The translations under genes and the position numbers were made by a program. Positions 1 to 64,000 of a stretch of DNA of 64,000 nt are shown piece after piece. Each line of letters begins with the position of its first letter. The first letter of the stretch is position 1. This DNA is from an uncultured Flavobacteriaceae bacterium (lineage in GTDB: Bacteria; Bacteroidota; Bacteroidia; Flavobacteriales; Flavobacteriaceae): assembly GCA_947502975.1 (NCBI GenBank), contig CANNBV010000004.1:310001-374000 (forward strand), read 5' to 3'. The notes under the pieces were generated by a model, which was given only the letters and a program-made list of their open reading frames with translations, had not been told where the DNA came from and searched no databases.

Positions 1-1273
1 CCATAAAGTTTGGGGCTATCTGATTTTTGGGGTTATCCTTTTGACGATTTTTCAAGCTATATATGATTGGGCTCAAGTCCCGATGGAATTAATTGATGGT
101 GCTTTTGCAAGTTTGAGTGAATGGGTGAAAAATAGTTTACCTCAAGGTGTATTTACCGATTTAATAGCCGAAGGTATTATTCCTGGGTTAGGTGGCATTG
201 TAATTTTTATTCCACAGATTGCATTTTTATTCCTATTTATTGCGGTGCTCGAAGAAAGTGGTTATATGAGTCGTGTGGTATTTTTAATGGATCGTATTAT
301 GCGCCGTTTTGGACTAAGTGGTAAAAGTGTTGTACCATTAATTTCTGGAACTGCCTGTGCCATTCCTGCTATTATGGCGACACGTAATATTGAGAGTTGG
401 AAAGAGCGTTTAATTACCATTTTGGTAACGCCTTTTACTACCTGTTCTGCTCGGTTGCCAGTATATTTAATAATTATCGAATTGGTTATTCCCGAAGGAC
501 GATTTTTTGGCTTGGGTTATCAACCTTTAACTCTGATGTTACTTTATTTAATAGGTTTTGGAACTGCAATTCTTTCGGCATACATTCTTAATAAAATTCT
601 AAAAATTAAGAGTAAGACCTTTTTTGTTATTGAAATGCCTAATTATAAGTTACCGCTTTTTAAAAACGTAGCGATCACCGTTATTGAAAAGACAAAAGCG
701 TTTGTATTTGGTGCTGGAAAAATAATTTTAGCAATTTCTATTGTGCTTTGGTTTTTAGCATCCTATGGCCCAGGCGAGCAATTTAATGATGCAGAAAAGA
801 TCATTACTACCGAATATGCTTCGCAAAACTTAACAGAAGAAGATTTACAACAAAAAATTGCATCACATAAATTAGAACATTCTTTCATTGGTATTGCTGG
901 ACATGCTATTGAACCTGTTATTAGGCCATTAGGATACGATTGGAAAATAGGAATTGCCATTGTTAGCTCTTTTGCTGCTCGTGAGGTTTTTGTAGGTACA
1001 CTTGCTACAATTTATAGCGTTGGAAGCGATGAAGAAGAAACTATAAAAAACAGAATGGCGGGAGAAGTCAATCCTATTTTGGGAGGTCCACTATTTAATT
1101 TTGCTTCTGGGATTTCACTATTACTGTTTTACGCTTTTGCTATGCAATGTATGAGCACACTTGCTATTGTTAAGAAAGAGACCAATAGTTGGAAATGGCC
1201 AACATTACAATTAATAATAATGACACTTTTTGCTTATATTGTAGCATTGATAGCCTTCCAATTTTTGAAATAA
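1..1273 (+). CDS. feoB: Ferrous iron transport protein B, C-terminal part (5' end outside window)
   Basis: Inner-membrane Fe(II) permease; only the C-terminal membrane part is present. The reading frame is open from base 2, giving HKVWGYLIFGVILL before the first possible internal start (TTG at 41), so the gene enters from upstream and its G-domain lies outside the window. Visible family features are the gate segment GLGGIVIFIPQIAFLF, the conserved CAIPAIMATR and TPFTTCSARLP segments with their cysteines, and about seven hydrophobic helices ending in AFQFLK. A Cys-rich FeoB-associated ORF follows at 1301. Family assignment is firm; the upstream extent and any feoA are not visible. Confidence 0.96.
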   Translation, partial: HKVWGYLIFGVILLTIFQAIYDWAQVPMELIDGAFASLSEWVKNSLPQGVFTDLIAEGIIPGLGGIVIFIPQIAFLFLFIAVLEESGYMSRVVFLMDRIMRRFGLSGKSVVPLISGTACAIPAIMATRNIESWKERLITILVTPFTTCSARLPVYLIIIELVIPEGRFFGLGYQPLTLMLLYLIGFGTAILSAYILNKILKIKSKTFFVIEMPNYKLPLFKNVAITVIEKTKAFVFGAGKIILAISIVLWFLASYGPGEQFNDAEKIITTEYASQNLTEEDLQQKIASHKLEHSFIGIAGHAIEPVIRPLGYDWKIGIAIVSSFAAREVFVGTLATIYSVGSDEEETIKNRMAGEVNPILGGPLFNFASGISLLLFYAFAMQCMSTLAIVKKETNSWKWPTLQLIIMTLFAYIVALIAFQFLK

Positions 1274-1300
1274 AACCACGATAGATTCGACTAATACATT

Positions 1301-1438
1301 ATGAACGATATCATTCAAAATATTTTTGTATTTACTGCGGTTGCTTTGGCTGTTTCTTTTTTGATAAAAAAATTCTTTTGGAAAAAGCCTAAAACTAAAA
1401 AAGCTTGTGGCGGAGATGATGGATGTGGGTGTCATTAA
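1301..1438 (+). CDS. FeoB-associated Cys-rich small membrane protein
   Basis: A 45-residue protein: one N-terminal transmembrane helix (about residues 4-22), a Lys-rich stretch (KKFFWKKPKTKK) and a C-terminal KACGGDDGCGCH tail with three cysteines and a terminal His. This architecture matches the small Cys-rich proteins often encoded directly after feoB, which are thought to assist Fe(II) uptake. It starts 27 nt after the feoB stop and is probably cotranscribed. Metal binding by the tail is inferred from its composition. The metal site may face the cytoplasm, since the basic segment lies just before it. Confidence 0.85.
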   Translation: MNDIIQNIFVFTAVALAVSFLIKKFFWKKPKTKKACGGDDGCGCH

Positions 1439-1447
1439 AAAATAAAA

Positions 1448-1675
1448 ATGTCCATAATCATCATTCTTATTGGTTATTATTTTGATTACAAAAGCGGGAA
1501 AACTGCATTCATAAGAGATTTACAAAAAGGATTGTCTATAGTTTTAATGCTTCTTGTTTCTGCACTTGTATTAATTAGCTTATTTGGGTTTAGTCTTTTA
1601 AGCACTATTTTTTCGATTGGAATAGAAATCATCGTTTTATTCTCGCTTAAAGCTTATTTCAACAAAAAGCATTAA
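1448..1675 (+). CDS. Small two-helix membrane protein, unknown function
   Basis: 75 residues with a hydrophobic N-terminus (IIIILIGYYF) and a long hydrophobic stretch (about residues 29-70) that could make two helices, ending in a basic YFNKKH tail. It begins 9 nt after the Cys-rich FeoB-associated gene, so it probably belongs to the same transcript. I do not recognise a family. Position suggests, but does not show, a role alongside FeoB. Confidence 0.5.
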   Translation: MSIIIILIGYYFDYKSGKTAFIRDLQKGLSIVLMLLVSALVLISLFGFSLLSTIFSIGIEIIVLFSLKAYFNKKH

Positions 1676-1784
1676 AATTCTTCATACCACTTTCACGCAT
1701 TATTTCCAATAAATAAAACTTTAGACTAGGTAATATACTTTTAAAAAAATTTAAAAAGAACTTACTAAGTTTGGATTTTTTAGT

Positions 1785-1792
1785 TACATTTG
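1785..1792 (+). promoter_or_regulatory. Bacteroidota -7 element upstream of the DtxR-family gene
   Basis: TACATTTG fits the Bacteroidota consensus TAnnTTTG and lies 43 nt before the ATG at 1836. A TTTG at 1770-1773 is too close (11 nt) for a normal -33 partner, so the call rests on the -7 element alone. Confidence 0.5.
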
Positions 1793-1799
1793 AAAAATA

Positions 1800-1815
1800 T
1801 TTAAGCTTACTTAAA
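1800..1815. promoter_or_regulatory. Candidate DtxR/MntR operator palindrome
   Basis: TTTAAG-ctta-CTTAAA is a perfect 6-bp inverted repeat with a 4-nt spacer, extended imperfectly by flanking ATA/TAT. It sits at the expected transcription start of the downstream metal regulator. Its layout resembles the TTAACTTGACTTAA-type sites of MntR/SloR/PsaR-like repressors, which suggests autoregulation. That function is inferred. Confidence 0.4.
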
Positions 1816-1835
1816 AATATTTTAAAGCATACCGA

Positions 1836-2495
1836 ATGTCAATAGCAATTGAAAATTTTGTAAAAGCCATTTACAAAAATGGAAAACACGACCACAATGA
1901 TACCAAACCTGGTAATATTGCTAAGGAATTAGGTATTTCTAATGCTGCTGCAACAGATATGGCAAAAAAGTTAGCCGCTAAAGATTTATTGCACTACGAA
2001 AAATACCAAGAGCTAAAACTTACCGAAAAAGGCACTAAAATGGCACTAAACGTAGTGCGTAAACATCGCCTTTGGGAAGCGTTGCTATTTAAACTTTTCG
2101 ATTTATCGTTACATGACATCCATCGTGAAGCCGAATTACTAGAGCATCAAACATCTGATTTACTCGCCAATAAAATAAGTGAGTTTTTAGGTAATCCTAA
2201 ATTTGATCCTCATGGTGATCCCATTCCAAATTCCGCTGGTGAAATAACTACCATCGATACGTCTATACCACTTTCAAACGGTGAAGAAGGTAAAACTTAT
2301 ATCATATCTAGATTAATGAGTGATGACAAAGAGTTTCTGGATTTCTGCGTACAAAACGGATTAAAATATGGCAACTCGGTTTTGGTATCAAAACAGTTCA
2401 GCAAAAATAAAATGACTCAAATTTTAATTAACCATAATACAATTCTTCTTAACGAAGATTTCACATCAATTATTTACGTCAATGAACAAGATTAA
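1836..2495 (+). CDS. DtxR/MntR-family metal-dependent transcriptional regulator
   Basis: Cytoplasmic metal-responsive repressor of 219 residues. An N-terminal winged helix-turn-helix (about 1-65, with KELGISNAAATDMAKKLAAK) is followed by a dimerisation and metal-binding domain (about 66-140, including AELLEHQTSD, the usual E-x-x-E-H ligands, and the family mark DPHGDPIP) and a C-terminal FeoA/SH3-like domain (about 150-215). It lies between the iron-uptake genes and an Mn/Zn ABC operon and overlaps the next gene by 14 nt, so it probably controls this cluster. Whether it senses Mn or Fe cannot be told by eye; the TroA-type importer downstream favours Mn. Confidence 0.92.
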   Translation: MSIAIENFVKAIYKNGKHDHNDTKPGNIAKELGISNAAATDMAKKLAAKDLLHYEKYQELKLTEKGTKMALNVVRKHRLWEALLFKLFDLSLHDIHREAELLEHQTSDLLANKISEFLGNPKFDPHGDPIPNSAGEITTIDTSIPLSNGEEGKTYIISRLMSDDKEFLDFCVQNGLKYGNSVLVSKQFSKNKMTQILINHNTILLNEDFTSIIYVNEQD

Positions 2496-3273
2496 ATTCA
2501 TACTTTTTACAGTAATTTCTACGATTACATTTTCGGTTGTAGCTCAAGAAGATGATCTAGGCCCTTTAGTCACAGATAGACCTGATGCCACGGAAGCATC
2601 ATCAACAGTTGGTAAAGGTATTCTGCAATTTGAAACTGGAGGGTTATACGAATCCTTTGAAGCTAATAATGTAAAATCAGAAAATTACACATTCAATACC
2701 ATGCTTATTCGTTATGGAATTCTGGATAATCTTGAATTACGTTTAGGGTGGGATTTTGTTGAAGGTGTAACTACAATAAACGACAATAAACTTAATAATG
2801 TTATGAGTGGGCTATCACCATTACTTTTAGGTATGAAAATAGATATTGCCGAAGAAAATGGTGCAATGCCAGAAATTGCATTAATTGGGCATGTATTTCC
2901 AGTATTTAGTGCATCAGCTGATTATCGTCCAGAATACACTGGTGTAGATTTTAGATTATCACTAGCTCATACACTAAGTGAAAACTCTAGTTTAGGTTAT
3001 AATATTGGGGCACAATGGGGTGATGATTCACCTGAGGCAGCTGCAATCTACACCTTAGCTTATGGGTATAGCTTTACTGAAAAGTTTGGAATGTATGCTG
3101 AAGTTTATGGAGATTTCCCCGAAGATAGTAGTGCTAACCATTACTGGGATGCCGGTTTCACATATTTAGTAAATAACGATTTACAGTTAGACACCTATTT
3201 TGGAACAAGTATTACAGAAGGGCAAGATTTATTATTGGGCATAGGATTTAGTTATAGAGTAAGAAAAAAATAA
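2482..3273 (+). CDS. Outer-membrane beta-barrel protein (Phenol_MetA_deg-like transporter family)
   Basis: 263 residues with a signal peptide ending near SVVAQ (about residue 21). The mature part opens with LVTDRPDATEASSTVGKG, the usual opening of the Phenol_MetA_deg-like putative transporters. It then has alternating beta-strands and ends in an aromatic strand (LLLGIGFSYRVRKK), typical of a barrel of about 12 strands. The start overlaps the regulator gene by 14 nt and the ABC operon follows 9 nt downstream, so translation is coupled. An outer-membrane route for the metal is inferred from this context; the family has no firmly known substrate. Confidence 0.7.
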   Translation: MNKIKFILFTVISTITFSVVAQEDDLGPLVTDRPDATEASSTVGKGILQFETGGLYESFEANNVKSENYTFNTMLIRYGILDNLELRLGWDFVEGVTTINDNKLNNVMSGLSPLLLGMKIDIAEENGAMPEIALIGHVFPVFSASADYRPEYTGVDFRLSLAHTLSENSSLGYNIGAQWGDDSPEAAAIYTLAYGYSFTEKFGMYAEVYGDFPEDSSANHYWDAGFTYLVNNDLQLDTYFGTSITEGQDLLLGIGFSYRVRKK

Positions 3274-3282
3274 TTTTAAGAC

Positions 3283-4188
3283 ATGAAAAAGCAACTTATA
3301 ACATTTTTGGCAATAGCGCTTTTTTTTAGCTGTAAAAGCGAGAAAAAAACTAATGGTAAACTTAACGTAGTAACCACCACAACTATGATTACCGATTTAG
3401 TGCAACATATTGGCGACGATCATATCAACTTACAAGGCCTAATGGGTAGCGGTGTAGATCCTCATCTCTATAAAGCAAGTGAAGGTGATGTTACAAAACT
3501 GTCTAATGCAGATATAATTTTCTATAATGGTTTACATTTAGAAGGAAAACTGGTAGAAGTTTTTGAGAAGATGAAAACCAAAAAAACGGTTGCTATATCT
3601 GATGTTATAGATAAAAATACACTTATAGGATCAGAATATTTTGCATCAAATTACGATCCACATATTTGGTTTAATATCTCTTATTGGATGCAAGCTACTA
3701 ATTTTGTTGTTGAAACACTTTCTGAAGCAATTCCAGATAAAAAAGAAATTTTTAGAGCTAACGGATTTAAATACTTACGCCAACTCGAAGATTTAAATAA
3801 ATTAGTAAAAACCACTATAAATACTTTACCTAAGGAAAAGCGAATATTAGTTACCGCTCACGATGCCTTTAACTATTTTGGTAAAGCTTTTGATTTTGAA
3901 GTAGTTGGTTTACAAGGTTTATCAACTGCAACAGAGGCTGGGGTTCAAGATGTCCAAAAGCTTTCAGCATTCATTATTGAACATAAAGTAAAAGCTATTT
4001 TTGTGGAAAGCTCAGTGCCAAAGCGTACTATAGAAGCACTTCAAGCAGCGGTTAAATCTAAAGGACACGAAGTGACTATTGGAGGTACATTATACTCTGA
4101 TGCTTTGGGAGATACTGGCACCATTGAAGGCACTTATATTGGTATGTTTGTGTATAATGTAACTACTATTGTGAATGCTTTAAAATAA
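3283..4188 (+). CDS. Mn/Zn ABC transporter substrate-binding lipoprotein (TroA/ZnuA family)
   Basis: Periplasmic metal-binding component of 301 residues. It has a lipobox FFSC (lipidated Cys17). The four metal ligands expected for TroA-type proteins are at His61 (DPHLYKAS), His127 (DPHIWF), His193 (AHDAFNYFG) and Asp273 (TLYSDALG), matching TroA spacing. The long His-rich acidic loop of many ZnuA proteins is absent, which fits Mn or broad Mn/Zn/Fe specificity better than dedicated Zn uptake. It is the first gene of an ABC cassette and lies 9 nt after the barrel gene. Confidence 0.93.
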
Positions 4189-4196
4189 CTAATATT

Positions 4197-4934
4197 ATGA
4201 GTACACAAATAGCCGTAAAAGTTGATGATTTAACTGTAGCTTACAACTACAAACCTGTATTATGGGATATCGATTTAGAAATCCCAGAAGGTGTACTCAT
4301 GGCTATTGTTGGACCAAACGGCGCAGGAAAATCTACACTGATCAAATCTATTTTAGGTATTCTAAAACCTATTGCAGGAAGTGTTAGTATTTATGATAAA
4401 CCGTATGAAGATCAAAGACAACTCGTAGCCTATGTTCCACAAAAAGGAAGTGTAGATTGGGATTTTCCAACAACAGCCTTAGATGTTGTCATGATGGGAA
4501 CCTATGGCAGTTTAGGTTGGATAAAACGTCCTGGACAAAAACAGAAAAAAGCAGCCCTTGAAGCTTTAGAAAAAGTCGGAATGTTGCCTTTTAAAAATCG
4601 ACAAATAAGTCAATTATCGGGTGGGCAACAACAGCGCATCTTTTTAGCTAGAGCTTTAGTACAAAACGCATCTATTTATTTTATGGATGAGCCCTTTCAG
4701 GGTGTTGATGCTACTACAGAAATAGCTATCATAAATATTTTAAAAGAATTACGTAAAGCTGGGAAAACAGTAATTGTTGTGCATCACGATTTACAAACTG
4801 TTCCAGAATATTTTGATTGGGTAACGTTTTTAAATGTAAAGAAGATAGCCACTGGACCAGTAAAAGACATCTTCAATGATGATAATTTAACAAAGACTTA
4901 TGGTATTAATTATAAAGTGAGTATTCAGGAGTAA
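4197..4934 (+). CDS. Mn/Zn ABC transporter ATP-binding protein
   Basis: Cytoplasmic ATPase of 245 residues energising the importer. Walker [10 protein letters not shown] is at 39-47. A Q-loop ([20 protein letters not shown], characteristic of MntB/ZnuC-type ATPases), signature LSGGQQQR, Walker B IYFMDEPF and a switch His in VVHHD follow in order. Its stop codon overlaps the next ATG by one base. The family is clear; the transported ion is inferred from the binding protein. Confidence 0.95.
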
Positions 4935-5326
4935 TGAGTGTTACACAGTCCATAGAATTATTTGTTGCTATAAACCTCTTGGTTATAGGGTTATCGCATT
5001 TCTTACAACCAAAAATATGGGTTGATTTTTTTGTTTTCCTACACTCAAAAAACACTACTGGAAATATTATTAATGCATTAATAGCTTTGGGTATGGGATC
5101 AATTATCTTGTCATTTCATTTTGTTTGGCAATGGCCTAAAATATTAATTACCCTTTATGGTTTATCTCAAGTTTTAAAAGGCATTATCTATTTATTGAAA
5201 CCATCAATAGGTATAGCAAATATTGGAAAAGTAACTATTGAAAAATCCGATAAATTTAAATGGACAGGACTGTTAATGTCTGTATTTTCATTATCTATCT
5301 TTTTTCAGATTATTTCATTTAATTAA
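4934..5326 (+). CDS. Four-helix membrane protein inserted in the Mn/Zn ABC operon
   Basis: 130 residues with about four predicted membrane helices (near 8-25, 40-62, 68-86 and 108-128). The ATG overlaps the ATPase stop codon (TAATG), and the permease frame begins 2 nt after its stop, so it is tightly embedded between the ATPase and permease genes. I do not recognise the family; the topology is DoxX-like only in outline. Its position suggests an accessory transport role, but nothing in the sequence proves this. Confidence 0.7.
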   Translation: MSVTQSIELFVAINLLVIGLSHFLQPKIWVDFFVFLHSKNTTGNIINALIALGMGSIILSFHFVWQWPKILITLYGLSQVLKGIIYLLKPSIGIANIGKVTIEKSDKFKWTGLLMSVFSLSIFFQIISFN

Positions 5327-5328
5327 AC

Positions 5329-6465
5329 ATTAAAAGTATCGATTTAACAGAATACATAAAATTAGTCTTTACCGATTACACCCTAAGAACCATAACCCTA
5401 GGGACTGCTATTTTAGGTGCAGTTACTGGCATGTTAGGTAGTTTTGCTGTATTGCGAAAGCAAAGCTTGCTTGGGGATGCTATCTCACATGCCGCACTAC
5501 CAGGTATAGCTATAGCCTTTTTAATCACTGGAGCTAAAGACAGTAATGTTTTGTTGTTAGGAGCCTTGGTAAGCGGACTCATAGGCACATTTTGGATTCG
5601 AGGTATTATTAGTAAAACACATTTAAAATCAGATACAGCCTTAGGTTTAATTTTATCCTTATTCTTTGGTTTCGGAATGTTATTACTCACTTTTATCCAA
5701 AAGCAACCCAACGCCAATCAAGCCGGTTTGGATAAATATTTATTTGGACAAGCAGCTACTTTAATAGAAAGTGATGTTTGGATGATGGCCATTGTCACGG
5801 GCATCTGCTTATTTGTATTGTTATTATTTTGGAAAGAGTTCAAAATATTATTATTTGACGCAGACTATACCAAAACATTAGGCTTCAATACCAAATTTAT
5901 AGACATTTTAATTACTACATTTATTGTATTAGCCATTGTTTTAGGTTTACAAACCGTAGGTGTAGTACTAATGAGCGCCATGCTATTAGCACCTGCCGCT
6001 GCTGCAAGACAATGGACAAATAGTTTAAGTGTTATGGTGTTTTTAGCAGCGATTTTCGGAGCATTTTCTGGTGTCTTTGGAACAGCTATAAGCGCAACTC
6101 AAAACAACTTGTCAACAGGTCCAGTTATAGTGATTGTTGCCAGTGTTTTTGTATTGTTCTCTTTTGTATTCTCACCGAGTAGAGGCCTTTTATTTAAACA
6201 AATCCGATTTATAAAAAATCGTCGAGATTTACAATTGCACAAAACTTTGGCATTCATGTATAACATTGTTGAAAGCCATGAAAATATTTCGCATCCGCAC
6301 GCTATAAAAATCCTAAATAATTTTCAAGGATATACAAAAGGCACACTTCAAAAGCTGGTAAGTAAAAACTATGTCACTCTAGAAGGGAGCATGTGGAGTT
6401 TAACTGAAGAAGGTTTCAAAACAGCCTCTAATTTATATAGCCAACAAAACGATAATAATGAGTAG
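5329..6465 (+). CDS. Mn/Zn ABC transporter permease 1, probable ATT start, winged-helix-like tail
   Basis: Inner-membrane permease of the ABC-3 family (FAVLRKQSLLGDAISHAALPGIA). The first ATG (5431) would begin inside the first helix, yet the frame is open upstream to a stop at 5320-5322 and encodes a good family N-terminus, KSIDLTEYIKLVFTDYTLRT. There is no ATG, GTG or TTG in that stretch; ATT at 5329 lies exactly where ATG would be expected, 2 nt after the previous stop. I therefore call 378 residues. About nine helices are followed by a cytoplasmic tail (about 283-378) resembling a winged helix (HPHAIKILNNF, TKGTLQKLVSKNYVTLEG, LTEEG). It overlaps permease 2 by 8 nt. Confidence 0.85.
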   Translation: MKSIDLTEYIKLVFTDYTLRTITLGTAILGAVTGMLGSFAVLRKQSLLGDAISHAALPGIAIAFLITGAKDSNVLLLGALVSGLIGTFWIRGIISKTHLKSDTALGLILSLFFGFGMLLLTFIQKQPNANQAGLDKYLFGQAATLIESDVWMMAIVTGICLFVLLLFWKEFKILLFDADYTKTLGFNTKFIDILITTFIVLAIVLGLQTVGVVLMSAMLLAPAAAARQWTNSLSVMVFLAAIFGAFSGVFGTAISATQNNLSTGPVIVIVASVFVLFSFVFSPSRGLLFKQIRFIKNRRDLQLHKTLAFMYNIVESHENISHPHAIKILNNFQGYTKGTLQKLVSKNYVTLEGSMWSLTEEGFKTASNLYSQQNDNNE

Positions 6466-7618
6466 TGCTCAAATTGAAATACAGTTAATTGCAAGTTTGG
6501 TTGCCATCGCTTGTGCCATCCCAGGAACGTTTTTAGTACTGCGAAAAATGGCCATGATTAGTGATGCTATCAGTCATTCTATTCTCCCGGGCATCGTTAT
6601 TGGATTTTTTATGACACAAGATTTAAATTCACCTGTTTTAATTCTACTTGCTGCCTTAACAGGTATTTTAACTGTAGTTTTAGTAGAATATATTCAGAAA
6701 ACTGGTTTGGTTAAAGAAGACACAGCGATAGGCTTAGTATTTCCCGCATTGTTTAGTATTGGAGTGATTATGATTGCAAAAAATGCTAACGATGTACACT
6801 TAGATGTCGATGCTGTATTATTAGGTGAATTAGCATTTGCTCCTTTTGATAGATTGATTATTTCTGGAGTTGATATTGGTCCAAAATCACTTTGGATTAT
6901 TGGAAGTATTTTAGTGATAACAGTTGGATTGTTATTTGTATTCTTTAAAGAATTAAAAGTAAGCACCTTTGATGCCGGTTTAGCAGCCTCATTAGGGTTC
7001 TCTCCTGCTATAATCCATTATGGATTAATGACGGTATCTTCTGTAACTACAGTTGGAGCTTTCGATGCTGTTGGTGCCATTTTGGTAGTTGCCTTGATGA
7101 TTGCCCCAGCGGCCACCGCCTATTTACTCACTAACGAATTAAAACGCATGCTTATTTACGCTATTTGTTTTGGAGTATTTAGCGCTATTGCTGGGTATTG
7201 GGTGGCTCATTGGTTAGATGCGTCAATTGCAGGATCTATAACAACAATGCTGGGTTTTATATTTCTTATCGTTTACTTATTTGCACCAAGCAGAGGTATT
7301 ATCGCAGTACTTTACAGAGAAAAGCAACAACGCACAGAGGTGTCACTTCTCACCTTCCTACTTCATTTAAAAAATCATACTGAAGAACGTGAACGTCATG
7401 TTAACCACCTCAACGAACATATTAATTGGCAAAAAGTACGCTCAAAAACTGTTTTAGACTTGGCTCTAAAAAATAACATGATTCAATTGGATAAAAATAT
7501 CGTGTCTTTAACTGAAAAAGGCGACGAATTTACTTCAAAAGCTATTGATTATATCATTACCAACGAAGACGCTCAAATTGAAGATATGAAAGATGATTTC
7601 TTTTTGTTTAGAGGGTAA
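6458..7618 (+). CDS. Mn/Zn ABC transporter permease 2 with winged-helix-like C-terminal tail
   Basis: 386-residue ABC-3 family permease with GTFLVLRKMAMISDAISHS near the N-terminus and helices to about residue 280 (SPAATAYLL-type segment and FAPSRGI end). It pairs with permease 1 to form a heterodimeric channel. The last 100 residues are soluble and end with KVRSKTVLDLALKNNMIQLD and VSLTEKGDEF, which looks like the recognition helix and wing of a DtxR-like winged helix. The start overlaps permease 1 by 8 nt. It is the last gene of the operon; a palindromic repeat follows. Confidence 0.92.
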   Translation: MSSAQIEIQLIASLVAIACAIPGTFLVLRKMAMISDAISHSILPGIVIGFFMTQDLNSPVLILLAALTGILTVVLVEYIQKTGLVKEDTAIGLVFPALFSIGVIMIAKNANDVHLDVDAVLLGELAFAPFDRLIISGVDIGPKSLWIIGSILVITVGLLFVFFKELKVSTFDAGLAASLGFSPAIIHYGLMTVSSVTTVGAFDAVGAILVVALMIAPAATAYLLTNELKRMLIYAICFGVFSAIAGYWVAHWLDASIAGSITTMLGFIFLIVYLFAPSRGIIAVLYREKQQRTEVSLLTFLLHLKNHTEERERHVNHLNEHINWQKVRSKTVLDLALKNNMIQLDKNIVSLTEKGDEFTSKAIDYIITNEDAQIEDMKDDFFLFRG

Positions 7619-7640
7619 GATTATTCAAAAAAAAATAAAA

Positions 7641-7714
7641 GATTCTTCGCTTTGCTCTGAATGACAAACATCTTCTTTTTGTCATTCAGAGAGAGGAACG
7701 ACCGAAGAATCTCA
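7641..7714. repeat. REP-like inverted repeat pair downstream of the Mn/Zn operon
   Basis: Left arm 7641-7668 (GATTCTTCGC...GAATGACAAA) and right arm 7678-7711 are inverted copies differing mainly by a 6-nt indel, so they can form a long hairpin. It belongs to the TGTCAT/ATGACA-flanked palindromes also seen at 9375 and 10838. It may serve as an mRNA 3' end for the operon; a classical U-run is missing. Confidence 0.75.
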
Positions 7715-7761
7715 TAGTTTTGGTATATTTCTTGTGGCTGTTTAATTAAATACTAGCCATT

Positions 7762-8973
7762 ATGAGATATTTACTTTTCTTTTTAATCCTTTCACTTAGT
7801 CTTACTGCTTGCCAAAAAGAAAATAGCTATGAAGGTAAATGGAGATTAGATCTCTTGAAATTGAATAATAACGACCTAGATTATCCTTCAAATATTTATA
7901 TCGAAAATGATTCCATAAAATTCAATTATTGGGCATTTGATCATTGGCATAAATTCCCTCTTAAGGTTGAAGAAAACAAACTTTTGTTTAATGGTTGGGA
8001 AGTAATCCATAAAAAGATTAAAGACACCATTTTTATTAACAATATAAAATACGCTAATGATAAAAATGATAGTATTTTTAATTGGTGGTTTGATAAGCCC
8101 ATAACTGAAATTAAACTCCCAAAAATAAACTCAAAACACTTAAATTTTAATAAAATAGAGTACCGCAATCCACTATACTATATTTTATTTGGTAAGCCAA
8201 TTGGCAAAAATGAATATAAATTACAACTGAATGATAGACATACCGAAGTATGGGAACTAATGTCCTTTATCCATAGTGAAAGAGCAGCCTTAAGAGAAGA
8301 ATTAATCCCTTTTTATAATGCATTAGTTTTCATTGACACATCCACTCCTATGAAATATGTTGAAGATATCTTCTACTATCTAACTATTTCAAACCAATAC
8401 AAAGTTAGTTTAATCAATAATATAAACATTAACTATAATGATTCTATCGGTTTATATTATGATTATTCGTTATTAAATAAAAAATTGCCTTTATATAATG
8501 AAAGTGATAAATATGGTATCAATACATCAAAACGACCTATACCGCCACCACCGCCACCACCGCCATATTTCCCATTTTTTGACGATCTAAACCTAGAAAC
8601 AAAATTTCTTTTGCTTAAAAAAGATGCTATCTATCACAATGATAAAGTAATTGAGACTTCAGGATTAAAAACCATAGTAAAACAATGGGTGAAAAATAAA
8701 AACGCCATTTTCAGTTTGTATGATTTAGAATCCACTTATGGTAAATTTCTAGAACTAACGGCAATCATTAATTCCGTATATCAAAATGAAAGAGATCAAC
8801 TTTCTAAGACAAAATTTAACAAGCCTTTAAATGAGTTGAGTCATGAAGAAATTACGTCCATAAAAATAGAAATACCTATGTATCATGTGTGGAGTTATTC
8901 TATTCCACATTACAATACTGTAATCGAAAATAATAAATCATTTTTTGGTTTGAATGTGAATGCAATTAATTAA
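7762..8973 (+). CDS. Lipoprotein with two possible ExbD-like segments and a polyproline linker
   Basis: 403 residues with a lipobox near LTAC (Cys17) followed by an N-terminal beta-rich lipocalin-like part (YEGKWRLDLLKL). Two later segments (about 150-215 with LVFIDTSTPMKYVEDIFYYL, and about 270-345 with YHNDKVIE and LYDLESTYGKFLELTAII) resemble the periplasmic beta-alpha-beta domain of ExbD/TolR. They are separated by eight consecutive prolines (codons at 8542-8565). No ExbD transmembrane helix is present. The ExbD relation is my reading of weak pattern similarity; otherwise the protein is uncharacterised. It stands alone between a repeat and yraN. Confidence 0.6.
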   Translation: MRYLLFFLILSLSLTACQKENSYEGKWRLDLLKLNNNDLDYPSNIYIENDSIKFNYWAFDHWHKFPLKVEENKLLFNGWEVIHKKIKDTIFINNIKYANDKNDSIFNWWFDKPITEIKLPKINSKHLNFNKIEYRNPLYYILFGKPIGKNEYKLQLNDRHTEVWELMSFIHSERAALREELIPFYNALVFIDTSTPMKYVEDIFYYLTISNQYKVSLINNININYNDSIGLYYDYSLLNKKLPLYNESDKYGINTSKRPIPPPPPPPPYFPFFDDLNLETKFLLLKKDAIYHNDKVIETSGLKTIVKQWVKNKNAIFSLYDLESTYGKFLELTAIINSVYQNERDQLSKTKFNKPLNELSHEEITSIKIEIPMYHVWSYSIPHYNTVIENNKSFFGLNVNAIN

Positions 8974-9006
8974 ATTAGATCATCATTTTCTACCTACTTA
9001 AATGAT

Positions 9007-9366
9007 ATGGCACAACACAATGAACTTGGTAAAAAAGGTGAACAACTTGCGGTTGATTTTCTTCTGAAAAACAACTATGACATTATAGAACGCAACTACC
9101 GTTTTGATAAAGCTGAAGTTGACATCATTGCTAGAAAGGATGAAATTCTAGCCATTATTGAAGTTAAAACACGATCTACAGCTGATTTTGGGGACCCACA
9201 AGATTTTGTAAAGCCTAAACAAATAAAAAACTTAGTAAAAGCAGTTGATGAATATGTTACTGTAAATGATCTTGATGTAGAAGTACGCTTTGATATTATT
9301 GCAATTGTAAAACAAGGTAACAATTTTGATATCGAGCATTTAGAGAATGCGTTTTATCACTTTTGA
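9007..9366 (+). CDS. yraN: YraN / UPF0102 family putative endonuclease
   Basis: 119 residues, full length for the family. The N-terminal GKKGEQLAVDFLLKNNYDIIERNYR is followed by the restriction-endonuclease-fold core E-V-D-I-I-A-R and the IIEVKTRS motif (D-x(n)-E-x-K), characteristic of YraN proteins. The biochemical role is not established; nuclease-like fold is known for the family. It ends at a large REP-like palindrome shared with the convergent TlpA-like gene. Confidence 0.9.
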   Translation: MAQHNELGKKGEQLAVDFLLKNNYDIIERNYRFDKAEVDIIARKDEILAIIEVKTRSTADFGDPQDFVKPKQIKNLVKAVDEYVTVNDLDVEVRFDIIAIVKQGNNFDIEHLENAFYHF

Positions 9367-9374
9367 CAACGATG

Positions 9375-9458
9375 TTGTCATGCTGAACTCGTTTCAGCAT
9401 CTCAATAACAGGGAAAGCTTTAAAAATGAGATCCCGAAACAAGTTCGGGATGACAAAA
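9375..9458. repeat. REP-like palindrome pair between convergent genes
   Basis: Left arm (TTGTCATGCTGAAC...CAGCATCTCA, 9375-9404) and right arm (TGAGATCCCGAAAC...CGGGATGACAAAA, 9427-9458) are inverted copies. Each arm is itself a hairpin (GCTGAA/TTCAGC and CCCGAA/TTCGGG), and the two hairpins differ by compensatory pairs. It lies exactly between yraN (plus) and the TlpA-like gene (minus) and could terminate both. Confidence 0.8.
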
Positions 9459-9462
9459 CCTG

Positions 9463-10827
9463 CTATTTCTTTTCTTCAATTGAAGACTCTGAAGTTTCAA
9501 AAAACATCTTTAATTCTTGAAAATCTTCAGGTTTTGCAGCAATCTTTTTATTTTTATCTAAAATAAAATATGTAGGCGTTGCGGTAACACCATAACTATT
9601 GCCAATTTCATTATCCCACTTGCCTTCTCCATATACATGTAAGAAGTTGGGAAAATCATAGGTTAGATTTTTCCATTTATAAGGTTCATCTTCCAAGCCG
9701 ATAGCTATTACTTTTAGTTTTTTGTCTTCCAAAGCATTTGTATATTCATGCAACTGCGGAATTTCTTCTAAACAATGCGAACAGGAACTACTCCAAAATG
9801 CTACAATGTAGTTTTCAGCAATATCAAGTTTACTTAATAATGTTTTAGTTGTGTTGTCCTTCTTAGTAATTTCAATAGAAAAATCGGGTGCTTCTGTTCC
9901 GATAGCCGTGTTTTGATATAATATTAACGCTTGCAATAATTGCTGATCATTTAGCTTCACAGACAAATCCATCAAGTAGTTTTCTGCTATAAAATTAGCA
10001 ACAGATTCAATTTTTAAATCTACCATTTGCTCCCATAAATCTGTGAATAAGGATTTTTTTATCTCATCAGGAGCTACCTTCATTGCTTTACTAAAAACTC
10101 TAATATTTTTTTTGTAATCTTCTGCTTCATTACCATTTTGTGAAGACATGCCGAAAACATAATTGAGCATACGTTCCGTTAAAAATTTGGAGCGTTGTAA
10201 TACTTCACTATTAAAATCTACATGGTCAAAATAATGTGTTTTAAGACCTTCAACATAAGTCTTCACATCAATAATATCTTCTGGTACATAAGGCCTATTT
10301 GCCTTAATAAAATGTGATGCTATCGTTCCTTTTGACGCTTCCTCAAACCCTTGTTGAGTTTCCCTCTGGGTTTTAAAAATAGATGCTAAGGCCAGAGTGT
10401 CTTTAGTTTCACTACCATCTCTAAAATAATTACCAATACTGTTTGTAATCATCAGCATACTATTTGTGTACGATTCCAAAAGTTTATTTTCTCTTGATGC
10501 TAAAAATTCTATACCTGTTTCAGAATTAAAACTAAGTTCAACACTCTCTTCACCATTATAAATAACATCAAAATTATACTCCTCTTGAGGTACTGCATAT
10601 GTAATGCGATACATACCTTTTGTAACGGTAGAATCTAGCTTTATTTCAAAACTACCATCAGATGCAATTGGCGCATTGGTTACATAATTTGAATGTGTTG
10701 GTTCTACTTTATACAGTAAAGCAATTTCAAATTCTCCAGCAGGAGCAAATGTGCCCTTTATGCTGTGTTGACCGAAAAATACGGCTGGGGCAAAAAGAAG
10801 TAAAAAAAGTAAGTGTTTTAAATTCAT
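9463..10827 (-). CDS. Periplasmic TlpA-like thioredoxin-fold protein with N-terminal DUF4369-like domain
   Basis: Thiol-disulfide oxidoreductase-like protein, about 454 residues from the Met at 10827 (MNLKHLLFLLLFAPAVFFGQ signal peptide); an earlier in-frame Met at 10851 would place eight extra residues before the signal. Residues about 20-115 form a beta-sandwich typical of DUF4369. The central part is helical, and the C-terminal 140 residues are AhpC/TSA/TlpA-like with the active site WSSSCSHC and a cis-Pro segment GVTATPTYFILD. Such proteins are common in Bacteroidota; partners are unknown. A REP palindrome lies just upstream (10838-10865). Confidence 0.85.
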   Translation of the reverse strand: MNLKHLLFLLLFAPAVFFGQHSIKGTFAPAGEFEIALLYKVEPTHSNYVTNAPIASDGSFEIKLDSTVTKGMYRITYAVPQEEYNFDVIYNGEESVELSFNSETGIEFLASRENKLLESYTNSMLMITNSIGNYFRDGSETKDTLALASIFKTQRETQQGFEEASKGTIASHFIKANRPYVPEDIIDVKTYVEGLKTHYFDHVDFNSEVLQRSKFLTERMLNYVFGMSSQNGNEAEDYKKNIRVFSKAMKVAPDEIKKSLFTDLWEQMVDLKIESVANFIAENYLMDLSVKLNDQQLLQALILYQNTAIGTEAPDFSIEITKKDNTTKTLLSKLDIAENYIVAFWSSSCSHCLEEIPQLHEYTNALEDKKLKVIAIGLEDEPYKWKNLTYDFPNFLHVYGEGKWDNEIGNSYGVTATPTYFILDKNKKIAAKPEDFQELKMFFETSESSIEEKK

Positions 10828-10837
10828 TTTAATATTT

Positions 10838-10865
10838 AGATTCTGAAACAAGTTCAGAATGACAA
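10838..10865. repeat. Single-arm REP-like palindrome upstream of the TlpA-like gene
   Basis: ATTCTGAAacaagTTCAGAAT followed by GACAA is an 8-bp hairpin with the same ATGACA tail as the right arm of the 9375-9458 element. It lies 10 nt upstream of the chosen start, between this gene and mfd. Confidence 0.65.
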
Positions 10866-10902
10866 TTCAAGTTATATATTCTATTTAAATTAAAAACAAT
10901 AA

Positions 10903-13900
10903 TTACGCCATAATGGGTTGTAAAGCTTCTAAGGCTAGTTTTACTGATGCTATATTTTCAAAAGTTAATAATAATCGTAAACCATTTCTGGTTTGTTTCT
11001 CCTTCATTTTACAAGCTTGCGGATTGGTTTGAACAAACTGCAACACTTTGGTAAAGTTACTACTTTGATAGAAACTACTTTGCTGATCATTAATAAAATA
11101 ACCTATTAATTTTCGCTGTTTCATGATTACCTTTTCAAATCCAATTTTAGTAGCTAACCACTTTATTTGGACACTATTTAATAAATCGGTCACTTCTTGA
11201 GGTAATTCACCAAAACGATCTATTAATTCTAACTTAAATTTCTCAAGTTCTTCTTCAGTTTTTAAGCCATTAAGTTGTGTGTATAAATTTAAGCGTTCTG
11301 CAATATTATTTACATAACTATCTGGAAACAACAATTCAAAATCGGTATCAATCGTTACATCTTTAACATAAACCTTGTCTTCACCTTCATCTTCATACAG
11401 GTCTTTAAACTCTTTTTCTTTAAGCTCTTCAATAGCTTCATTTAAGATTTTTTGATAGGTATCAAAGCCTATTTCATTAATAAATCCACTTTGTTCTCCT
11501 CCTAATAAATCTCCTGCCCCACGAATTTCTAAATCCTTCATGGCAATGTTGAAACCACTTCCTAATTCGGTAAATTGTTCTAAGGCTGTGATACGTTTTC
11601 GCGCGTCATCCGTCATTGCAGAATATTCAGGGGTTATGAAATAACAGAACGCTTTTTTGTTACTTCGTCCTACGCGACCACGCATTTGATGTAAATCGCT
11701 CAACCCAAAATTATTGGCATTATTGATAAAAATGGTATTTGCATTTGGCACATCTAAACCACTTTCTACAATGGTTGTACTCACCAAAACATCAAAACCA
11801 CCATCCATAAATTGCAACATTAAAGACTCTAATTTCTTGCCTTCCATTTGCCCATGACCAATGCCAATTTTAGCATCTGGCACCAAACGCTGTAGCATCC
11901 CTGCTACTTCTTTAATATTTTCGATACGATTATGAATAAAAAACACTTGTCCGCCACGTTGAATTTCATAGCTAATCGCATCACGAATAGTTTCTTCAGA
12001 AAAACGAATCACATGACTTTCAATAGGGTAGCGATTTGGTGGTGGCGTAGTAATTACTGATAAATCTCTAGCCGCCATTAAGCTAAACTGCAAGGTTCTA
12101 GGAATTGGAGTTGCTGTTAATGTGAGTACATCTACATTTTCCTTTAAAGTCTTTAGTTTTTCTTTTACAGCTACCCCAAACTTTTGTTCTTCATCAACGA
12201 TAAGTAAGCCTAAATCTTTAAACTTTACATTTTTGTTGACGAGTTGATGTGTCCCAATAATAATGTCAACTTTTCCGTGTTCTAAACCTTCTAAAGTTTC
12301 ACGCTTTTGCTTAGCTGTTCTAAAACGATTAACATAATCCACTACAACAGGAAAATCTTTTAACCTTTGCCTAAACGTTCTAGAATGCTGATACGCTAAA
12401 ATAGTGGTTGGCACTAAAATCGCTACTTGTTTTCCATTATCTACAGCCTTAAATGCAGCGCGAATAGCTACTTCGGTTTTACCGAAACCAACATCGCCAC
12501 AAATGAGCCGATCCATTGGGCGCTCACTTTCCATGTCGGCTTTAATATCTGCTGTTGCAGTACTTTGATCAGGTGTGTCTTCATAGATAAAAGACGCTTC
12601 TAACTCATGCTGCATGTAGCTATCAGGATTATACTGAAAGCCTTTTTGTGTTTTACGCTTGGCGTAAAGTTTTATTAAATTAAAAGCGACATGTTTTACC
12701 CGTGCTTTTGTTTTTTGTTTAAGCGTTTTCCAAGCGGTACTCCCTAATTTATAAATCTTAGGAGGCTTACCGTCTTTACCATTAAACTTAGTGATTTTAT
12801 GCAGCGAATGAATGCTTAAATACAGTACATCACGTTCACCATAAATCAATTTTATAGCTTCCTGTTTTTTGCCTTCAACATCTATTTTTTGGAGGCCGCC
12901 AAAACGTCCAATACCATGATCTATATGTGTGACATAGTCGCCAATGTCTAAGTTGGTCAATTCTTTTAAAGTAATGGCTTGCTTTTTCGCATAACCATTT
13001 TTGAGTTGAAATTTATGGTAGCGTTCAAAAATTTGATGATCGGTGTAACATCCTATCTTATTGTCGTGATCGACAAAGCCTTGATGTAACGATATAATTA
13101 CCGTTTGATAGTCTTTTACATCCAATTTAGCATCATCAAAAATATCGTGAAAACGCTTGGCTTGTTGCTCGCTTACACAGGCGATGTAGTTGGTGTAACC
13201 CTTTTCGTGATTTGCATTTAAATCTTCTATCAACAAATTGAATTGTTTGTTGAATGCTGGTTGTGGGGTGGTTTTGAAATCAATATGATGAGATGTCTCG
13301 ACTGCACTCGACATGACAGCGGCACTCCCAAATTCAATAATTGAAAAATCTAATAATTGTTTTTTTAGCAATGCAGAATTACAAAATAACTCGTGAGGTT
13401 CAGCATGTTTTATGTCTTCTGAGAGTTCCTTGAATGCCTCTTCAGCTTTAGCATAAAAATCATCAATCCTAGAAAAGAGTAAATCTACATTTTTTAAACA
13501 GATTACCGTTTTTTGAGCAATATATTTCAAAAAACTTTGTCGCTTTTCTTCTATTAATTTATTCGCCACATTGGGAATAATATTAATTTTTTTAATCTGC
13601 TCTACAGACAATTGAGTTTCTACATCAAAGGTTCTGATAGAATCTACTTCATCACCAAAAAATTCAATACGATAAGGCTCATCATGCGAAAATGAAAATA
13701 CATCTACAATACCGCCTCGCACTGAAAATTCACCTGGTTCAGTGACAAAATCTACACGCTTAAACTTGTATTCAAAAAGAACTTCGTTTACAAAATCTAT
13801 AGAGACTTTATCATTTACACCAATTTTTAAGGTGTTTCGTTCCAGTTCCTTTCTGGTGACTACTTGTTCAAACAACGCATCTGGATAGGTAACGATTATG

Positions 13901-14256
13901 GCTGGTTTTTTTTGCGAATTGATACGGTTTAAAACCTCAGCACGCAATAGTACATTAGCATTATCTGTTTCTTCAATATCGTAAGGCCTTCTGTAACTTC
14001 CTGGATAAAACAATACATCCTTATCGGTTAGCAATTGCTCCAAGTCGTTAAGGTAATGTGCCGCTTCTTCTTTATCATTAAACACCAATAGAAAAGGCTT
14101 TTGCGCTTGCTTAAAAACACTTGAAATAACAAATGAAAAAGCAGAACCTACAAGCCCCTTTAGATGTGTTTTATTTTCGGTTTGAGAAATAGCATTCTGC
14201 AGATTTTGCGTTTGCAAAGCCTGTGCATAGGTTTGAGAGATTGTAGATTTACTCAC
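10903..14256 (-). CDS. mfd: Transcription-repair coupling factor
   Basis: Mfd, 1117 residues, full length. It removes stalled RNA polymerase and recruits UvrA. Domains in order: UvrB-like N-terminal module (about 1-330, VFPGSYRRPYDIEE-like and PGEFSVRGGIVDVF), CarD-like RNAP-interaction domain (GDYVTHIDHGIGRFGGL, about 445), helicase with Walker A GDVGFGKTEVA (about 588) and DEEQ box (VDEEQKFGV), motif VI (MRGRVGR), and a C-terminal TRCF domain. Residues about 313-323 (VMSSAVETSHH) are encoded by an in-frame palindromic element. A good -7 element lies 20 nt upstream of the ATG. Confidence 0.97.
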   Translation of the reverse strand: MSKSTISQTYAQALQTQNLQNAISQTENKTHLKGLVGSAFSFVISSVFKQAQKPFLLVFNDKEEAAHYLNDLEQLLTDKDVLFYPGSYRRPYDIEETDNANVLLRAEVLNRINSQKKPAIIVTYPDALFEQVVTRKELERNTLKIGVNDKVSIDFVNEVLFEYKFKRVDFVTEPGEFSVRGGIVDVFSFSHDEPYRIEFFGDEVDSIRTFDVETQLSVEQIKKINIIPNVANKLIEEKRQSFLKYIAQKTVICLKNVDLLFSRIDDFYAKAEEAFKELSEDIKHAEPHELFCNSALLKKQLLDFSIIEFGSAAVMSSAVETSHHIDFKTTPQPAFNKQFNLLIEDLNANHEKGYTNYIACVSEQQAKRFHDIFDDAKLDVKDYQTVIISLHQGFVDHDNKIGCYTDHQIFERYHKFQLKNGYAKKQAITLKELTNLDIGDYVTHIDHGIGRFGGLQKIDVEGKKQEAIKLIYGERDVLYLSIHSLHKITKFNGKDGKPPKIYKLGSTAWKTLKQKTKARVKHVAFNLIKLYAKRKTQKGFQYNPDSYMQHELEASFIYEDTPDQSTATADIKADMESERPMDRLICGDVGFGKTEVAIRAAFKAVDNGKQVAILVPTTILAYQHSRTFRQRLKDFPVVVDYVNRFRTAKQKRETLEGLEHGKVDIIIGTHQLVNKNVKFKDLGLLIVDEEQKFGVAVKEKLKTLKENVDVLTLTATPIPRTLQFSLMAARDLSVITTPPPNRYPIESHVIRFSEETIRDAISYEIQRGGQVFFIHNRIENIKEVAGMLQRLVPDAKIGIGHGQMEGKKLESLMLQFMDGGFDVLVSTTIVESGLDVPNANTIFINNANNFGLSDLHQMRGRVGRSNKKAFCYFITPEYSAMTDDARKRITALEQFTELGSGFNIAMKDLEIRGAGDLLGGEQSGFINEIGFDTYQKILNEAIEELKEKEFKDLYEDEGEDKVYVKDVTIDTDFELLFPDSYVNNIAERLNLYTQLNGLKTEEELEKFKLELIDRFGELPQEVTDLLNSVQIKWLATKIGFEKVIMKQRKLIGYFINDQQSSFYQSSNFTKVLQFVQTNPQACKMKEKQTRNGLRLLLTFENIASVKLALEALQPIMA
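13289..13318. repeat. In-frame palindromic element inside mfd
   Basis: On the coding strand, GTCATGTCGAGTGCAGTCGAG and the following ACATCT form a hairpin (ATGTCGA/TCGAGACAT) encoding V-M-S-S-A-V-E-T-S at residues about 313-321. The same hairpin with exchanged stem bases lies in metG (43832-43859), translated in the same frame. The region seems to be a variable loop of the UvrB-like module. Confidence 0.75.
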
Positions 14257-14275
14257 CTAATTTTGTTTTGAGGTG

Positions 14276-14283
14276 CAAATATA
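14276..14283 (-). promoter_or_regulatory. -7 promoter element of mfd
   Basis: On the minus strand this reads TATATTTG, a full match to TAnnTTTG, 19 nt upstream of the mfd ATG at 14256, predicting a short leader. No clear -33 TTTG was seen. Confidence 0.6.
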
Positions 14284-14387
14284 CGGTTTGAAAACATATT
14301 ACTTTTAATGAAACAAAATTTTTGTTTTTTCGTTTATTAAGAATATTTGGAACATTTATTGTTGCTTCATTATCAAACATCAAATCC

Positions 14388-15305
14388 ATGAAAAGAATCA
14401 TAATTCTTGTATCTATTTTTCTGGTTTTCACCTCTGAAATTACAGCCGAAGTATACCCAATTACACCAGCACCTCTTCGTAAACTAATTAATGAATCTGA
14501 AATAATTATTGTTGGTAGAGTTGAGTACACTAAACCTCAAAAAAATAAAGAATCATGGACTTCAGAAATTGCATTTATTAAGGTAAAAGAAGTTCTACAA
14601 GGCTCTATTGAAGACTCAATCGTAAAAGTGTTTTTTAGCCCGAACATGGTATGTCCTTCCCCTGCATCATACCCTAAGGGTGAAAAAGTAATTGCTTTTC
14701 TCGATAAAACAGAACATGGCTACACGACCCACTCCTTATCTTATGGTTCTAAAATTTTAGATGAATCTGGAATTAAGGTTTATAAATCTAGAATTTTGGA
14801 AATGCAACAAATTAACAAAATTGAAAATGAGAGTGAAAAAAGACAAGAAATCACCAATTGGTTGTTTAAATGTATAAAGCATAAAATGACCAGATGGGAA
14901 GGCGCATACGAATTATCGCCTAAAAGTGATTTCATGTCTTTTTACGATAGAAGTAGCAAAAAAAATGAGGTGAAGTTCATACTTAACGAAACGCAAAAAC
15001 ATGAACTTAGAAAAATTCTCTTTTCTGAAAATAGTTTTAAATATTTTGATATTGGTTTAGTAGACCTTACTCAAAAAGGATCTCATGATAATGAAATGAA
15101 AGACTTTTTAGTAGAATTTCTTAAGTCTCACAAAAACAATATTTGGTTTCCTTCCTCAATAATGAAACGAATTGCTTATTTTGATAATAGAGAAAATTTA
15201 AAACGTATTATTGCTAAATTAGAAAATGAATATGACTATTCTGATTTTAAAAATGAGCAGTTAAGAAAAAATAAACTTGTTAATGAATTCCTGAATAATT
15301 TCTAG
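14388..15305 (+). CDS. Secreted protein of unknown function
   Basis: 305 residues from the ATG at 14388, chosen because it begins a clear signal peptide (KRIIILVSIFLVFTSEITA); an open frame further upstream gives no such signal. The first 110 mature residues are beta-rich (IIIVGRVEYTK, IKVKEVLQGSIEDSIVKVFF, MVCPSPASYPKGEKVIAFL), a layout seen in many extracytoplasmic proteins of unknown function that recall NTR/TIMP-like folds. The rest is helical and Lys-rich. I do not recognise a named family. It is transcribed divergently from mfd. Confidence 0.65.
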   Translation: MKRIIILVSIFLVFTSEITAEVYPITPAPLRKLINESEIIIVGRVEYTKPQKNKESWTSEIAFIKVKEVLQGSIEDSIVKVFFSPNMVCPSPASYPKGEKVIAFLDKTEHGYTTHSLSYGSKILDESGIKVYKSRILEMQQINKIENESEKRQEITNWLFKCIKHKMTRWEGAYELSPKSDFMSFYDRSSKKNEVKFILNETQKHELRKILFSENSFKYFDIGLVDLTQKGSHDNEMKDFLVEFLKSHKNNIWFPSSIMKRIAYFDNRENLKRIIAKLENEYDYSDFKNEQLRKNKLVNEFLNNF

Positions 15306-15404
15306 TTATTCCTAAAATATTTTTATTCAGTTAAAAATAGTCTAGAAACACGGATTTTGTTATAAACATCTTAATTTGAAAATCAACTTACCATTAGCCT
15401 CTTC

Positions 15405-15496
15405 GCGTTAGGGATTGAGGCATTTGTTGAAGCTCCCCGACGTAGGAGGGAGCGACTGCCGAAAGCCCGACCCGACCTAAGGAGGGTAACGCCCAA
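15405..15496 (+). repeat. Structured intergenic repeat, copy 1 (GCGTTA...TAACGCCC type)
   Basis: Begins GCGTTAGGGATTGAGG and ends GGGTAACGCCC, so the ends form a short inverted repeat (GCGTTA/TAACGC). An internal GCTCCC/GGGAGC hairpin and the block CCGAAAGCCCGACCCGA are shared with the inverted copy at 26632-26752. It is GC-rich against an AT-rich background and lies upstream of the TerB-family gene. Confidence 0.8.
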
Positions 15497-15535
15497 AAAA
15501 ATAAATTTTCAGTTTAAAATTTTAAAAAAAAGATG

Positions 15536-15543
15536 TACGTTTG
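15536..15543 (+). promoter_or_regulatory. -7 promoter element of the TerB-family gene
   Basis: TACGTTTG matches TAnnTTTG and lies 22 nt before the ATG at 15566. It overlaps the upstream in-frame ATG at 15533, which argues that the longer reading is not the real start. Confidence 0.6.
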
Positions 15544-15565
15544 CAGCACTAAAAAAGAAGTATAT

Positions 15566-15997
15566 ATGTCGTTTTCAGATTTATTTGATAGTGGTTTTAA
15601 GAAACGTAATGAGAGTCATTTTGCTGCAATTGTTCGTGTAGCAATGGCTGATGGTGTGATTACTGATGATGAAAAAGCCTTTTTGGATAGGTTGGCGCAT
15701 AGATTGGAAATTGGGGAGAATGATTATAAAGCGATATTGAAAAATTACCAATCGCACCCGATTAATCCTCCTGTTTCCTATGACCAGCGCTTGGAGCGTT
15801 TATACGATTTAGTGCGTATGATTCATGTAGATACCATTACTGGCGAACCAGAAATGATGTTGTTGAAGAAAATTGCTGTAGGACTTGGGTTTCATGCGGT
15901 AAACGTAAAATACATTATCGATAAAGCATTAACACTTGTAAGTAACGGTGTTGATTTGGATGATTTTGTGGACCAAATAAAGAATATGAATAGATAA
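15566..15997 (+). CDS. TerB-family protein (tellurite-resistance TerB domain)
   Basis: 143 residues. The start MSFSDLFDSG at 15566 is preferred over the ATG 33 nt upstream because a promoter -7 element covers that region. The body is the all-helical TerB domain with acidic metal-binding motifs: VRVAMADGVITDDEKAFL and a second VDTITGEPEMMLLKKIAVGLGF. The family binds divalent cations and is linked to stress response; a specific role here is unknown. A strong terminator follows. A related TerB domain occurs in the DjlA-like protein at 49707. Confidence 0.85.
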   Translation: MSFSDLFDSGFKKRNESHFAAIVRVAMADGVITDDEKAFLDRLAHRLEIGENDYKAILKNYQSHPINPPVSYDQRLERLYDLVRMIHVDTITGEPEMMLLKKIAVGLGFHAVNVKYIIDKALTLVSNGVDLDDFVDQIKNMNR

Positions 15998-16020
15998 AAG
16001 ATTTGAAATCTATATTTTTT

Positions 16021-16052
16021 AAAAGCGTCCAATGTTATTGGACGCTTTTTTT
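16021..16052 (+). terminator. Rho-independent terminator of the TerB gene
   Basis: AAAAGCGTCCAAT-gtt-ATTGGACGCTTTTTTT: 13-bp stem with a T-run, 24 nt after the stop codon. Confidence 0.9.
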
Positions 16053-16117
16053 ATGAAAAAAATTGATGCCGAAATATTAAATACGATTTATTGAAATCCT
16101 TAGAATATCCATTTTAC

Positions 16118-16125
16118 TACCTTTG
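16118..16125 (+). promoter_or_regulatory. -7 element directly in front of the APH-like gene
   Basis: TACCTTTG matches TAnnTTTG and ends only 7 nt before the ATG at 16133. An ATTG at 16090-16093 may be the -33 part. The spacing predicts a leaderless or nearly leaderless mRNA. Confidence 0.55.
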
Positions 16126-16132
16126 AAACCCT

Positions 16133-17080
16133 ATGAACAACCATTTTAAATCCATCATTTTACAAAAAACAGGTGCCTCTTCTTTAGTTGAAAAAGAAAT
16201 CATTCAAGAATTATGGAGCGGTTATGGTAAAATTATCCGTGTTGCATTAGAAAACGCAGCTATAGAAAGTGTTGTTGTAAAACATGTACAATTACCCAGA
16301 AATCATAATCACCCAAGAGGTTGGAATACAGATATTGGTCATCAAAGAAAATTAAAATCTTACGAGGTTGAAACCACTTGGTATAAAAAGTATAGCAGCG
16401 GTAGTAAAGCTCGTCTACCAAAGTGTTTTACCATTGAAAGCTATAACGATGAAGTACTTATAGTTCTAGAAGATTTGGATAAAGCAGGGTTCCCTCTGCG
16501 CAAACATAATGTGGCGTGGCAAGAGATTGATAGATGTTTAAAGTGGTTGGCGCAATTTCATGCAAGTTATTTAGGAAAAGTTCCTGATGGACTTTGGGAC
16601 GTAGGCACCTATTGGCATTTAGAAACCAGACCTCAAGAACTGGAAGTTTTAGAAGACAACCCATTAAAAAACGCAGCTGCTGCAATTGACAAAAAACTAA
16701 ATAACTGTAGCTTTAAAACATTTGTGCATGGCGATGCAAAATTGGCAAACTTTTGTTTTTCAGAAAATGGACAAGTTGCTGGTGTAGATTTTCAATATGT
16801 AGGCGGTGGATGTGGTATGAAAGATGTGGCCTATTTTATCGGCAGCTGCCTCAATGAAAGCGATTGCGAGCGTTTGGAATCAACAATATTAGACACCTAC
16901 TTTACGCATTTACACAAAGCACTTGGTAAAATAAATGAAGCGCTTGAAAACGAATGGCGATCGTTATATCGTGTGGCTTGGGCAGATTTTCATCGGTTTT
17001 TAAAAGGTTGGAGTCCTGGCCATTGGAAAATCAACAGTTATAGTGAACGTATCACTGCTGAAGTCATTAAAAACCTATAG
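16133..17080 (+). CDS. APH/choline-kinase-fold phosphotransferase
   Basis: 315-residue cytoplasmic kinase-fold protein. It carries the catalytic loop [12 protein letters not shown] (H-G-D-x(4)-N, about 200-211) and the metal-binding [12 protein letters not shown] with a D-F-Q motif in place of DFG, as in the ecdysteroid-kinase-like/APH group. The N-lobe carries VVVKHVQLP (likely ATP-binding Lys) and [10 protein letters not shown]. The substrate is unknown. The next gene starts 2 nt after its stop and encodes an inositol-monophosphatase-type enzyme, so the two may act on the same small molecule. The promoter suggests a leaderless transcript. Confidence 0.8.
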
Positions 17081-17082
17081 TA

Positions 17083-17925
17083 ATGGACTTACAACATTTA
17101 GCAAATATTGCTATTGAAGCTGCGGTTTCTGCTGGAAAAGTCATTCAGAAACATATGAATGATAACATTCTTGTGGAACAAAAAGAAGGAGGGTCCAACT
17201 ATGCCTCTCAAGTAGTAACAAAAGTAGATCGTGAATGCGAAAGCGTTATTTTGTCACATTTAATGCCAACTTGCAAAGCATTTGATATTGGTTTGTTATC
17301 TGAGGAGACGAACGATGATGGCAGCCGATTTGAAAAGGATGTATTTTGGTGTATAGATCCTATGGACGGCACATTAGCATTTATCAATAAACACCCTGGA
17401 TTTTCCATTTCTATTGCCTTAATTTCTAGAGATGGAACGCCTGTAATTGGCGTTGTATTTGATCCTAGTACCGAAACACTATACCATGCTATACATGAAA
17501 AAGGTGCTTATAAAAATAGAATCCCTTGGAATATTAAAAATACTAATGACTACTTAACCTACGCTACAGATAAAACATTAAGTGATACACCAAAGTCAAA
17601 TGAAATACAACAAATATTAAATAAACATAAAGCCGCTTTAGGATTAAAAGACATTAAAGAAGTTTCAGGAGCTGGTGCAGTTATGAATGCCATTTTAGTC
17701 TTAGAAAACGGACCTGCTTGTTTTTTAAAACTTCCTAAAAAAAACCTTGGTGGTGGTAGTATTTGGGATTATGCAGCCACAGCTTGTATTTACCAAGAAC
17801 TGGGTTTACCAGCAACAGATTTTAATGGTGAAATATTAGATTTAAATAAAAAGGATGGTACGTTTATGAATCATCAAGGGGTTTATTTTTCTAACTTGAT
17901 TTCAGGGGAATTTCCACCACTCTGA
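17083..17925 (+). CDS. Inositol monophosphatase / CysQ-like phosphatase
   Basis: 280 residues of the Li+-sensitive Mg2+-dependent phosphatase family. Metal-binding motifs are present: SEETNDDG (E of motif A), WCIDPMDGTLAFINKHPGF (D-P-x-D-G-T) and GGGSIWDYAATACI (W-D). The family covers inositol monophosphatases and 3'(2'),5'-bisphosphate nucleotidases; the sequence alone does not decide. It is coupled to the upstream kinase-like gene (2-nt gap). It converges with the cyclase-family gene 9 nt away, with no obvious hairpin between them. Confidence 0.85.
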   Translation: MDLQHLANIAIEAAVSAGKVIQKHMNDNILVEQKEGGSNYASQVVTKVDRECESVILSHLMPTCKAFDIGLLSEETNDDGSRFEKDVFWCIDPMDGTLAFINKHPGFSISIALISRDGTPVIGVVFDPSTETLYHAIHEKGAYKNRIPWNIKNTNDYLTYATDKTLSDTPKSNEIQQILNKHKAALGLKDIKEVSGAGAVMNAILVLENGPACFLKLPKKNLGGGSIWDYAATACIYQELGLPATDFNGEILDLNKKDGTFMNHQGVYFSNLISGEFPPL

Positions 17926-17934
17926 GAATACACG

Positions 17935-18765
17935 TTATTTATTAACAAACGCCACAATCCTTAAAGGCGCGCCACTACCTCCTTTAATTTTCATAGGTAG
18001 TGCTACAACTTCAAAATCTTTATTTGGTAATTGATCTAGATTAGTTAAATTCTCAAAAGCTGGAATATTTTCAGATAATAAAATGATATGCGTCTTAAAC
18101 AATTTCGATTGTCCATAATCAATACTCGGAGTATCAAGACCAATAGAATTAATGTTTCTATGATCTACTAACCATTGCGCAGCTTCTGGAGATAGGCCAG
18201 GAAAGTGTAATAACTTAACCGCATCAGGACCGCGTTGATCCGTTCCTAAATATTTTTTCTTATCTGGGTAATACTTTGAAAAACCTGTCTCTAATAAAAC
18301 AATACTACCCTCAGGAATTTGCATATTATTGGCCTTTTCCCAATTGGTAAAATCTTCAATACTCACCAAATAATCGGGATTAGTTAACGAACGTTCAGAA
18401 ACATCAACTTTAATTGCAGGACCTATTAATTTTTCTAAAGGAATTTCATTAACATGCTGCTTGTTTGCTGCAAAATGAATAGGTGCATCTATATGTGTAC
18501 CACCATGTTCTGCAGTAGTAAAATTATTCGCCGCATAGTAGTAGCCTGCATCGGTATGACCATCAGCTACAACATCCATTTCAAATTCTTTAGCAGTTAC
18601 CCAATACACTGTTTCTTCGGAAAACTCGTGCGTTAAGTCAATAATTTGTCTTTTAACTGGTTTATCGGTTTCATGATTGGCTTTAGGTTTTGACGCTTCT
18701 GTTTTGTTTTGACAATTCATCAAAACCAAAATAGCTAATAAAAAAATGCACTTTGCTGCTTTCAT
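17935..18765 (-). CDS. Cyclase-family (kynurenine formamidase-like) lipoprotein
   Basis: 276 residues. The signal peptide ends in the lipobox VLMNC (about Cys18), so the mature enzyme is probably membrane-anchored in the periplasm or at the outer membrane. The metal-binding motif EHGGTHIDAPIHF fits H-x-G-T-H-x-D-x-P-x-H of the cyclase/formamidase family (Zn or Mn hydrolase). LDLTHEF-like IIDLTHEFSEETVYW opens the domain. The cellular substrate is unknown. A TTATCTTT-like -7 element lies just upstream on the minus strand. Confidence 0.85.
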   Translation of the reverse strand: MKAAKCIFLLAILVLMNCQNKTEASKPKANHETDKPVKRQIIDLTHEFSEETVYWVTAKEFEMDVVADGHTDAGYYYAANNFTTAEHGGTHIDAPIHFAANKQHVNEIPLEKLIGPAIKVDVSERSLTNPDYLVSIEDFTNWEKANNMQIPEGSIVLLETGFSKYYPDKKKYLGTDQRGPDAVKLLHFPGLSPEAAQWLVDHRNINSIGLDTPSIDYGQSKLFKTHIILLSENIPAFENLTNLDQLPNKDFEVVALPMKIKGGSGAPLRIVAFVNK

Positions 18766-18829
18766 TATAATATGATTAATTCTACTATTAAAGATAAAAA
18801 ATTAAATCTACGCTTTGCTTATCTGATCT

Positions 18830-21800
18830 TTATTTCAGTTTCAAAAAACTCAATTCACTATTGGCAGTCAACAACATTAAATACGATTCATCATTAATAA
18901 TGATTTGCTTAATAGCTTTTGTTTCAGTATTTGAAATAGTTTGATTTAAAACTTTAAATTTTGGGTCATCATTCGCTTCCAAAATATAACCTTGAGAAGC
19001 ATCATAACGAATGGTTTCTACCTCAGCGTCATATATGGTGCCAACACCTATAACTTCTAGAGCCTCATCATGATTTATATCTAAAAACTCAAAATCTAAG
19101 GTAGGCCCACACTGTCCTTTATCTGGTAACCTGTGGAATTCAAAATTGGAGTTGCCTTTATTTTCTATATAATATGAACTAAACGATGTTACATTTAAAT
19201 GCAATGCATTCTCAATATTGTCTTTACCATAAATATCAAAAATGTTTGAATTAGCGAAGGCTTTGTAAGATTCAATTTTGTCTTTTAAAAACGGTGTTTG
19301 TTCTGTGGAACATTCTTTTCCGCGAATGGGAAATATATCATCATCATAAGTTTTACTTAATGCAAAATCATAGCTGTTATTATCATCAAAATAATTAGCG
19401 TAAACATGTAATGGTTTTGACTCTGTTGGATGAAATTTATTGTTTTCGCCTAAATTCCCTACGAAATAATCCTCGTCTCCATCATTATCAAAATCTATCG
19501 CTTTTACGGTTTGATACCATCCTGTTTTAGAATCTGTAGATAGTTCTTCTTTCGTAAAAATACCATTGTCATTATTAAAAAATGAAACTGGTAACCACTC
19601 TCCAACAACTATTAAATCTTTGTCACCATCGTTGTCATAATCTGAAAACACTGCATCATTTACTAACCCTAAATATTTTAATGCTTTTGCGCGTTTATTT
19701 GTGGCATTTATAAAAGTTCCGTTTCTGTTTTCTAGCAAATAAGATTCTGGTGCTTTGGGGTATTTTCCAGGAATTACTCTTCCGCCCACAAACACATCTA
19801 AATCACCATCGTTATCAAAATCGTCAGCTGCAATTGCTTTTGTAACTCCCAGTATTTTAGGCAATCTCCCTTTTGAAAATTGTCCTTTTCCATTATTAAT
19901 GTATAATCGGTCTTGTAATAACGTATCATTTTCCGGTAAACTATAATTTCCTGAGGCAACATATAGATCCAAATCTCCATCGTTATCGGCATCGAAAAAC
20001 AACGCATTAGTATCATTGTAGGCTTTATCTTTTTCAAATAAACTATGGTTTATTGAAGTGAATTTACCTGAACTATTTTGAAGATACATCTGTGCAGGAT
20101 GACCAGCGGTATTACCAATAAACAAATCTTCTAAACCATCATTATTAATATCAGCCACAGATACGGCCGCATCAATTGTAGATTGTTTTTGTGGCAATAA
20201 CACCTGTAAATTATAGTCATTAAAATCCACTGATTTGTGCTTATAATTTATGCCGAATTCTGGAGCTGAAACACTTTCTAAAAGCGGTTTAGTTTCTTCA
20301 ATACTTGCCTCAACATTTTTTGCATTTTGATAAGACAGTGTTATATGTTGATTCATCTCAATATTATTCAACGTTTCTACTTTACCATCATTCCAAATCA
20401 CTTTTAAACTATCCACAGCTTTAAATTCACCCAACCCAAAAATCAAATTACTGCTTACGGAAGACTGATAGCCTCTGCTAGTATACACTTCTTTAGATTG
20501 TTTTACATTACCTGTGAAAAGCAAAACTTTAGTACCAATACCATTTCTATTGTTTTCAGAACCTACTAAACTTATTTTTAAATAGTTTGAAGTACTATTA
20601 TTTCTATAGATAGATGCTTCATCAGATTGATTATTCAACACCAAATCTAAATCACCATCATTATCAAAATCTGCATAAGCTGCACCATTGGAATTTATTT
20701 TGGCATCAAAACCGTAATCAAAGGAAACATCTTTAAACGTATACCCTCCATTATTTAAAAACATATAGTTGGTCAATTTTTCTGAAGGTATGAGTTGTAA
20801 CGCGGCTTCTAAATTTTTGGCTTTATCATATCTGGATAATTTTCCCTTCATATCCTGCCTAAAATCCTGATTTGCTATATCTTTTTGAATTCCATTCGTG
20901 ACAAACAAATCACTAAACCCATCATTATTAAAATCAGCAATTAGTGGCGCCCAACTCCAGTCGGTTTTGGCTACGCCAGAAAACTGAGCAATGTCACTAT
21001 AGGTCCCATTTCCATTATTTAATTGCAACATGTTAGACATGTACTGATGATGCCAACCTCTGTTCACCATACGATTAAACTTTGAGGTACTCATGGTTGC
21101 CATATTTTCCTTTCCACGTTTTCTATCAGCAGCCAACATATCTAAAACTACTAAATCGGGTTGTAAATCATTATCAATATCAGCAAAATCAGAACCCATA
21201 CTATTATTTGAAACATGCTTAAATCGGGTTAAAATCTCATCTTTAAACGTACCATCTTGATTGTTAATGAATAAAAAATCAGGCTCCAGAAAATCATTAG
21301 CCACATAAATATCTGGCCAATTGTCATTATTAAAATCACCAATAGAAGCACTCAATCCCCAAGCAACTTTTTGGGTACCCGCTGCTTTGGAAACATCAAC
21401 ATACTTACCATCGTCATTTCTAAATAGGCGGTCCAAATCATCTTTGTTAATTCTGGTTTGTAGATTAGGGTTCAACAGTGTTTGCATTTTAGCTTCCAAA
21501 CTGTGATTGACTAAATACATATCTAAATCGCCATCTCTATCATAATCAAAAAAATAAGCTTGGGTAGAAAATCCATTTTCTTTTAGTCCATAGTTGCAGG
21601 CTTCTTCTTTAAACTCATTATTTTTTTGATTAATAAAGAGTTTGTTTTGCCTTGCACTTCTATCCTTTACAGAAGCGGATTTGCACACATAAATATCTAA
21701 CCATCCGTCATTATTAATGTCAATCATCGTTACACCAGTAGACCAACCTTTGTTATCTTCTACTCCAGCAGATTTGGTAATATCTTCAAACACAAAATTG

Positions 21801-22096
21801 CCCTTATTAAGGTACAGCTTATTCGAATTTTGATTGGATGTAAAGTAGATATCTTCCAATCCATCATTATTAATATCTCCAACAGCAACACCGCCGCCAT
21901 TATAGATATAGGAATAGTTCAAAAAATTAAAATCGGGGGTTTCTTCTACCACATTCTTAAAATTGATATTAGAATGACTAGAAGGAATATTGGTAAAGAT
22001 CACATCTTTGCCATCAACGTAAGCTTCTGGTAAGTCTTTACAAGATAAAGATAAAACAAGAATTAACAGATATAATGCAATTCTGTATGGCATCAA
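18830..22096 (-). CDS. Large VCBS/FG-GAP repeat lipoprotein with ASPIC/UnbV domain (CRTAC1-like)
   Basis: 1088 residues. The lipobox LSLSC (about Cys19) indicates an outer-membrane lipoprotein. Many calcium-binding FG-GAP/VCBS repeats (ADINNDGLEDIYFTS, GDFNNDNWPDIYVAND, FDNDGDLDLVLNN, DFDNDGDLDVFVGG) are spread over the length and should form beta-propellers. In the middle (about 505-590) is an ASPIC/UnbV module (NRNGIGTKVLLF, YTSRGYQSSVSSNLIFGLG). Such proteins often accompany SusCD loci in Bacteroidota, but none is adjacent here. Function is probably surface binding of glycan or protein. Confidence 0.9.
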   Translation of the reverse strand: MMPYRIALYLLILVLSLSCKDLPEAYVDGKDVIFTNIPSSHSNINFKNVVEETPDFNFLNYSYIYNGGGVAVGDINNDGLEDIYFTSNQNSNKLYLNKGNFVFEDITKSAGVEDNKGWSTGVTMIDINNDGWLDIYVCKSASVKDRSARQNKLFINQKNNEFKEEACNYGLKENGFSTQAYFFDYDRDGDLDMYLVNHSLEAKMQTLLNPNLQTRINKDDLDRLFRNDDGKYVDVSKAAGTQKVAWGLSASIGDFNNDNWPDIYVANDFLEPDFLFINNQDGTFKDEILTRFKHVSNNSMGSDFADIDNDLQPDLVVLDMLAADRKRGKENMATMSTSKFNRMVNRGWHHQYMSNMLQLNNGNGTYSDIAQFSGVAKTDWSWAPLIADFNNDGFSDLFVTNGIQKDIANQDFRQDMKGKLSRYDKAKNLEAALQLIPSEKLTNYMFLNNGGYTFKDVSFDYGFDAKINSNGAAYADFDNDGDLDLVLNNQSDEASIYRNNSTSNYLKISLVGSENNRNGIGTKVLLFTGNVKQSKEVYTSRGYQSSVSSNLIFGLGEFKAVDSLKVIWNDGKVETLNNIEMNQHITLSYQNAKNVEASIEETKPLLESVSAPEFGINYKHKSVDFNDYNLQVLLPQKQSTIDAAVSVADINNDGLEDLFIGNTAGHPAQMYLQNSSGKFTSINHSLFEKDKAYNDTNALFFDADNDGDLDLYVASGNYSLPENDTLLQDRLYINNGKGQFSKGRLPKILGVTKAIAADDFDNDGDLDVFVGGRVIPGKYPKAPESYLLENRNGTFINATNKRAKALKYLGLVNDAVFSDYDNDGDKDLIVVGEWLPVSFFNNDNGIFTKEELSTDSKTGWYQTVKAIDFDNDGDEDYFVGNLGENNKFHPTESKPLHVYANYFDDNNSYDFALSKTYDDDIFPIRGKECSTEQTPFLKDKIESYKAFANSNIFDIYGKDNIENALHLNVTSFSSYYIENKGNSNFEFHRLPDKGQCGPTLDFEFLDINHDEALEVIGVGTIYDAEVETIRYDASQGYILEANDDPKFKVLNQTISNTETKAIKQIIINDESYLMLLTANSELSFLKLK

Positions 22097-22132
22097 ATAT
22101 TCCTTTTAATTTTTAAACCCAAGATAGTAAAA

Positions 22133-23035
22133 TCAAAAGAAAATCTCTTGCGCTAATCTGAAGGTATTTGCATGCGCCTCAATAATAATTTTAATATCCG
22201 GGGAATACCCACCTCCCATGGAACACATTACTGGTATTTGATATTCATTACACGTTTCCAATACAAAACGATCACGTGCCTTACAACCTTCTATAGTCAT
22301 TGCTAACTTGCCTAATTTATCTGAGGCTACAACATCAACACCGCATAAATAATAGATAAAATCTGGTTTTTGGATTTGAATTAATTTAGGCAATGTATCT
22401 TTTAAAATCTTTAGGTACGTTTCATCATTTGTGTCATTTTCTAAAGCAATATCTAAATTGCTTTGTTCTTTTTTAAATGGATAATTTCCTTTTCCATGCA
22501 TTGAAAATGTGAATACTTCATTATCATTTTGAAAAATTTCTGCTGTTCCATTTCCCTGATGTACATCCAAGTCAACTATCAAAACTTTTGAAACTAGACC
22601 TTCATGTAATAAATATCGGGCACCAATAGCCTGGTCATTCAATAAGCAAAATGCTTCACCTCTATCAGAATAGGCGTGATGCGTACCTCCAGCAATATTC
22701 ATAGCAACACCATGTTTTAATGCAAATTCACCTGCTTTTATAGTTCCATCAGCAATAATGACTTCACGCTTTACCAGAACGTCGCTTAGAGGAAATCCAA
22801 TTTTTCTGGCGGCTCTTGCATCTAAGGTTTGATTTTGTAAGTCTTGATAATAGGTTGTTGTATGGACTCTGACAATATGTTCATCTTTAGGTATTCTAGG
22901 TTCAAAAAAATTATCTGGAATACATGTGCCTTCATGCAACAATTGTTTTGGCAGTAGCTCATACTTTATCATTGGGAATCGATGTCCTTCTGGTAAAGGG
23001 TGCGTATAAATAGGGTGATATGCTATTTTAAGCAT
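22133..23035 (-). CDS. Histone-deacetylase-superfamily (AcuC-like) deacetylase
   Basis: About 300 residues from the ATG at 23035 (MLKIAYHPIYTHPLPEGH), the usual N-terminus; an open frame upstream adds 13 unlikely residues. Zn-dependent deacetylase motifs: GGTHHAYSDRGEAFCLLND with the paired active-site His, VDLDVHQGNGTAEIF (Zn ligands D and H) and the C-terminal GGGYSPD. Substrates of bacterial members include acetylpolyamines and acetyl-CoA synthetase. It lies 36 nt upstream of the UnbV gene on the same strand. Confidence 0.9.
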   Translation of the reverse strand: MLKIAYHPIYTHPLPEGHRFPMIKYELLPKQLLHEGTCIPDNFFEPRIPKDEHIVRVHTTTYYQDLQNQTLDARAARKIGFPLSDVLVKREVIIADGTIKAGEFALKHGVAMNIAGGTHHAYSDRGEAFCLLNDQAIGARYLLHEGLVSKVLIVDLDVHQGNGTAEIFQNDNEVFTFSMHGKGNYPFKKEQSNLDIALENDTNDETYLKILKDTLPKLIQIQKPDFIYYLCGVDVVASDKLGKLAMTIEGCKARDRFVLETCNEYQIPVMCSMGGGYSPDIKIIIEAHANTFRLAQEIFF

Positions 23036-23230
23036 TTTAAAGATAGTGGATATTCTATTGGCTAAAATAACCAACGTTCTACTTAATCAAGTAAAAATCC
23101 AGTTATTTTACTCGAAAAATGAATTAAAAAACCCAATAGTTGCGCGATATTAATCAAATGTTGCTAATCTGTATTATCAAATTGTAGTATTTTGTTACAT
23201 ATTTAACCAAATAAATCATCTATTTTGAAT

Positions 23231-24748
23231 ATGAAACATATATTTCAAGGTCTGTTCATAGTAATGCTTGTTTTTTCTTGCAAACAAAGTGAACAAACAA
23301 ACGAACCTGCAACAGACACAAAAACATACGAAGCTAACTGGGAATCACTTGCAAAACATACTGCAAACCCAGAATGGTTTCATGACTCTAAGCTTGGTAT
23401 TTACTTTCACTGGGGGGTGTATAGTGTTCCTGCTTTTGGCTCAGAATGGTACCCACATCATTTGTATCAAGAAAGATCAGAATATGTTAAGTTTCATGAG
23501 GAGAATTATGGAAAACTTGAAACATTTGGCTATCATGATTTTATCCCAATGTTTAAAGCAGAAAACTTTGATGCTGAAGATTGGGCTGATTTATTTAAGA
23601 CAGCCGGGGCAAAATTTGCAGGTCCTGTAGCGCAACACCATGATGGTTTTGCCATGTGGGATAGTGAAATAAATCCATGGAACTCTGCAGATATGGGACC
23701 AAAAAAAGATATTACAGGTGAAATTATAACCGCCCTAAAAAATCGAGGTTTAAAAACCATGACATCCTTTCATCATGCAAGATTAAGACAACGACATAAC
23801 GGAGACTCCTCTAAATGGAAAACATATAACAGTCATTATGCTTATCACTCAGATTATCATACCTCTTCTGATGATGAAAAACTAAGAAAATTCTATGGCA
23901 ATATGCCACAGGCTGAGTTTGACCAATACTGGTTAGACCAAATAAATGAAGTAGTAGATAAATATTCGCCAGATATGTTATGGTATGATGTGTGGCTAAA
24001 TCATATTGCTGAAGATAAGGTTCAAGAAATGTCTGCATATTTCCTAAATAATGGATTAAAAACTGGCCAAGAACCTGTTTTAGTTGCTAAACATTCTGAT
24101 TTACCAAAAACCATGAGTATTTTAGATCTAGAGCAAGGTGGTAAAAAAGATGTTTCAGAGTCCGTTTGGATGACAGATATTACGGTAAGTGATAAAGGCA
24201 GCTGGTGCTATACCAATGGACAAGTATATAAATCCCCAGAACTTTTACTTAGAAATATGATTGATGTTTGGAGTAAAAACGGTGTAGTATTGTTGAATGT
24301 ATCTCCTATGGCAGATGGTACTATCAATAAGGAGCAACGAGACTTGCTTACAAATGTTGGTGGCTGGCTAGACACTTATGGTGAAGCTGTTTATGGCACT
24401 AGACCTTTTTACAAATATGGTTTTGGGCATGCTAAGGCTACAGATAGCAAACACGATGGACAATCTGCAAAAGTTGAATATACTGTAGGTGATGTAAGGT
24501 ATACGGTTTCTAAAGATAAAAAGACACTTTATATTTTCTTACTAGGTAAACCAACTGCAGGTGATAATATAGTTTTAAAATCTTTTAACGATATAAAATA
24601 TGGGCCTTATTCTCCAATAAAACGTATTGTAGAATTAAAATCTGGTAAAGAGCTAAAATGGGAAAAATCAGAACAAGCCTATAGTTTTACAGTTCCTGAT
24701 GTAGAATACAGCCAATTGGCCAATGTTTTTAAAATGGAACTAGAATAA
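23231..24748 (+). CDS. GH29 alpha-L-fucosidase lipoprotein
   Basis: 505 residues from the ATG at 23231, giving signal peptide KHIFQGLFIVMLVFSC with lipidated Cys. The GH29 catalytic barrel starts with WFHDSKLGIYFHWGVYSVPAFGSEWYP and contains AQHHDGFAMWDS and the nucleophile strand DMLWYDVWLNH (Asp after WY). A C-terminal beta-domain begins near residue 410. It removes terminal alpha-fucose from oligosaccharides; together with the sulfatases at 56722 and 61103 it hints at use of fucose-containing algal polysaccharides, though no SusCD pair adjoins it. A terminator follows. Confidence 0.93.
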   Translation: MKHIFQGLFIVMLVFSCKQSEQTNEPATDTKTYEANWESLAKHTANPEWFHDSKLGIYFHWGVYSVPAFGSEWYPHHLYQERSEYVKFHEENYGKLETFGYHDFIPMFKAENFDAEDWADLFKTAGAKFAGPVAQHHDGFAMWDSEINPWNSADMGPKKDITGEIITALKNRGLKTMTSFHHARLRQRHNGDSSKWKTYNSHYAYHSDYHTSSDDEKLRKFYGNMPQAEFDQYWLDQINEVVDKYSPDMLWYDVWLNHIAEDKVQEMSAYFLNNGLKTGQEPVLVAKHSDLPKTMSILDLEQGGKKDVSESVWMTDITVSDKGSWCYTNGQVYKSPELLLRNMIDVWSKNGVVLLNVSPMADGTINKEQRDLLTNVGGWLDTYGEAVYGTRPFYKYGFGHAKATDSKHDGQSAKVEYTVGDVRYTVSKDKKTLYIFLLGKPTAGDNIVLKSFNDIKYGPYSPIKRIVELKSGKELKWEKSEQAYSFTVPDVEYSQLANVFKMELE

Positions 24749-24770
24749 TTTCAAGATATTTAAGTAACTT

Positions 24771-24808
24771 AAAGCCTTTGTAGAAATTTCTACAAAGGCT
24801 TTTTTTTT
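24771..24808 (+). terminator. Rho-independent terminator of the GH29 gene
   Basis: AAAGCCTTTGTAGAA-ATT-TTCTACAAAGGCTTT (written in two arms) followed by a run of T: a 14-15-bp perfect stem, 22 nt after the stop. Confidence 0.93.
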
Positions 24809-24829
24809 ATATAATACTATTTTACAATC

Positions 24830-25300
24830 ATGAAATATACTCCTCAATTTATTGTAGCACTCTGTTTTTTCGTAATAGCCTGTGGTAAACCTAACACCTC
24901 TAATGTTGACAATGCAGCAGATTTTAAAGCTGTAGAAAGAGTTGTTCAAGAGGTGTTTGATGATATTTGGAGTGATAAAAAAGCGGAACTACTCTCAAAA
25001 TACCATACCAATGATTTTATACTTTTAGAACATGGCGAAGTTTGGACTAACGATACAATTGCAAACTGGTGTAAACGTGCCAAATTAAGAGATCAAGGTT
25101 TAAAGCGTATTAATAGTTTTGATTTTTTTAAGGCTAAACGAGAAGGAAATCGTATCTGGATGGCGTATCATAATTATGCTATTATAAAATCTGATAGCTT
25201 AGAACGTAAATTACAATGGCTAGAAAGTATTGTAGCAATAAAAAAAGATAGTACTTGGAAACTAGAATTGATGCATTCAACGCGGGTGAATAGACATTAA
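24830..25300 (+). CDS. SnoaL/DUF4440-like (NTF2 fold) lipoprotein
   Basis: 156 residues with a lipobox VIAC (about Cys18). The body has NTF2-like features: VVQEVFDDIWSDKKAELLSKYHTNDFILLEHGEVW at the start, then WMAYHNYAIIKSD and a final WKLELMHSTRV strand. These folds bind small ligands or catalyse diverse reactions; no catalytic role can be assigned. It follows the GH29 gene but a strong terminator separates them. It overlaps by 3 nt the end of a convergent small gene. Confidence 0.75.
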   Translation: MKYTPQFIVALCFFVIACGKPNTSNVDNAADFKAVERVVQEVFDDIWSDKKAELLSKYHTNDFILLEHGEVWTNDTIANWCKRAKLRDQGLKRINSFDFFKAKREGNRIWMAYHNYAIIKSDSLERKLQWLESIVAIKKDSTWKLELMHSTRVNRH

Positions 25301-25461
25301 GCCACTTTCTTAATCAAATCAAAGCAAGGACACTTTTTACAGCGTTTATTTTCGCCTTTTTTGAATTTTTTACAACAACTACTTTTTACTTTATTAGGAA
25401 CTTCTACTCCTAACTTTCGTAGCTTTTTAGTTGCTTTTTTTTGTTTCTTTTTTTTACCCAC
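25297..25461 (-). CDS. Small Lys/Cys-rich protein, GTG start
   Basis: 54 residues starting with GTG (25459-25461); a stop lies three codons upstream. It opens with a Lys-rich MGKKKKQKKATKK stretch, then LRKLGVEVPNKVKSSCCKKF and a Cys cluster CKKCPCF near the end (five Cys in all). I recall similar short K- and C-rich proteins as a recurrent uncharacterised family in flavobacteria. The Cys spacing could bind Zn or an Fe-S cluster. It lies upstream of ferritin's 3' end on the same strand; a metal link is speculative. Confidence 0.65.
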   Translation of the reverse strand: MGKKKKQKKATKKLRKLGVEVPNKVKSSCCKKFKKGENKRCKKCPCFDLIKKVA

Positions 25462-25537
25462 AGTGAACTACAGTATTCAAATCTGTGGGCAAAAATAAGT
25501 TATTTTTATTGAATCTAAATAAACTTAAATGTTAAAA

Positions 25538-26065
25538 TTAAGCATTGCCTCCAAGCCCTTCTGAAGCAGCAGTACTAACGGTTAAATTTTCAATATCTCT
25601 ATCAAACAGATATAATCCGCCTTTATCATCACCAATCATATTAATTTTGTCAAGAATAGTACGGGCTACAGCTTCTTCTTCAATTTGTTCAGCTACATAC
25701 CATTGCAAAAAATTGTGCGTAGCATAATCCTTTTCTTGAAGCGAAATATGAACCAATTCATTAATACTTTGAGATACAAATACCTCATGATCAAATAGTT
25801 TTTCAAACATTTCTTTAAAAGATTTAAAGGTAACATTCGGCGCATTTAGCTGTGAAATTTTTGCATGCCCTCCACGTTCATTAACAAACTTCACCAATTT
25901 CAACATGTGCTCACGCTCTTCATCGCTTTGCGCATACATAAAATTAGCAACACCCTCTAAGCCTTTCACCTCTGCCCAACAGGCCATAGCTAAATATATT
26001 TGAGAAGACTCTGCTTCTACACGAATTTGATTATTTAAAGCTTCTTCTATAGTTTTTGACAACAT
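25538..26065 (-). CDS. ftnA: Non-haem ferritin
   Basis: 175 residues, usual length. Ferroxidase-centre residues are visible: Glu in RVEAESSQIYLAM, EEREHMLKL (E-x-x-H) in helix B, and EEEAVARTIL in helix C-D. Iron-storage four-helix bundle oligomerising to 24-mers in the cytoplasm. The HFLQWYVAEQIEEE-type motif (here HNFLQWYVAEQ) is a family mark. A TAACTTTA -7-like element lies just upstream on the minus strand. Together with feoB and the DtxR-type regulator it adds to the metal-homeostasis content of the window. Confidence 0.96.
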   Translation of the reverse strand: MLSKTIEEALNNQIRVEAESSQIYLAMACWAEVKGLEGVANFMYAQSDEEREHMLKLVKFVNERGGHAKISQLNAPNVTFKSFKEMFEKLFDHEVFVSQSINELVHISLQEKDYATHNFLQWYVAEQIEEEAVARTILDKINMIGDDKGGLYLFDRDIENLTVSTAASEGLGGNA

Positions 26066-26124
26066 AATTTTCTGTTTTTTGTAAAGTTAAAAATTTCAGT
26101 TGGGTCTACTAAGTACAAACCATA

Positions 26125-26159
26125 AAAAAAGGTTATTCTAAAATTAGAATAACCTTTTT
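26125..26159 (-). terminator. Terminator of the cupredoxin-like gene
   Basis: On the minus strand AAAAAGGTTATTCTA-attt-TAGAATAACC and a T-run follow the stop of the 26181-26570 gene. The 12-bp stem is symmetrical enough to act in both directions. Confidence 0.88.
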
Positions 26160-26180
26160 AACTATCAATCAATCCCTACC

Positions 26181-26570
26181 TTACTGTACAGTAAGTGTAT
26201 ATTGTGGTGTTGGGTTTAATGGGCAGAAATACACATATTCTCCTTTAGTTAGTTTTGTTGCTTTAGATGTTTCAACCTTACCATCTTTTACAACACTAGT
26301 AACATAAGCCGTTTGGATATGATTTTCTGGCTTGCTAGCATCTTTACCTTTTGGTACTAAAACTAAACCAACGTCTTTTCCAACATGATTATTAGATACA
26401 GCAAAAACGTAAGTTCCTTCACTAACCGTAATCGATTTTTGAGTAAATTCTCCCGATGTTTGCTCTAAAGCAATTGTTTTAACTGCCTCTTTTTTCATCA
26501 TTTTGTCTTGTGCATTACCGTTTAAAGCAAAACCTAACGCTACTACTAAAATTGCTATTACTTTTTTCAT
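26181..26570 (-). CDS. Secreted cupredoxin-like protein with incomplete copper site
   Basis: 129 residues with signal peptide (KKVIAILVVALGFALNGNAQ). The mature domain has the cupredoxin strand pattern: GTYVFAVSNNHVGKDVGLVLVPKG resembles the strand carrying the first His, and EYVYFCPLNPTPQYTLTV the strand with the Cys ligand. The usual downstream His and Met of a type-1 site (C-x-x-H-x-x-M) are replaced by Asn and Pro residues. It may therefore bind metal differently or not at all. A GC-rich structured repeat lies upstream (26632-26752). Confidence 0.75.
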   Translation of the reverse strand: MKKVIAILVVALGFALNGNAQDKMMKKEAVKTIALEQTSGEFTQKSITVSEGTYVFAVSNNHVGKDVGLVLVPKGKDASKPENHIQTAYVTSVVKDGKVETSKATKLTKGEYVYFCPLNPTPQYTLTVQ

Positions 26571-26631
26571 TGTTTTAAATTATTGTGAGCTTTCCGCTCT
26601 GGTTATTGATTATTTATATTATTATTTATTT

Positions 26632-26752
26632 GGGCGTTACCCGCGATGACCATTTCGTCAATCAAAAAGAAATAATCGTGCTCGGGTCGGGCTTTCGGGA
26701 GTCGCTCCCTCCTGTGTCGGGGAGCTTCAACAAGTCCCTCAATCCCTAACGC
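26632..26752 (-). repeat. Structured intergenic repeat, copy 2 (inverted relative to copy 1)
   Basis: Read on the minus strand it starts GCGTTAGGGATTGAGGG, contains TTGTTGAAGCTCCCCGAC, AGGAGGGAGCGACT and CCGAAAGCCCGACCCGA, and ends GGGTAACGCCC. It is about 30 nt longer than copy 1 (15405-15496), the extra bases lying between CCCGA and GGGTAACGCCC. It separates the AhpD-like gene from the cupredoxin-like gene. Confidence 0.8.
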
Positions 26753-26778
26753 AGCCAGTCTTGAAAACAAATTCAGTT

Positions 26779-27327
26779 TTATACTAAATCAGCTTCTAAA
26801 GGTTGCGCTACTGGAAAATCTACTGGTACTTGCGTAGTACTGTGTATGTAATTAGAAATTGTTTTATCTCCTACTAAAGAAATCGTATCAATTAAATTCC
26901 CTTTTGTATATCCAGCATTAAAAAAGTTTTCCAATACGTCTGCATCTGTTCTTCCTCTATTTTCTGTAATGTTTTTTGCTAAACTTGCTAAAGCATCTAA
27001 TTTATTGTCGAAAGAAGCTCCTCCTGCTCTCAATTCTAATATTTGATCTTCTGTAAAACCATTCATTTTTCCTATGGCAGTATGTGCAGACAAACAGTAA
27101 ATACAATTGTTTACTTGGCTTACCGCTAAGTTTACTACTTCTTTTTCTTTAGCTGATAATGATGTTTTTGCATTAGCAAAATTCAAGTAGTTTTCTAAAG
27201 CAGTATCACTATGTGCATATGTTGCATATAAGTTTGGTACAAACCCCAAAGCTTTATTTAAATTATCGAAAATACCTTGATTGTTTTCGCTTACTTGATC
27301 TCTTGTTGGTACATTAAATGTGCTCAT
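26779..27327 (-). CDS. AhpD-like carboxymuconolactone decarboxylase family protein
   Basis: 182 residues, all-helical peroxidase-related family. The active-site motif NNCIYCLSAHTAIGKMNGFTEDQI has the C-x-x-C-x(3)-H layout of AhpD, implying a thiol-based (peroxidase or reductase) role in the cytoplasm. It stands third on the minus strand after an AraC gene and a small ORF. A CACCTTTG -7-like element at 27386-27393 and a 19-nt putative AraC site at 27436-27454 lie upstream, so induction by AraC is likely. Confidence 0.88.
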   Translation of the reverse strand: MSTFNVPTRDQVSENNQGIFDNLNKALGFVPNLYATYAHSDTALENYLNFANAKTSLSAKEKEVVNLAVSQVNNCIYCLSAHTAIGKMNGFTEDQILELRAGGASFDNKLDALASLAKNITENRGRTDADVLENFFNAGYTKGNLIDTISLVGDKTISNYIHSTTQVPVDFPVAQPLEADLV

Positions 27328-27385
27328 GTTTTCTATTTTTTAAAATTATTTTATTTTGATTTTTTACGATTAAAATATCTTGGTA

Positions 27386-27393
27386 CAAAGGTG
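27386..27393 (-). promoter_or_regulatory. -7-like element of the AhpD-like gene
   Basis: Minus strand CACCTTTG (one mismatch to TAnnTTTG), 58 nt before the ATG at 27327. A repeated 19-nt site lies exactly 42 nt upstream of it, as at the neighbouring promoter 27655-27662. Confidence 0.5.
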
Positions 27394-27435
27394 CAACAAT
27401 CGTAAAGCCTGCACCATGTATTGATTTCCTTTTAA

Positions 27436-27454
27436 CTTGTCAATTTTTCCCTTA
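27436..27454 (-). promoter_or_regulatory. Putative AraC operator, copy 1
   Basis: Minus strand TAAGGGAAAAATTGACAAG. It differs from the site at 27705-27723 at only three positions, and both lie 42 nt upstream of a -7-like element. The adjacent AraC-family gene is the natural candidate binder; this is inferred. Confidence 0.55.
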
Positions 27455-27628
27455 TGGATTTGACACCATTGAATTACCCTCTACATATGGTCTTTCGGCA
27501 TCACAATAGAAATCATGAATATGCTTTTGTTCACAATGTGTTTTAGGGGAAATTGTTTTTATTATATTTTTTCTTCTTCCTCTGAATATTTCAATTAAAT
27601 TGAAAATGGATATATGTTTTAAATTCAT
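27452..27628 (-). CDS. Possible small protein of 58 residues under the AraC-linked promoter
   Basis: ATG at 27628, TAA at 27452-27454. N-terminal half amphipathic (KHISIFNLIEIF) and basic (RGRRKNIIK); second half with a Cys/His cluster (THCEQKHIHDFYCD). No family recognised. Support is mainly contextual: a CATCTTTG -7-like element 26 nt upstream and a putative AraC site a further 42 nt up, in the same arrangement as the neighbouring AhpD-like gene. Codon statistics are not decisive. The segment could instead be the leader of an untranslated RNA. Confidence 0.4.
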   Translation of the reverse strand: MNLKHISIFNLIEIFRGRRKNIIKTISPKTHCEQKHIHDFYCDAERPYVEGNSMVSNP

Positions 27629-27654
27629 CTCTTTGTTGTTTTAATTATACAGTG

Positions 27655-27662
27655 CAAAGATG
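27655..27662 (-). promoter_or_regulatory. -7-like element upstream of the 58-residue ORF
   Basis: Minus strand CATCTTTG, one mismatch to TAnnTTTG, with the predicted start about 20 nt before the ATG at 27628. Confidence 0.5.
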
Positions 27663-27704
27663 AATCAAAATGAAGTGCGATAAAATGGTAAGACTGCCTT
27701 AGGT

Positions 27705-27723
27705 CTTGTCGATTTTTCCCTAA
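27705..27723 (-). promoter_or_regulatory. Putative AraC operator, copy 2
   Basis: Minus strand TTAGGGAAAAATCGACAAG, near-identical to 27436-27454 and overlapping the last codons of the AraC gene (stop at 27720). It lies 42 nt upstream of the -7-like element at 27655-27662. Confidence 0.55.
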
Positions 27724-28562
27724 GATACTTTTTTGAGTTGTTTTTTAAAGTCCGAAGGTGATAAGGAAGTGTGTTTTTTAAATAATCTACTTAAATGAGA
27801 CGCATCATCAAAACCAACTTCATATGCTATTTCCTTCGCTGTTTTGTCGGTGTAAATTAGCAAGCGTTTAGCTTCTAGTATAATGCGTTCGTGAATAATC
27901 TGTAATGGGCTCGTATTTAATTTAGCAAAATTGTTAGATAAAGTTTTAGGAGATTTAAAAAGCTTATCAGCATAGAACGATACACTATGCTCTATTTTAA
28001 AAAAGGATTCAACTAATAAATTAAACTCACGCAATAAATCAATTTTGGTGTTTTTTGCGGTCTCAACAAAACCTTCTTTGGCTTTAAGTAAACGTGTGCT
28101 AATGATAATAAAGCGCGCCATAAGCATCCGTAGCATTTCAGCTTGAATGGTATCTTCTGTTTCTAATTCATCCAAAAACACCTCTTGAAGAATGTCTAAC
28201 TTTCTACGCTCTTTATCTTCCAACTCAATAATTGGTATATGAACATTTCCAAAAAACAGTAACCCAGCGCAACTCACCTCTTGGTCGTGGTCTTTAATGC
28301 AATAAAACTCTCTATTGAATTGGTACACTATCAAATCTTTACCAGAAACAAATTGAAAAAACTGTACTATAGTTAATGCTAAAATTGAATTAGGTTCAAT
28401 GGTATATGGAATACTATCTACTATAATTTCAGCCTTGAAATTTGTAGTTCTAATAAATGTATATAACTCTGGTTGCTTTGCAGTTTTATAGGATTCGAGA
28501 AGTTCTTCATCTCCTATTTTTAGAATAGCATTGGTAGAAAACTCTGTGAATGTTTTTTGCAT
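27720..28562 (-). CDS. AraC-family transcriptional regulator
   Basis: 280 residues. The C-terminal 95 residues hold two helix-turn-helix motifs: LFKSPKTLSNNFAKLN and TAKEIAYEVGFDDASHLSRLFKKHTSLSPSDFKK, the latter a textbook AraC second HTH. The N-terminal 180 residues form a sensor domain with IEPNSILALTIVQFFQF and YCIKDHDQEVSCAGLLFF, resembling the cupin-type AraC N-terminal domains. Two near-identical 19-nt sites are found downstream on the same strand in front of an AhpD-like gene and a small ORF, its likely targets. Confidence 0.88.
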   Translation of the reverse strand: MQKTFTEFSTNAILKIGDEELLESYKTAKQPELYTFIRTTNFKAEIIVDSIPYTIEPNSILALTIVQFFQFVSGKDLIVYQFNREFYCIKDHDQEVSCAGLLFFGNVHIPIIELEDKERRKLDILQEVFLDELETEDTIQAEMLRMLMARFIIISTRLLKAKEGFVETAKNTKIDLLREFNLLVESFFKIEHSVSFYADKLFKSPKTLSNNFAKLNTSPLQIIHERIILEAKRLLIYTDKTAKEIAYEVGFDDASHLSRLFKKHTSLSPSDFKKQLKKVS

Positions 28563-28639
28563 AGACGTTTAGTCTTGTGAATGTCTTTAACATTACAAAA
28601 CCTTATAAAAAACAATAAAGACCAATCATGGTTAGTAAA

Positions 28640-29938
28640 TTATTTCACAAAACCAGCTTCAGAAAGCACTACAAGAAATACTGTTTTTATATTTTTAGCA
28701 CCTTCATCGTTTGTCCAACTTTCATCAAGAGAATGAGCTCTCTTACTAACACCTCCACGACTAAGTGTAATAGCTGGTATATTTTTAGAAATTGGGATAT
28801 TTCCATTAGTAGAACTCGTTGCCAAAAAAGGACGAATTCCAATAAGTAAATTACAAGCAATTGCACGTTGAATTAAAGGTTCATTATCTATAAGTTTTCC
28901 TGAAGGACGATCACCTATAGGCACTAGTTTTAAACTTACTTTTTCTTTTACTCCAGTGGCATTATATTCTTCTTCTGCCTGTTTCATACTTTTTTTGAAA
29001 ATCTCATCTATTTCCAATAGTCGTTTTGGACTCAAAGACCTCATATCTACTTCCATCCAAGACTCAAAAGGAATAGAATTTACAGAAGTTCCACCACCTA
29101 TTCTACCTATATTGAAAGATGTTTTTTCACCTTTAATACTAGTGTACTTAGAAGCGTTTTTTGTAAAAATATCAATTGCTTTACCTAATGCATGGTGTGG
29201 ATTCGCTAAACCAAAAGCACCCCAAGAATGTCCACCCTTCCCAGAAAACACTGCTTTATATCTTTTAGAGCCTAAGCCTCCTGTTACAATTCTTCCTTTA
29301 CTTCCACCATCTATAGCTATCCATGCATCAATTTTAATATCAGATTTAGGGCTGAATAAGTGTTTTACACCTCTAAGATCACCAAGACCTTCTTCTCCAA
29401 CAGTGCCAACAAAAACAATATCAGCTTCTGTTTTTAGATTTACATTATTCATTGCCCTTAAAACAGCCAACAACATTGCCATTGCCCTTGTATTATCTCC
29501 TATTCCTGGAGCAGTATACGTGTTACCTTCAACTTTCACTGTAACATCAGTTTCTATTGGAAAGACAGTATCTATATGGGCATCTAATACAATTGTTCTA
29601 TCTCTTTTTTGTCCTTTTCTTAACGCTAACACATTTCCTTCAGTATCAATCCAAACACTATCAACACCTATTTCTTTAAACATTTCTAAATATTTCTTAG
29701 CGCGTTTTCCTTCCTGAAAAGGTGGCGCAGGTATTTCGTTGAGCAAAATCATATCTGCAATGGTTTGCTTATCTGTATCGTCTATCATTTTTAAAGCGAG
29801 CTGTATCGATTCCTTTTTTGAAAGTTTTTCTATTTCTTTGGTTACTTTTTTATTAGCCGCCAATTTATTTTGAGTGTATCCTTCAAAACAAAATAAGAAT
29901 ACTAGTGTTATAGCTACTCTTGAAAATTTTATAATCAT
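28640..29938 (-). CDS. M20-family zinc metallopeptidase, secreted
   Basis: 432 residues with signal peptide (VAITLVFLFCFEGYTQ). Metal-binding motifs: VLDAHIDTVF (His-x-Asp), PGIGDNTRAMAMLLAVLRA (bridging Asp; the usual D-x-K-G is D-N-T-R here), TVGEEGLGDLRG (catalytic Glu and metal Glu) and AIDGGSKG. A dimerisation lid domain lies between about 220 and 330 (GGHSWGAFG). It is closest in outline to the PepT-like/M20 dipeptidase branch, probably cleaving peptides in the periplasm. It precedes the AraC gene on the same strand by 77 nt. Confidence 0.88.
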   Translation of the reverse strand: MIIKFSRVAITLVFLFCFEGYTQNKLAANKKVTKEIEKLSKKESIQLALKMIDDTDKQTIADMILLNEIPAPPFQEGKRAKKYLEMFKEIGVDSVWIDTEGNVLALRKGQKRDRTIVLDAHIDTVFPIETDVTVKVEGNTYTAPGIGDNTRAMAMLLAVLRAMNNVNLKTEADIVFVGTVGEEGLGDLRGVKHLFSPKSDIKIDAWIAIDGGSKGRIVTGGLGSKRYKAVFSGKGGHSWGAFGLANPHHALGKAIDIFTKNASKYTSIKGEKTSFNIGRIGGGTSVNSIPFESWMEVDMRSLSPKRLLEIDEIFKKSMKQAEEEYNATGVKEKVSLKLVPIGDRPSGKLIDNEPLIQRAIACNLLIGIRPFLATSSTNGNIPISKNIPAITLSRGGVSKRAHSLDESWTNDEGAKNIKTVFLVVLSEAGFVK

Positions 29939-29993
29939 TTACTTTAATTTTTTAGTGAGTTCTCAAATAATATTTGATAAAGGTTATGAGACA

Positions 29994-30028
29994 TTTAAAA
30001 AAAGGTACAACTTTTTTAAGCTGTACCT
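29994..30028 (-). terminator. Terminator at the end of the SusCD operon
   Basis: On the minus strand AGGTACA-gcttaaaaaagt-TGTACCT is followed by a T-run, 70 nt after the stop of the alpha/beta-hydrolase gene. It marks the 3' end of the fecR-to-hydrolase transcription unit. Confidence 0.75.
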
Positions 30029-30097
30029 CAAATTAAAAACTAATGACTACATCAAATTATTTGTGAAAAACTCATATTGTAATGCTAACAGTATTTA

Positions 30098-31582
30098 TTA
30101 ATTTCTAAATGTATTTTCCCTTCCAATATCAGATTGATACATTTCTTGTGATGAATGTCCAACGCCGGGAACAATCTGCAATTTTTGATTTTCGAGTATA
30201 GAAGTCCCATAGAAATCTTGTAAATGATCAAAATAATTTAAAGCCCTTTCAAACCTGTCATTCCCTTGAAGTATTGCTTCACATAACGAATTAATTGAGG
30301 TTGCTTCTTCACTTGTATCATTATCATTTTGACCAATTAAATATGTAACTTTTCGTTGTTGCAATCTATCACGGTAAACATCTGCGCCTCCTATTTCTCT
30401 TAAATAAAAGGGCAAGTCATCTAGACCAAATCTATATTCATTATATTCAGGACAACTCTCTATCGCAGAAGCACTAGGTACAGCAAATGTGTTTTCTGTT
30501 CCTAGGACTTTGCGCTTATTATTTAAATATGTATAGGTTCCTGGGTTATTAACCACAAAGCTTATATCTATGCCTTTTGAATTTAAATTCTCTACTATTG
30601 GAGTACTGGCAGAATATCTAGCTATAAATTGCCCCCCTGCAGAGTGCCCTGTAAATACTATTTTTTCTAAGTTAGGGTATTCAGATAGTTTAGTAATTAA
30701 AGAATCCATAACTGTAAAAGAAGAAATCTGTTCTTCTCTAGGGTTAGAATCTTCATCTAAAGAGGTAAAACCTATACGCCATCCTGTACCGCTCCAATAC
30801 AGGTGTTCTTCATCTAAGGAGAATTCGTCTATTTCTTCTTCACCTACAAATTGTGGTGCTACAATAAGTATTGACTCCAAATTAGCAGATTCTAAATTGG
30901 CTGCTCCTAACATATTGTTGTAATGATTTCCTGCTGTATGGCTAGAACCATGTAATGCTATTATTGCTCTTGCTATATTACTATTACTAGTATCACGTAT
31001 ATCTTCCCTATTTGAAAAATATGGAATTTTAAAGGTAGAGCCTCCTTCACTTAAAGTAAATTTCTTATCTCCAATAAAATCTTCAGGATCATTAGGATCT
31101 ATTGGTTTAAATGGAGGTATAGTAACAGTAATTAAGTTACCTTCACTAGAAGAATTCCCAATTGTAATACCATTAGTAGTTTGTAATTCAAACCTTAAAG
31201 ATCTATTTTCAGTTGCATTTTCATTATTAATCACTTGTTGTAATAACACTACTTTTGTAATAGCTTCTCCTTTATCAATAATAAAAGACCTCGACTTTGA
31301 TAATTTAAAATCTTCTCCCTCAATAGCACTATTCTCATTTGGATAACTTACTGTATATGGAATCTCAATAGGTAGATTTATTTTGGGGCCTTCATATCTG
31401 AGTTCTACAGTAAATGGTTCAGATCTTAAACGATCTACCTCTACACTTTCAGATGTGAAGTATACACTTATTTCAGAAAATGGAATTATAGTTTCTGTTG
31501 TGGCATCATCTTTATCACAACCTATAAATATGATTATAACTAATGGTATTATGTAGTATTTGATTTTTTTTATTCGCTTCAT
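30098..31582 (-). CDS. Lipoprotein with Calx-beta-like domain and alpha/beta-hydrolase domain
   Basis: 494 residues, lipidated at the Cys of IFIGCDKDD. Residues about 35-160 form a beta-sandwich (ISVYFTSESVEVDRLRSEP, TVSYPNENSAIEGEDFKLSK) like Calx-beta/DUF4843 domains. Residues about 185-490 are an alpha/beta-hydrolase: ARAIIALHGSSHTAG, nucleophile elbow FTGHSAGGQF (Ser of G-H-S-A-G), a probable Asp in YLIGQNDNDTS, and a final His in VPGVGHSSQ. The substrate may be an ester; no family substrate is evident. It is the last gene of the SusCD unit, 17 nt downstream of the IPT/TIG gene. Confidence 0.8.
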   Translation of the reverse strand: MKRIKKIKYYIIPLVIIIFIGCDKDDATTETIIPFSEISVYFTSESVEVDRLRSEPFTVELRYEGPKINLPIEIPYTVSYPNENSAIEGEDFKLSKSRSFIIDKGEAITKVVLLQQVINNENATENRSLRFELQTTNGITIGNSSSEGNLITVTIPPFKPIDPNDPEDFIGDKKFTLSEGGSTFKIPYFSNREDIRDTSNSNIARAIIALHGSSHTAGNHYNNMLGAANLESANLESILIVAPQFVGEEEIDEFSLDEEHLYWSGTGWRIGFTSLDEDSNPREEQISSFTVMDSLITKLSEYPNLEKIVFTGHSAGGQFIARYSASTPIVENLNSKGIDISFVVNNPGTYTYLNNKRKVLGTENTFAVPSASAIESCPEYNEYRFGLDDLPFYLREIGGADVYRDRLQQRKVTYLIGQNDNDTSEEATSINSLCEAILQGNDRFERALNYFDHLQDFYGTSILENQKLQIVPGVGHSSQEMYQSDIGRENTFRN

Positions 31583-31599
31583 TATTTTTTCTTTTTCAT

Positions 31600-33288
31600 C
31601 TAATTAATTCGAAATACAACTGTCAATTGTGCGCCTTCTTCTGGATTAGCATCATCATAAGTTTCTGCTTCACGGCCAACATTATTTGCCGTTGCTCCAG
31701 CAGATACCCCTGTAGCTTGAAATATGAAATTCATACTATTACCGTCTGCCCAATCTCCTCTATTTATTATTTCTTGAACTACTGCCGAAATATCGGTTGT
31801 TCTTTGATTAGGGCCAGCTTCAGTTCCAGTCCACTCAGGAATATTCCAAACTGAACTAGCAGTTGTTAAAGTTCTATCTGATAGATTATTAATAACTTCT
31901 TGATAAGGTTGTGCATTTCCAATATTCTCTCCAAAAATGGTCATTTCTGTTGGGTCTGCCCCAGCTGTTTGATCAGCCACAAACTGAATACTTGCTTCTT
32001 GTATGGTTACTCCTGGCGGGATATTTACAGCGTTAAATCGAAGTCCAATTTTTTGAAGTCCTAAATCTGGAGTTCCAAATGTATCAAACTCTCCTAATTC
32101 TAAATCGCTGCTAGTTAAACTCATTCTACCATCTTCAGCTTCTTCTACATCGTCATTCTCATTATTTATGGCAATAATTACAGTTACAATACTATTATCT
32201 ACCGTAAAATCTGTAGTACTTGTTCCTGTTTCTCCACCAACCTCTACTGTAATGAATCCAGTTTGCGCTCCTTCTGGTACCGATGTTATTATTTCAGTTT
32301 CTGTACTAGCCGTTACTACTGCTGATACTCCATTGAAATTAACACTATTATCTTCTAGCACACTACTAAAATTGGCACCTGTTATAATTACTTCATCTCC
32401 TGGGGCTGCAGTTTCTGGTGAAAAAGCAACAATAGAAGGTATTGTTATAAAATCGTCTTCACTAACAGCCAATAAACGTTCTATTTCAACTGCTATTTTT
32501 CCTGTATTTGCTTCTGTGGGTACAGTAACGACTAACTGTGTAGTATTTGCGGAAATTATTGTAGCTGGTATACCATTAAAAGTTACATTGTTGTTTTGTA
32601 TATCTCTATTAAAATTAGTTCCAGTAATTATTATTTCTTGATTTGCAACACCTTTTATAGGCTCGACGGAAACTATAACTGGTGCTATTGTAAAGACTTC
32701 TATTGTTCCGATTTGTCCACGCACTTCTACTGTTAATGATCCTGTAGTAGCTTCGTCTGGTACAATAACTGTGAGTTCAGTTTCAGAGGCTTGCGTGATT
32801 TCTGCCTCAACACCATTGAATTTAACACTATTTTCTGAAGCTGTAGGTCCAAAGTTTTCTCCTTTAACAACTACAGTTGCGCCTACTGCTGCTCCTGTAG
32901 CACTTAATTCTGAAATTCTTGGTCCTGCTACTATAGTAAAAACCGGTCCTTCTACATGAAATTTAGCTTTAGAAATAGAAATAGAACCTGTAGTTGCTCC
33001 CTCAGGAACAATAACGGTTAATTCTGTTTCAGTAGCAGTTGTTACTGTAGCTAAAACATCACCAAAACTCACCCTGTTATTTAGCACTACGCGGCTAAAA
33101 TTTGTACCATTTATTGTTATAATTCTTCCAATATCTCCAAAATCTGGAACTATACTTGTAATGGTTTGTTCTTTTTCTGCTTCTGGTATAATTCGATAAT
33201 CTTCATCATCACATGATACTGTTATACTTGCTGCTATAAGCAAAAGACCAAAGTAGAAGATTACTTTTTTGTTTATTTTAATTTTCAT
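31600..33288 (-). CDS. Surface protein with four IPT/TIG domains and a C-terminal DNRLRE-like domain
   Basis: 562 residues, lipoprotein signal with Cys in SITVSCDD. Four tandem IPT/TIG immunoglobulin-like repeats (about 45-122, 124-203, 205-284, 286-365), each with the pattern V-x-G-x-N-F ... V-x-F-N/G-x-x-x-A ... V-P-x-x-A-x-T-G. The last 190 residues (DLGLQKIGLRFNAVNIPPGVTI, TTDISAVVQEIINRG) look like the DNRLRE-type stalk domain. It is probably a surface-exposed glycan or protein-binding element, as in SusE/F-like positions of PULs. It is followed by the hydrolase gene 17 nt on. Confidence 0.82.
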   Translation of the reverse strand: MKIKINKKVIFYFGLLLIAASITVSCDDEDYRIIPEAEKEQTITSIVPDFGDIGRIITINGTNFSRVVLNNRVSFGDVLATVTTATETELTVIVPEGATTGSISISKAKFHVEGPVFTIVAGPRISELSATGAAVGATVVVKGENFGPTASENSVKFNGVEAEITQASETELTVIVPDEATTGSLTVEVRGQIGTIEVFTIAPVIVSVEPIKGVANQEIIITGTNFNRDIQNNNVTFNGIPATIISANTTQLVVTVPTEANTGKIAVEIERLLAVSEDDFITIPSIVAFSPETAAPGDEVIITGANFSSVLEDNSVNFNGVSAVVTASTETEIITSVPEGAQTGFITVEVGGETGTSTTDFTVDNSIVTVIIAINNENDDVEEAEDGRMSLTSSDLELGEFDTFGTPDLGLQKIGLRFNAVNIPPGVTIQEASIQFVADQTAGADPTEMTIFGENIGNAQPYQEVINNLSDRTLTTASSVWNIPEWTGTEAGPNQRTTDISAVVQEIINRGDWADGNSMNFIFQATGVSAGATANNVGREAETYDDANPEEGAQLTVVFRIN

Positions 33289-33348
33289 TTTTTTTAATTT
33301 TTATAAGTGTTTAAACTCATCATCACGCCATGTCTCTGAAACTAAAAA

Positions 33349-34527
33349 CTATTGCATGCTATCTGGTTGGTAGATTAAAACCTCATCATAATAAACTTCT
33401 TCTCTACTGCTATTTACTTGAGTTTCTATAACCAAAGTGTACGCCGCTATACCCTCTAAAAATCCAGAATCTATCAAATTCCACTTACCTGTAAAATCAT
33501 CAAGTTCATCACCATTAATACTCAAAAGTTCTAAAATTTCTGATGTATTATCTCTTTTTTCAATAGTTGCAAAGATGTTAATCAAATCAGTGCCTCCATA
33601 ACCATTTCCATCGCCACGAATTCTAGCAAATGTTTGAACTCTTATACCAGATGAAACTATATCATCAGGGACTTCAACTCTATCAAAAGTTAATCTAAAA
33701 ATCCCGTCAACATCTTCAATTTGATAACCTTGTTCCCCGTCTATATATGTGCCTACGTCTTCGGTTTTTTTAGTAACACCTATTTCCTCATTTATAAATC
33801 CACTTTGAGTAGTTTCTATAAATTCTGCTCTAAAACCTATTTCATCATCAACACCCGTACCTCTGGCTGTATGCATTACATGACGTAATCCATCTATATT
33901 GAATAATTCACCTGTAAAGTTAGGGTCCTGACCATCTGGACGAATATAATCAGCTCCAGGGTCATCATCAGCAAAAGGCTCTTCAAAAGAGGTTCCTCTT
34001 ATTTTCTGTGGTGGTGGGATGAAAAATGTTAAAGAAAAACGAATCGCTTGATTGAATGCTGGATTATCAAATAATTCAGGCCCAGCTTCACCACCATTAT
34101 TTGTGTTTGTATCACTATCAAAATCAGTTAATTCTGCACTAAAAACACCATTTGGTGTAGTAATGATCGCTACAAAATCTAATGTTTTTTCAATATCAAA
34201 TTCATCAACAGTTAAGTTTAAAGCTTCTAAAATAGCTTTACCAGAAATATTTAAAGTAGCAGGAAAAGATGTTATCGTTACAAATTTATCTACAACAACA
34301 TCGCCATAAGTCATTTGTAAATCATATGAAATAATATTATTGTTAGGATCTTCAACATTATGTGAAAAAACGATAGTTTCAATTTGTAAAAAATCAAGTC
34401 TAAATGTTTCTGGAACTTTTTCCCAAACTACTAAACCTCCTCTTTCAAAATTTTCCTCCAGTACATCGCTGCTATTGTTACAGGAAATTCCTAGTATTAG
34501 TAATGCTAATAGATATATTTTTTTCAT
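33349..34527 (-). CDS. SusCD-linked lipoprotein, function unknown
   Basis: 392 residues with lipobox LGISC (about Cys16). The N-terminal half is beta-rich (TFRLDFLQIETIVFSHNVEDP), the C-terminal half (from FIPPPQKIRGTSFEEPFADDDP) contains a jelly-roll-like segment with QTFARIRGDGNGYGGTD that suggests a carbohydrate-binding-like sandwich. No named family recognised. It lies 8 nt downstream of the SusD-like gene, where SusE/F-type surface binders usually sit. Confidence 0.65.
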   Translation of the reverse strand: MKKIYLLALLILGISCNNSSDVLEENFERGGLVVWEKVPETFRLDFLQIETIVFSHNVEDPNNNIISYDLQMTYGDVVVDKFVTITSFPATLNISGKAILEALNLTVDEFDIEKTLDFVAIITTPNGVFSAELTDFDSDTNTNNGGEAGPELFDNPAFNQAIRFSLTFFIPPPQKIRGTSFEEPFADDDPGADYIRPDGQDPNFTGELFNIDGLRHVMHTARGTGVDDEIGFRAEFIETTQSGFINEEIGVTKKTEDVGTYIDGEQGYQIEDVDGIFRLTFDRVEVPDDIVSSGIRVQTFARIRGDGNGYGGTDLINIFATIEKRDNTSEILELLSINGDELDDFTGKWNLIDSGFLEGIAAYTLVIETQVNSSREEVYYDEVLIYQPDSMQ

Positions 34528-34535
34528 GATTAATA

Positions 34536-36146
34536 TTATTTAATAAAACCAGCAGGATTGGTATCCCAAAAAACCTGAGTAGTAATAGGGTGTTGGTTTA
34601 TTTGATTATTATTATTTATGGCGTCTTCTGGCAGAGAAAACGATCTTGGGAATGGTGTATTATTATCAAATATTGGAGATGTAAATACCGAAGGGAATCC
34701 AGTTCGTCTGTATCCATTATAAGATTCTGTTGAGTTTCCAAAAGATGCTAAATAATATTCTTTTAAGATAATATCTAGTTTACCTTGATCGTCTGCTGCT
34801 GCAAAAGCACTCATAACTTCGGCGACATAAGCATCTACTTCTTCTGAAGTTGCAGCAAAAAGAGAATTTGTTGCAGCACCGTTAGCAAAATTTAAAACTT
34901 TATTCATTGACTTTCTGATACCTGATTCTAACAAAAGAGAGGCATTATCATTTGTTTGTAATGATACAGCCGCTTCTGCTCTTAAAAAGTCTATAAAAGA
35001 AGATAATAATATAGGTAATATACCAGCACCAGATTGATGTTGTGTTTCTATTGCAAAATCTGGAGCACTTGGATTATTTTCATCAAAAGTACCGCCAACT
35101 GGATACAAACCATAGGTAGCTCTAAAAATAGCATCTGCTCCTCTTGACCTAGTATCTCCATGATCTCTACCATAATAAGAATTACCTAAATAACAGAAAT
35201 TAAAATTGCTAGAGCCTACACACCCAATTAAATTTTCTGAAGGATCAACATTATTTTGACGGTATATATAATATCTAAGTCTAGGGTCTGGGTTTGTTTT
35301 ATCATTTAAAAGTAGATTTAAAAAATCGTTCCCAATAAATTGGTCAAACCCTTCTGGTGCATAACCCGTATTAAAATCTAGATGACGACTATTAGGATCT
35401 ACAGCATTAGTACTGTATTGAAACTGAAAATCTTCATCTGGAGTAATAAAATCATTATCTGCTATTAATACATTAATCTTAACTACATCCCCCATATTTA
35501 CAAGCATTTTAAGCTTTAAAGATTTAGCTAATCTAATCCATGCTCTTTGTTGATCTGCGAAATTAGTTGCTTCAAAAGGATCATAAAATAAATCATTAGT
35601 TGGGGGTATCGTTGCATTTGATATATCTGCAATGGCTAAATCGATACGTTCTAAAACTGTTGCATAAATTGTTGCATCATCATCTGCTTTAGGGTTAAGA
35701 ATACCTTCATCTGCTCTATTCGCTTCAGTGAAAGGGATATCTCCCAAATAATCGACCATTGTTACTGTCGCATAAGCTGTTAAAATATCGGCCATACCCT
35801 TATGAAATAATAACTTCGTATCGTTAGCAGCTAGATCTCTTATTATAGTTGCATCTTGTGAAAATTCATAATAACGTCTATACTCACCGTTTAAAACACT
35901 TTGATTTGCTACATCTGCATAACTTTCGTTTAAATACGTGTAACGCATCACCTCATCTGTTGTACGGTTTAAATCTTGCAAAAAATCGGCTGTTTCTTTT
36001 TGCACATTATTTAACAAGAAGTTTGGATCTGCCTGATCTGGAGTGAGTAAATTTGGATTTTCCTGAAAGCTTTCATCAAAGCCCCCTAACTCACAAGATG
36101 TGAATAGTGCTAAAAAGAATAAGCCTATTATAGTTGTTTTTTTCAT
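34536..36146 (-). CDS. SusD/RagB-like outer-membrane lipoprotein
   Basis: 536 residues, lipidated at Cys in FLALFTSCELGG. TPR-rich helical SusD fold of the SusD-like_2 type: TPDQADPNFLLNNVQKETADFL, then MVDYLGDIPFTEANRADEGIL (a hallmark of this branch), WIRLAKSLKLKMLVNM, and C-terminal GYRRTGFPSVFTSP. It forms the lid of the SusC transporter and binds the imported ligand at the cell surface. Coordinated with the SusC gene 19 nt upstream. Confidence 0.93.
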   Translation of the reverse strand: MKKTTIIGLFFLALFTSCELGGFDESFQENPNLLTPDQADPNFLLNNVQKETADFLQDLNRTTDEVMRYTYLNESYADVANQSVLNGEYRRYYEFSQDATIIRDLAANDTKLLFHKGMADILTAYATVTMVDYLGDIPFTEANRADEGILNPKADDDATIYATVLERIDLAIADISNATIPPTNDLFYDPFEATNFADQQRAWIRLAKSLKLKMLVNMGDVVKINVLIADNDFITPDEDFQFQYSTNAVDPNSRHLDFNTGYAPEGFDQFIGNDFLNLLLNDKTNPDPRLRYYIYRQNNVDPSENLIGCVGSSNFNFCYLGNSYYGRDHGDTRSRGADAIFRATYGLYPVGGTFDENNPSAPDFAIETQHQSGAGILPILLSSFIDFLRAEAAVSLQTNDNASLLLESGIRKSMNKVLNFANGAATNSLFAATSEEVDAYVAEVMSAFAAADDQGKLDIILKEYYLASFGNSTESYNGYRRTGFPSVFTSPIFDNNTPFPRSFSLPEDAINNNNQINQHPITTQVFWDTNPAGFIK

Positions 36147-36165
36147 CTTTTTTAAAATTTTGTAA

Positions 36166-39100
36166 TTAGAAGTTGATAGAAACCGATAAGGCGTATCTTT
36201 TAGTAGTTGGTGTTGTTATACCTGTAGTTTCCGGATCGAAATTAAAACCGGCTGGAAACCCTGGGGCATAAAAAAATAGGTTTCTTCCACTCAAAGTAAA
36301 ATCTACACTTTCAAAAGGCAATTTTTTAAAAGTGGATTTATTAAGCCTATATGATAAAGCTATCTCACGAATTCTAAATACTGAATCATCAAAAGTTCTA
36401 TTCTCCTCTGCATCATAGAAATTACTAAACACGGCATTATTACCAGTAACCTGAATATTATTAGGTACCGTATTACCATTTGCATCTAGAATTGGTAAAC
36501 CTGTTCCAACATCACCTAAAACCCCTGGAATTACAAAACTACCTTCTCTATTTTCCGTATCTGTTGTTACACCTCTTTCTAGCAATATTTCAAAAAGATC
36601 TGAGCGTCGATCTCCACCATGTGTATACTCGAGTTGTGTTGATAATTTAAAGTTTTTATAACTTAATGTATGGATGGAGGTGGCTCTGAAATCTGGTTGA
36701 AAATTTCCAATAATTTCATCTTGAAGCCCTACATCTTCACTGGTAATTAATACTCCCGTAGCTGGGTTTATTAAAGCATTACCTTCAGAATCACGAACCA
36801 CATAACTCCCTAGAAGTATTCCAATCTCTTCGCCTTCAATGATATTATCTCTTCGTGTAAGATCTCCTGGTAAATCTACTACAACAGATTTAAAGCTTGT
36901 AAATGTGTTTCTAATATTCCAGTTAAATGCAGATTCTTTGAATAATTTAATTCCTAGATCTATTTCGATTCCTTCTGTATCTACTCTACCTGCATTTATA
37001 ACTGTATCTGTGAAACCTGTTGCAGGGGCAATTCCTGTTTCGAAAATTTGATTATCAGAAATTCGTGAAAAAACTGAAGCTTGTAACGTAATTGTATTAT
37101 TAAAAAAGTTACCTTCTAAACCTAACTCAAACTCTTTGTGTAACTCAGGTTTTAAATTCGCATTTGGCAAAGTCCCAAACAACGAGTTAGTCACTATTAA
37201 ATTTCCATTAATATCACTAAATTCTCGAGGGTCTGATGATAAGCTTGCTCTTGTATTAAATAAGTTTGGAAAACCAGAAGACGTGGCATACGCTGCTCTT
37301 ATTTTTAAATAGTTTACAAAACTATCTCCGAAATCAAATGCTGATGTGGGTATAAATGACACTGAAATTCCTGGATAAAATAAATTTTGATTAGCCTTTT
37401 CAACACTGGCTCCTTTATCAAACCTCCCAGATAAATTAAGGTAGAGGAATCTGTCGTAATCAAAATCAAACTGACCAAAAGCTCCAAAAAGGTTGCGTTT
37501 ATTGGTGTCAAAATCGCCTTCTCCTGGTGTTCTAAAGTTATTAGGCCTTAACACTCCAAATACCAATTGATCTGAATATTCGGATTCTTGAGATCTAAAT
37601 GTTTCATATCTAGAATTCACACCTAACTGAGAATCGAATCCTATTTTATCAGAAATCTTATAACTAGAAGCCAAAATAAATGTGTTATCGATATCAAATT
37701 CATTATCTGAATCTATATCTAAAGATCCTAGAGCTTCAGTAGCTCCTATACCTCCTTTATTTCTAAAACTTAAACTATTACCATTTTCTACTTGAAGACC
37801 TCCTCTGTATTTTAATGTATGATGCTCATTAAATTCATATGCTAAGTTAACAGTTGCATTCATCCTACGTACTATTGTATTTGTGCCAGTATTTTCGATG
37901 ATCCATTTAGGGTTTTCCTCATCTGTTCTATAATAGACATTAGCCCCAGTTACTGGATCTTGAAAGGGTAAATTATGGATATCTAAACTCCTTGGGATGA
38001 TATATGCGTTTTCAACTATATCTCCTCCATTTTGAGAATTTCTATTTCTAGAACTGTATGATATGGAAGCAGATAATTTTAACTTATCTGTTAACTGAGA
38101 AGTTCCTCCCAAACTCATTGTATATCTCTTAAAATCATTATTCCCCAAAATACCTCCTTCATCTGTATATCCTAATGAAAAATTTAAAGAGGTTTTTTCT
38201 CCTGTAGCACTTAAATTAACAGATGTAATTTGACCTATGCCAGTATTAAAAAAATCTTTTACGTTATTACGAGCTGCTTCGTAAGGTGCTTCAGCATTTG
38301 CAAATTCTGGAAAACTAGAATTCCCAGCTAAAGGATGTGGAATAAAATCTATATCTGTAAAACGCGCACCGTTACTACCATAATTACCAATAGTACTAGC
38401 ATCTGTCACCAAATTATTTCCAACACCATAAGTGTTTTGAAAATCTGGTAAATTAGCTACTGTATTTGTGTATGATGTTTGTGTTATTTTAGCAGTAAAA
38501 CTCTTTACACCTACTTTAGCAGCTGCTGCTTTTGTTTCAACAAGAATAACACCATTTCTACCATCACTCCCATACAAAACTGCTGCATTTAAGCCTTTAA
38601 GTACGGTGATATTTTCTATGCTATTTGGGTCGATATCTAAAAGGTTCCCAGAAAACGGCACATTATCTACAACAATTAGAGCTGCATTATCTTGGTTTAA
38701 AGATAAATTACCTCTAACTCTTATACTAGCACTAGCACCACTACTACCATTTGAAGGCGAAATTAAAACTCCTGATATTTTACCTTGTAATGTTCTAGCT
38801 ATATCCGATTCTGGACGGGTTTCTGTTTCTTCAGTATCCACTTTAGAAATAGCATATCCTAAAGCTTTTCTAGATTTTTCTATACCCTGAGCGACAACAA
38901 TTATTTCTTCAAGCTCTAGGTTATTTTCTTTTAAAATGATTTCAAGAGGCTTATTTGTGGCAATAATTTCTTGAGTTAAGTATCCAAGAAATGAAATTTC
39001 TAAAATTGCACCTTCAGTAGCATCAATAGAGAATCTACCATCAAAATCTGTTGAAACTCCAGTGGTAGTTCCTTTTATTAAAACCACAGCACCTGCTAGG

Positions 39101-39534
39101 GGTAATCCATTTTCATCAGTGATGACGCCAGTAATTTTACTCTGATTTAATTGTTTTGCATTTAAACCATCATCATATTCTCTTTTTATTATAATTTGCT
39201 TCTGAATGTATTCAACAGACACATTAAGATTTTTTAATAGTTTATCTAATACAGATGATAATTTTTCCTTTTTTGCAAATATGCTTACAATTTTATCTGT
39301 TTGAAAAACACCTTTCTCATATAAAAACTTAAAATCTGTTTTCTGTTCTATTTCATCAAAAACAGATCTTAGAGTTACCTCTTCCATTTCTAGAGTCACT
39401 TTTTTATTCTGAGAATATGTATTCGCATAAGATTGAAGTAGCGATACAAAAAGAAGAAAATAGGTAAGCTTCATTTTTAAACTTATTTTCAATGGGATAA
39501 GCTGCAAAGCCTTCCCAATTATGATTTTTTTCAT
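36166..39534 (-). CDS. SusC/RagA TonB-dependent outer-membrane transporter with STN signalling domain
   Basis: 1122 residues. After the leader (KMKLTYFLLFVSLLQSYANTYSQ) comes an STN domain (about 48-100, VTLRSVFDEIEQKTDFKFLYEKG), then a carboxypeptidase-like domain (about 130-210, GVITDENGLPLAGAVVLIKGTT), a plug (about 215-340, VRVRGNLSLNQDNAALIVVDNVPFSG) and a 22-strand barrel ending in KRYALSVSINF. The STN domain allows signalling to the FecR protein encoded upstream. TonB-dependent import with SusD; substrate unknown. An inverted repeat in the leader to fecR (39589-39612) may shape the transcript. Confidence 0.94.
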   Translation of the reverse strand: MKKIIIGKALQLIPLKISLKMKLTYFLLFVSLLQSYANTYSQNKKVTLEMEEVTLRSVFDEIEQKTDFKFLYEKGVFQTDKIVSIFAKKEKLSSVLDKLLKNLNVSVEYIQKQIIIKREYDDGLNAKQLNQSKITGVITDENGLPLAGAVVLIKGTTTGVSTDFDGRFSIDATEGAILEISFLGYLTQEIIATNKPLEIILKENNLELEEIIVVAQGIEKSRKALGYAISKVDTEETETRPESDIARTLQGKISGVLISPSNGSSGASASIRVRGNLSLNQDNAALIVVDNVPFSGNLLDIDPNSIENITVLKGLNAAVLYGSDGRNGVILVETKAAAAKVGVKSFTAKITQTSYTNTVANLPDFQNTYGVGNNLVTDASTIGNYGSNGARFTDIDFIPHPLAGNSSFPEFANAEAPYEAARNNVKDFFNTGIGQITSVNLSATGEKTSLNFSLGYTDEGGILGNNDFKRYTMSLGGTSQLTDKLKLSASISYSSRNRNSQNGGDIVENAYIIPRSLDIHNLPFQDPVTGANVYYRTDEENPKWIIENTGTNTIVRRMNATVNLAYEFNEHHTLKYRGGLQVENGNSLSFRNKGGIGATEALGSLDIDSDNEFDIDNTFILASSYKISDKIGFDSQLGVNSRYETFRSQESEYSDQLVFGVLRPNNFRTPGEGDFDTNKRNLFGAFGQFDFDYDRFLYLNLSGRFDKGASVEKANQNLFYPGISVSFIPTSAFDFGDSFVNYLKIRAAYATSSGFPNLFNTRASLSSDPREFSDINGNLIVTNSLFGTLPNANLKPELHKEFELGLEGNFFNNTITLQASVFSRISDNQIFETGIAPATGFTDTVINAGRVDTEGIEIDLGIKLFKESAFNWNIRNTFTSFKSVVVDLPGDLTRRDNIIEGEEIGILLGSYVVRDSEGNALINPATGVLITSEDVGLQDEIIGNFQPDFRATSIHTLSYKNFKLSTQLEYTHGGDRRSDLFEILLERGVTTDTENREGSFVIPGVLGDVGTGLPILDANGNTVPNNIQVTGNNAVFSNFYDAEENRTFDDSVFRIREIALSYRLNKSTFKKLPFESVDFTLSGRNLFFYAPGFPAGFNFDPETTGITTPTTKRYALSVSINF

Positions 39535-39588
39535 ACTTTTGGTAAGATTTTAAATTTAATTAGAAGTTCAATTTAAATCACTTTAAAT

Positions 39589-39612
39589 CGGAAAATGGTC
39601 CAACATTTTCCG
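39589..39612. other. Stem-loop between fecR and susC
   Basis: CGGAAAATG-gtccaa-CATTTTCCG is a perfect 9-bp stem in the 185-nt gap between two minus-strand genes. The T-run follows on the plus strand, where there is no gene to end, so it is not a normal terminator for the fecR transcript. It might act as an mRNA-processing or attenuation stem setting the fecR:susC ratio; that is speculative. Confidence 0.5.
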
Positions 39613-39719
39613 GTTTTTTTTGTGTGTTTTTTAAAACGGTTTATTGTAAAGGTTTGTTTTGCGTACCTACTTTATTAGAGGGGGTTTTAATAATAAATTC
39701 ATAAATTTTTACTTTGATT

Positions 39720-40886
39720 TTAGTTAATAATTATTTGATTGTTTTCTACTGTATAGGTGAAAGATGCAGATATACTTAGACTTTTCATTACATCATCAAT
39801 ATTTTCTTCATCAAATCTAGCAGTAAATCGTCTTTCATCAAGTGCCTCATTATTATTTATAATTGTAACGTTATATTGTCGCTCCAACTTTTTCTGAATA
39901 TTTTTAAAAGTAACTTCTTCTAATACCAATCTACCATTCATCCATGCAGTATGTTGCTCTAAGTTTGCTTTTCCAATGGTGATACTGTTATTTGTTTTAT
40001 TCCAAGATGCCTTATATCCAGGTTTTAAAATTGCTGGGTGTTGCGAATCAACATTTAGATTTGTTTCGTAAACCTCTACAGCACCCTCAACTAAAGCCGT
40101 ATTTATAATATCATCTTCTGGATATGACGACATATTGAACTTTGTACCCAAAACTTTTACATTTATAGTACTAGCATTTACTAAAAAGGGGTGTTTTGTG
40201 TCTTTAGTTACATCAAAAAAAGCTTCTCCATCTAAAAAGACTTCGCGGCTTAATCCATCTAAGAATTTAATTGGATACTTTAATGATGTTCCTGCATTGA
40301 GATATACTTTTGTTCCATCAGATAAAACAACCTGAAATCGTTTTCCATATGGCACTTTTAATGTATTGTAAGCCAATTTTTCTTCAGGTATATCTTTTTT
40401 ATATTCAAGCAAATTGCCTGTATGTGTTCCTACTATTGTACCGTTAGCATTAGTAATGTTTTTAGTGGCATCTTCAGAAATGGTTTTAATCTCTCCATTA
40501 TCTAATTGTATAGTAATTAACTCTTCTTCTAAAGACAATTCATTCTCAAGTACAACATTATTATTTGTGCTATTTTCAGGCTTTTGAAATAAATATCCAA
40601 GACTAAAAAACACTATAATTATGGCCGCATACTTTAAAAATTGCGATACATTATTATTAAAAAAGCTTTTATGTTTCTTCATTTTCTTATGAAGATCTTT
40701 TTTGATACTTTCAACATCAGGTTCGTTCATAACAACTAGTGTTTCATAATGTGTTTTCACAAATGCATCAAACTTATGCTCATTATCAGGGTTTTTAATC
40801 CATTCTGATAGCAAATCTAAATCAGAAACATCAGCCTCATTCGTGAGATATTTTATAATAATATGTTCTATTTTTGGGGAGCTCAT
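39720..40886 (-). CDS. FecR-family anti-sigma factor / membrane signal transducer
   Basis: 388 residues. The N-terminal anti-sigma region (about 1-75) faces the cytoplasm and one transmembrane helix (about 84-102, LKYAAIIIVFFSLGYLF) follows. The periplasmic FecR domain contains PYGKRFQVVLSDGTKVYLNAGTSLKYP (D-G-T-x-V-x-L-N-A), a mark of Bacteroidota FecR proteins. The C-terminal DUF4974/STN-like segment (about 330-388) ends RRFTARFDEENIDDVMKSLS. It relays the SusC STN signal to the divergently encoded sigma factor. Its promoter shares a 33-nt element with the T9SS gene at 41803. Confidence 0.93.
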   Translation of the reverse strand: MSSPKIEHIIIKYLTNEADVSDLDLLSEWIKNPDNEHKFDAFVKTHYETLVVMNEPDVESIKKDLHKKMKKHKSFFNNNVSQFLKYAAIIIVFFSLGYLFQKPENSTNNNVVLENELSLEEELITIQLDNGEIKTISEDATKNITNANGTIVGTHTGNLLEYKKDIPEEKLAYNTLKVPYGKRFQVVLSDGTKVYLNAGTSLKYPIKFLDGLSREVFLDGEAFFDVTKDTKHPFLVNASTINVKVLGTKFNMSSYPEDDIINTALVEGAVEVYETNLNVDSQHPAILKPGYKASWNKTNNSITIGKANLEQHTAWMNGRLVLEEVTFKNIQKKLERQYNVTIINNNEALDERRFTARFDEENIDDVMKSLSISASFTYTVENNQIIIN

Positions 40887-40906
40887 TTTAATGGTGTTTA
40901 TAGTTA

Positions 40907-40939
40907 GACAATGCCCATTTAGAATACCCTAAGTTTTTT
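40907..40939 (-). promoter_or_regulatory. ECF-type promoter of fecR-susCD, copy 1
   Basis: Minus strand: a run of A, then CTTAGGGTATTCTAAATGGG and CATTGTC. The element differs from 41735-41768 (plus strand) by one base over 33. Likely -35 near ACTTAGGGTA and -10 near TTGTC. It ends 20 nt before the fecR ATG. Confidence 0.8.
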
Positions 40940-41016
40940 AACTTTTTTTTACTTAAAACATCATTTTTTTACATATTTGTATCACTAATAGTGTTTTAAC
41001 ATAATTTATATATTCA

Positions 41017-41613
41017 TTGTCAGTGAATTACAATGACCAAACAACATTAATACTACATTTAAAAAAAGGAGAAGAAAACGCCTTTATCTATTTGGTAGAA
41101 ACCTATAGTAATAGGTTATATGGTTATGCACTAAGTTTATCTCATGATAAAGTTATAGCTCAAGATGTTCTTCAAAATGTATTTTTACGTATTTGGGAAA
41201 AACGAAAAACTATTGATATTAATACCTCATTTCAAAACTATTTATATAAAAGTGTTTATAATGAGTTTTTAAATATTTATAAGAAACAAAAATCAACAAT
41301 GTTATTAGAGCAAAAGTATTTTGAATCACTAGAAAGAATTACTTTAGGCTATAATGATATCTCTCTTAAAAAAGCCATAGAAAAAATCACTATTGAAATA
41401 CAAAACCTTCCTCCAAAATGTAGAGAAGTATTTGTGCTTAGTAGAAAAGACGGACTAACAAATATTGAAATATCTGATTATCTCAACGTTTCCATAAAAA
41501 CCGTAGAGGCACATATAACAAAAGCCTTCTCTGAACTTAGAAAAAAATTAGGGGATAACCTTGAATCTTTTTTATTTTTACTTCTAGACTATCCTAAACA
41601 TCTTAAACGATAA
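41017..41613 (+). CDS. RNA polymerase ECF sigma factor (partner of FecR)
   Basis: 198 residues from TTG at 41017 (TTG-TCA-GTG; the GTG at 41023 is an alternative). Region 2 (about 20-90): YLVETYSNRLYGYALSLSHDKVIAQDVLQNVFLRIWEKR; region 4 (about 125-190): IQNLPPKCREVFVLSRKDGLTNIEISDYLNVSIKTVEAHITKA. It is the cytoplasmic partner of the FecR protein, divergently encoded 130 nt away, and probably directs transcription of the fecR-susCD unit and the T9SS gene through a shared promoter. A CATATTTG -7-like element (40972-40979) may provide its own constitutive promoter. Confidence 0.93.
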   Translation: MSVNYNDQTTLILHLKKGEENAFIYLVETYSNRLYGYALSLSHDKVIAQDVLQNVFLRIWEKRKTIDINTSFQNYLYKSVYNEFLNIYKKQKSTMLLEQKYFESLERITLGYNDISLKKAIEKITIEIQNLPPKCREVFVLSRKDGLTNIEISDYLNVSIKTVEAHITKAFSELRKKLGDNLESFLFLLLDYPKHLKR

Positions 41614-41734
41614 TCTAAGCAATCGTTAGATTACTGTAAAAGAGAATATTTTATTTCTAAAACAACACCTTTAAAAATTTCTTTATTAATTAGAAAACGG
41701 TTGTATTTAAATCATTCTGTTTTTAAAATTAAAC

Positions 41735-41768
41735 AAAAAAACTTAGGGTATTCTAAACGGGCATTGTC
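41735..41768 (+). promoter_or_regulatory. ECF-type promoter of the T9SS protein gene, copy 2
   Basis: Plus strand run of seven A, then CTTAGGGTATTCTAAACGGG and CATTGTC, near-identical to the fecR promoter (40907-40939). It ends 34 nt before the ATG at 41803 and is placed as a -35/-10 unit. This is a clean case of a second target of the same sigma factor. Confidence 0.8.
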
Positions 41769-41802
41769 ACTTAAATATACGAACTTCTAAAAATTTAAAG
41801 TG

Positions 41803-43275
41803 ATGGAAAAAAAATTACTCAGCTTTGTTGTACTAATAATTGTAAGTACTTCAGGCTATTCGCAAACACTCTGGGAAGAGGATTTTGAAACTTATAACCT
41901 TCTCACAGGGTTAGTTGGTATTAATCCAACCGAAGTTGGAGATTATCCAGCAACAACGCCTTTTACAATTGATGCAACAGATACAGATTTCAACGATAGT
42001 GATAATGACTACATTAGAATTTCAGGAGAAAAAATCGAAGCCAGAGATTTAGATGGTGAAGCCATTATTACTTTTGATGCTGTAGATATTTCTAGCCAAA
42101 CAGGAAATGTAACTATCGCCATAGGAGATGTTGATTTTAATATTACATCGAGCTCATCAAATTGGGGGGGAGGAGAATATATTGACGTACTGTATTCTTT
42201 AGATAATGGTACTACCTTTACCCTTATTGTTAACCATAACGGTTTGGGAGATGCTGAACATACTTTTATTATTCCAGAGGCAGGACTTGCAGATGGTGAA
42301 GATTTAGATACTTTTGTTATGGAGACTATCGATCCAGGTGCAGCAACCTCTATTATTCTTCAATTAAGAGGTGAAAATACTGGTTCTAATGAGGAATTTG
42401 AATTTGATGATATTGATATTTCTAGAAATGCTGTTTCACTATGGAGTGAGGATTTTTCCGGATATACAGAACCATCTGGTGTTATAGGAACTAGCTCTGA
42501 AGGATTTGCAAATTCTGGTGATTATCCTTCTAGTGTAACAAAATGGACTTTAGGGCTATTAGATGCTAATCAGTTAAAGACAACTGCTGACTTCGCACTA
42601 GTAACTGATGCCTCCGAAAACGGTTCCAAAGTCTATAAATTAAATGATGTGAATGATAATGTTACTTTTGAAACTCAAGCCATTACGATAAGTGGTGAAT
42701 CTCAAATTACCTTTGGCATGGATATTACGTTTGACGAAACGTCATATGAAGCTGATGATTTCGTTGATGTTTTTTATTCCATAGATGGCGGAACTATTTT
42801 TACATTGGTACAAGATGACGGTAGTGGACACACTTTTGGAGGCGATAATATAACCGCTAATTACAATACTCCAACTACAAAAAGCGTACAATTTTCCGAA
42901 ACATTAAATGGGTTATCAGCATCTGAACTTATTATAAGAATTGTTGCTATTAGCGATAGCGCATCTGAAGACTATGAAATTGATAATATTAAAGTTGTAG
43001 TAGGAAATTCTTTAAGTATCACATCAAATGAATTAGATAGATCAATAAATTTATATCCTAACCCTGTTGAAAATGGTCTGCTTCACTTAAAATCAACATT
43101 AAACAACACCTTATCTATTGATCTTTATGATATCTCAGGCCGTAAAGTTTTTAGTTCCAAAATAGAAAACCAACCTATTACAAAACTAAATGTTAATTAT
43201 TTAAAAAGTGGTATTTACCTTGCTAAGCTAACACAAGGCAATACTAATATTACAAAAAAGGTAGTTATTAAATAA
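41803..43275 (+). CDS. T9SS-exported protein with two repeated domains and a C-terminal sorting domain
   Basis: 490 residues from the ATG at 41803 (the GTG three bases upstream is less likely). Signal peptide KLLSFVVLIIVSTSGYSQ. Two homologous domains of about 190 residues (starting TLWEEDFETYN and SLWSEDFSGY), with shared DFVDVFYSIDGGTTF-like and E-D-Y-E-I/F-D-D/N-I segments, look like lectin-type jelly rolls. The last 75 residues (INLYPNPVENGLLHLK, LYDISGRKV, LKSGIYLAKL) are a type A T9SS sorting domain. It is probably a secreted binding protein of the SusCD regulon. Confidence 0.9.
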   Translation: MEKKLLSFVVLIIVSTSGYSQTLWEEDFETYNLLTGLVGINPTEVGDYPATTPFTIDATDTDFNDSDNDYIRISGEKIEARDLDGEAIITFDAVDISSQTGNVTIAIGDVDFNITSSSSNWGGGEYIDVLYSLDNGTTFTLIVNHNGLGDAEHTFIIPEAGLADGEDLDTFVMETIDPGAATSIILQLRGENTGSNEEFEFDDIDISRNAVSLWSEDFSGYTEPSGVIGTSSEGFANSGDYPSSVTKWTLGLLDANQLKTTADFALVTDASENGSKVYKLNDVNDNVTFETQAITISGESQITFGMDITFDETSYEADDFVDVFYSIDGGTIFTLVQDDGSGHTFGGDNITANYNTPTTKSVQFSETLNGLSASELIIRIVAISDSASEDYEIDNIKVVVGNSLSITSNELDRSINLYPNPVENGLLHLKSTLNNTLSIDLYDISGRKVFSSKIENQPITKLNVNYLKSGIYLAKLTQGNTNITKKVVIK

Positions 43276-43286
43276 AGATAATTTTA

Positions 43287-43318
43287 AAACCCTCAAATAT
43301 TAACCTTTGAGGGTTTTT
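43287..43318 (+). terminator. Bidirectional terminator between the T9SS gene and metG
   Basis: AAAACCCTCAAA-tattaacc-TTTGAGGGTTTTT, a 12-bp stem with T-runs on both strands, lies between convergent genes. Confidence 0.9.
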
Positions 43319-43330
43319 CAATATAAATTT

Positions 43331-45397
43331 TTAGCTGACATTTAACCCATTACTAACCTCAGCATCATCAGGATTCACAAACACCAATTTCCCTTCAGGT
43401 GTCTCCGTCATCAAAATCATACCCTGACTTTCCACGCCTCTTAACGCTCTTGGTGCTAGATTTACTAAAACTGTAACGCGCTTTCCGATAACTTCTTCAG
43501 CACTAAAACTTTCGGCAATACCTGACACTATGGTTCTGGTATCAATACCCGTATCTACTTTAAGCTTTAATAACTTTTTAGTTTTTGGCATTTTTTCAGC
43601 GTCCAAAATGGTACCTACACGAATATCTAGCTTTGTAAAATCCTCAAAAGTAATGGTCTCTTTTTGAGGTTCTACAGTTTTATTTGCCGCTTCGTTTGCT
43701 TTTTTACTGGCTTCTAATTTGTCAAGTTGTTTTTGAATTGTAGCGTCTTCTATTTTAGAGAATAATAATTCTGCTTTTCCTATTTGGTGATTTGCTGGGA
43801 GTAATACCGATTTGGTTGAAATATCGTTCCAAGACATCTCGATTGCGCTCGATGTGACATTGAGAATCTTCTTTAATTTTTCGGATGTAAACGGTAAAAA
43901 TGGTTCGCTTAAAGTCGCTAAAGCACTTGCTATTTGTAATGCAACATACATTATTGTTTTTGTTCTTTCTTCATCTACTTTAACAACTTTCCAAGGTTCA
44001 GCATCAGCCAAATATTTGTTTCCTAAGCGTGCTAAATTCATCAACTCTTGTCCCGCCTCTCTAAAACGGTAACGCTCAATGGAACTTGCAATTACATCTG
44101 GATAGGCTTTTACTGCTGCCAAGGTTTCTTCATCAACTTTATCAAACGAAGAAGGCTCTGGAACTATACCACCATAATACTTGTTAGTCAATACAACTAC
44201 GCGATTAATGAAATTCCCAAAAATTGCTACTAACTCATTATTGTTTCTCGCTTGAAAATCTTTCCACGTAAAATCATTATCCTTAGTTTCTGGTGCATTT
44301 GCATTTAGTGCATAACGTAATACATCCTGTTGCCCCGGAAATTCTTCTAAATAATCGGGTAACCAAACAGCCCAATTCTTAGAAGTTGATAGTTTATTGC
44401 CTTCTAAATTTAAAAACTCGTTAGCAGGTACATTTTCTGGTAAAATATAACTACCCTCAGCTTTTAACATTGCCGGAAATATAATACAGTGAAATACAAT
44501 ATTATCTTTCCCAATAAAATGTACCAATTTAGTGTCTTTATCTTTCCAATAGGGTTCCCATGCTTTACCTTCTCTTTCTGCCCACTCTTTGGTTGAAGAG
44601 ATATAACCTATGGGTGCATCAAACCAAACATATAATACTTTACCCTCACCACCTTGAGCTGGCACCGGAATACCCCAATCTAAATCTCGAGTTACCGCTC
44701 TTGGTCGTAAACCATCATCAATCCATGATTTACATTGTCCGTATACATTTGGTTTCCAATCTTTTTTGTGGCCTTCTAAAATCCATTCTTTTAAAAATGC
44801 TTCGTGTTTATCTAAAGGTAAGAACCAATGTTTCGTTTGCTTTAAGGTGGGTACATTACCTGTAATTGCCGATTTTGGATTAATCAAATCCGTAGCATTA
44901 TGGCTCGTTCCACAGTTTTCACATTGATCACCATAACTCTCTTCATTTCCACATTTTGGACAAGTGCCTACTACAAATCGATCTGCTAAAAACTGATTTG
45001 CTTCTTCATCATATAATTGTTCTGTAGTTTCTTCAATAAATTCATCTTTAGCATCTAAAGTCTTAAAAAACTCCGAAGCTGTTTCATGATGAATCGGCGC
45101 AGAAGTACGAGAGTAATTATCATAAGTAATTCCAAAATCTTCAAACGATTTTTTGATGATGGCGTGATATTTATCTACGATGTCTTGAGGCGATACGCCT
45201 TCTTTCTTTGCCTTTATAGTAATAGGCACACCATGCTCATCACTTCCACCAATAAACGCCACATCATTACCTGTTAAACGTAAATAACGCGCATAAATAT
45301 CAGCAGGAACATACACACCTGCTAGATGTCCAATGTGGATTGGGCCGTTTGTGTATGGCAATGCTGTGGTAATGGTATATCGTTTTGGTTTGTTCAT
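43331..45397 (-). CDS. metG: Methionyl-tRNA synthetase with C-terminal tRNA-binding domain
   Basis: 688 residues from the ATG at 45397 ([18 protein letters not shown]); an in-frame ATG 30 nt upstream would add a non-family N-terminus. HIGH motif [12 protein letters not shown]; zinc knuckle [23 protein letters not shown]-like KLSTSKNW (Ser-Thr variant); C-terminal EMAP/Arc1-type tRNA-binding domain from [18 protein letters not shown] (about 580). Charges tRNA-Met in the cytoplasm. Residues about 513-522 ([10 protein letters not shown]) are encoded by an in-frame palindrome, the partner of the one in mfd. Converges with the T9SS gene. Confidence 0.97.
43832..43859. repeat. In-frame palindromic element inside metG
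   Basis: Coding strand GTCACATCGAGCGCAATCGAG then ATGTCT: hairpin ACATCGA/TCGAGATGT encoding V-T-S-S-A-I-E-M-S. Compared with mfd (13289-13318), stem bases ACA/TGT and ATG/CAT are exchanged in a compensatory way while length and reading frame are kept. It occupies a linker between the anticodon-binding and the tRNA-binding parts. Confidence 0.75.
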
Positions 45398-45528
45398 CAG
45401 TCTTAAAATTAGGCCGTAAAAGTACACATTTTAGAGGCTTTTTAGAAAAAAATCGCAGTAATCCTAAACCTATTAAATTAATATTAAAAATAAGATCCCG
45501 TTTTTCAGCAGGATTAGTTCAACTTACA

Positions 45529-45560
45529 ACTTTAACTTCGCTCTTCGCGCTTGCTAAAGT
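45529..45560. repeat. Imperfect palindrome between metG and the LD-carboxypeptidase gene
   Basis: ACTTTAACTTCGC-tcttc-GCGCTTGCTAAAGT: about 11 of 13 positions pair. It lies in the gap between divergent genes and recalls the TTCGCTC-type ends of the REP at 7641. Role unknown. Confidence 0.5.
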
Positions 45561-45592
45561 AGAGTTTCACTAAAAAAATGTACATTTACATT

Positions 45593-46612
45593 ATGCAGAA
45601 AAACCTACTAGTTATTCATCTATTTTGTATTCTTTTTTTCTTTGGAATAAAGACTAACAGTGCTCAAAATTCAACACTAAAAAAACCTAATACTATTTTG
45701 ATACAACCACCATATTTAAAACAAGGAGATACCGTTGCAATTGTTGCTCCTGCAGGTATTTTAAAAAATAGAGAAGGCGAAATCAATAAAGCAAAAGCGT
45801 TATTAAAAAGTTGGGGCTTACATACAGTTGTAGGCAAACATGTATTTAATCAAGGGCGACATTTTGCAGGAACTGATGATGAACGTTGTGAAGATTTCCA
45901 AAATGCTTTAGACAACTCTAGCATTAGTGCTATTTGGTGCGCGCGTGGCGGCTATGGTAGTGTTAGAATTTTAGACAAACTAGATTGGACTGCGTTTAAG
46001 GAAAGACCTAAATGGATTATAGGATATTCTGATATTACGGCTATTCATAGTGAAGTGCATAATCTTGGTTTTCAATCTATTCATTCTATGATGTGTACAA
46101 GCTTACAAGATGATGTAGAAACCATAAAAGAAGCTGTTTCTACTTTTAAGGCTGCTATTTTTGGAAAAGATTTAGCTTACAATTTAAAAGGCTCTCAATA
46201 TAATCAAATAGGAACAGTTACTGCCCCTATAGTTGGTGGGAATCTAACAATTTTACATACCATGCTAGGTTCTAAAACTAGTATTGATACTTCTGGAAAG
46301 ATTTTATTTATAGAAGAAATTGGAGAATACAAATACCATATAGACCGCATGTTACAAAGTTTAAAACGCGCTGGATATTTTGACAACTGTAAAGGTGTGA
46401 TTATTGGAGACATGACGAAAATAAAACGCAATACTACACCTTGGGGGTCGTCTATAGAACAGTTAATTTTAGATGTACTGTCAGAATATAATTTCCCCAT
46501 TGCTTTTCATATGAAAGCTGGTCATGAAAAGGATAACCGTGCATTACTTCTTGGAAAACCTATTGAATTAAACGTTAGAAAGGAGCAATCTCAAGTTAAA
46601 TTCATCAATTAA
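45593..46612 (+). CDS. ldcA: LD-carboxypeptidase (muramoyltetrapeptide carboxypeptidase, S66 family)
   Basis: 339 residues from the ATG at 45593, which starts the signal peptide (QKNLLVIHLFCILFFFGIKTNSAQ); a longer reading from 45578 is less likely. S66 motifs: nucleophile Ser in GYSDITAIHSEVH, FIEEIGEYKYHIDRML with catalytic Glu, and HMKAGHEKDN with the His. CARGGYGSVRILD is the usual oxyanion segment. It trims murein tetrapeptide to tripeptide during peptidoglycan recycling; the signal peptide places it in the periplasm rather than the cytoplasm. A TACATTTA -7-like element sits 4 nt before the ATG. Confidence 0.9.
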   Translation: MQKNLLVIHLFCILFFFGIKTNSAQNSTLKKPNTILIQPPYLKQGDTVAIVAPAGILKNREGEINKAKALLKSWGLHTVVGKHVFNQGRHFAGTDDERCEDFQNALDNSSISAIWCARGGYGSVRILDKLDWTAFKERPKWIIGYSDITAIHSEVHNLGFQSIHSMMCTSLQDDVETIKEAVSTFKAAIFGKDLAYNLKGSQYNQIGTVTAPIVGGNLTILHTMLGSKTSIDTSGKILFIEEIGEYKYHIDRMLQSLKRAGYFDNCKGVIIGDMTKIKRNTTPWGSSIEQLILDVLSEYNFPIAFHMKAGHEKDNRALLLGKPIELNVRKEQSQVKFIN

Positions 46613-46813
46613 TACCGGTTTTTAGATAAATATCTTTACAAAATCAGCTTAAAACCCTCAATAACACTAGGTTTTTCGTCTAATAAATTGACGCTTCATA
46701 GATACCACTGGTTGTTGGACGTTTAATCCAATACAATCACCTATTAATTTTAAAAATTGTTAATATCCGCAGTAAACTTGCATGTAATTAATAACTTTTA
46801 AAAAGTCCCTGTT

Positions 46814-47044
46814 ATGAAAAAAATATTACTCGCAAGTGCAATGATTTTATTGTCTGTTGGTGTAAACGCCGATGACATTATTAATACTGATTTAAATCTC
46901 CAAAATCCTGATGTAAGAAAGTGTCTATTAGAAGCTTCTAAGGAAGACGGCTGGCAATTAAAATCAGTTTATATGAATACTAGTGATGAATTAGTAATGG
47001 TATTCGATAAAGGAAATTCTACAAAAATTTACAAAAGCAAATAA
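46814..47044 (+). CDS. Small secreted protein, unknown function
   Basis: 76 residues with a signal peptide (KKILLASAMILLSVGVNA). The mature 57 residues contain DIINTDLNLQNPDVRKCLLEASKEDGW and end in DKGNSTKIYKSK; a single Cys is present. No family recognised. A TAAACTTG -7-like element lies about 40 nt upstream and a terminator follows directly, so it is likely a monocistronic expressed gene. The 200-nt gap before it holds nothing else I can name. Confidence 0.65.
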   Translation: MKKILLASAMILLSVGVNADDIINTDLNLQNPDVRKCLLEASKEDGWQLKSVYMNTSDELVMVFDKGNSTKIYKSK

Positions 47045-47068
47045 CTATTATCAACAACGATCCCTCAC

Positions 47069-47104
47069 AACCAACTATTCAACTCTCGTTTAGTTGGTTT
47101 TTTT
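47069..47104 (+). terminator. Terminator of the small secreted protein gene
   Basis: AACCAACT-attcaactctcgttt-AGTTGGTT followed by T-run; an 8-bp stem with a long loop, overlapping the 3' end of the convergent DUF1569 gene. Confidence 0.75.
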
Positions 47105-47555
47105 ATACCCCGAATTGACTTAAATGATGGTCTAAATGTTTGTAAAACATATTATTCCACTCCTGTTTATTCAGAGCTCCAAATGAATGCGACTCTCGTC
47201 CGTCAAAGTAGGTTTCTCCTAGGTTTTGTGTTTTCTCTAAATAATCAATTAATCGCTTTTTTTCTTCCTCAAAATTTTTGTTATCCGTGATTAAAAACTG
47301 TGGAGCTGTCCTACCGTTCCTTTTGTATGGCTTCTCACTTACTACAGTATTCTTTACAAATAGTTTCAGCATGAATTTTGCAAATCCATTTGGCTTTTTA
47401 TGTTTATCCTCATAAGCCATTTCATATGTAACATTACAATGAGCCAGCATTTGGTCTGCACTCATTTTGCCCCATTCTGGTTTAGTTGAAGACTCTAATT
47501 TGTTGACTCTCTCAATAACTTCGTTAGTTACATTTTGATCAAAAATATTTTTCAT
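47103..47555 (-). CDS. DUF1569 (DinB-like) protein
   Basis: 150 residues, cytoplasmic. The DinB-like four-helix metal site is visible: MSADQMLAHCNVTYEMAY (His) and a C-terminal HLDHHLSQFG (three His, one or two expected as ligands). The sequence KPEWGKMSADQMLAHC is characteristic of DUF1569. The biochemical role is unknown; DinB-like folds often act as bacillithiol/mycothiol transferases, which is relevant because a bacilliredoxin gene lies at 50601, but this is not proof. Confidence 0.8.
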   Translation of the reverse strand: MKNIFDQNVTNEVIERVNKLESSTKPEWGKMSADQMLAHCNVTYEMAYEDKHKKPNGFAKFMLKLFVKNTVVSEKPYKRNGRTAPQFLITDNKNFEEEKKRLIDYLEKTQNLGETYFDGRESHSFGALNKQEWNNMFYKHLDHHLSQFGV

Positions 47556-47717
47556 GATTTTTCAGATTGATAAATTTCACTTCCTGCAAGTTATTTATTT
47601 TAATTCTACTTTGAAAACTTTAAAATGAGAGTTCACGACTCATTTAAATAAGTTCACCTTATTTTAAATCATTTATACTTAACAGAAATTGAAAAATTTT
47701 AATCACCTTAAATCTGT

Positions 47718-48296
47718 TTAGTTATTTTTCCATTCTATTCTTACATCAAATTCAATAGCATCTGAAATCACATCATCTTTTACTGATGATAATATGCCTT
47801 TGCTACTATAAGTAACATGCCATAGTGTCCTATCAATAATAAATTTTGAGTTCAGGACAGATGTATCAGAACTATTTTCAACTTTGGCTCTAAAGCTAAT
47901 TTCATTTGTAACTTCTTTTATTGTTAAATCTGCAATAACTTGATAAATATTATTGCCTTTATCAATAGCCTTTTTAATTTCTAATTTAGAATTAGGAAAT
48001 GTCTCTACCTCAAAAAAATCTTCTCCTTTAAGATGATTTACCAACATTTCATTATACTTTCCATCTGTGTTTTTTATGGTATTCATATCAATTTCAAATG
48101 CTCCTCCAATAAGCGTGGTTCCATCCATTTCTAATACTCCATTTTTAAAATTAACAGTGCCATAATGTGTATTAAACTTAAATAAATTAGAACCTTTCCA
48201 TTTGATAATACTTTTATCCGAATTTATAGATGTTTTTAATTGTGCTGTTGCCAAAAGCGAAAATCCTAAGGCTAAAAATGTTACTAATGTTTTCAT
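47718..48296 (-). CDS. YceI-family periplasmic lipid-binding protein
   Basis: 192 residues from the ATG at 48296 giving signal peptide KTLVTFLALGFSLLATAQ; an upstream in-frame ATG adds 17 residues that do not fit. Beta-barrel family: SINSDKSIIKWKGSNLFKFNTHYGTVNFKNG and GGAFEIDMNTIKNTDGK, KGEDFFEVETFPNSKLEI, ending DAIEFDVRIEWKN. Family members bind polyisoprenoids or amphipathic molecules. It is the only gene of its unit. Confidence 0.88.
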   Translation of the reverse strand: MKTLVTFLALGFSLLATAQLKTSINSDKSIIKWKGSNLFKFNTHYGTVNFKNGVLEMDGTTLIGGAFEIDMNTIKNTDGKYNEMLVNHLKGEDFFEVETFPNSKLEIKKAIDKGNNIYQVIADLTIKEVTNEISFRAKVENSSDTSVLNSKFIIDRTLWHVTYSSKGILSSVKDDVISDAIEFDVRIEWKNN

Positions 48297-48459
48297 GATA
48301 TTTTGTTTTTTGATAAAACTAAAAAGGCTTCTTTTGGGAAGTGTCAAAAAATTGTAAAAGAAGTGTGAAGTAGTGTAAAAAGTTTCCTGTTTTAACGTAG
48401 CAGGAGGCTATTTCTATTATTGGTGCTAATTATATTCACAAATAAATTCAAATTCTCCT

Positions 48460-49707
48460 TTATGACAAGAACTCCTTTGTTTCTTTAGACAAGTAGATTC
48501 TATCATCTCTTTTTGATATCAAGGACAAAACATAAGCAAGAACAGCAAATACTACAAGAATAAAAACACTTGCACTAAAAATCATATTAGAATCTATTTC
48601 AACAATATACTCAGCAATCAGACCAAAAACTTTATTAAACAAAAAAGAAGGTATCGTAACCAAAGCTAACATAATTGCTAAATATTTAGGTTTACTAAAC
48701 CTAGTTGTAATTGAAAAAAGGATTGGAGAAATAAGCATTTCGCCTAAGGCAAGAAGAAAAGAAGAAAGCAAAAACAGTATTAAACCAAAAGAATTTAGGG
48801 TATCTGGAATGATTAATAAAATAATAAATGATATAGCAGAAACTACTAAACCTAAAAACAATTTAAAAAATGAATTTGTATAAATGTATGACCAAGTAAA
48901 AGCTAAGATTGAGATTATAATAATTCCAAAATAGGAACTAAAGCCGACACCTAAATAAGCTTTAGGAATAATACTAATTCCATCAAAAACTTTTTTTTGA
49001 ATACCATATATAAAAAAGTAATTATTCTCATAAACCATCCAAAATATCGCTGATACTATTATTCCCGAAATAATATATATAAGCTTTTTACCTGACTTTA
49101 CGCTTTTATAACTTATTAGAGAGAGTTCTTCGTTTTCATTTGTAAAGAGTACTAAAATGGCAGCTATTACTGTTAATACTCCAGCCATAAAAAATCCATA
49201 TTTAAAATCTAATCCTCCTATATAGCCTATAATTAATACACCTAAAAAAGATCCAAAATTAATTCCCACAAACAAAGATGTAAATCCAGCATCTAATAAT
49301 TTCGGTTTATTTAAATATTCTTTTCCAAATTGAGCAAGAGTATTTGAAGTGAATAAACCAGAACCAAAAGTGATGAGCCCTAAACCTACATATAAACTAG
49401 TAGTAGATTCAAAACACAACGAAAAACAACCTAAAGATTGCAAAACACCACCCACTAAAATAAAAATCCTATTCCCTTTTAGTAAATCACCTAAAAACGC
49501 ACCGATAAATTTTGTGATGAGGATAAAAAAAGTCACCCAACCATAAAGAGCTAAAGCTTCATTGTGGGAAAAATTTAGAGATTCACCAACCAAATAAAGT
49601 ACAATTATAGACCTAATACCATAGTAAGACGCCCTTTCAAAAAAATATGCAAAGGCATAAAGTGTTGAGGATTTGGAGTGCGATATATCATTGGTTATCT
49701 TATGCAT
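48460..49707 (-). CDS. POT/PTR2-family proton-coupled transporter
   Basis: 415 residues, about 12 membrane helices. Helix 1 carries FFERASYYGIRSIIVLYL, the E-x-x-E-R-x-x-Y-Y-G-like signature of proton-dependent oligopeptide transporters (here with one of the two Glu replaced). Its length is shorter than the 450-500 usual for the family. Substrate (di-/tripeptides) is only inferred. It overlaps the end of the upstream DjlA-like gene by 1 nt on the same strand. Confidence 0.82.
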   Translation of the reverse strand: MHKITNDISHSKSSTLYAFAYFFERASYYGIRSIIVLYLVGESLNFSHNEALALYGWVTFFILITKFIGAFLGDLLKGNRIFILVGGVLQSLGCFSLCFESTTSLYVGLGLITFGSGLFTSNTLAQFGKEYLNKPKLLDAGFTSLFVGINFGSFLGVLIIGYIGGLDFKYGFFMAGVLTVIAAILVLFTNENEELSLISYKSVKSGKKLIYIISGIIVSAIFWMVYENNYFFIYGIQKKVFDGISIIPKAYLGVGFSSYFGIIIISILAFTWSYIYTNSFFKLFLGLVVSAISFIILLIIPDTLNSFGLILFLLSSFLLALGEMLISPILFSITTRFSKPKYLAIMLALVTIPSFLFNKVFGLIAEYIVEIDSNMIFSASVFILVVFAVLAYVLSLISKRDDRIYLSKETKEFLS

Positions 49708-50480
49708 TAAAACCGCAACTCCTTCTGCAACTGCTCATAAGCTTCTTGAACTTGTCTAAACTTTTCTTCCGCTCCTTCTTGATGTTCTTTTCCTAAATGG
49801 ATCACACGATCTGGATGGTATTTCTTTGCCATTTTTCGATACGCCTTTTTAATCTCATCAACTGAAGCATCTTTATTAATTTCCAAAATTTTATAAGCAT
49901 TGTCTTTACTGCTATAAAACATGGCTTTGATACTATTATAATCTTTAGAACTAATTCCCAAGTAGCCTGCCATGGTATAAATTTGACGTTCTTCATCTTG
50001 GGTAACCGTACCATCCGCTTTCGCAATTCCGAATAAAAAATGGATGAGTTGTAAGCGGGATGGATGATCCATCATAGATTTAATTTGCAAACATACAGGA
50101 CGTATAGACACATTCTGTTTACTTATCCCTTTAAACAATTTAAATGCATGATTGGCGCGCTCTTTCCCGTACATCGTTACAAACTGCTTACGCACATAAT
50201 CCAACTCTCGCTCGTCTTGCACACCATCGGCCTTAATGATTACTGAAGCTAATACTAATAAACTCACTTCAAAATCTCCAGATTGGGTTTGCGGACGTTG
50301 TCTTGGTTGTGTCCTGTAAGTTCTTCTTCCTCTAGAAGACTGGCGCTCTCCTAAAAGCGGTTCTCCTCCTCCATTTGCCATAGAATCTATAACACTACCA
50401 ATTGCTAAACCAATTATAGCACCAATAGGACCTCCAAATGACCATCCTAATGCCCCACCAATCCATTTTGAAAAACTCAT
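49707..50480 (-). CDS. DjlA-like protein: TerB domain plus C-terminal J domain
   Basis: 257 residues from the ATG at 50480 ([20 protein letters not shown]), whose Gly-rich hydrophobic start is usual in this family. An earlier in-frame Met adds nine residues. A Gly-rich membrane-associated N-terminus ([29 protein letters not shown]) is followed by TerB-like helices (about 75-185, [19 protein letters not shown] and [20 protein letters not shown]) and a J domain (about 190-257) with KKYHPDRV (HPD intact). Probably a co-chaperone for DnaK. The POT gene follows, overlapping by 1 nt. Confidence 0.9.
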
Positions 50481-50555
50481 GTAAGAATAAATTTTGTTTA
50501 TCGTCAAATATAATATTTGTTAGTTGATTGATTCACAATTTTGTTACACAATTGG

Positions 50556-50563
50556 TATCTTTG
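50556..50563 (+). promoter_or_regulatory. -7 promoter element of the bacilliredoxin gene
   Basis: TATCTTTG matches TAnnTTTG and ends 37 nt before the ATG at 50601. A TTTTG at 50539-50543 is too near to be a standard -33 element. Confidence 0.6.
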
Positions 50564-50600
50564 CAACTCCAAAAAATGTTAATTATTAAAATTTAAAAAT

Positions 50601-51011
50601 ATGTATCCAGCAGAATTAGTAAAACCAATGCGTGAGGATTTAACCAATGTTGGTTTTGAAGAATTACAAACTGCCGAGGCAGTAGACGCTGCATTAGCAA
50701 AAGAAGGTACTACTTTAGTCGTAGTAAATTCAGTTTGTGGTTGTGCTGCGGCAAATGCAAGACCAGGAGCTAGAATGAGTTTACAGAATGCTAAGCGTCC
50801 TGATAATATTACTACTGTATTTGCAGGCGTAGATAGAGAAGCTGTAGACAAAGCTAGAGAACACATGATTCCGTTTCCTCCAAGTTCACCAAGTATGGCA
50901 TTATTTAAAAATGGCGAATTGGTGCATATGCTAGAGCGTCATCACATTGAAGGTAGACCAGCAGAACTTATTGCAGAAAACTTAATGGATGCTTATAACG
51001 AGCATTGTTAA
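50601..51011 (+). CDS. Bacilliredoxin (BrxA/BrxB family)
   Basis: 136 residues. The active-site motif SVCGCAAANARPG has C-G-C at 46-48, the YphP/YqiW hallmark, and a third Cys closes the protein (C136). This thioredoxin-fold protein is thought to de-bacillithiolate proteins in Firmicutes; Bacteroidota homologues are known, but which low-molecular-weight thiol they use is not settled. It has its own promoter and a terminator. Confidence 0.9.
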   Translation: MYPAELVKPMREDLTNVGFEELQTAEAVDAALAKEGTTLVVVNSVCGCAAANARPGARMSLQNAKRPDNITTVFAGVDREAVDKAREHMIPFPPSSPSMALFKNGELVHMLERHHIEGRPAELIAENLMDAYNEHC

Positions 51012-51031
51012 TTTAAAATGAATTAGAATTG

Positions 51032-51060
51032 AAAAACCACGATAAAATCGTGGTTTTTTT
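51032..51060 (+). terminator. Terminator of the bacilliredoxin gene
   Basis: AAAAACCACGAT-aaa-ATCGTGGTTTTTTT, 12-bp perfect stem with T-run, 20 nt after the stop. Confidence 0.93.
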
Positions 51061-51094
51061 ATGTCTTTACTTGATATTATACTAATTTTGATGC

Positions 51095-51832
51095 ATGGTA
51101 AAACTCTTGTCCTACCCAATCTCAGTTATTTATTATTTGTTTTTTGGATTAACTCTGTTAATTTTTCATCCTATTCAATGGTTTTGTTTTAATGTTTTTG
51201 GCTATAAAGCACATAAAATAAGTGTAGATGCATTACAGTTTTTCTTGTTACGATGCGCCAATATTTTAGGTACACGATTTACGTTTAATAATCCTCATAA
51301 TATTCCAAAAAACACACCTCTTATTATTGTTGCCAATCACCAAAGTTTATATGACATTTCACCTATAATGTGGTTTATGCGAAAGCATCATACTAAATTT
51401 ATTAGTAAGGTTGAATTGGGTAAAGGCATTCCAAGTGTATCGTATAATTTGCGCCACGGTGGTTCTGTATTAATCGATAGAAAAAACCCAAGACAGTCAC
51501 TTCCTGCTATTATGAAATTTGGTGAGTATATTGAGAACACCAAAAGAGCAGCAGTAATTTTCCCTGAAGGTACGCGTAGTAAGGATGGCACGCCAAAACC
51601 CTTTCAAACTAAAGGTTTAGAAATTATGTTTAAAAAAGTACCATCTGCTTTGGTGGTACCTATTTCTATAAATAATTCTTGGAAAATGCAACGTTATGGA
51701 CAGTTTCCAATGGGTTTAGGCACTCATATTAAATTTACAGTGCACAAACCTATAGAATTGGCTACCTTTGCCGACAAAAAAGCTTTAATTGAACATATAG
51801 AAAATACCATTAAGGCTCATATTCACCCTTAA
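51095..51832 (+). CDS. plsC: 1-acyl-sn-glycerol-3-phosphate acyltransferase
   Basis: 245 residues, inner-membrane enzyme of phosphatidic acid synthesis. N-terminal hydrophobic segment (ISVIYYLFFGLTLLIF), catalytic NHQSLYD (H-x(4)-D) near residue 88, and FPEGTRSKDG (substrate binding) near 155. Its neighbour (8 nt) is an acyl-ACP desaturase, so the pair links fatty-acid desaturation to lipid assembly. Confidence 0.93.
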   Translation: MVKLLSYPISVIYYLFFGLTLLIFHPIQWFCFNVFGYKAHKISVDALQFFLLRCANILGTRFTFNNPHNIPKNTPLIIVANHQSLYDISPIMWFMRKHHTKFISKVELGKGIPSVSYNLRHGGSVLIDRKNPRQSLPAIMKFGEYIENTKRAAVIFPEGTRSKDGTPKPFQTKGLEIMFKKVPSALVVPISINNSWKMQRYGQFPMGLGTHIKFTVHKPIELATFADKKALIEHIENTIKAHIHP

Positions 51833-51841
51833 ACATATTAA

Positions 51842-52837
51842 ATGTCGCTGAAAAATGTAAGATTGGAAGTCATGGAATTCTTAGAGAAAGACGTAGCTTC
51901 CTTAATGGATAAATATTTGATGCCTATTGAAAAAATTTGGCAACCTACCGACTTTTTACCTAATGCCGAAACTGATACTTTTTTTGAAGAAATAAAAGAA
52001 ATTCAAGAGCTTGCTAAAGAATTACCTTATGATTTTTGGGTCGTTTTAGTTGGTGATATGATTACTGAAGAAGCATTGCCCACATATGAATCTTGGTTAA
52101 TGGATGTTGAAGGTGTAAACCAAGTTGATGGTGGTGGAAATAGCTGGAGTAAGTGGGTAAAACATTGGACTGCTGAAGAAAATCGTCATGGCGATGTCTT
52201 AAACAAATACTTGTATTTATCGGGTCGCGTAAATATGAAGGAAATTGAAAAAACCACACAATATTTAATTGCTGATGGTTTTGATATTGGTACCGATAGA
52301 GATCCTTATAAAAACTTTGTGTACACTAGTTTTCAGGAATTAGCTACTTATATTTCGCACAACCGTGTGGCAAAAATTGCAAAAAAAACGGGTAATAAGC
52401 GTTTAGCTAAAATGTGTCAGATTATTTCGGGGGACGAGATGCGTCATCACAATGCCTATTCTGAGTTTGTAGAACGCATTTTTAAGGTAGACCCAAGCCA
52501 AATGATGATGGCGTTTCATTATATGATGAAACAAAAAATCACAATGCCTGCTCATTTTTTAAGAGAATCTGGAGGACAGATAAGTACTGCTTTCGAAGAA
52601 TTTTCTAATACTGCACAACGTATTGGTGTATACACCTCAACAGATTATGTAGATATTTTACAAAAACTGATTGAGCGTTGGAAAATTGACAAAATCACAA
52701 ACCTGACAGAGGAAGCTGAAAAAGCGCGCGATTATTTAATGAAATTACCTGCTAGAATGTATCGTCTAGCCGAACGTGTTAAGATTCCAGAGAACTCTTA
52801 TGAGTTTAAATGGGTAGCGCCTGCAGTAATTAAGTAA
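51842..52837 (+). CDS. Acyl-ACP desaturase (di-iron, stearoyl-ACP type)
   Basis: 331 residues with both di-iron motifs: TAEENRHGD (E-E-x-R-H) and SGDEMRHHNAYSE (D-E-x-R-H). The substrate-tunnel segments SWLMDVEGVN and GDEMRH match the family of soluble desaturases usually found in plants and actinobacteria and also in flavobacteria. Needs ferredoxin and oxygen. It follows plsC closely and precedes a small conserved gene. Makes monounsaturated acyl chains, relevant to membrane fluidity at low temperature; this last point is inferred. Confidence 0.9.
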   Translation: MSLKNVRLEVMEFLEKDVASLMDKYLMPIEKIWQPTDFLPNAETDTFFEEIKEIQELAKELPYDFWVVLVGDMITEEALPTYESWLMDVEGVNQVDGGGNSWSKWVKHWTAEENRHGDVLNKYLYLSGRVNMKEIEKTTQYLIADGFDIGTDRDPYKNFVYTSFQELATYISHNRVAKIAKKTGNKRLAKMCQIISGDEMRHHNAYSEFVERIFKVDPSQMMMAFHYMMKQKITMPAHFLRESGGQISTAFEEFSNTAQRIGVYTSTDYVDILQKLIERWKIDKITNLTEEAEKARDYLMKLPARMYRLAERVKIPENSYEFKWVAPAVIK

Positions 52838-52854
52838 ATTATCATCTATTAAAA

Positions 52855-53193
52855 TTGATTGATTATAACAATAAAACATTTAAACCAATTTCTAGTTCAG
52901 TAAATAGTGAAACTACTTCTGAAACCGTTTTTTTGTACAAGCAACATCAAAATATATTAACTTCGAGCTACTCTGGAGGTAATATTATTCAAGGGCATCT
53001 CATTGGTTTAGTTGAAGATGATGGCACAATTAATATGAGATACCATCAAATTAATAAAAATGGAGAATTAATGACTGGAATTTGCGTTTCAAAACCTGAA
53101 ATTACTTCAAATGGAAAAATTAAGCTTCATGAAAGCTGGGAATGGACATCAGGTGATAAGTCAAAAGGTAATTCAATTCTAGAAGAAATATAA
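52855..53193 (+). CDS. Conserved small protein (annotated in relatives as N-acetylglutamate synthase-like)
   Basis: 112 residues starting at TTG 52855, 17 nt after the desaturase stop; no ATG is available. Sequence of antiparallel beta-strands (TSETVFLYKQHQNILTSSYSGGNIIQGHLIGLVEDDG, NMRYHQINKNGELMTGICVSKPE, KIKLHESWEWTSGDKS). I recall this family from many bacteria, with unreliable names. Function unknown; a lipocalin-like small beta-barrel is possible. Confidence 0.75.
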   Translation: MIDYNNKTFKPISSSVNSETTSETVFLYKQHQNILTSSYSGGNIIQGHLIGLVEDDGTINMRYHQINKNGELMTGICVSKPEITSNGKIKLHESWEWTSGDKSKGNSILEEI

Positions 53194-53197
53194 TTAA

Positions 53198-53854
53198 ATG
53201 TCTTCCAAAGAAATCATAAACGAAACCATACGCTTCGTAAAAGAAACACTTAAAAATGCAGAAGGTGGACATGACTGGTTTCATATAGAGCGTGTGTATA
53301 AAAGCAGTCTCTTAATTGCTAAAACAGAACCCGTTGATAGCTTTATCGTTGCATTAGGTGCTTTATTGCATGATATTGCAGATAGTAAATTTAATAATGG
53401 TGATGAAACTATTGGTCCCAAAATAGCACGAGAGTTTTTATTTAAAATGAATGTTGATTCTACCGTTATTGAACATGTAATACATATTATTGAGAACATC
53501 TCATTTAAATCAAGTCTAACCAATGAAAAACAATTTAAATCTGCAGAATTAGACGTGATACAGGATGCTGATAGACTTGATGCGATTGGTGCTATTGGTA
53601 TTGCACGTACCTTTAATTATGGAGGGTTTAAAAATAGAGTAATTTATGACCCAGAGATTACTCCAAATTTAAATATGACAAAAGCAGAGTATAAAGCTTC
53701 TACTGCTCCGACAATTAATCATTTTTACGAAAAATTACTACTACTTAAAGATAAAATGAATACCAAAACTGGCAAACAGCTTGCCGAAGAGCGGCACAGT
53801 TTTATGGAATTGTTTTTAAAACAATTTTATGCTGAGTGGGACGGTAAGCTTTAA
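53198..53854 (+). CDS. HD-domain phosphohydrolase
   Basis: 218 residues. HD superfamily metal motif in order: HDWFHIERVYKSSL (His), GALLHDIADSKF (HD pair) and DADRLDAIGAIGIARTF (Asp). The arrangement matches the YedJ/YpgQ-like (deoxy)nucleotide phosphohydrolases. Cytoplasmic. It begins 4 nt after the preceding small gene and likely shares its transcript with plsC and the desaturase. Confidence 0.88.
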   Translation: MSSKEIINETIRFVKETLKNAEGGHDWFHIERVYKSSLLIAKTEPVDSFIVALGALLHDIADSKFNNGDETIGPKIAREFLFKMNVDSTVIEHVIHIIENISFKSSLTNEKQFKSAELDVIQDADRLDAIGAIGIARTFNYGGFKNRVIYDPEITPNLNMTKAEYKASTAPTINHFYEKLLLLKDKMNTKTGKQLAEERHSFMELFLKQFYAEWDGKL

Positions 53855-54037
53855 CACCATTTACACTTTTGCTTATAAAAAATTCTTTCTCAATTTTATT
53901 ACTTCAGTTATTTTATCTCAAATATTTACTCATTTAACATCTAATGATAATTTAGCATAGAAATTAATTAAAATTAATGTGTTCCACCTCATGGCTTCAA
54001 TGTAATTTTAAATTGTTGAATATTAAATACTTATAGT

Positions 54038-54181
54038 ATGGAAAAGACAAATGAAAATTCAATTTACATGGAAGACTATTTAAAAATAGCAGGCAATATT
54101 TTATATGCACTTATGCTTCTAGTAATATCTCCAATAATAATACCTTATTACTTATTATCAAAAAAACTGAAAAATGATTAA
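54038..54181 (+). CDS. Small single-helix membrane protein
   Basis: 47 residues: an acidic N-terminus (EKTNENSIYMEDYLK) and one long hydrophobic helix (about 21-40, LYALMLLVISPIIIPYYLL) ending in a basic KKLKND tail. A terminator begins 3 nt after the stop, which supports an expressed small gene. Function unknown. Confidence 0.65.
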   Translation: MEKTNENSIYMEDYLKIAGNILYALMLLVISPIIIPYYLLSKKLKND

Positions 54182-54184
54182 GCA

Positions 54185-54213
54185 AAAAAAGCCTCCAAAT
54201 TGGAGGCTTTTTT
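54185..54213 (+). terminator. Terminator of the 47-residue membrane protein gene
   Basis: AAAAAAGCCTCCAA-at-TTGGAGGCTTTTTT: 14-bp stem, T-run, directly after the stop codon. It can also work on the minus strand for the convergent small gene. Confidence 0.92.
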
Positions 54214-54232
54214 ATATAATATGTCTAGAAAT

Positions 54233-54406
54233 TTAATTTTCTTTAGCAACCTGTAGCGCAGTGATTTTGTAATCTAAAACAGCAAGTTCATTACCATTTT
54301 CTATGATTTGCTCTACACTGAGATTATTATTAGTATTTACAAAATCAGTTATAACTTTTTGTTTAGAAAAATAATACGCCAAAGCTTCATCAATTTTATC
54401 GTCCAT
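54233..54406 (-). CDS. Small acidic protein downstream of AraC
   Basis: 57 residues, no signal peptide or membrane segment: DDKIDEALAYYFSKQKVITDF, VEQIIENGNELAVLDYKITAL; helical, acidic. It starts 10 nt after the AraC gene's stop on the same strand, with a good context (start codon at 54404-54406), and shares the terminator at 54185-54213 on its strand. No family recognised. Confidence 0.6.
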   Translation of the reverse strand: MDDKIDEALAYYFSKQKVITDFVNTNNNLSVEQIIENGNELAVLDYKITALQVAKEN

Positions 54407-54416
54407 AATTATAGTT

Positions 54417-55289
54417 TTACTGAATAATGTGTTTTATCTCCTTACGATACTGTGAAGCGCTCTTTCCTGTAATTTCATTAAACTGCTTATTGAAATGCGA
54501 GAAATTATTAAACCCACATTCATAACAAATATCAGCAATACTCATTTGGCTTTCATTGAGCAATTTAGTGGCATGAACAATACGGTATTCGTTTACTATT
54601 TGTGTAAAAGTCTTCCCTGTGGCGCGTTTAAAATATCTACAAAACGCTGGTACCGTCATACTTACCTTATCGGCAATTTCATCTAAAGTAATATGGTTTT
54701 GAAAATTAGAGTTTACATATTTAAAGATGTCTCTTATTTTTGAGCTTTCTTGAGCTTCGGTTTCAAAAGCAACGCCTTCGGCATTTAATATTTCGTAATC
54801 ATCAGTAAGTGCTAAATACCTTAGAATCTCCATTAGCTTAATAGAACGCTCTAAACCTTGGTATTCTGACAATTTTTCAATTTTAGGCCCAATAAACTTT
54901 TTAGTTTCAACTTTAAAACGAATCCCATTTTTAGCCAATTCAAAAAGTGATACTAAGTTTACTGCCTCAGGAATATTTAAAAAATCTTTACCTAAAAAAT
55001 CAGTTTTAAAATGTATAGTAGTTTCTGTACCAATTGCAGTAAGCCTATCTGTAAATCCATTGTGTGGTAAATATTCGCCTATTAGTATTAATTGACTATT
55101 ATTAAAGTAGGATAAATGATTACCTATATGCGTTTTGCCTTGACCTTTATTTACATATATAAGTTCTAACTCTTTATGAAAGTGCCAATACGCATCATTT
55201 TTATCTAGCTTATCAGTATGTTGCTTCACCATAATGGAACTACCAAAACTTGGTGTAAGCTTTTTTAATGTAGGTTTCTTATTCATCAT
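54417..55289 (-). CDS. AraC-family regulator with N-terminal cupin sensor
   Basis: 290 residues (start at 55289 or the Met one codon later). N-terminal cupin about 15-120: HKELELIYVNKGQGKTHIGNHLSYF resembles AraC-type arabinose-binding sensors. C-terminal AraC HTH about 190-285: TLDEIADKVSMTVPAFCRYFKRATGKTFTQIV and ADICYECGFNNFSHFNKQFNEITGKSASQYRKE. Two homologous 107-nt promoter regions lie in the divergent intergenic space (55357-55463 and 55924-56030); it is the likely regulator of both, and its ligand is probably a sugar or similar small molecule. Confidence 0.9.
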   Translation of the reverse strand: MMNKKPTLKKLTPSFGSSIMVKQHTDKLDKNDAYWHFHKELELIYVNKGQGKTHIGNHLSYFNNSQLILIGEYLPHNGFTDRLTAIGTETTIHFKTDFLGKDFLNIPEAVNLVSLFELAKNGIRFKVETKKFIGPKIEKLSEYQGLERSIKLMEILRYLALTDDYEILNAEGVAFETEAQESSKIRDIFKYVNSNFQNHITLDEIADKVSMTVPAFCRYFKRATGKTFTQIVNEYRIVHATKLLNESQMSIADICYECGFNNFSHFNKQFNEITGKSASQYRKEIKHIIQ

Positions 55290-55356
55290 TGCGGGACATT
55301 TTTAAACAAATTTACTACTTATTATGCACACATTATATATTCTATTACCACAAATG

Positions 55357-55463
55357 TATACTATATTGACTTTACACACTGTTAACATTAGCTTAACAGT
55401 TAAAATAGCATATAAATTAGCTAAAATTGATGTTTTATTAGCTCTTATTCTGCTTTAAATTTG
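55357..55463 (+). promoter_or_regulatory. Homologous promoter region A, in front of a probable ncRNA
   Basis: 107 nt from TATACTATATTGACTTTAC to the -7 element TAAATTTG (55456-55463). It aligns without gaps with 55924-56030: shared blocks TATACyATATTrACTTTAC, TTAACAG, GCATATAAATT, ATGTTTTA and TAnnTTTG, at identical spacings. My count is about 68 of 107 identities. Confidence 0.7.
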
Positions 55464-55469
55464 TAACTG

Positions 55470-55718
55470 TAATTGAAAGTGTAATTAAATAACAAGATAT
55501 GTTAGTAATATTTTACCTTTTTAAGATTACTTATAACATGTAATATCCTTTTTAATAAGAAGTATTACATTTTAACATAAAAGAGAAGAATTGAAAAATA
55601 TAAAATGTTTGGTCACTTAAAGTAAGCATCATTCATTTACAAATTACATTAATAATTAATTTTAATGTCTTATTTAGTTTAGTTGGTTAAAGTGGGCTGT
55701 GGTGGCCCACTTTTTTTT
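55470..55718 (+). ncRNA. Candidate small non-coding RNA between two homologous promoters
   Basis: Predicted transcript of about 250 nt starting just after a TAAATTTG -7 element and ending at a strong terminator: AGTGGGC-tgtggtg-GCCCACT followed by eight T (55691-55718). No reading frame longer than about 14 codons is open in it; the tiny ones present (5 to 14 codons) are not convincing. It might be a decayed gene or a regulatory RNA. Its promoter matches that of the secreted protein gene at 56059. Confidence 0.5.
55691..55718 (+). terminator. Terminator of the candidate ncRNA
   Basis: AGTGGGC-tgtggtg-GCCCACT and a T-run: a GC-rich 7-bp stem, with no coding sequence in front that would explain it. 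Confidence 0.85.
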
Positions 55719-55923
55719 GCCATAATTTTGTGAATTGTCAACCTTGTTGACTAAGAATGTGCAATTTTATCCTAACTTTTGACAATATACACGTCTCTAC
55801 AAATAACAATTGACCGTAAGTTAATCGAAAAATAAATGAGGCTAAAACACGATTTAACAAACCACTTTCAATATTTCATATTATTAAACATATCGCAATA
55901 CTTATGTGATATTATCCGTACAA
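55719..55923. other. Gene-free AT-rich stretch
   Basis: About 205 bases between the ncRNA terminator and promoter region B. I see no reading frame of note, no hairpin of strength and no repeat from elsewhere in the window. Confidence 0.6.
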
Positions 55924-56030
55924 TATACCATATTAACTTTACGATAATATAATCTAAATTTAACAGGTAATTCTGCATATAAATTGGTCAATTTCAATGT
56001 TTTACATTGTTTTACTTTAATATACTTTTG
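55924..56030 (+). promoter_or_regulatory. Homologous promoter region B, in front of the secreted protein gene
   Basis: 107 nt from TATACCATATTAACTTTAC to the -7 element TACTTTTG (56023-56030), gap-free counterpart of region A. The ATG at 56059 follows 28 nt later. Confidence 0.7.
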
Positions 56031-56058
56031 AAGTGTAAAACGTTAATAAATCCAAATC

Positions 56059-56664
56059 ATGAAAAACGTAATTAACAACTCCAAAAAAGTATTTTTAATG
56101 GTAGCTCTACTAGCTACGGTTATGGGATACGCAAACGACAGAACATTCTTTATCTCTAAAGGAGAAGCCAACAAAACGGTGCTTTCTATAGATGTTAAAG
56201 AAGGTAACCTCTTTACAATTAAAGATGAAAACGGTATAACACTCTATAAAGAAGCAATACAGCAAACAGGAATTTACACAAAAGGTTTTGATTTAACATC
56301 TCTTCCTGATGGTAGTTACTTTTTTGAACTTGATAAAGATGTAGAGGTAACTACAATTCCTTTTACTGTTTCTTCTAAAGAAGTAACATTCAATAAAGCG
56401 CTTTCTAAAACTATATTTAAGCCTTTAACAGTTGTAAAGAACGACTACATTTTAGTATCGCAACTTTCGCTTAACGAAACTCCTTTAGAAGTGGAGATTT
56501 ATTATGAAGCTGGAAGTTACACAGAGCCATACCAATTGTTACACTCTGAGACTATTTCTGGTACAAAGAATATTAAAAGAGTTTATAAACTCGCAAATTT
56601 TGTAGAAGGTAAATACAAAATAGTTTATAAAAGCGAGGGTAAAGAATTTATAAAATTCATCTAA
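56059..56664 (+). CDS. Secreted beta-sandwich protein, unknown function
   Basis: 201 residues with a signal peptide ending at GYAND (about residue 26). The mature part reads as two beta-sandwich units: VLSIDVKEGNLFTIKDENGITLYKEAI...GFDLTSLPDGSYFFELDKDVEVTTIPFTV, then a second with YILVSQLSLNETPLEVEIYYEAG. The pattern resembles DUF3244-like or T9SS-tail-like folds, but a sorting motif is absent. Transcribed from promoter region B, followed by its own terminator; probably controlled by the neighbouring AraC regulator. Confidence 0.75.
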   Translation: MKNVINNSKKVFLMVALLATVMGYANDRTFFISKGEANKTVLSIDVKEGNLFTIKDENGITLYKEAIQQTGIYTKGFDLTSLPDGSYFFELDKDVEVTTIPFTVSSKEVTFNKALSKTIFKPLTVVKNDYILVSQLSLNETPLEVEIYYEAGSYTEPYQLLHSETISGTKNIKRVYKLANFVEGKYKIVYKSEGKEFIKFI

Positions 56665-56690
56665 AAAACACTAACTCAATTTTAGAAGGA

Positions 56691-56714
56691 GCGGGCAAAT
56701 TGCCCGCTTTTTTT
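56691..56714 (+). terminator. Terminator of the secreted protein gene
   Basis: GCGGGCA-aat-TGCCCGC followed by seven T; 7-bp GC-rich stem, shared as the end point with the convergent sulfatase gene. Confidence 0.9.
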
Positions 56715-56721
56715 ATTAAAA

Positions 56722-58122
56722 TCAATCTGTAGTTGGGTTTCTATACTCATCCATCCGTTGCATCGCATTTTCTTCATATAACCTTTTTAACATAAACATA
56801 GGACGTTCTAATTGTACTTCCCACGACCATAAAACTTTAAACATTTCTTTTACACGATCTGGGTATTTATATGCTAAATTAAAATGCTCTCCTATATCAT
56901 CTTTAATATTGTATAATTCTGCAGGACGATCAGGAAAACGCATCATTTTCCACTCACCTTGCTGGACAACTCCTCGATTTTCTTTTTTCCAAAACAATGC
57001 TTCATGAGGTGTTGCATTAGTTTCTCCAGACAAATACGGAATTAAATCTACACCGTCTATATCTTCTATGCCTTTAGCCTTACCGCCAGCAAAATTTATG
57101 AATGTTGGTAACATATCCAACATACTAATAGAATTGTTGTATGCCGTTCCTGCTTTAATTACTCCTGGCAATTTTATAATACATGGTACACGAATACCTC
57201 CTTCTAGATGATTTGATTTCGCACCACTTAATGGGTAATTACTTGTTTCTGTACCCACTGGTCCGCCATTGTCATTAGCAAATACTACCAATGTATCTTC
57301 TTCAAGTCCCAAGGCTTTTAATTTTTCTAATATTTGCCCACATGCTCTGTCCATAGCCAATGTCATGGCTGCCAAAATTTTACGCTTTCCTGTGAGCCCT
57401 TTTATTTTTAATAAATCTTCTGGACCTGCCTGCAACGGACTATGAACAGCATTAAAAGAAACATACATGAAAAATGGGGTGTTTTGGTTGCGTTCCATAA
57501 AGCTACAAGCTTCCCTTGATAAAGCATCTGTTAAATATTCATCAGTCTCTTGAAAATTACCAAACCCCTTTTCTAATCTGTTTTCAGGTTTTTCATTAGC
57601 TTCTTGTTCGCTTAAAGCGTAAAAACTACGCGCCCCACCTCTAAAACCATAAAATTCGTCAAATCCTCTTTTTAATGGATGATACTTATCTGCATTACCC
57701 ATATGCCATTTTCCCAGAACTATCGATTTGTACCCCAAATCAGCCAAATAATCTGCTATCGTTTTTTGATTAAGTGGTAATCCCATTTCATCTCCAATAT
57801 CTCTGGAGGACAAGCTCATATAACCTGGGACATTATTCTCTTCAAATCCAAAACGTTGTTGATACTTTCCTGTAAGCAACCCAGCTCTAGACGGACCACA
57901 AACTGCAGCTGTGGTATAGGCTTGATTACAAATAACACCCTCCAATGACAATTTATCTAAATTTGGCGTTTGAAATGTTTTACTGCCTTGAAAACCAAAA
58001 TCGTGATACCCTGCATCATCAGCAAAAAGCAAAATAATATTTTTTTTCTGACAAAAACCACTGTGAGCTATTATCATTAGAAAACAAGATAGAATTATCT
58101 GACGTAAAAAGTTAATTATCAT
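56722..58122 (-). CDS. Sulfatase (S1 family), secreted
   Basis: 466 residues with signal peptide (ILSCFLMIIAHSGFCQ). The formylglycine motif C75-G-P-S-R79 follows AYTTAAV; metal ligands lie in FADDAGYHDFG (D-D) and ANDNGGPVG (D-N). The Cys form needs a maturation enzyme, which is not in the window. It removes sulfate esters from polysaccharides. A second sulfatase and a fucosidase in the same window suggest use of sulfated fucose-containing glycans, but operon linkage is absent. Confidence 0.93.
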   Translation of the reverse strand: MIINFLRQIILSCFLMIIAHSGFCQKKNIILLFADDAGYHDFGFQGSKTFQTPNLDKLSLEGVICNQAYTTAAVCGPSRAGLLTGKYQQRFGFEENNVPGYMSLSSRDIGDEMGLPLNQKTIADYLADLGYKSIVLGKWHMGNADKYHPLKRGFDEFYGFRGGARSFYALSEQEANEKPENRLEKGFGNFQETDEYLTDALSREACSFMERNQNTPFFMYVSFNAVHSPLQAGPEDLLKIKGLTGKRKILAAMTLAMDRACGQILEKLKALGLEEDTLVVFANDNGGPVGTETSNYPLSGAKSNHLEGGIRVPCIIKLPGVIKAGTAYNNSISMLDMLPTFINFAGGKAKGIEDIDGVDLIPYLSGETNATPHEALFWKKENRGVVQQGEWKMMRFPDRPAELYNIKDDIGEHFNLAYKYPDRVKEMFKVLWSWEVQLERPMFMLKRLYEENAMQRMDEYRNPTTD

Positions 58123-58166
58123 TTTTATCTTATGGTTCAGTTACTATTTCCCAAAGCTAAAGCATT

Positions 58167-59240
58167 TTAAAATAACTTTAACTGACCGTTTTTAAATTCT
58201 TCATGCAAATCACAATTTAGTTTTGGCATACTCTTGTTTACAAAATATTTTTGTCTGGCCAACTTAACCAATGCATTTATTTGTTCTGCGATTTTACCTT
58301 CACCCCTCATTCGCGCACCGTAACGGGAATCGTTTAAAGTGCCTCCATGACAACTCTCAATTTGATGTAATACCTTATCTGCACGATCAGGCATTGTTTT
58401 TTTAATCCAATCCGTAAAAATTTCCCCAATAGCACCATTTAGTCTTACAATAGTATGTGCAATTGAAACCGCTCCATGATCTGACGCTGCCTTTGCTAAA
58501 GCTAAAATTTCATGACTATTTATTCCTGGAATTATTGGCGCTATCATCACATTTACTGGAATGCCGTTTTCGCTCAATGTTTTAACAGTTTCTAATCGTT
58601 TTTTAGTGGTTGCTGTTCTAGGTTCTAAAATACGCCTTGTATCTTCTAATAGTGATGTGATAGATATATTTACACCTATGAGATTGTCTTTACTTAATGA
58701 CTTCAGTAGTTCTAAATCCTCTAAAATTCTTGAGTTTTTAGTAATGATAGCTACTGGATGTCTGTACTTCAAAAATACTTCTAAACATTGTCGCGTAATT
58801 CTAAATATTTTTTCTGCAGGTTGATAACAATCGGTGTTTCCAGACATTACAATAGTGCGTGCTTTCCAGCTTTTCTTTTTTAAAAGTTGTTCTAAGAGTT
58901 TGGGGGTGTCTTTTTTAACCAAAATTCGCCTTTCAAAATCTAGCCCTGCACTGTAACCCCAAAACTCATGAGTGTTTCTAGCATAGCAATAAATACAACC
59001 ATGTTCGCAACCTTGGTAAGGGTTCATAGAATATTGCATACCAACATCCGGACTCGTTACTTTATTGACTATAGTTTTCGGAAACACGTCAATGTAAAGT
59101 GTTCTATTTTTATCGGCTTTTTCACCTTCTTTTTGGCAAAATTCAAGGAAATCATCACGCATTTCGTGACGTAATTCGAAGAAACGATTAGGGACGTTTA
59201 GCTGTGCGCCACGTCCTTTTATGGCAGATTTTGGGTTCAT
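58167..59240 (-). CDS. PA0069-family radical SAM protein
   Basis: 357 residues. The cluster motif CEHGCIYCYARNTHEFWG has C-x-x-x-C-x-x-C with an extra Cys before it (NPYQGC), and the N-terminal SAIKGRGAQLNVPNRF and late DSRYGARMRGEG are typical of this SplB-like family. The reaction is not known. It may be cotranscribed with the sulfatase downstream (44 nt), though it is not of the anaerobic sulfatase-maturase type, whose C-terminal SPASM Cys clusters are lacking. Confidence 0.88.
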   Translation of the reverse strand: MNPKSAIKGRGAQLNVPNRFFELRHEMRDDFLEFCQKEGEKADKNRTLYIDVFPKTIVNKVTSPDVGMQYSMNPYQGCEHGCIYCYARNTHEFWGYSAGLDFERRILVKKDTPKLLEQLLKKKSWKARTIVMSGNTDCYQPAEKIFRITRQCLEVFLKYRHPVAIITKNSRILEDLELLKSLSKDNLIGVNISITSLLEDTRRILEPRTATTKKRLETVKTLSENGIPVNVMIAPIIPGINSHEILALAKAASDHGAVSIAHTIVRLNGAIGEIFTDWIKKTMPDRADKVLHQIESCHGGTLNDSRYGARMRGEGKIAEQINALVKLARQKYFVNKSMPKLNCDLHEEFKNGQLKLF

Positions 59241-59432
59241 CTTAATAAATTTATAGGTTGAAATGCTTTGAGAAGCTCTCTAAAATTAGATATAATTTCT
59301 TTTGAAAACTGTTAAAGTGAAAATGGGTTATTAACAATTTGAATTAGAGATAAAAATTGTCGAAATTCGTTTGAGGATAGATTCAAGTAATTGAAACAGT
59401 GAATATCTACAAACCACAATTAGGCATACTAC

Positions 59433-60005
59433 TTGCAAATTTTAATTAATCATATAAAACATTATTTAGCTTTTTCACAAGAAGAATTATCTGAAATCGC
59501 ACTTTTTTTTGATTATCATTCATACAATAAAAAGGAAACACTACTTGTTGCAAATAAACAATGTAACAAGTTGTTCTTTGTTGCTGAAGGATGTTTGCAA
59601 TTATACTTTATTGACAGCTTAGGCAACCAAAAAACTACTCAATTCGCAATAGAAAATTGGTGGTTAACCGATTTTCTTGCATTTCAAAACCAAAAACATT
59701 CTGATTTTTATATTGAAACCGTTGAAAACTCAAAAGTTTTATCTATCACTTTTTCAAAATACCAAGAGTTATTAGCTAACTTTCCAAAAATGGAAAAATA
59801 TTTTAGATCGATTTATCAAACGGCTTACGGTGCTACATTGATACGGCTTAAATACATAAACAATTTTTCTAAAGAAGATATGTTTTTCATGTTTCGAGAT
59901 AATTTTCCAGAATTTGTGCAACGTGTTCCACAATATCTTTTAGCAAGTTTTCTTGGTTTAACCCCAGAGTATTTAAGTGAAATTAAAAGAAAACATCTTT
60001 CTTAA
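59433..60005 (+). CDS. Crp/Fnr-family regulator, TTG start
   Basis: 190 residues starting at TTG 59433; no ATG is available in the reading frame. Cyclic-nucleotide-binding-like beta-roll about 20-115 (YNKKETLLVANKQCNKLFFVAEGCLQLYF), then a C-terminal helical region with RVPQYLLASFLGLTPEYLSEIKRKHLS, the HTH of the short Bacteroidota Crp/Fnr branch. No Fnr Cys cluster. The DJ-1-family lipoprotein follows 116 nt downstream, and regulation of it is plausible. Confidence 0.85.
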   Translation: MQILINHIKHYLAFSQEELSEIALFFDYHSYNKKETLLVANKQCNKLFFVAEGCLQLYFIDSLGNQKTTQFAIENWWLTDFLAFQNQKHSDFYIETVENSKVLSITFSKYQELLANFPKMEKYFRSIYQTAYGATLIRLKYINNFSKEDMFFMFRDNFPEFVQRVPQYLLASFLGLTPEYLSEIKRKHLS

Positions 60006-60037
60006 ACTAGCTTAATTTTTATCAGAAAACTCATAAC

Positions 60038-60045
60038 TACATTTG
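60038..60045 (+). promoter_or_regulatory. -7-like element upstream of the DJ-1 family gene
   Basis: TACATTTG fits TAnnTTTG, 76 nt before the ATG at 60122. No clear -33 element. Confidence 0.4.
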
Positions 60046-60121
60046 TAATTCCTTTTTAACAAAAGGTTAGTTCTAGCACTACAATGAGTAACATTTCGAT
60101 ATCTAAAAGCAAATTAAGACT

Positions 60122-60877
60122 ATGAAAAATTTAATGATTATTTCAACTATTTTTTTTACTACTATTTTTTTTAGCTGTATAAATGAGAAATCGAAAACGA
60201 ACCTCAAAACAGATACTACTAATACAGTAGAGTCTCTAACTGATACGTCAACAAAACATATTAAACCGTATAACAATAAATTACCGACAATAGGTCTCCT
60301 AATGTTTAATGGTGTACTACAAGGTGAAGTTGTAGCAACATCAGATGTTTTTGCAAAACCAAACCAAGATTTAGAGCAACTCTTTAATGTAATAACAATA
60401 GCAGAAACAAAAAAGCCAATCACAACTGAAGAAGGTATGCATTTCATTCCTGATTACACCTTCGAAAACTGTCCGAAATTAACAGCTTTATTTGTTCCGA
60501 GTGGCTATGACATGTACGCACAAATTCACAATGAAAAAATTGTGAATTTTATTAAAAAGAAAAATAAAGAAACAAAATATATTGTAAGCAATTGTGCTGG
60601 TGCACAACTGATTGGAGAATCTGGGATTGCGGACGGGCACAAAATTGTCACTTATATCGGAGGAGGAAAACAATTGCAAAAAGATTATCCGAATTTAAAA
60701 GTTCAAAATGATAGTTTAGTAACATTTGTTGAGGATGGAAAATTCAGTTCTTCTAACGGAAACCTAACAAGCTATATTTCTGCTCTTAATTTACTAGAAA
60801 AAATGACAAGTATAGAACATAGAGTATTTGTTGAAAGTTACTTATACCTCGAACGTCTTCAAAATTATAGAGAATAA
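60122..60877 (+). CDS. DJ-1/PfpI-family lipoprotein
   Basis: 251 residues, lipidated at the Cys of TTIFFSC (about Cys19). The DJ-1/ThiJ fold runs from about 58 (LPTIGLLMFNGVLQGEVVATSDVF) to 235. The nucleophile-elbow Cys lies in YIVSNCAGAQLIGESG, with the preceding Glu-rich GEVVATSDVF site. Members include glyoxalases, proteases and AraC-domain sensors. Surface or periplasmic location is unusual and suggests a modified role. It follows a Crp/Fnr gene on the same strand. Confidence 0.85.
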   Translation: MKNLMIISTIFFTTIFFSCINEKSKTNLKTDTTNTVESLTDTSTKHIKPYNNKLPTIGLLMFNGVLQGEVVATSDVFAKPNQDLEQLFNVITIAETKKPITTEEGMHFIPDYTFENCPKLTALFVPSGYDMYAQIHNEKIVNFIKKKNKETKYIVSNCAGAQLIGESGIADGHKIVTYIGGGKQLQKDYPNLKVQNDSLVTFVEDGKFSSSNGNLTSYISALNLLEKMTSIEHRVFVESYLYLERLQNYRE

Positions 60878-61042
60878 GCACAATACTAATCTTTGGTTAA
60901 CCGAATAGCAAAAAACCACTACCAAAAAATCTACCATATGTTCTTCTAAAAAATCTGTAATATCTTCTTCCAAACCCTAGATTCTAATACAATTTCCAAA
61001 TTCTTTGATCTCTACATCACACCATTAACACTTTGTTAAAAA

Positions 61043-61076
61043 TTTGAATTAATACCATAAAAAATAGGTAACTTCG
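61043..61076 (+). promoter_or_regulatory. Promoter of the second sulfatase gene (-33 TTTG, -7 TAACTTCG)
   Basis: TTTG at 61043-61046 and TAACTTCG at 61069-61076 are separated by 22 nt, close to the Bacteroidota spacing; the -7 differs by one base (C for T) from TAnnTTTG. It ends 26 nt before the ATG at 61103. Confidence 0.5.
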
Positions 61077-61102
61077 TCAATATCTTTCTATGTATTCTCA
61101 AA

Positions 61103-62554
61103 ATGAAATTAAATAGACTTACTATTATTCTAACACTACACTGTTTTGTAGCGTTTAGCCAACAAGAGAAAAAACCAAATATCATTTTTTTTATGATAGA
61201 TGATTGTAGCGCAGTAGAATTTTCGTGCTACGCCACACCAGACCATCCCTCTGGAAATGAAACACCAGTAATTGACGCTTTAGCAGATGATGGCCTGAGA
61301 TTTACAACCTGTTGGGCATCGCCATTGTGCATGCCAGCTAGAGCAATGCTAATGTCTGGTAAATATGGTTCTAAAACTGGCGTATATGGCAATAAATTAA
61401 GTAAACACGATCCTAATTTTTCTAAAAAACACACACCAATGTCTAAAGTATTAAAAGATAACGGTTATGAAACAGCAGTATCTGGAAAATGGCATTTACC
61501 AGGTAATGCTGGACAAGAGACTTATGGTTTGGATGAGTATTCTTTATTAGGTGGGTATTTCAAACCTTTTGAAGGTGATATTGTTTGGGATGGCCTTTGG
61601 TTTTCTTGGTCTAAAGCTGCAGAAACATTTCATGATAAAGCTGTAATTGGGAGTAAAAAAGGACAGTATCCGGCATTGTATTGGAATGGTTGTGTTATTG
61701 AAAATGGAGCACTACAACCAAGCAATACTAATACTTTTGCACCAGATATTTGCCAAAAATTTGCTTTAGACTTTGTGCAACGAAAAAGAGACAATCCCTT
61801 CTTTTTATATTATCCAATGGTCTTACCTCATGACCCTTGGTTTGGTACACCTGATAAAAACAGCCCTACTGGTAGAACTAAACCTGGGTTTAGCTCACAA
61901 ATTAAACGTTTGGAGTATTATGTTGACGAATTAGTAAATACTTTGAAAACATCTGGCGTTTATGATAACACTATCGTATTCTTTACCGCAGATAATGCGA
62001 CCTTAGGCAACGGAAAAGGATCTTGTTCAGAACTTGGAGTTCGTGTACCGCTTATTGTTTTTGGCGGCGCACTAAAACATAAAGGTGTAAGTGATGTGAT
62101 GGTAGATTTCACAGATATGTATCCAACAGTTTTGGAAACTGCAGGCATAGATGTTTCAAATATGAAAGCTTTAGATGGTAAGAGTTTTTATCCAGTACTT
62201 GAACAAAAACCCCATAAAGGAAAGCCCTATGTGTTTAGCTTTTTAGATATGGAACGTACTGTAAGAACAAAAGACTACATGATGGACGGCTCTGGAGGTA
62301 TCTGGAAATGCGCCTCATCCGGGAATTTATTAGACTACAAACCTTTAGAAGAGAATGAAAAGACGCAGCAAATTAGATCAGAATTAATGCAACTCATTGA
62401 GCCTTATACATTGCCTTCAACAGAGCAATTTGGTGAAAAGCGAATTGAAAAAGCTAGAAATAATTATGCATGGCCTTCCTTAAACCCTGCTACTCTGGCT
62501 GCACATAAAAACGGAGATATTTGGATGTATTATAAGAGACGGTTGAGAGAATAA
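61103..62554 (+). CDS. Sulfatase with Cys-type C-M-P-A-R motif, secreted
   Basis: 483 residues with signal peptide (LNRLTIILTLHCFVAFSQ). Motif C76-M-P-A-R80 after TCWASPL is the C-x-P-x-R formylglycine site with Ala in place of the more usual Ser. Metal ligands lie in MIDDCSAVEF (D-D) and TADNATLGNG (D-N). The same fold as the sulfatase at 56722, but clearly of a different subfamily. Substrate unknown; likely sulfated polysaccharide or glycan. Confidence 0.92.
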   Translation: MKLNRLTIILTLHCFVAFSQQEKKPNIIFFMIDDCSAVEFSCYATPDHPSGNETPVIDALADDGLRFTTCWASPLCMPARAMLMSGKYGSKTGVYGNKLSKHDPNFSKKHTPMSKVLKDNGYETAVSGKWHLPGNAGQETYGLDEYSLLGGYFKPFEGDIVWDGLWFSWSKAAETFHDKAVIGSKKGQYPALYWNGCVIENGALQPSNTNTFAPDICQKFALDFVQRKRDNPFFLYYPMVLPHDPWFGTPDKNSPTGRTKPGFSSQIKRLEYYVDELVNTLKTSGVYDNTIVFFTADNATLGNGKGSCSELGVRVPLIVFGGALKHKGVSDVMVDFTDMYPTVLETAGIDVSNMKALDGKSFYPVLEQKPHKGKPYVFSFLDMERTVRTKDYMMDGSGGIWKCASSGNLLDYKPLEENEKTQQIRSELMQLIEPYTLPSTEQFGEKRIEKARNNYAWPSLNPATLAAHKNGDIWMYYKRRLRE

Positions 62555-62589
62555 ATTTTATTGTACCTGAATTGACAAATGCACTTTAA

Positions 62590-63162
62590 ATGAACAGTGA
62601 AAAACTTTTCTCCTCCGAATTAATTATTCAAAATGACCTTATTTTAATCCGTCCTTTAAAGGAAACGGATGTTGATGCTATTGAAACTATTAGTTATTCT
62701 AAAGAACTTGGTGAATTTGGTGCCAGAGTTAAAAGTAGAAATGACCTAATGGAATATTTTGATTATTGTTTATCTGCAAAGTCAAAAAAAACTTTATATC
62801 CATTTATGATTACAAAAAAGGATAGTCAACAACCTGTTGGAATTACAATGTTTGGAAATATAGATTTTAATCATAAAAGGCTAGAAATTGGGTGGACTTG
62901 GATTGCTAAAAAATTTCAAGGAACTGGAATAAACGGGGTTTGTAAAAACCTTCTTTTAGATTACTGCTTTAATCAAATTGGATTAAGAAGAGTAGAGTTT
63001 AAAATTGATATAAAAAACATCAAATCCCAGAGAGCAATAGAGAAACTTGGAGCCACCAAAGAAGGACTACTTCGAAACTATAATATTCAATCCTACGGAA
63101 AAAGTGAAGGCACCTATATTTATAGCATTTTGAATGAAGAATGGGGAGGGTATAACGTTTAA
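62590..63162 (+). CDS. GNAT-family N-acetyltransferase (RimJ/RimL-like)
   Basis: 190 residues, cytoplasmic. Acetyl-CoA-binding motif in WIAKKFQGTGINGVCKNLLLDYCF (Q-G-T/x-G-x-x-G variant) and C-terminal LRRVEFKIDIKNIKSQRAIEKLGATKEG, the classical RimJ/L signature (N-x-x-S-x-R-A-x-x-x-L-G). The substrate could be an amino group of a ribosomal protein or a small molecule; unknown. It starts 35 nt after the sulfatase. Confidence 0.9.
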   Translation: MNSEKLFSSELIIQNDLILIRPLKETDVDAIETISYSKELGEFGARVKSRNDLMEYFDYCLSAKSKKTLYPFMITKKDSQQPVGITMFGNIDFNHKRLEIGWTWIAKKFQGTGINGVCKNLLLDYCFNQIGLRRVEFKIDIKNIKSQRAIEKLGATKEGLLRNYNIQSYGKSEGTYIYSILNEEWGGYNV

Positions 63163-63194
63163 AATATCAGAGATACTGACCTCTGATATTTTAA
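63161..63194. terminator. Bidirectional terminator between GNAT and the membrane-protein gene
   Basis: AAAATATCAGAG-atactgac-CTCTGATATTTT: a perfect 12-bp stem, overlapping the GNAT stop codon; A- and T-runs flank both sides, so it can end transcripts from both directions. Confidence 0.85.
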
Positions 63195-63216
63195 ACTTAA
63201 GATTGTATTGTTTTAT

Positions 63217-63573
63217 TTAAAAAGAGTAATTATTAATTACTCTCTTATAATTCTCTATTGACAAGATTCCCAAAGCTGTAGTGAAGAATAGAACTAACAC
63301 ATAAGTTAACACATTTGTATTCTGATCAGATAACGAGTCTCTTAGAATAAGTCCTAATAGACAAACAAAAATTAATACTAACCCTAAACAAAAGAACTTT
63401 AGCGAGAGTTTTATTTTTGAAATAATTTCCTCTTTATCATTAACGTTAGTATGAATTTTTTGCAAGATTTGATCTTCAAAATCTTCATTAGAAATAGAAT
63501 AGCGACCTTTTTCAATAATCTCACTTATAAATTCATCTTTAAACTCGTTATTTTCTTTTCTTTCTTTATTCAT
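63217..63573 (-). CDS. Small membrane protein coupled to the ECF sigma gene
   Basis: 118 residues: an acidic N-terminal cytoplasmic part (about 1-48, ENNEFKDEFISEIIEKGRYSISNEDFEDQILQKI) and two membrane helices (about 56-75 and 86-106), ending ENYKRVINNYSF. Its start overlaps the sigma gene's end by 8 nt, so translation is coupled; this arrangement suggests an anti-sigma-like partner, but no known anti-sigma domain is recognised. Confidence 0.75.
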   Translation of the reverse strand: MNKERKENNEFKDEFISEIIEKGRYSISNEDFEDQILQKIHTNVNDKEEIISKIKLSLKFFCLGLVLIFVCLLGLILRDSLSDQNTNVLTYVLVLFFTTALGILSIENYKRVINNYSF

Positions 63574-64000
63574 GGTTTTTTATGTTTTTTTGCCAAATTA
63601 AGCGTGTGTGTTTTCTTGCTCTGTGAAGTATTACTTTTGTATTCGATCTTGTCCATCCAGTAATTTTACTAATATCTTTTATGCTTGTTTCTTCTAAGTA
63701 AAATAAATTTAAAACTAACCCTTCTTTAGGAGGTAACATTTTTAATACAGAACGTATTTTCTCAGTTCTTTCACCGTGTACATCTTCTGTGAGATATTCT
63801 AACAATTTTTCATTTGAATCTTCTAAATAACTTAATTGTGGTGCTTTTTTATTGGATCGTAATCTTTGAAAAGCTTCATTGACTACAATCCTATAAAACC
63901 AAGATTTAAATTTAGCTGTTCTTTTAAAGGATTTTAATCCCTTAAAAGCTTTCATAAAGGCGTCTTGTACAATTTCTTCTGCATATTGTTCATCCTTTAT
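63566..64000 (-). CDS. RNA polymerase ECF sigma factor, 5' end outside window
   Basis: The frame continues to the window edge (codons IKDEQYAEEIVQDAFMKAF precede the first internal Met at 63955), so the gene is partial, with about 144 residues visible. Region 2: AEEIVQDAFMKAFKGLKSFKRTAKFKSWFYRIVVNEAFQRLR; region 4: LKMLPPKEGLVLNLFYLEETSIKDISKITGWTRSNTKVILHRARK. Distinct from the FecR-linked sigma factor at 41017 and in no way adjacent to SusCD genes. Partner membrane gene overlaps its stop by 8 nt. Confidence 0.9.
   Translation of the reverse strand: MKDEQYAEEIVQDAFMKAFKGLKSFKRTAKFKSWFYRIVVNEAFQRLRSNKKAPQLSYLEDSNEKLLEYLTEDVHGERTEKIRSVLKMLPPKEGLVLNLFYLEETSIKDISKITGWTRSNTKVILHRARKHTRLIWQKNIKNHE

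Follow-up and report, generated by a model that had tools for sequence, protein, structure and literature searches.

In the FecI/FecR/FecA scheme, the ligand signal of an outer membrane receptor passes through the receptor's N-terminal domain to FecR and activates the sigma factor. The excerpted account of Escherichia coli describes FecI as controlling a single promoter and fecIR as not autoregulated (PMC9249621). Bacteroidota genomes can hold many such sigma factors, the promoters of which appear largely undefined in the sections available of two reports (PMC3878776, PMC12596196), one of which calls the prediction of ECF promoters challenging (PMC3878776). Bacteroides thetaiotaomicron is credited there with 50 ECF sigma factors, nearly half of them in polysaccharide loci, and SigW-1, an ECF251-family sigma factor acting on a distant locus, with a TGTT box near position -10, a motif that was non-significant (excerpt of PMC12596196). 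In Flavobacterium psychrophilum, the SM6 motif has a CGT box in the -10 region and targets including T9SS components, and was credited to ECF sigma factors, being possibly common to several of them in the opinion of its authors (PMC9723704, in part). Our literature search, conducted mostly outside subscription papers and ECF re-classification work, returned no statement, in the excerpts covered, of the promoter described here.

Here we analyzed a locus of an uncultured Flavobacteriaceae bacterium within a 64,000-nt stretch of DNA (the window; C4:310001-374000 of a 4.55-Mb assembly in 36 contigs, GCA_947502975.1), in which the minus strand carries fecR, susC, susD and three more genes, and the plus strand an ECF sigma gene, then a gene for a T9SS-type protein (Table 1). 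Comparison of sequences indicates that two near-identical elements, P1 before fecR and P2 before the T9SS-type gene, are very probably the two promoters, and as far as our search shows the only ones, of the FecI-type ECF sigma factor whose gene separates them.

Results

Two near-identical elements flank the sigma gene

The 33-nt element, an A-run followed by CTTAGGGTATTCTAAAyGGGCATTGTC, occurs in two copies with 1 mismatch in 33, namely P1, read on the minus strand as AAAAAACTTAGGGTATTCTAAATGGGCATTGTC (40939-40907), and P2, read on the plus strand as AAAAAACTTAGGGTATTCTAAACGGGCATTGTC (41736-41768) with an extra A at 41735. The initial annotation had reported both copies with their single mismatch and had placed the sigma gene between them; both points were reproduced at the same positions and strands, with the sigma gene at ~41017/41023-41613 (+), a GTG start at 41023 being possible by eye from the Flavivirga amylovorans protein. 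Over the 27-nt core the copies differ by 1 mismatch and have 14/15 spacer bases in common; downstream 9/40 bases are alike, and upstream of the A-run, where the DNA is A+T-rich, 20/36. From the end of the -10-like TGTC to the ATG there are 20 nt at fecR (ATG 40886) and 34 nt at the T9SS-type gene (ATG 41803).

Scanning the window with a 23-nt pattern at ≤3 mismatches gave these 2 matches and 0 in 100 dinucleotide shuffles. The annotation had also proposed a genome-wide search; across the whole 4.55-Mb genome at ≤3 mismatches no copy beyond P1 and P2 was found (reversed control pattern, 0), so that the regulon predicted from the element consists of two promoters at the searched stringency rather than a scattered set. 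In 11 further genomes of the genus, 0 element matches were found at the same tolerance. Since neither pattern nor matrix scans found a copy pointing at the sigma gene, the sigma factor is probably not autoregulated.

Back to back with P1, CATATTTG lies behind a T-run at 40972-40979 (+); it loosely matches the sigma-A -7 box given in the excerpted PMC9723704, and the sigma gene may have its housekeeping promoter here. An ATATTTG behind a T-rich stretch precedes the sigma gene in 6/24 loci examined (L048, L050-L053, L056). A sigma-70-type scan returned 5 sites, compared with 6.7 in shuffled sequence, and a terminator scan none. An inverted repeat, TAATCTAA...TTAGATTA (41612-41634), lies at the sigma stop codon, with no T-run behind it.

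Table 1. Coordinates of the predicted promoters and the genes of the locus (window numbering)
Feature	Position	Strand	Basis or remark
Promoter P1, before fecR (predicted)	40907-40939	-	Sequence and class membership
P1 A-run	40934-40939	-	
P1 AGGGT (-35 type)	40926-40930	-	
P1 15-nt spacer	40911-40925	-	
P1 TGTC (-10 type)	40907-40910	-	
Promoter P2, before T9SS-type gene (predicted)	41735-41768	+	Sequence and F. amylovorans counterpart
P2 A-run	41735-41741	+	
P2 AGGGT	41745-41749	+	
P2 15-nt spacer	41750-41764	+	
P2 TGTC	41765-41768	+	
FecI-type ECF sigma gene	41017-41613	+	TIGR02985, 134.1 bits (cut-off 126.4)
T9SS-type protein gene, second predicted target	41803-43275	+	Por_Secre_tail above cut-off
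fecR-like anti-sigma/sigma-regulator gene	39720-40886	-	FecR and FecR_C domains (PF04773 58.8 bits, PF16344 66.7 bits), both above cut-off
susC-like TonB-linked outer membrane protein gene	36166-39534	-	TIGR04056, 524 bits (cut-off 368.25)
susD-like lipoprotein gene	34536-36146	-	SusD-like_2
Gene without Pfam or NCBIfam match	33349-34527	-	Lipoprotein-like N-terminus (by eye); syntenic in F. amylovorans
IPT/TIG-domain protein gene	31600-33288	-	Syntenic in F. amylovorans
Gene with alpha/beta-hydrolase-like region (by eye)	30098-31582	-	Syntenic in F. amylovorans up to the end of the compared DNA

The sigma factor was assigned by TIGR02985, which we take to stand for FecI-like sigma factors. 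The N-terminal STN domain of the SusC-like protein (PF07660) gave a weak match of 21.9 bits (E 1.5e-4), below the cut-off of 28.4. The C-terminal part of the 30098-31582 protein bears a weak likeness to LpqC poly(3-hydroxybutyrate) depolymerase (E 3.4e-7) and to poly(aspartic acid) hydrolase-1 (E 4.1e-5), so that a polyester or polypeptide substrate is as open as a glycan, and the substrate of the locus may perhaps be no glycan. The T9SS-type protein has a C-terminal sorting domain (PF18962, 50.4 bits, cut-off 27; TIGR04183, 53.5 bits, cut-off 23), its first 20 residues look signal-peptide-like by eye, and its structure model is poor (mean pLDDT 43.6). It seems very rare, being found in 1/397 family genomes (its own) at E 1e-25 and additionally in F. 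amylovorans (64% identity); the search of the family genomes scored 3 candidates per genome at that threshold, and distant relatives could escape it.

A probable promoter class with a preferred spacing in related loci

Searching a species-level genome collection for the sigma protein provided 71 loci with flanks of ≤10 kb, 61 of which were counted over a constant stretch of 150 nt ahead of the sigma gene; the other 10 were dropped by a preset list, the sigma gene lying near a contig end or the match being partial or displaced. AGGGT-N15-YGT was present before fecR in 54/61 loci on the fecR strand and in 0/61 on the opposite strand, with a background elsewhere of 0.0034 per 150 nt of strand (54 matches in 2,356,386 nt). 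When spacings of 8-23 were tried, 15 gave 54 loci, the next best, 10, gave 10, and 14 and 16 gave 0; spacings of 16-21, our first guess, had produced few relevant sites and were discarded. The consensus of 59 sites was aaAAAAGTTAGGGTttTgtAAAattgnnncGTatTA, in which AGGGT and GT follow from the regex used to select the sites and the free evidence is confined to the A-run, TT, AAA and TA; because of these preset columns, the count was made by strand and spacing. A looser regex (spacings 14-16, YGT or YAT) picked sites in 60/71 loci, among them a wrong pick in L084; this locus and L085 have CGC where CGT is expected.

We then scored sites with a promoter matrix built from 58 sites, the window and F. 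amylovorans being left out of training, which assigned 29.5 bits to P1 and 22.3 bits to P2. At ≥18 bits, the matrix produced 68 matches, mostly its own training sites, in the 71 loci and the window, and ten reversed or permuted matrices produced 0-2. Both P1 and P2 show the A-run, TTAGGGT, the 15-nt spacer and YGT at promoter distance. These comparisons support AGGGT-N15-YGT as the promoter class of FecI-type sigma factors in this clade, with AGGGT as the -35 type and YGT as the -10 type box. The looser form [AG]GGGT-N15-YG[TC] was carried by 13 of 33 fecR loci as a raw count (27 from a phylum sample and 6 from the window's own genome, 3 of the latter positive), so that the motif is common to part of the FecR family at most.

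In a Seonamhaeicola metagenome-assembled genome, the gene behind the class site at L084:15967 (-) encodes a sugar MFS transporter, and nagB-like and kinase-like genes come next (by eye). The spacer of this site shares 10/15 bases with the L102 fecR promoter, which lies on the same contig, and 6/15 with that of its own neighbor (by eye).

Probable assignment of P2 to the adjacent sigma factor and the number of targets

P2 has 1 mismatch to P1 and no fewer than 5 (median 12) to any fecR promoter compared from another locus. Two further fecR promoters of its own genome are 14 and 12 mismatches away, and for the other three fecR genes there the looser motif had 0 matches. Eight genomes encode a sigma factor 57-66% identical to that of the window, and the clade fecR-promoter pattern at ≤3 mismatches had one match in seven of them, in each case the fecR promoter, and none in L049. 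Because 7/8 genomes have exactly one match, one promoter per sigma factor seems to be the clade rule at that stringency, for this single pattern, which missed the Flagellimonas oceanensis pair described below; and because the fecR promoter is the one match in those seven, the T9SS-type gene looks like an added second target.

A regulon drawn from a generic TTAGGGT-N15-YGT search of the own genome was rejected. The search returned 18 sites against 9 for a reversed control, which is within about twofold of chance, so that no regulon is claimed from it, and after rescoring by the matrix just three sites exceeded 18 bits, namely P1, P2 and another fecR promoter. A further site of the own genome, L119:1491 (+) near C1 238900, reached 17.8 bits with a different spacer. 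Matrix matches of ≥13 bits away from fecR and with a gene behind them were those of the T9SS-type genes of the window and F. amylovorans, two in F. oceanensis, one in Seonamhaeicola and one in L095 (14.0 bits); those with no gene behind lay at window position 19682 (L133, 13.3 bits) and in L075 (20.9 bits).

In F. oceanensis, a matched pair reading AGGGTATACAAAATCTGTwTTGTC was observed at L053:10884-10922 (+) and L053:18640-18602 (-), before genes for a DUF285/Flg_new protein and a sulfatase, with 14/15 spacer bases in common. These are the sole two copies in that genome at ≤3 mismatches. This pair does not match the neighboring fecR promoter, so that spacer identity between two sites is no sure guide to the sigma factor encoded next to them.

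The two predicted promoters have changed in step between the window and Flavivirga amylovorans

The sigma factor of F. amylovorans (L048) is ~75% identical to that of the window, and its locus retains the hydrolase-like gene (which runs off the end of the compared DNA), the TIG, lipoprotein-like, susD, susC, fecR and sigma genes and the T9SS-type gene at 48-76% identity, with the sigma gene in the same orientation. Its promoters read GTTAGGGTAATACAAAATGGTTCCATC before fecR and GTTAGGGTAATACAAAATGGCTCTGTC before the T9SS-type gene; they match each other at 24/27 core positions (3 mismatches) and have 14/15 spacer bases in common, and no third copy was found in the genome at ≤3 mismatches. Between the window and F. 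amylovorans, the promoters show 8-11 mismatches of 27, and in a four-sequence tree 7 informative columns join the copies within a genome and 0 join the orthologues. Judged from these alignments, the promoters have changed in step, either by co-evolution with the sigma factor or by local copying. P2 and its gene are known as a pair from two genomes only. In F. amylovorans, 3 mismatches separate the T9SS promoter from the fecR promoter of the same locus and only 6 separate it from four others, a contrast less sharp than that of the window, and the fecR promoter (L048:9902-9928) has CATC in place of the TGTC of its T9SS counterpart, so that P1 may be weak in this species.

The annotation's assignment of the element to this sigma factor gains comparative support from the regular position of the class before fecR in the related loci, and its inclusion of the T9SS-type protein in the SusCD regulon is strengthened by the occurrence of P2 before the F. 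amylovorans orthologue and by the joint change of the two copies. Copying, the term it used for the promoter, is one of two live accounts of the matching spacers, the other being co-evolution with the sigma factor.

We give even odds to recent local copying or gene conversion between the inverted copies, occurring separately in each lineage and with a sigma factor blind to the spacer, as the source of the likeness, an account that concerns the likeness only and is compatible with P1 and P2 both being promoters of this sigma factor. Spacers match within genomes and differ across species, the F. oceanensis genome likewise has a matched pair of its own, in exactly two copies at ≤3 mismatches, and inverted copies ~800 nt apart would have a geometry open to conversion. 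Against copying, identity downstream stops at the functional core in the window, although less clearly in F. amylovorans (22/40 bases alike). Across 1711 locus pairs, spacer identity followed sigma identity with a rho of 0.35, barely above the upstream (0.29) and downstream (0.25) flanks, as copying would have it; the difference is small and does not decide between copying and co-evolution. A spacer match of 14/15 was seen in 0/1668 fecR-promoter pairs with sigma factors <80% identical and in 7/43 pairs at ≥80%. A rather doubtful proposal, to which we assign less probability than to copying, is that each FecI-type sigma factor of the clade owns a private promoter code reaching through the 15-nt spacer. 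On recruitment of a second gene, all 27 nt of the element, with the spacer, would be kept to this code, so that both promoters would co-evolve with the sigma factor during species divergence.

An operator of a separate transcription factor governing both genes, in place of a sigma promoter, is improbable. It would account for near-identity over all 27 nt including the spacer, a length exceeding two sigma boxes, and sigma factors are usually held to read two boxes. However, the boxes are directional, prefer a 15-nt spacing and lie before fecR on one strand by a FecI-type sigma gene in most related loci, and a CGT/TGTC box of the -10 kind suits ECF promoters, to judge from the excerpted description of SM6 (PMC9723704).

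Two further readings are very improbable: a dispersed repeat or mobile-element remnant placed by chance before two genes, suggested by two near-identical copies of which one is inverted, is opposed by a count of just two in 4.55 Mb at ≤3 mismatches, by the promoter distance of both from a start codon and by the occupied matching sites in F. amylovorans; and recombination sites flipping the sigma gene as a phase switch, suggested by inverted repeats flanking that gene, are opposed by its conserved orientation in both species, by the absence of any recombinase noticed on reading through the ORFs, and by the single occurrence of the class in 7/8 related genomes (one pattern), so that pairing is not the usual state.

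Discussion

With P1 and P2 taken as promoters of the intervening sigma factor, a sequence of events can be proposed by analogy to FecI/FecR/FecA. Ligand at the SusC-like transporter would act across the inner membrane to alter the FecR-like protein, the signal passing from the N-terminal domain of the SusC-like protein, where STN is recognizable under the cut-off, to FecR and on to the sigma factor. The active sigma factor would bring RNA polymerase to the AGGGT-N15-TGTC sites. From P1, fecR, susC, susD and the following genes would be transcribed as one operon, and from P2, in the opposite direction, the T9SS-type protein, so that uptake machinery and exported protein would come on together. 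In the usual state of the clade there would be one promoter per sigma factor, to which a second target was presumably added here and in F. amylovorans, with the promoters kept alike.

For this clade, a simple rule is gained, namely AGGGT, 15 bases and YGT before fecR, and second targets may be assignable by spacer match. The question of which genes are under this sigma factor is narrowed to a short testable list, and the locus provides a clear natural example of a regulon that has grown from one predicted promoter to two, joining a SusCD importer and a T9SS-type protein. If a private spacer code were true, it would mean a spacer-reading, near-orthogonal set of sigma-promoter pairs.

Among known systems, the ECF sigma/anti-sigma polysaccharide utilization loci of Bacteroides are similar in having the pair beside susCD and in the model of signaling from SusC to the anti-sigma factor, as given in the consulted portions of PMC3878776 and PMC12596196. 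SM6, compared by its -10 part alone in the excerpted source, resembles AGGGT-N15-YGT in the CGT box, the ECF link and T9SS targets (PMC9723704). With the E. coli Fec system, as far as the partial account goes, the locus shares a FecI-type sigma factor, a FecR partner and a TonB-dependent outer membrane receptor, and the single promoter and lack of autoregulation of FecI are much as we infer for the related clade (PMC9249621). Unlike in E. coli, the promoter here lies before fecR, where it would direct transcription of fecR-susCD, the sigma gene is divergently oriented, and a T9SS-type protein is the predicted second target.
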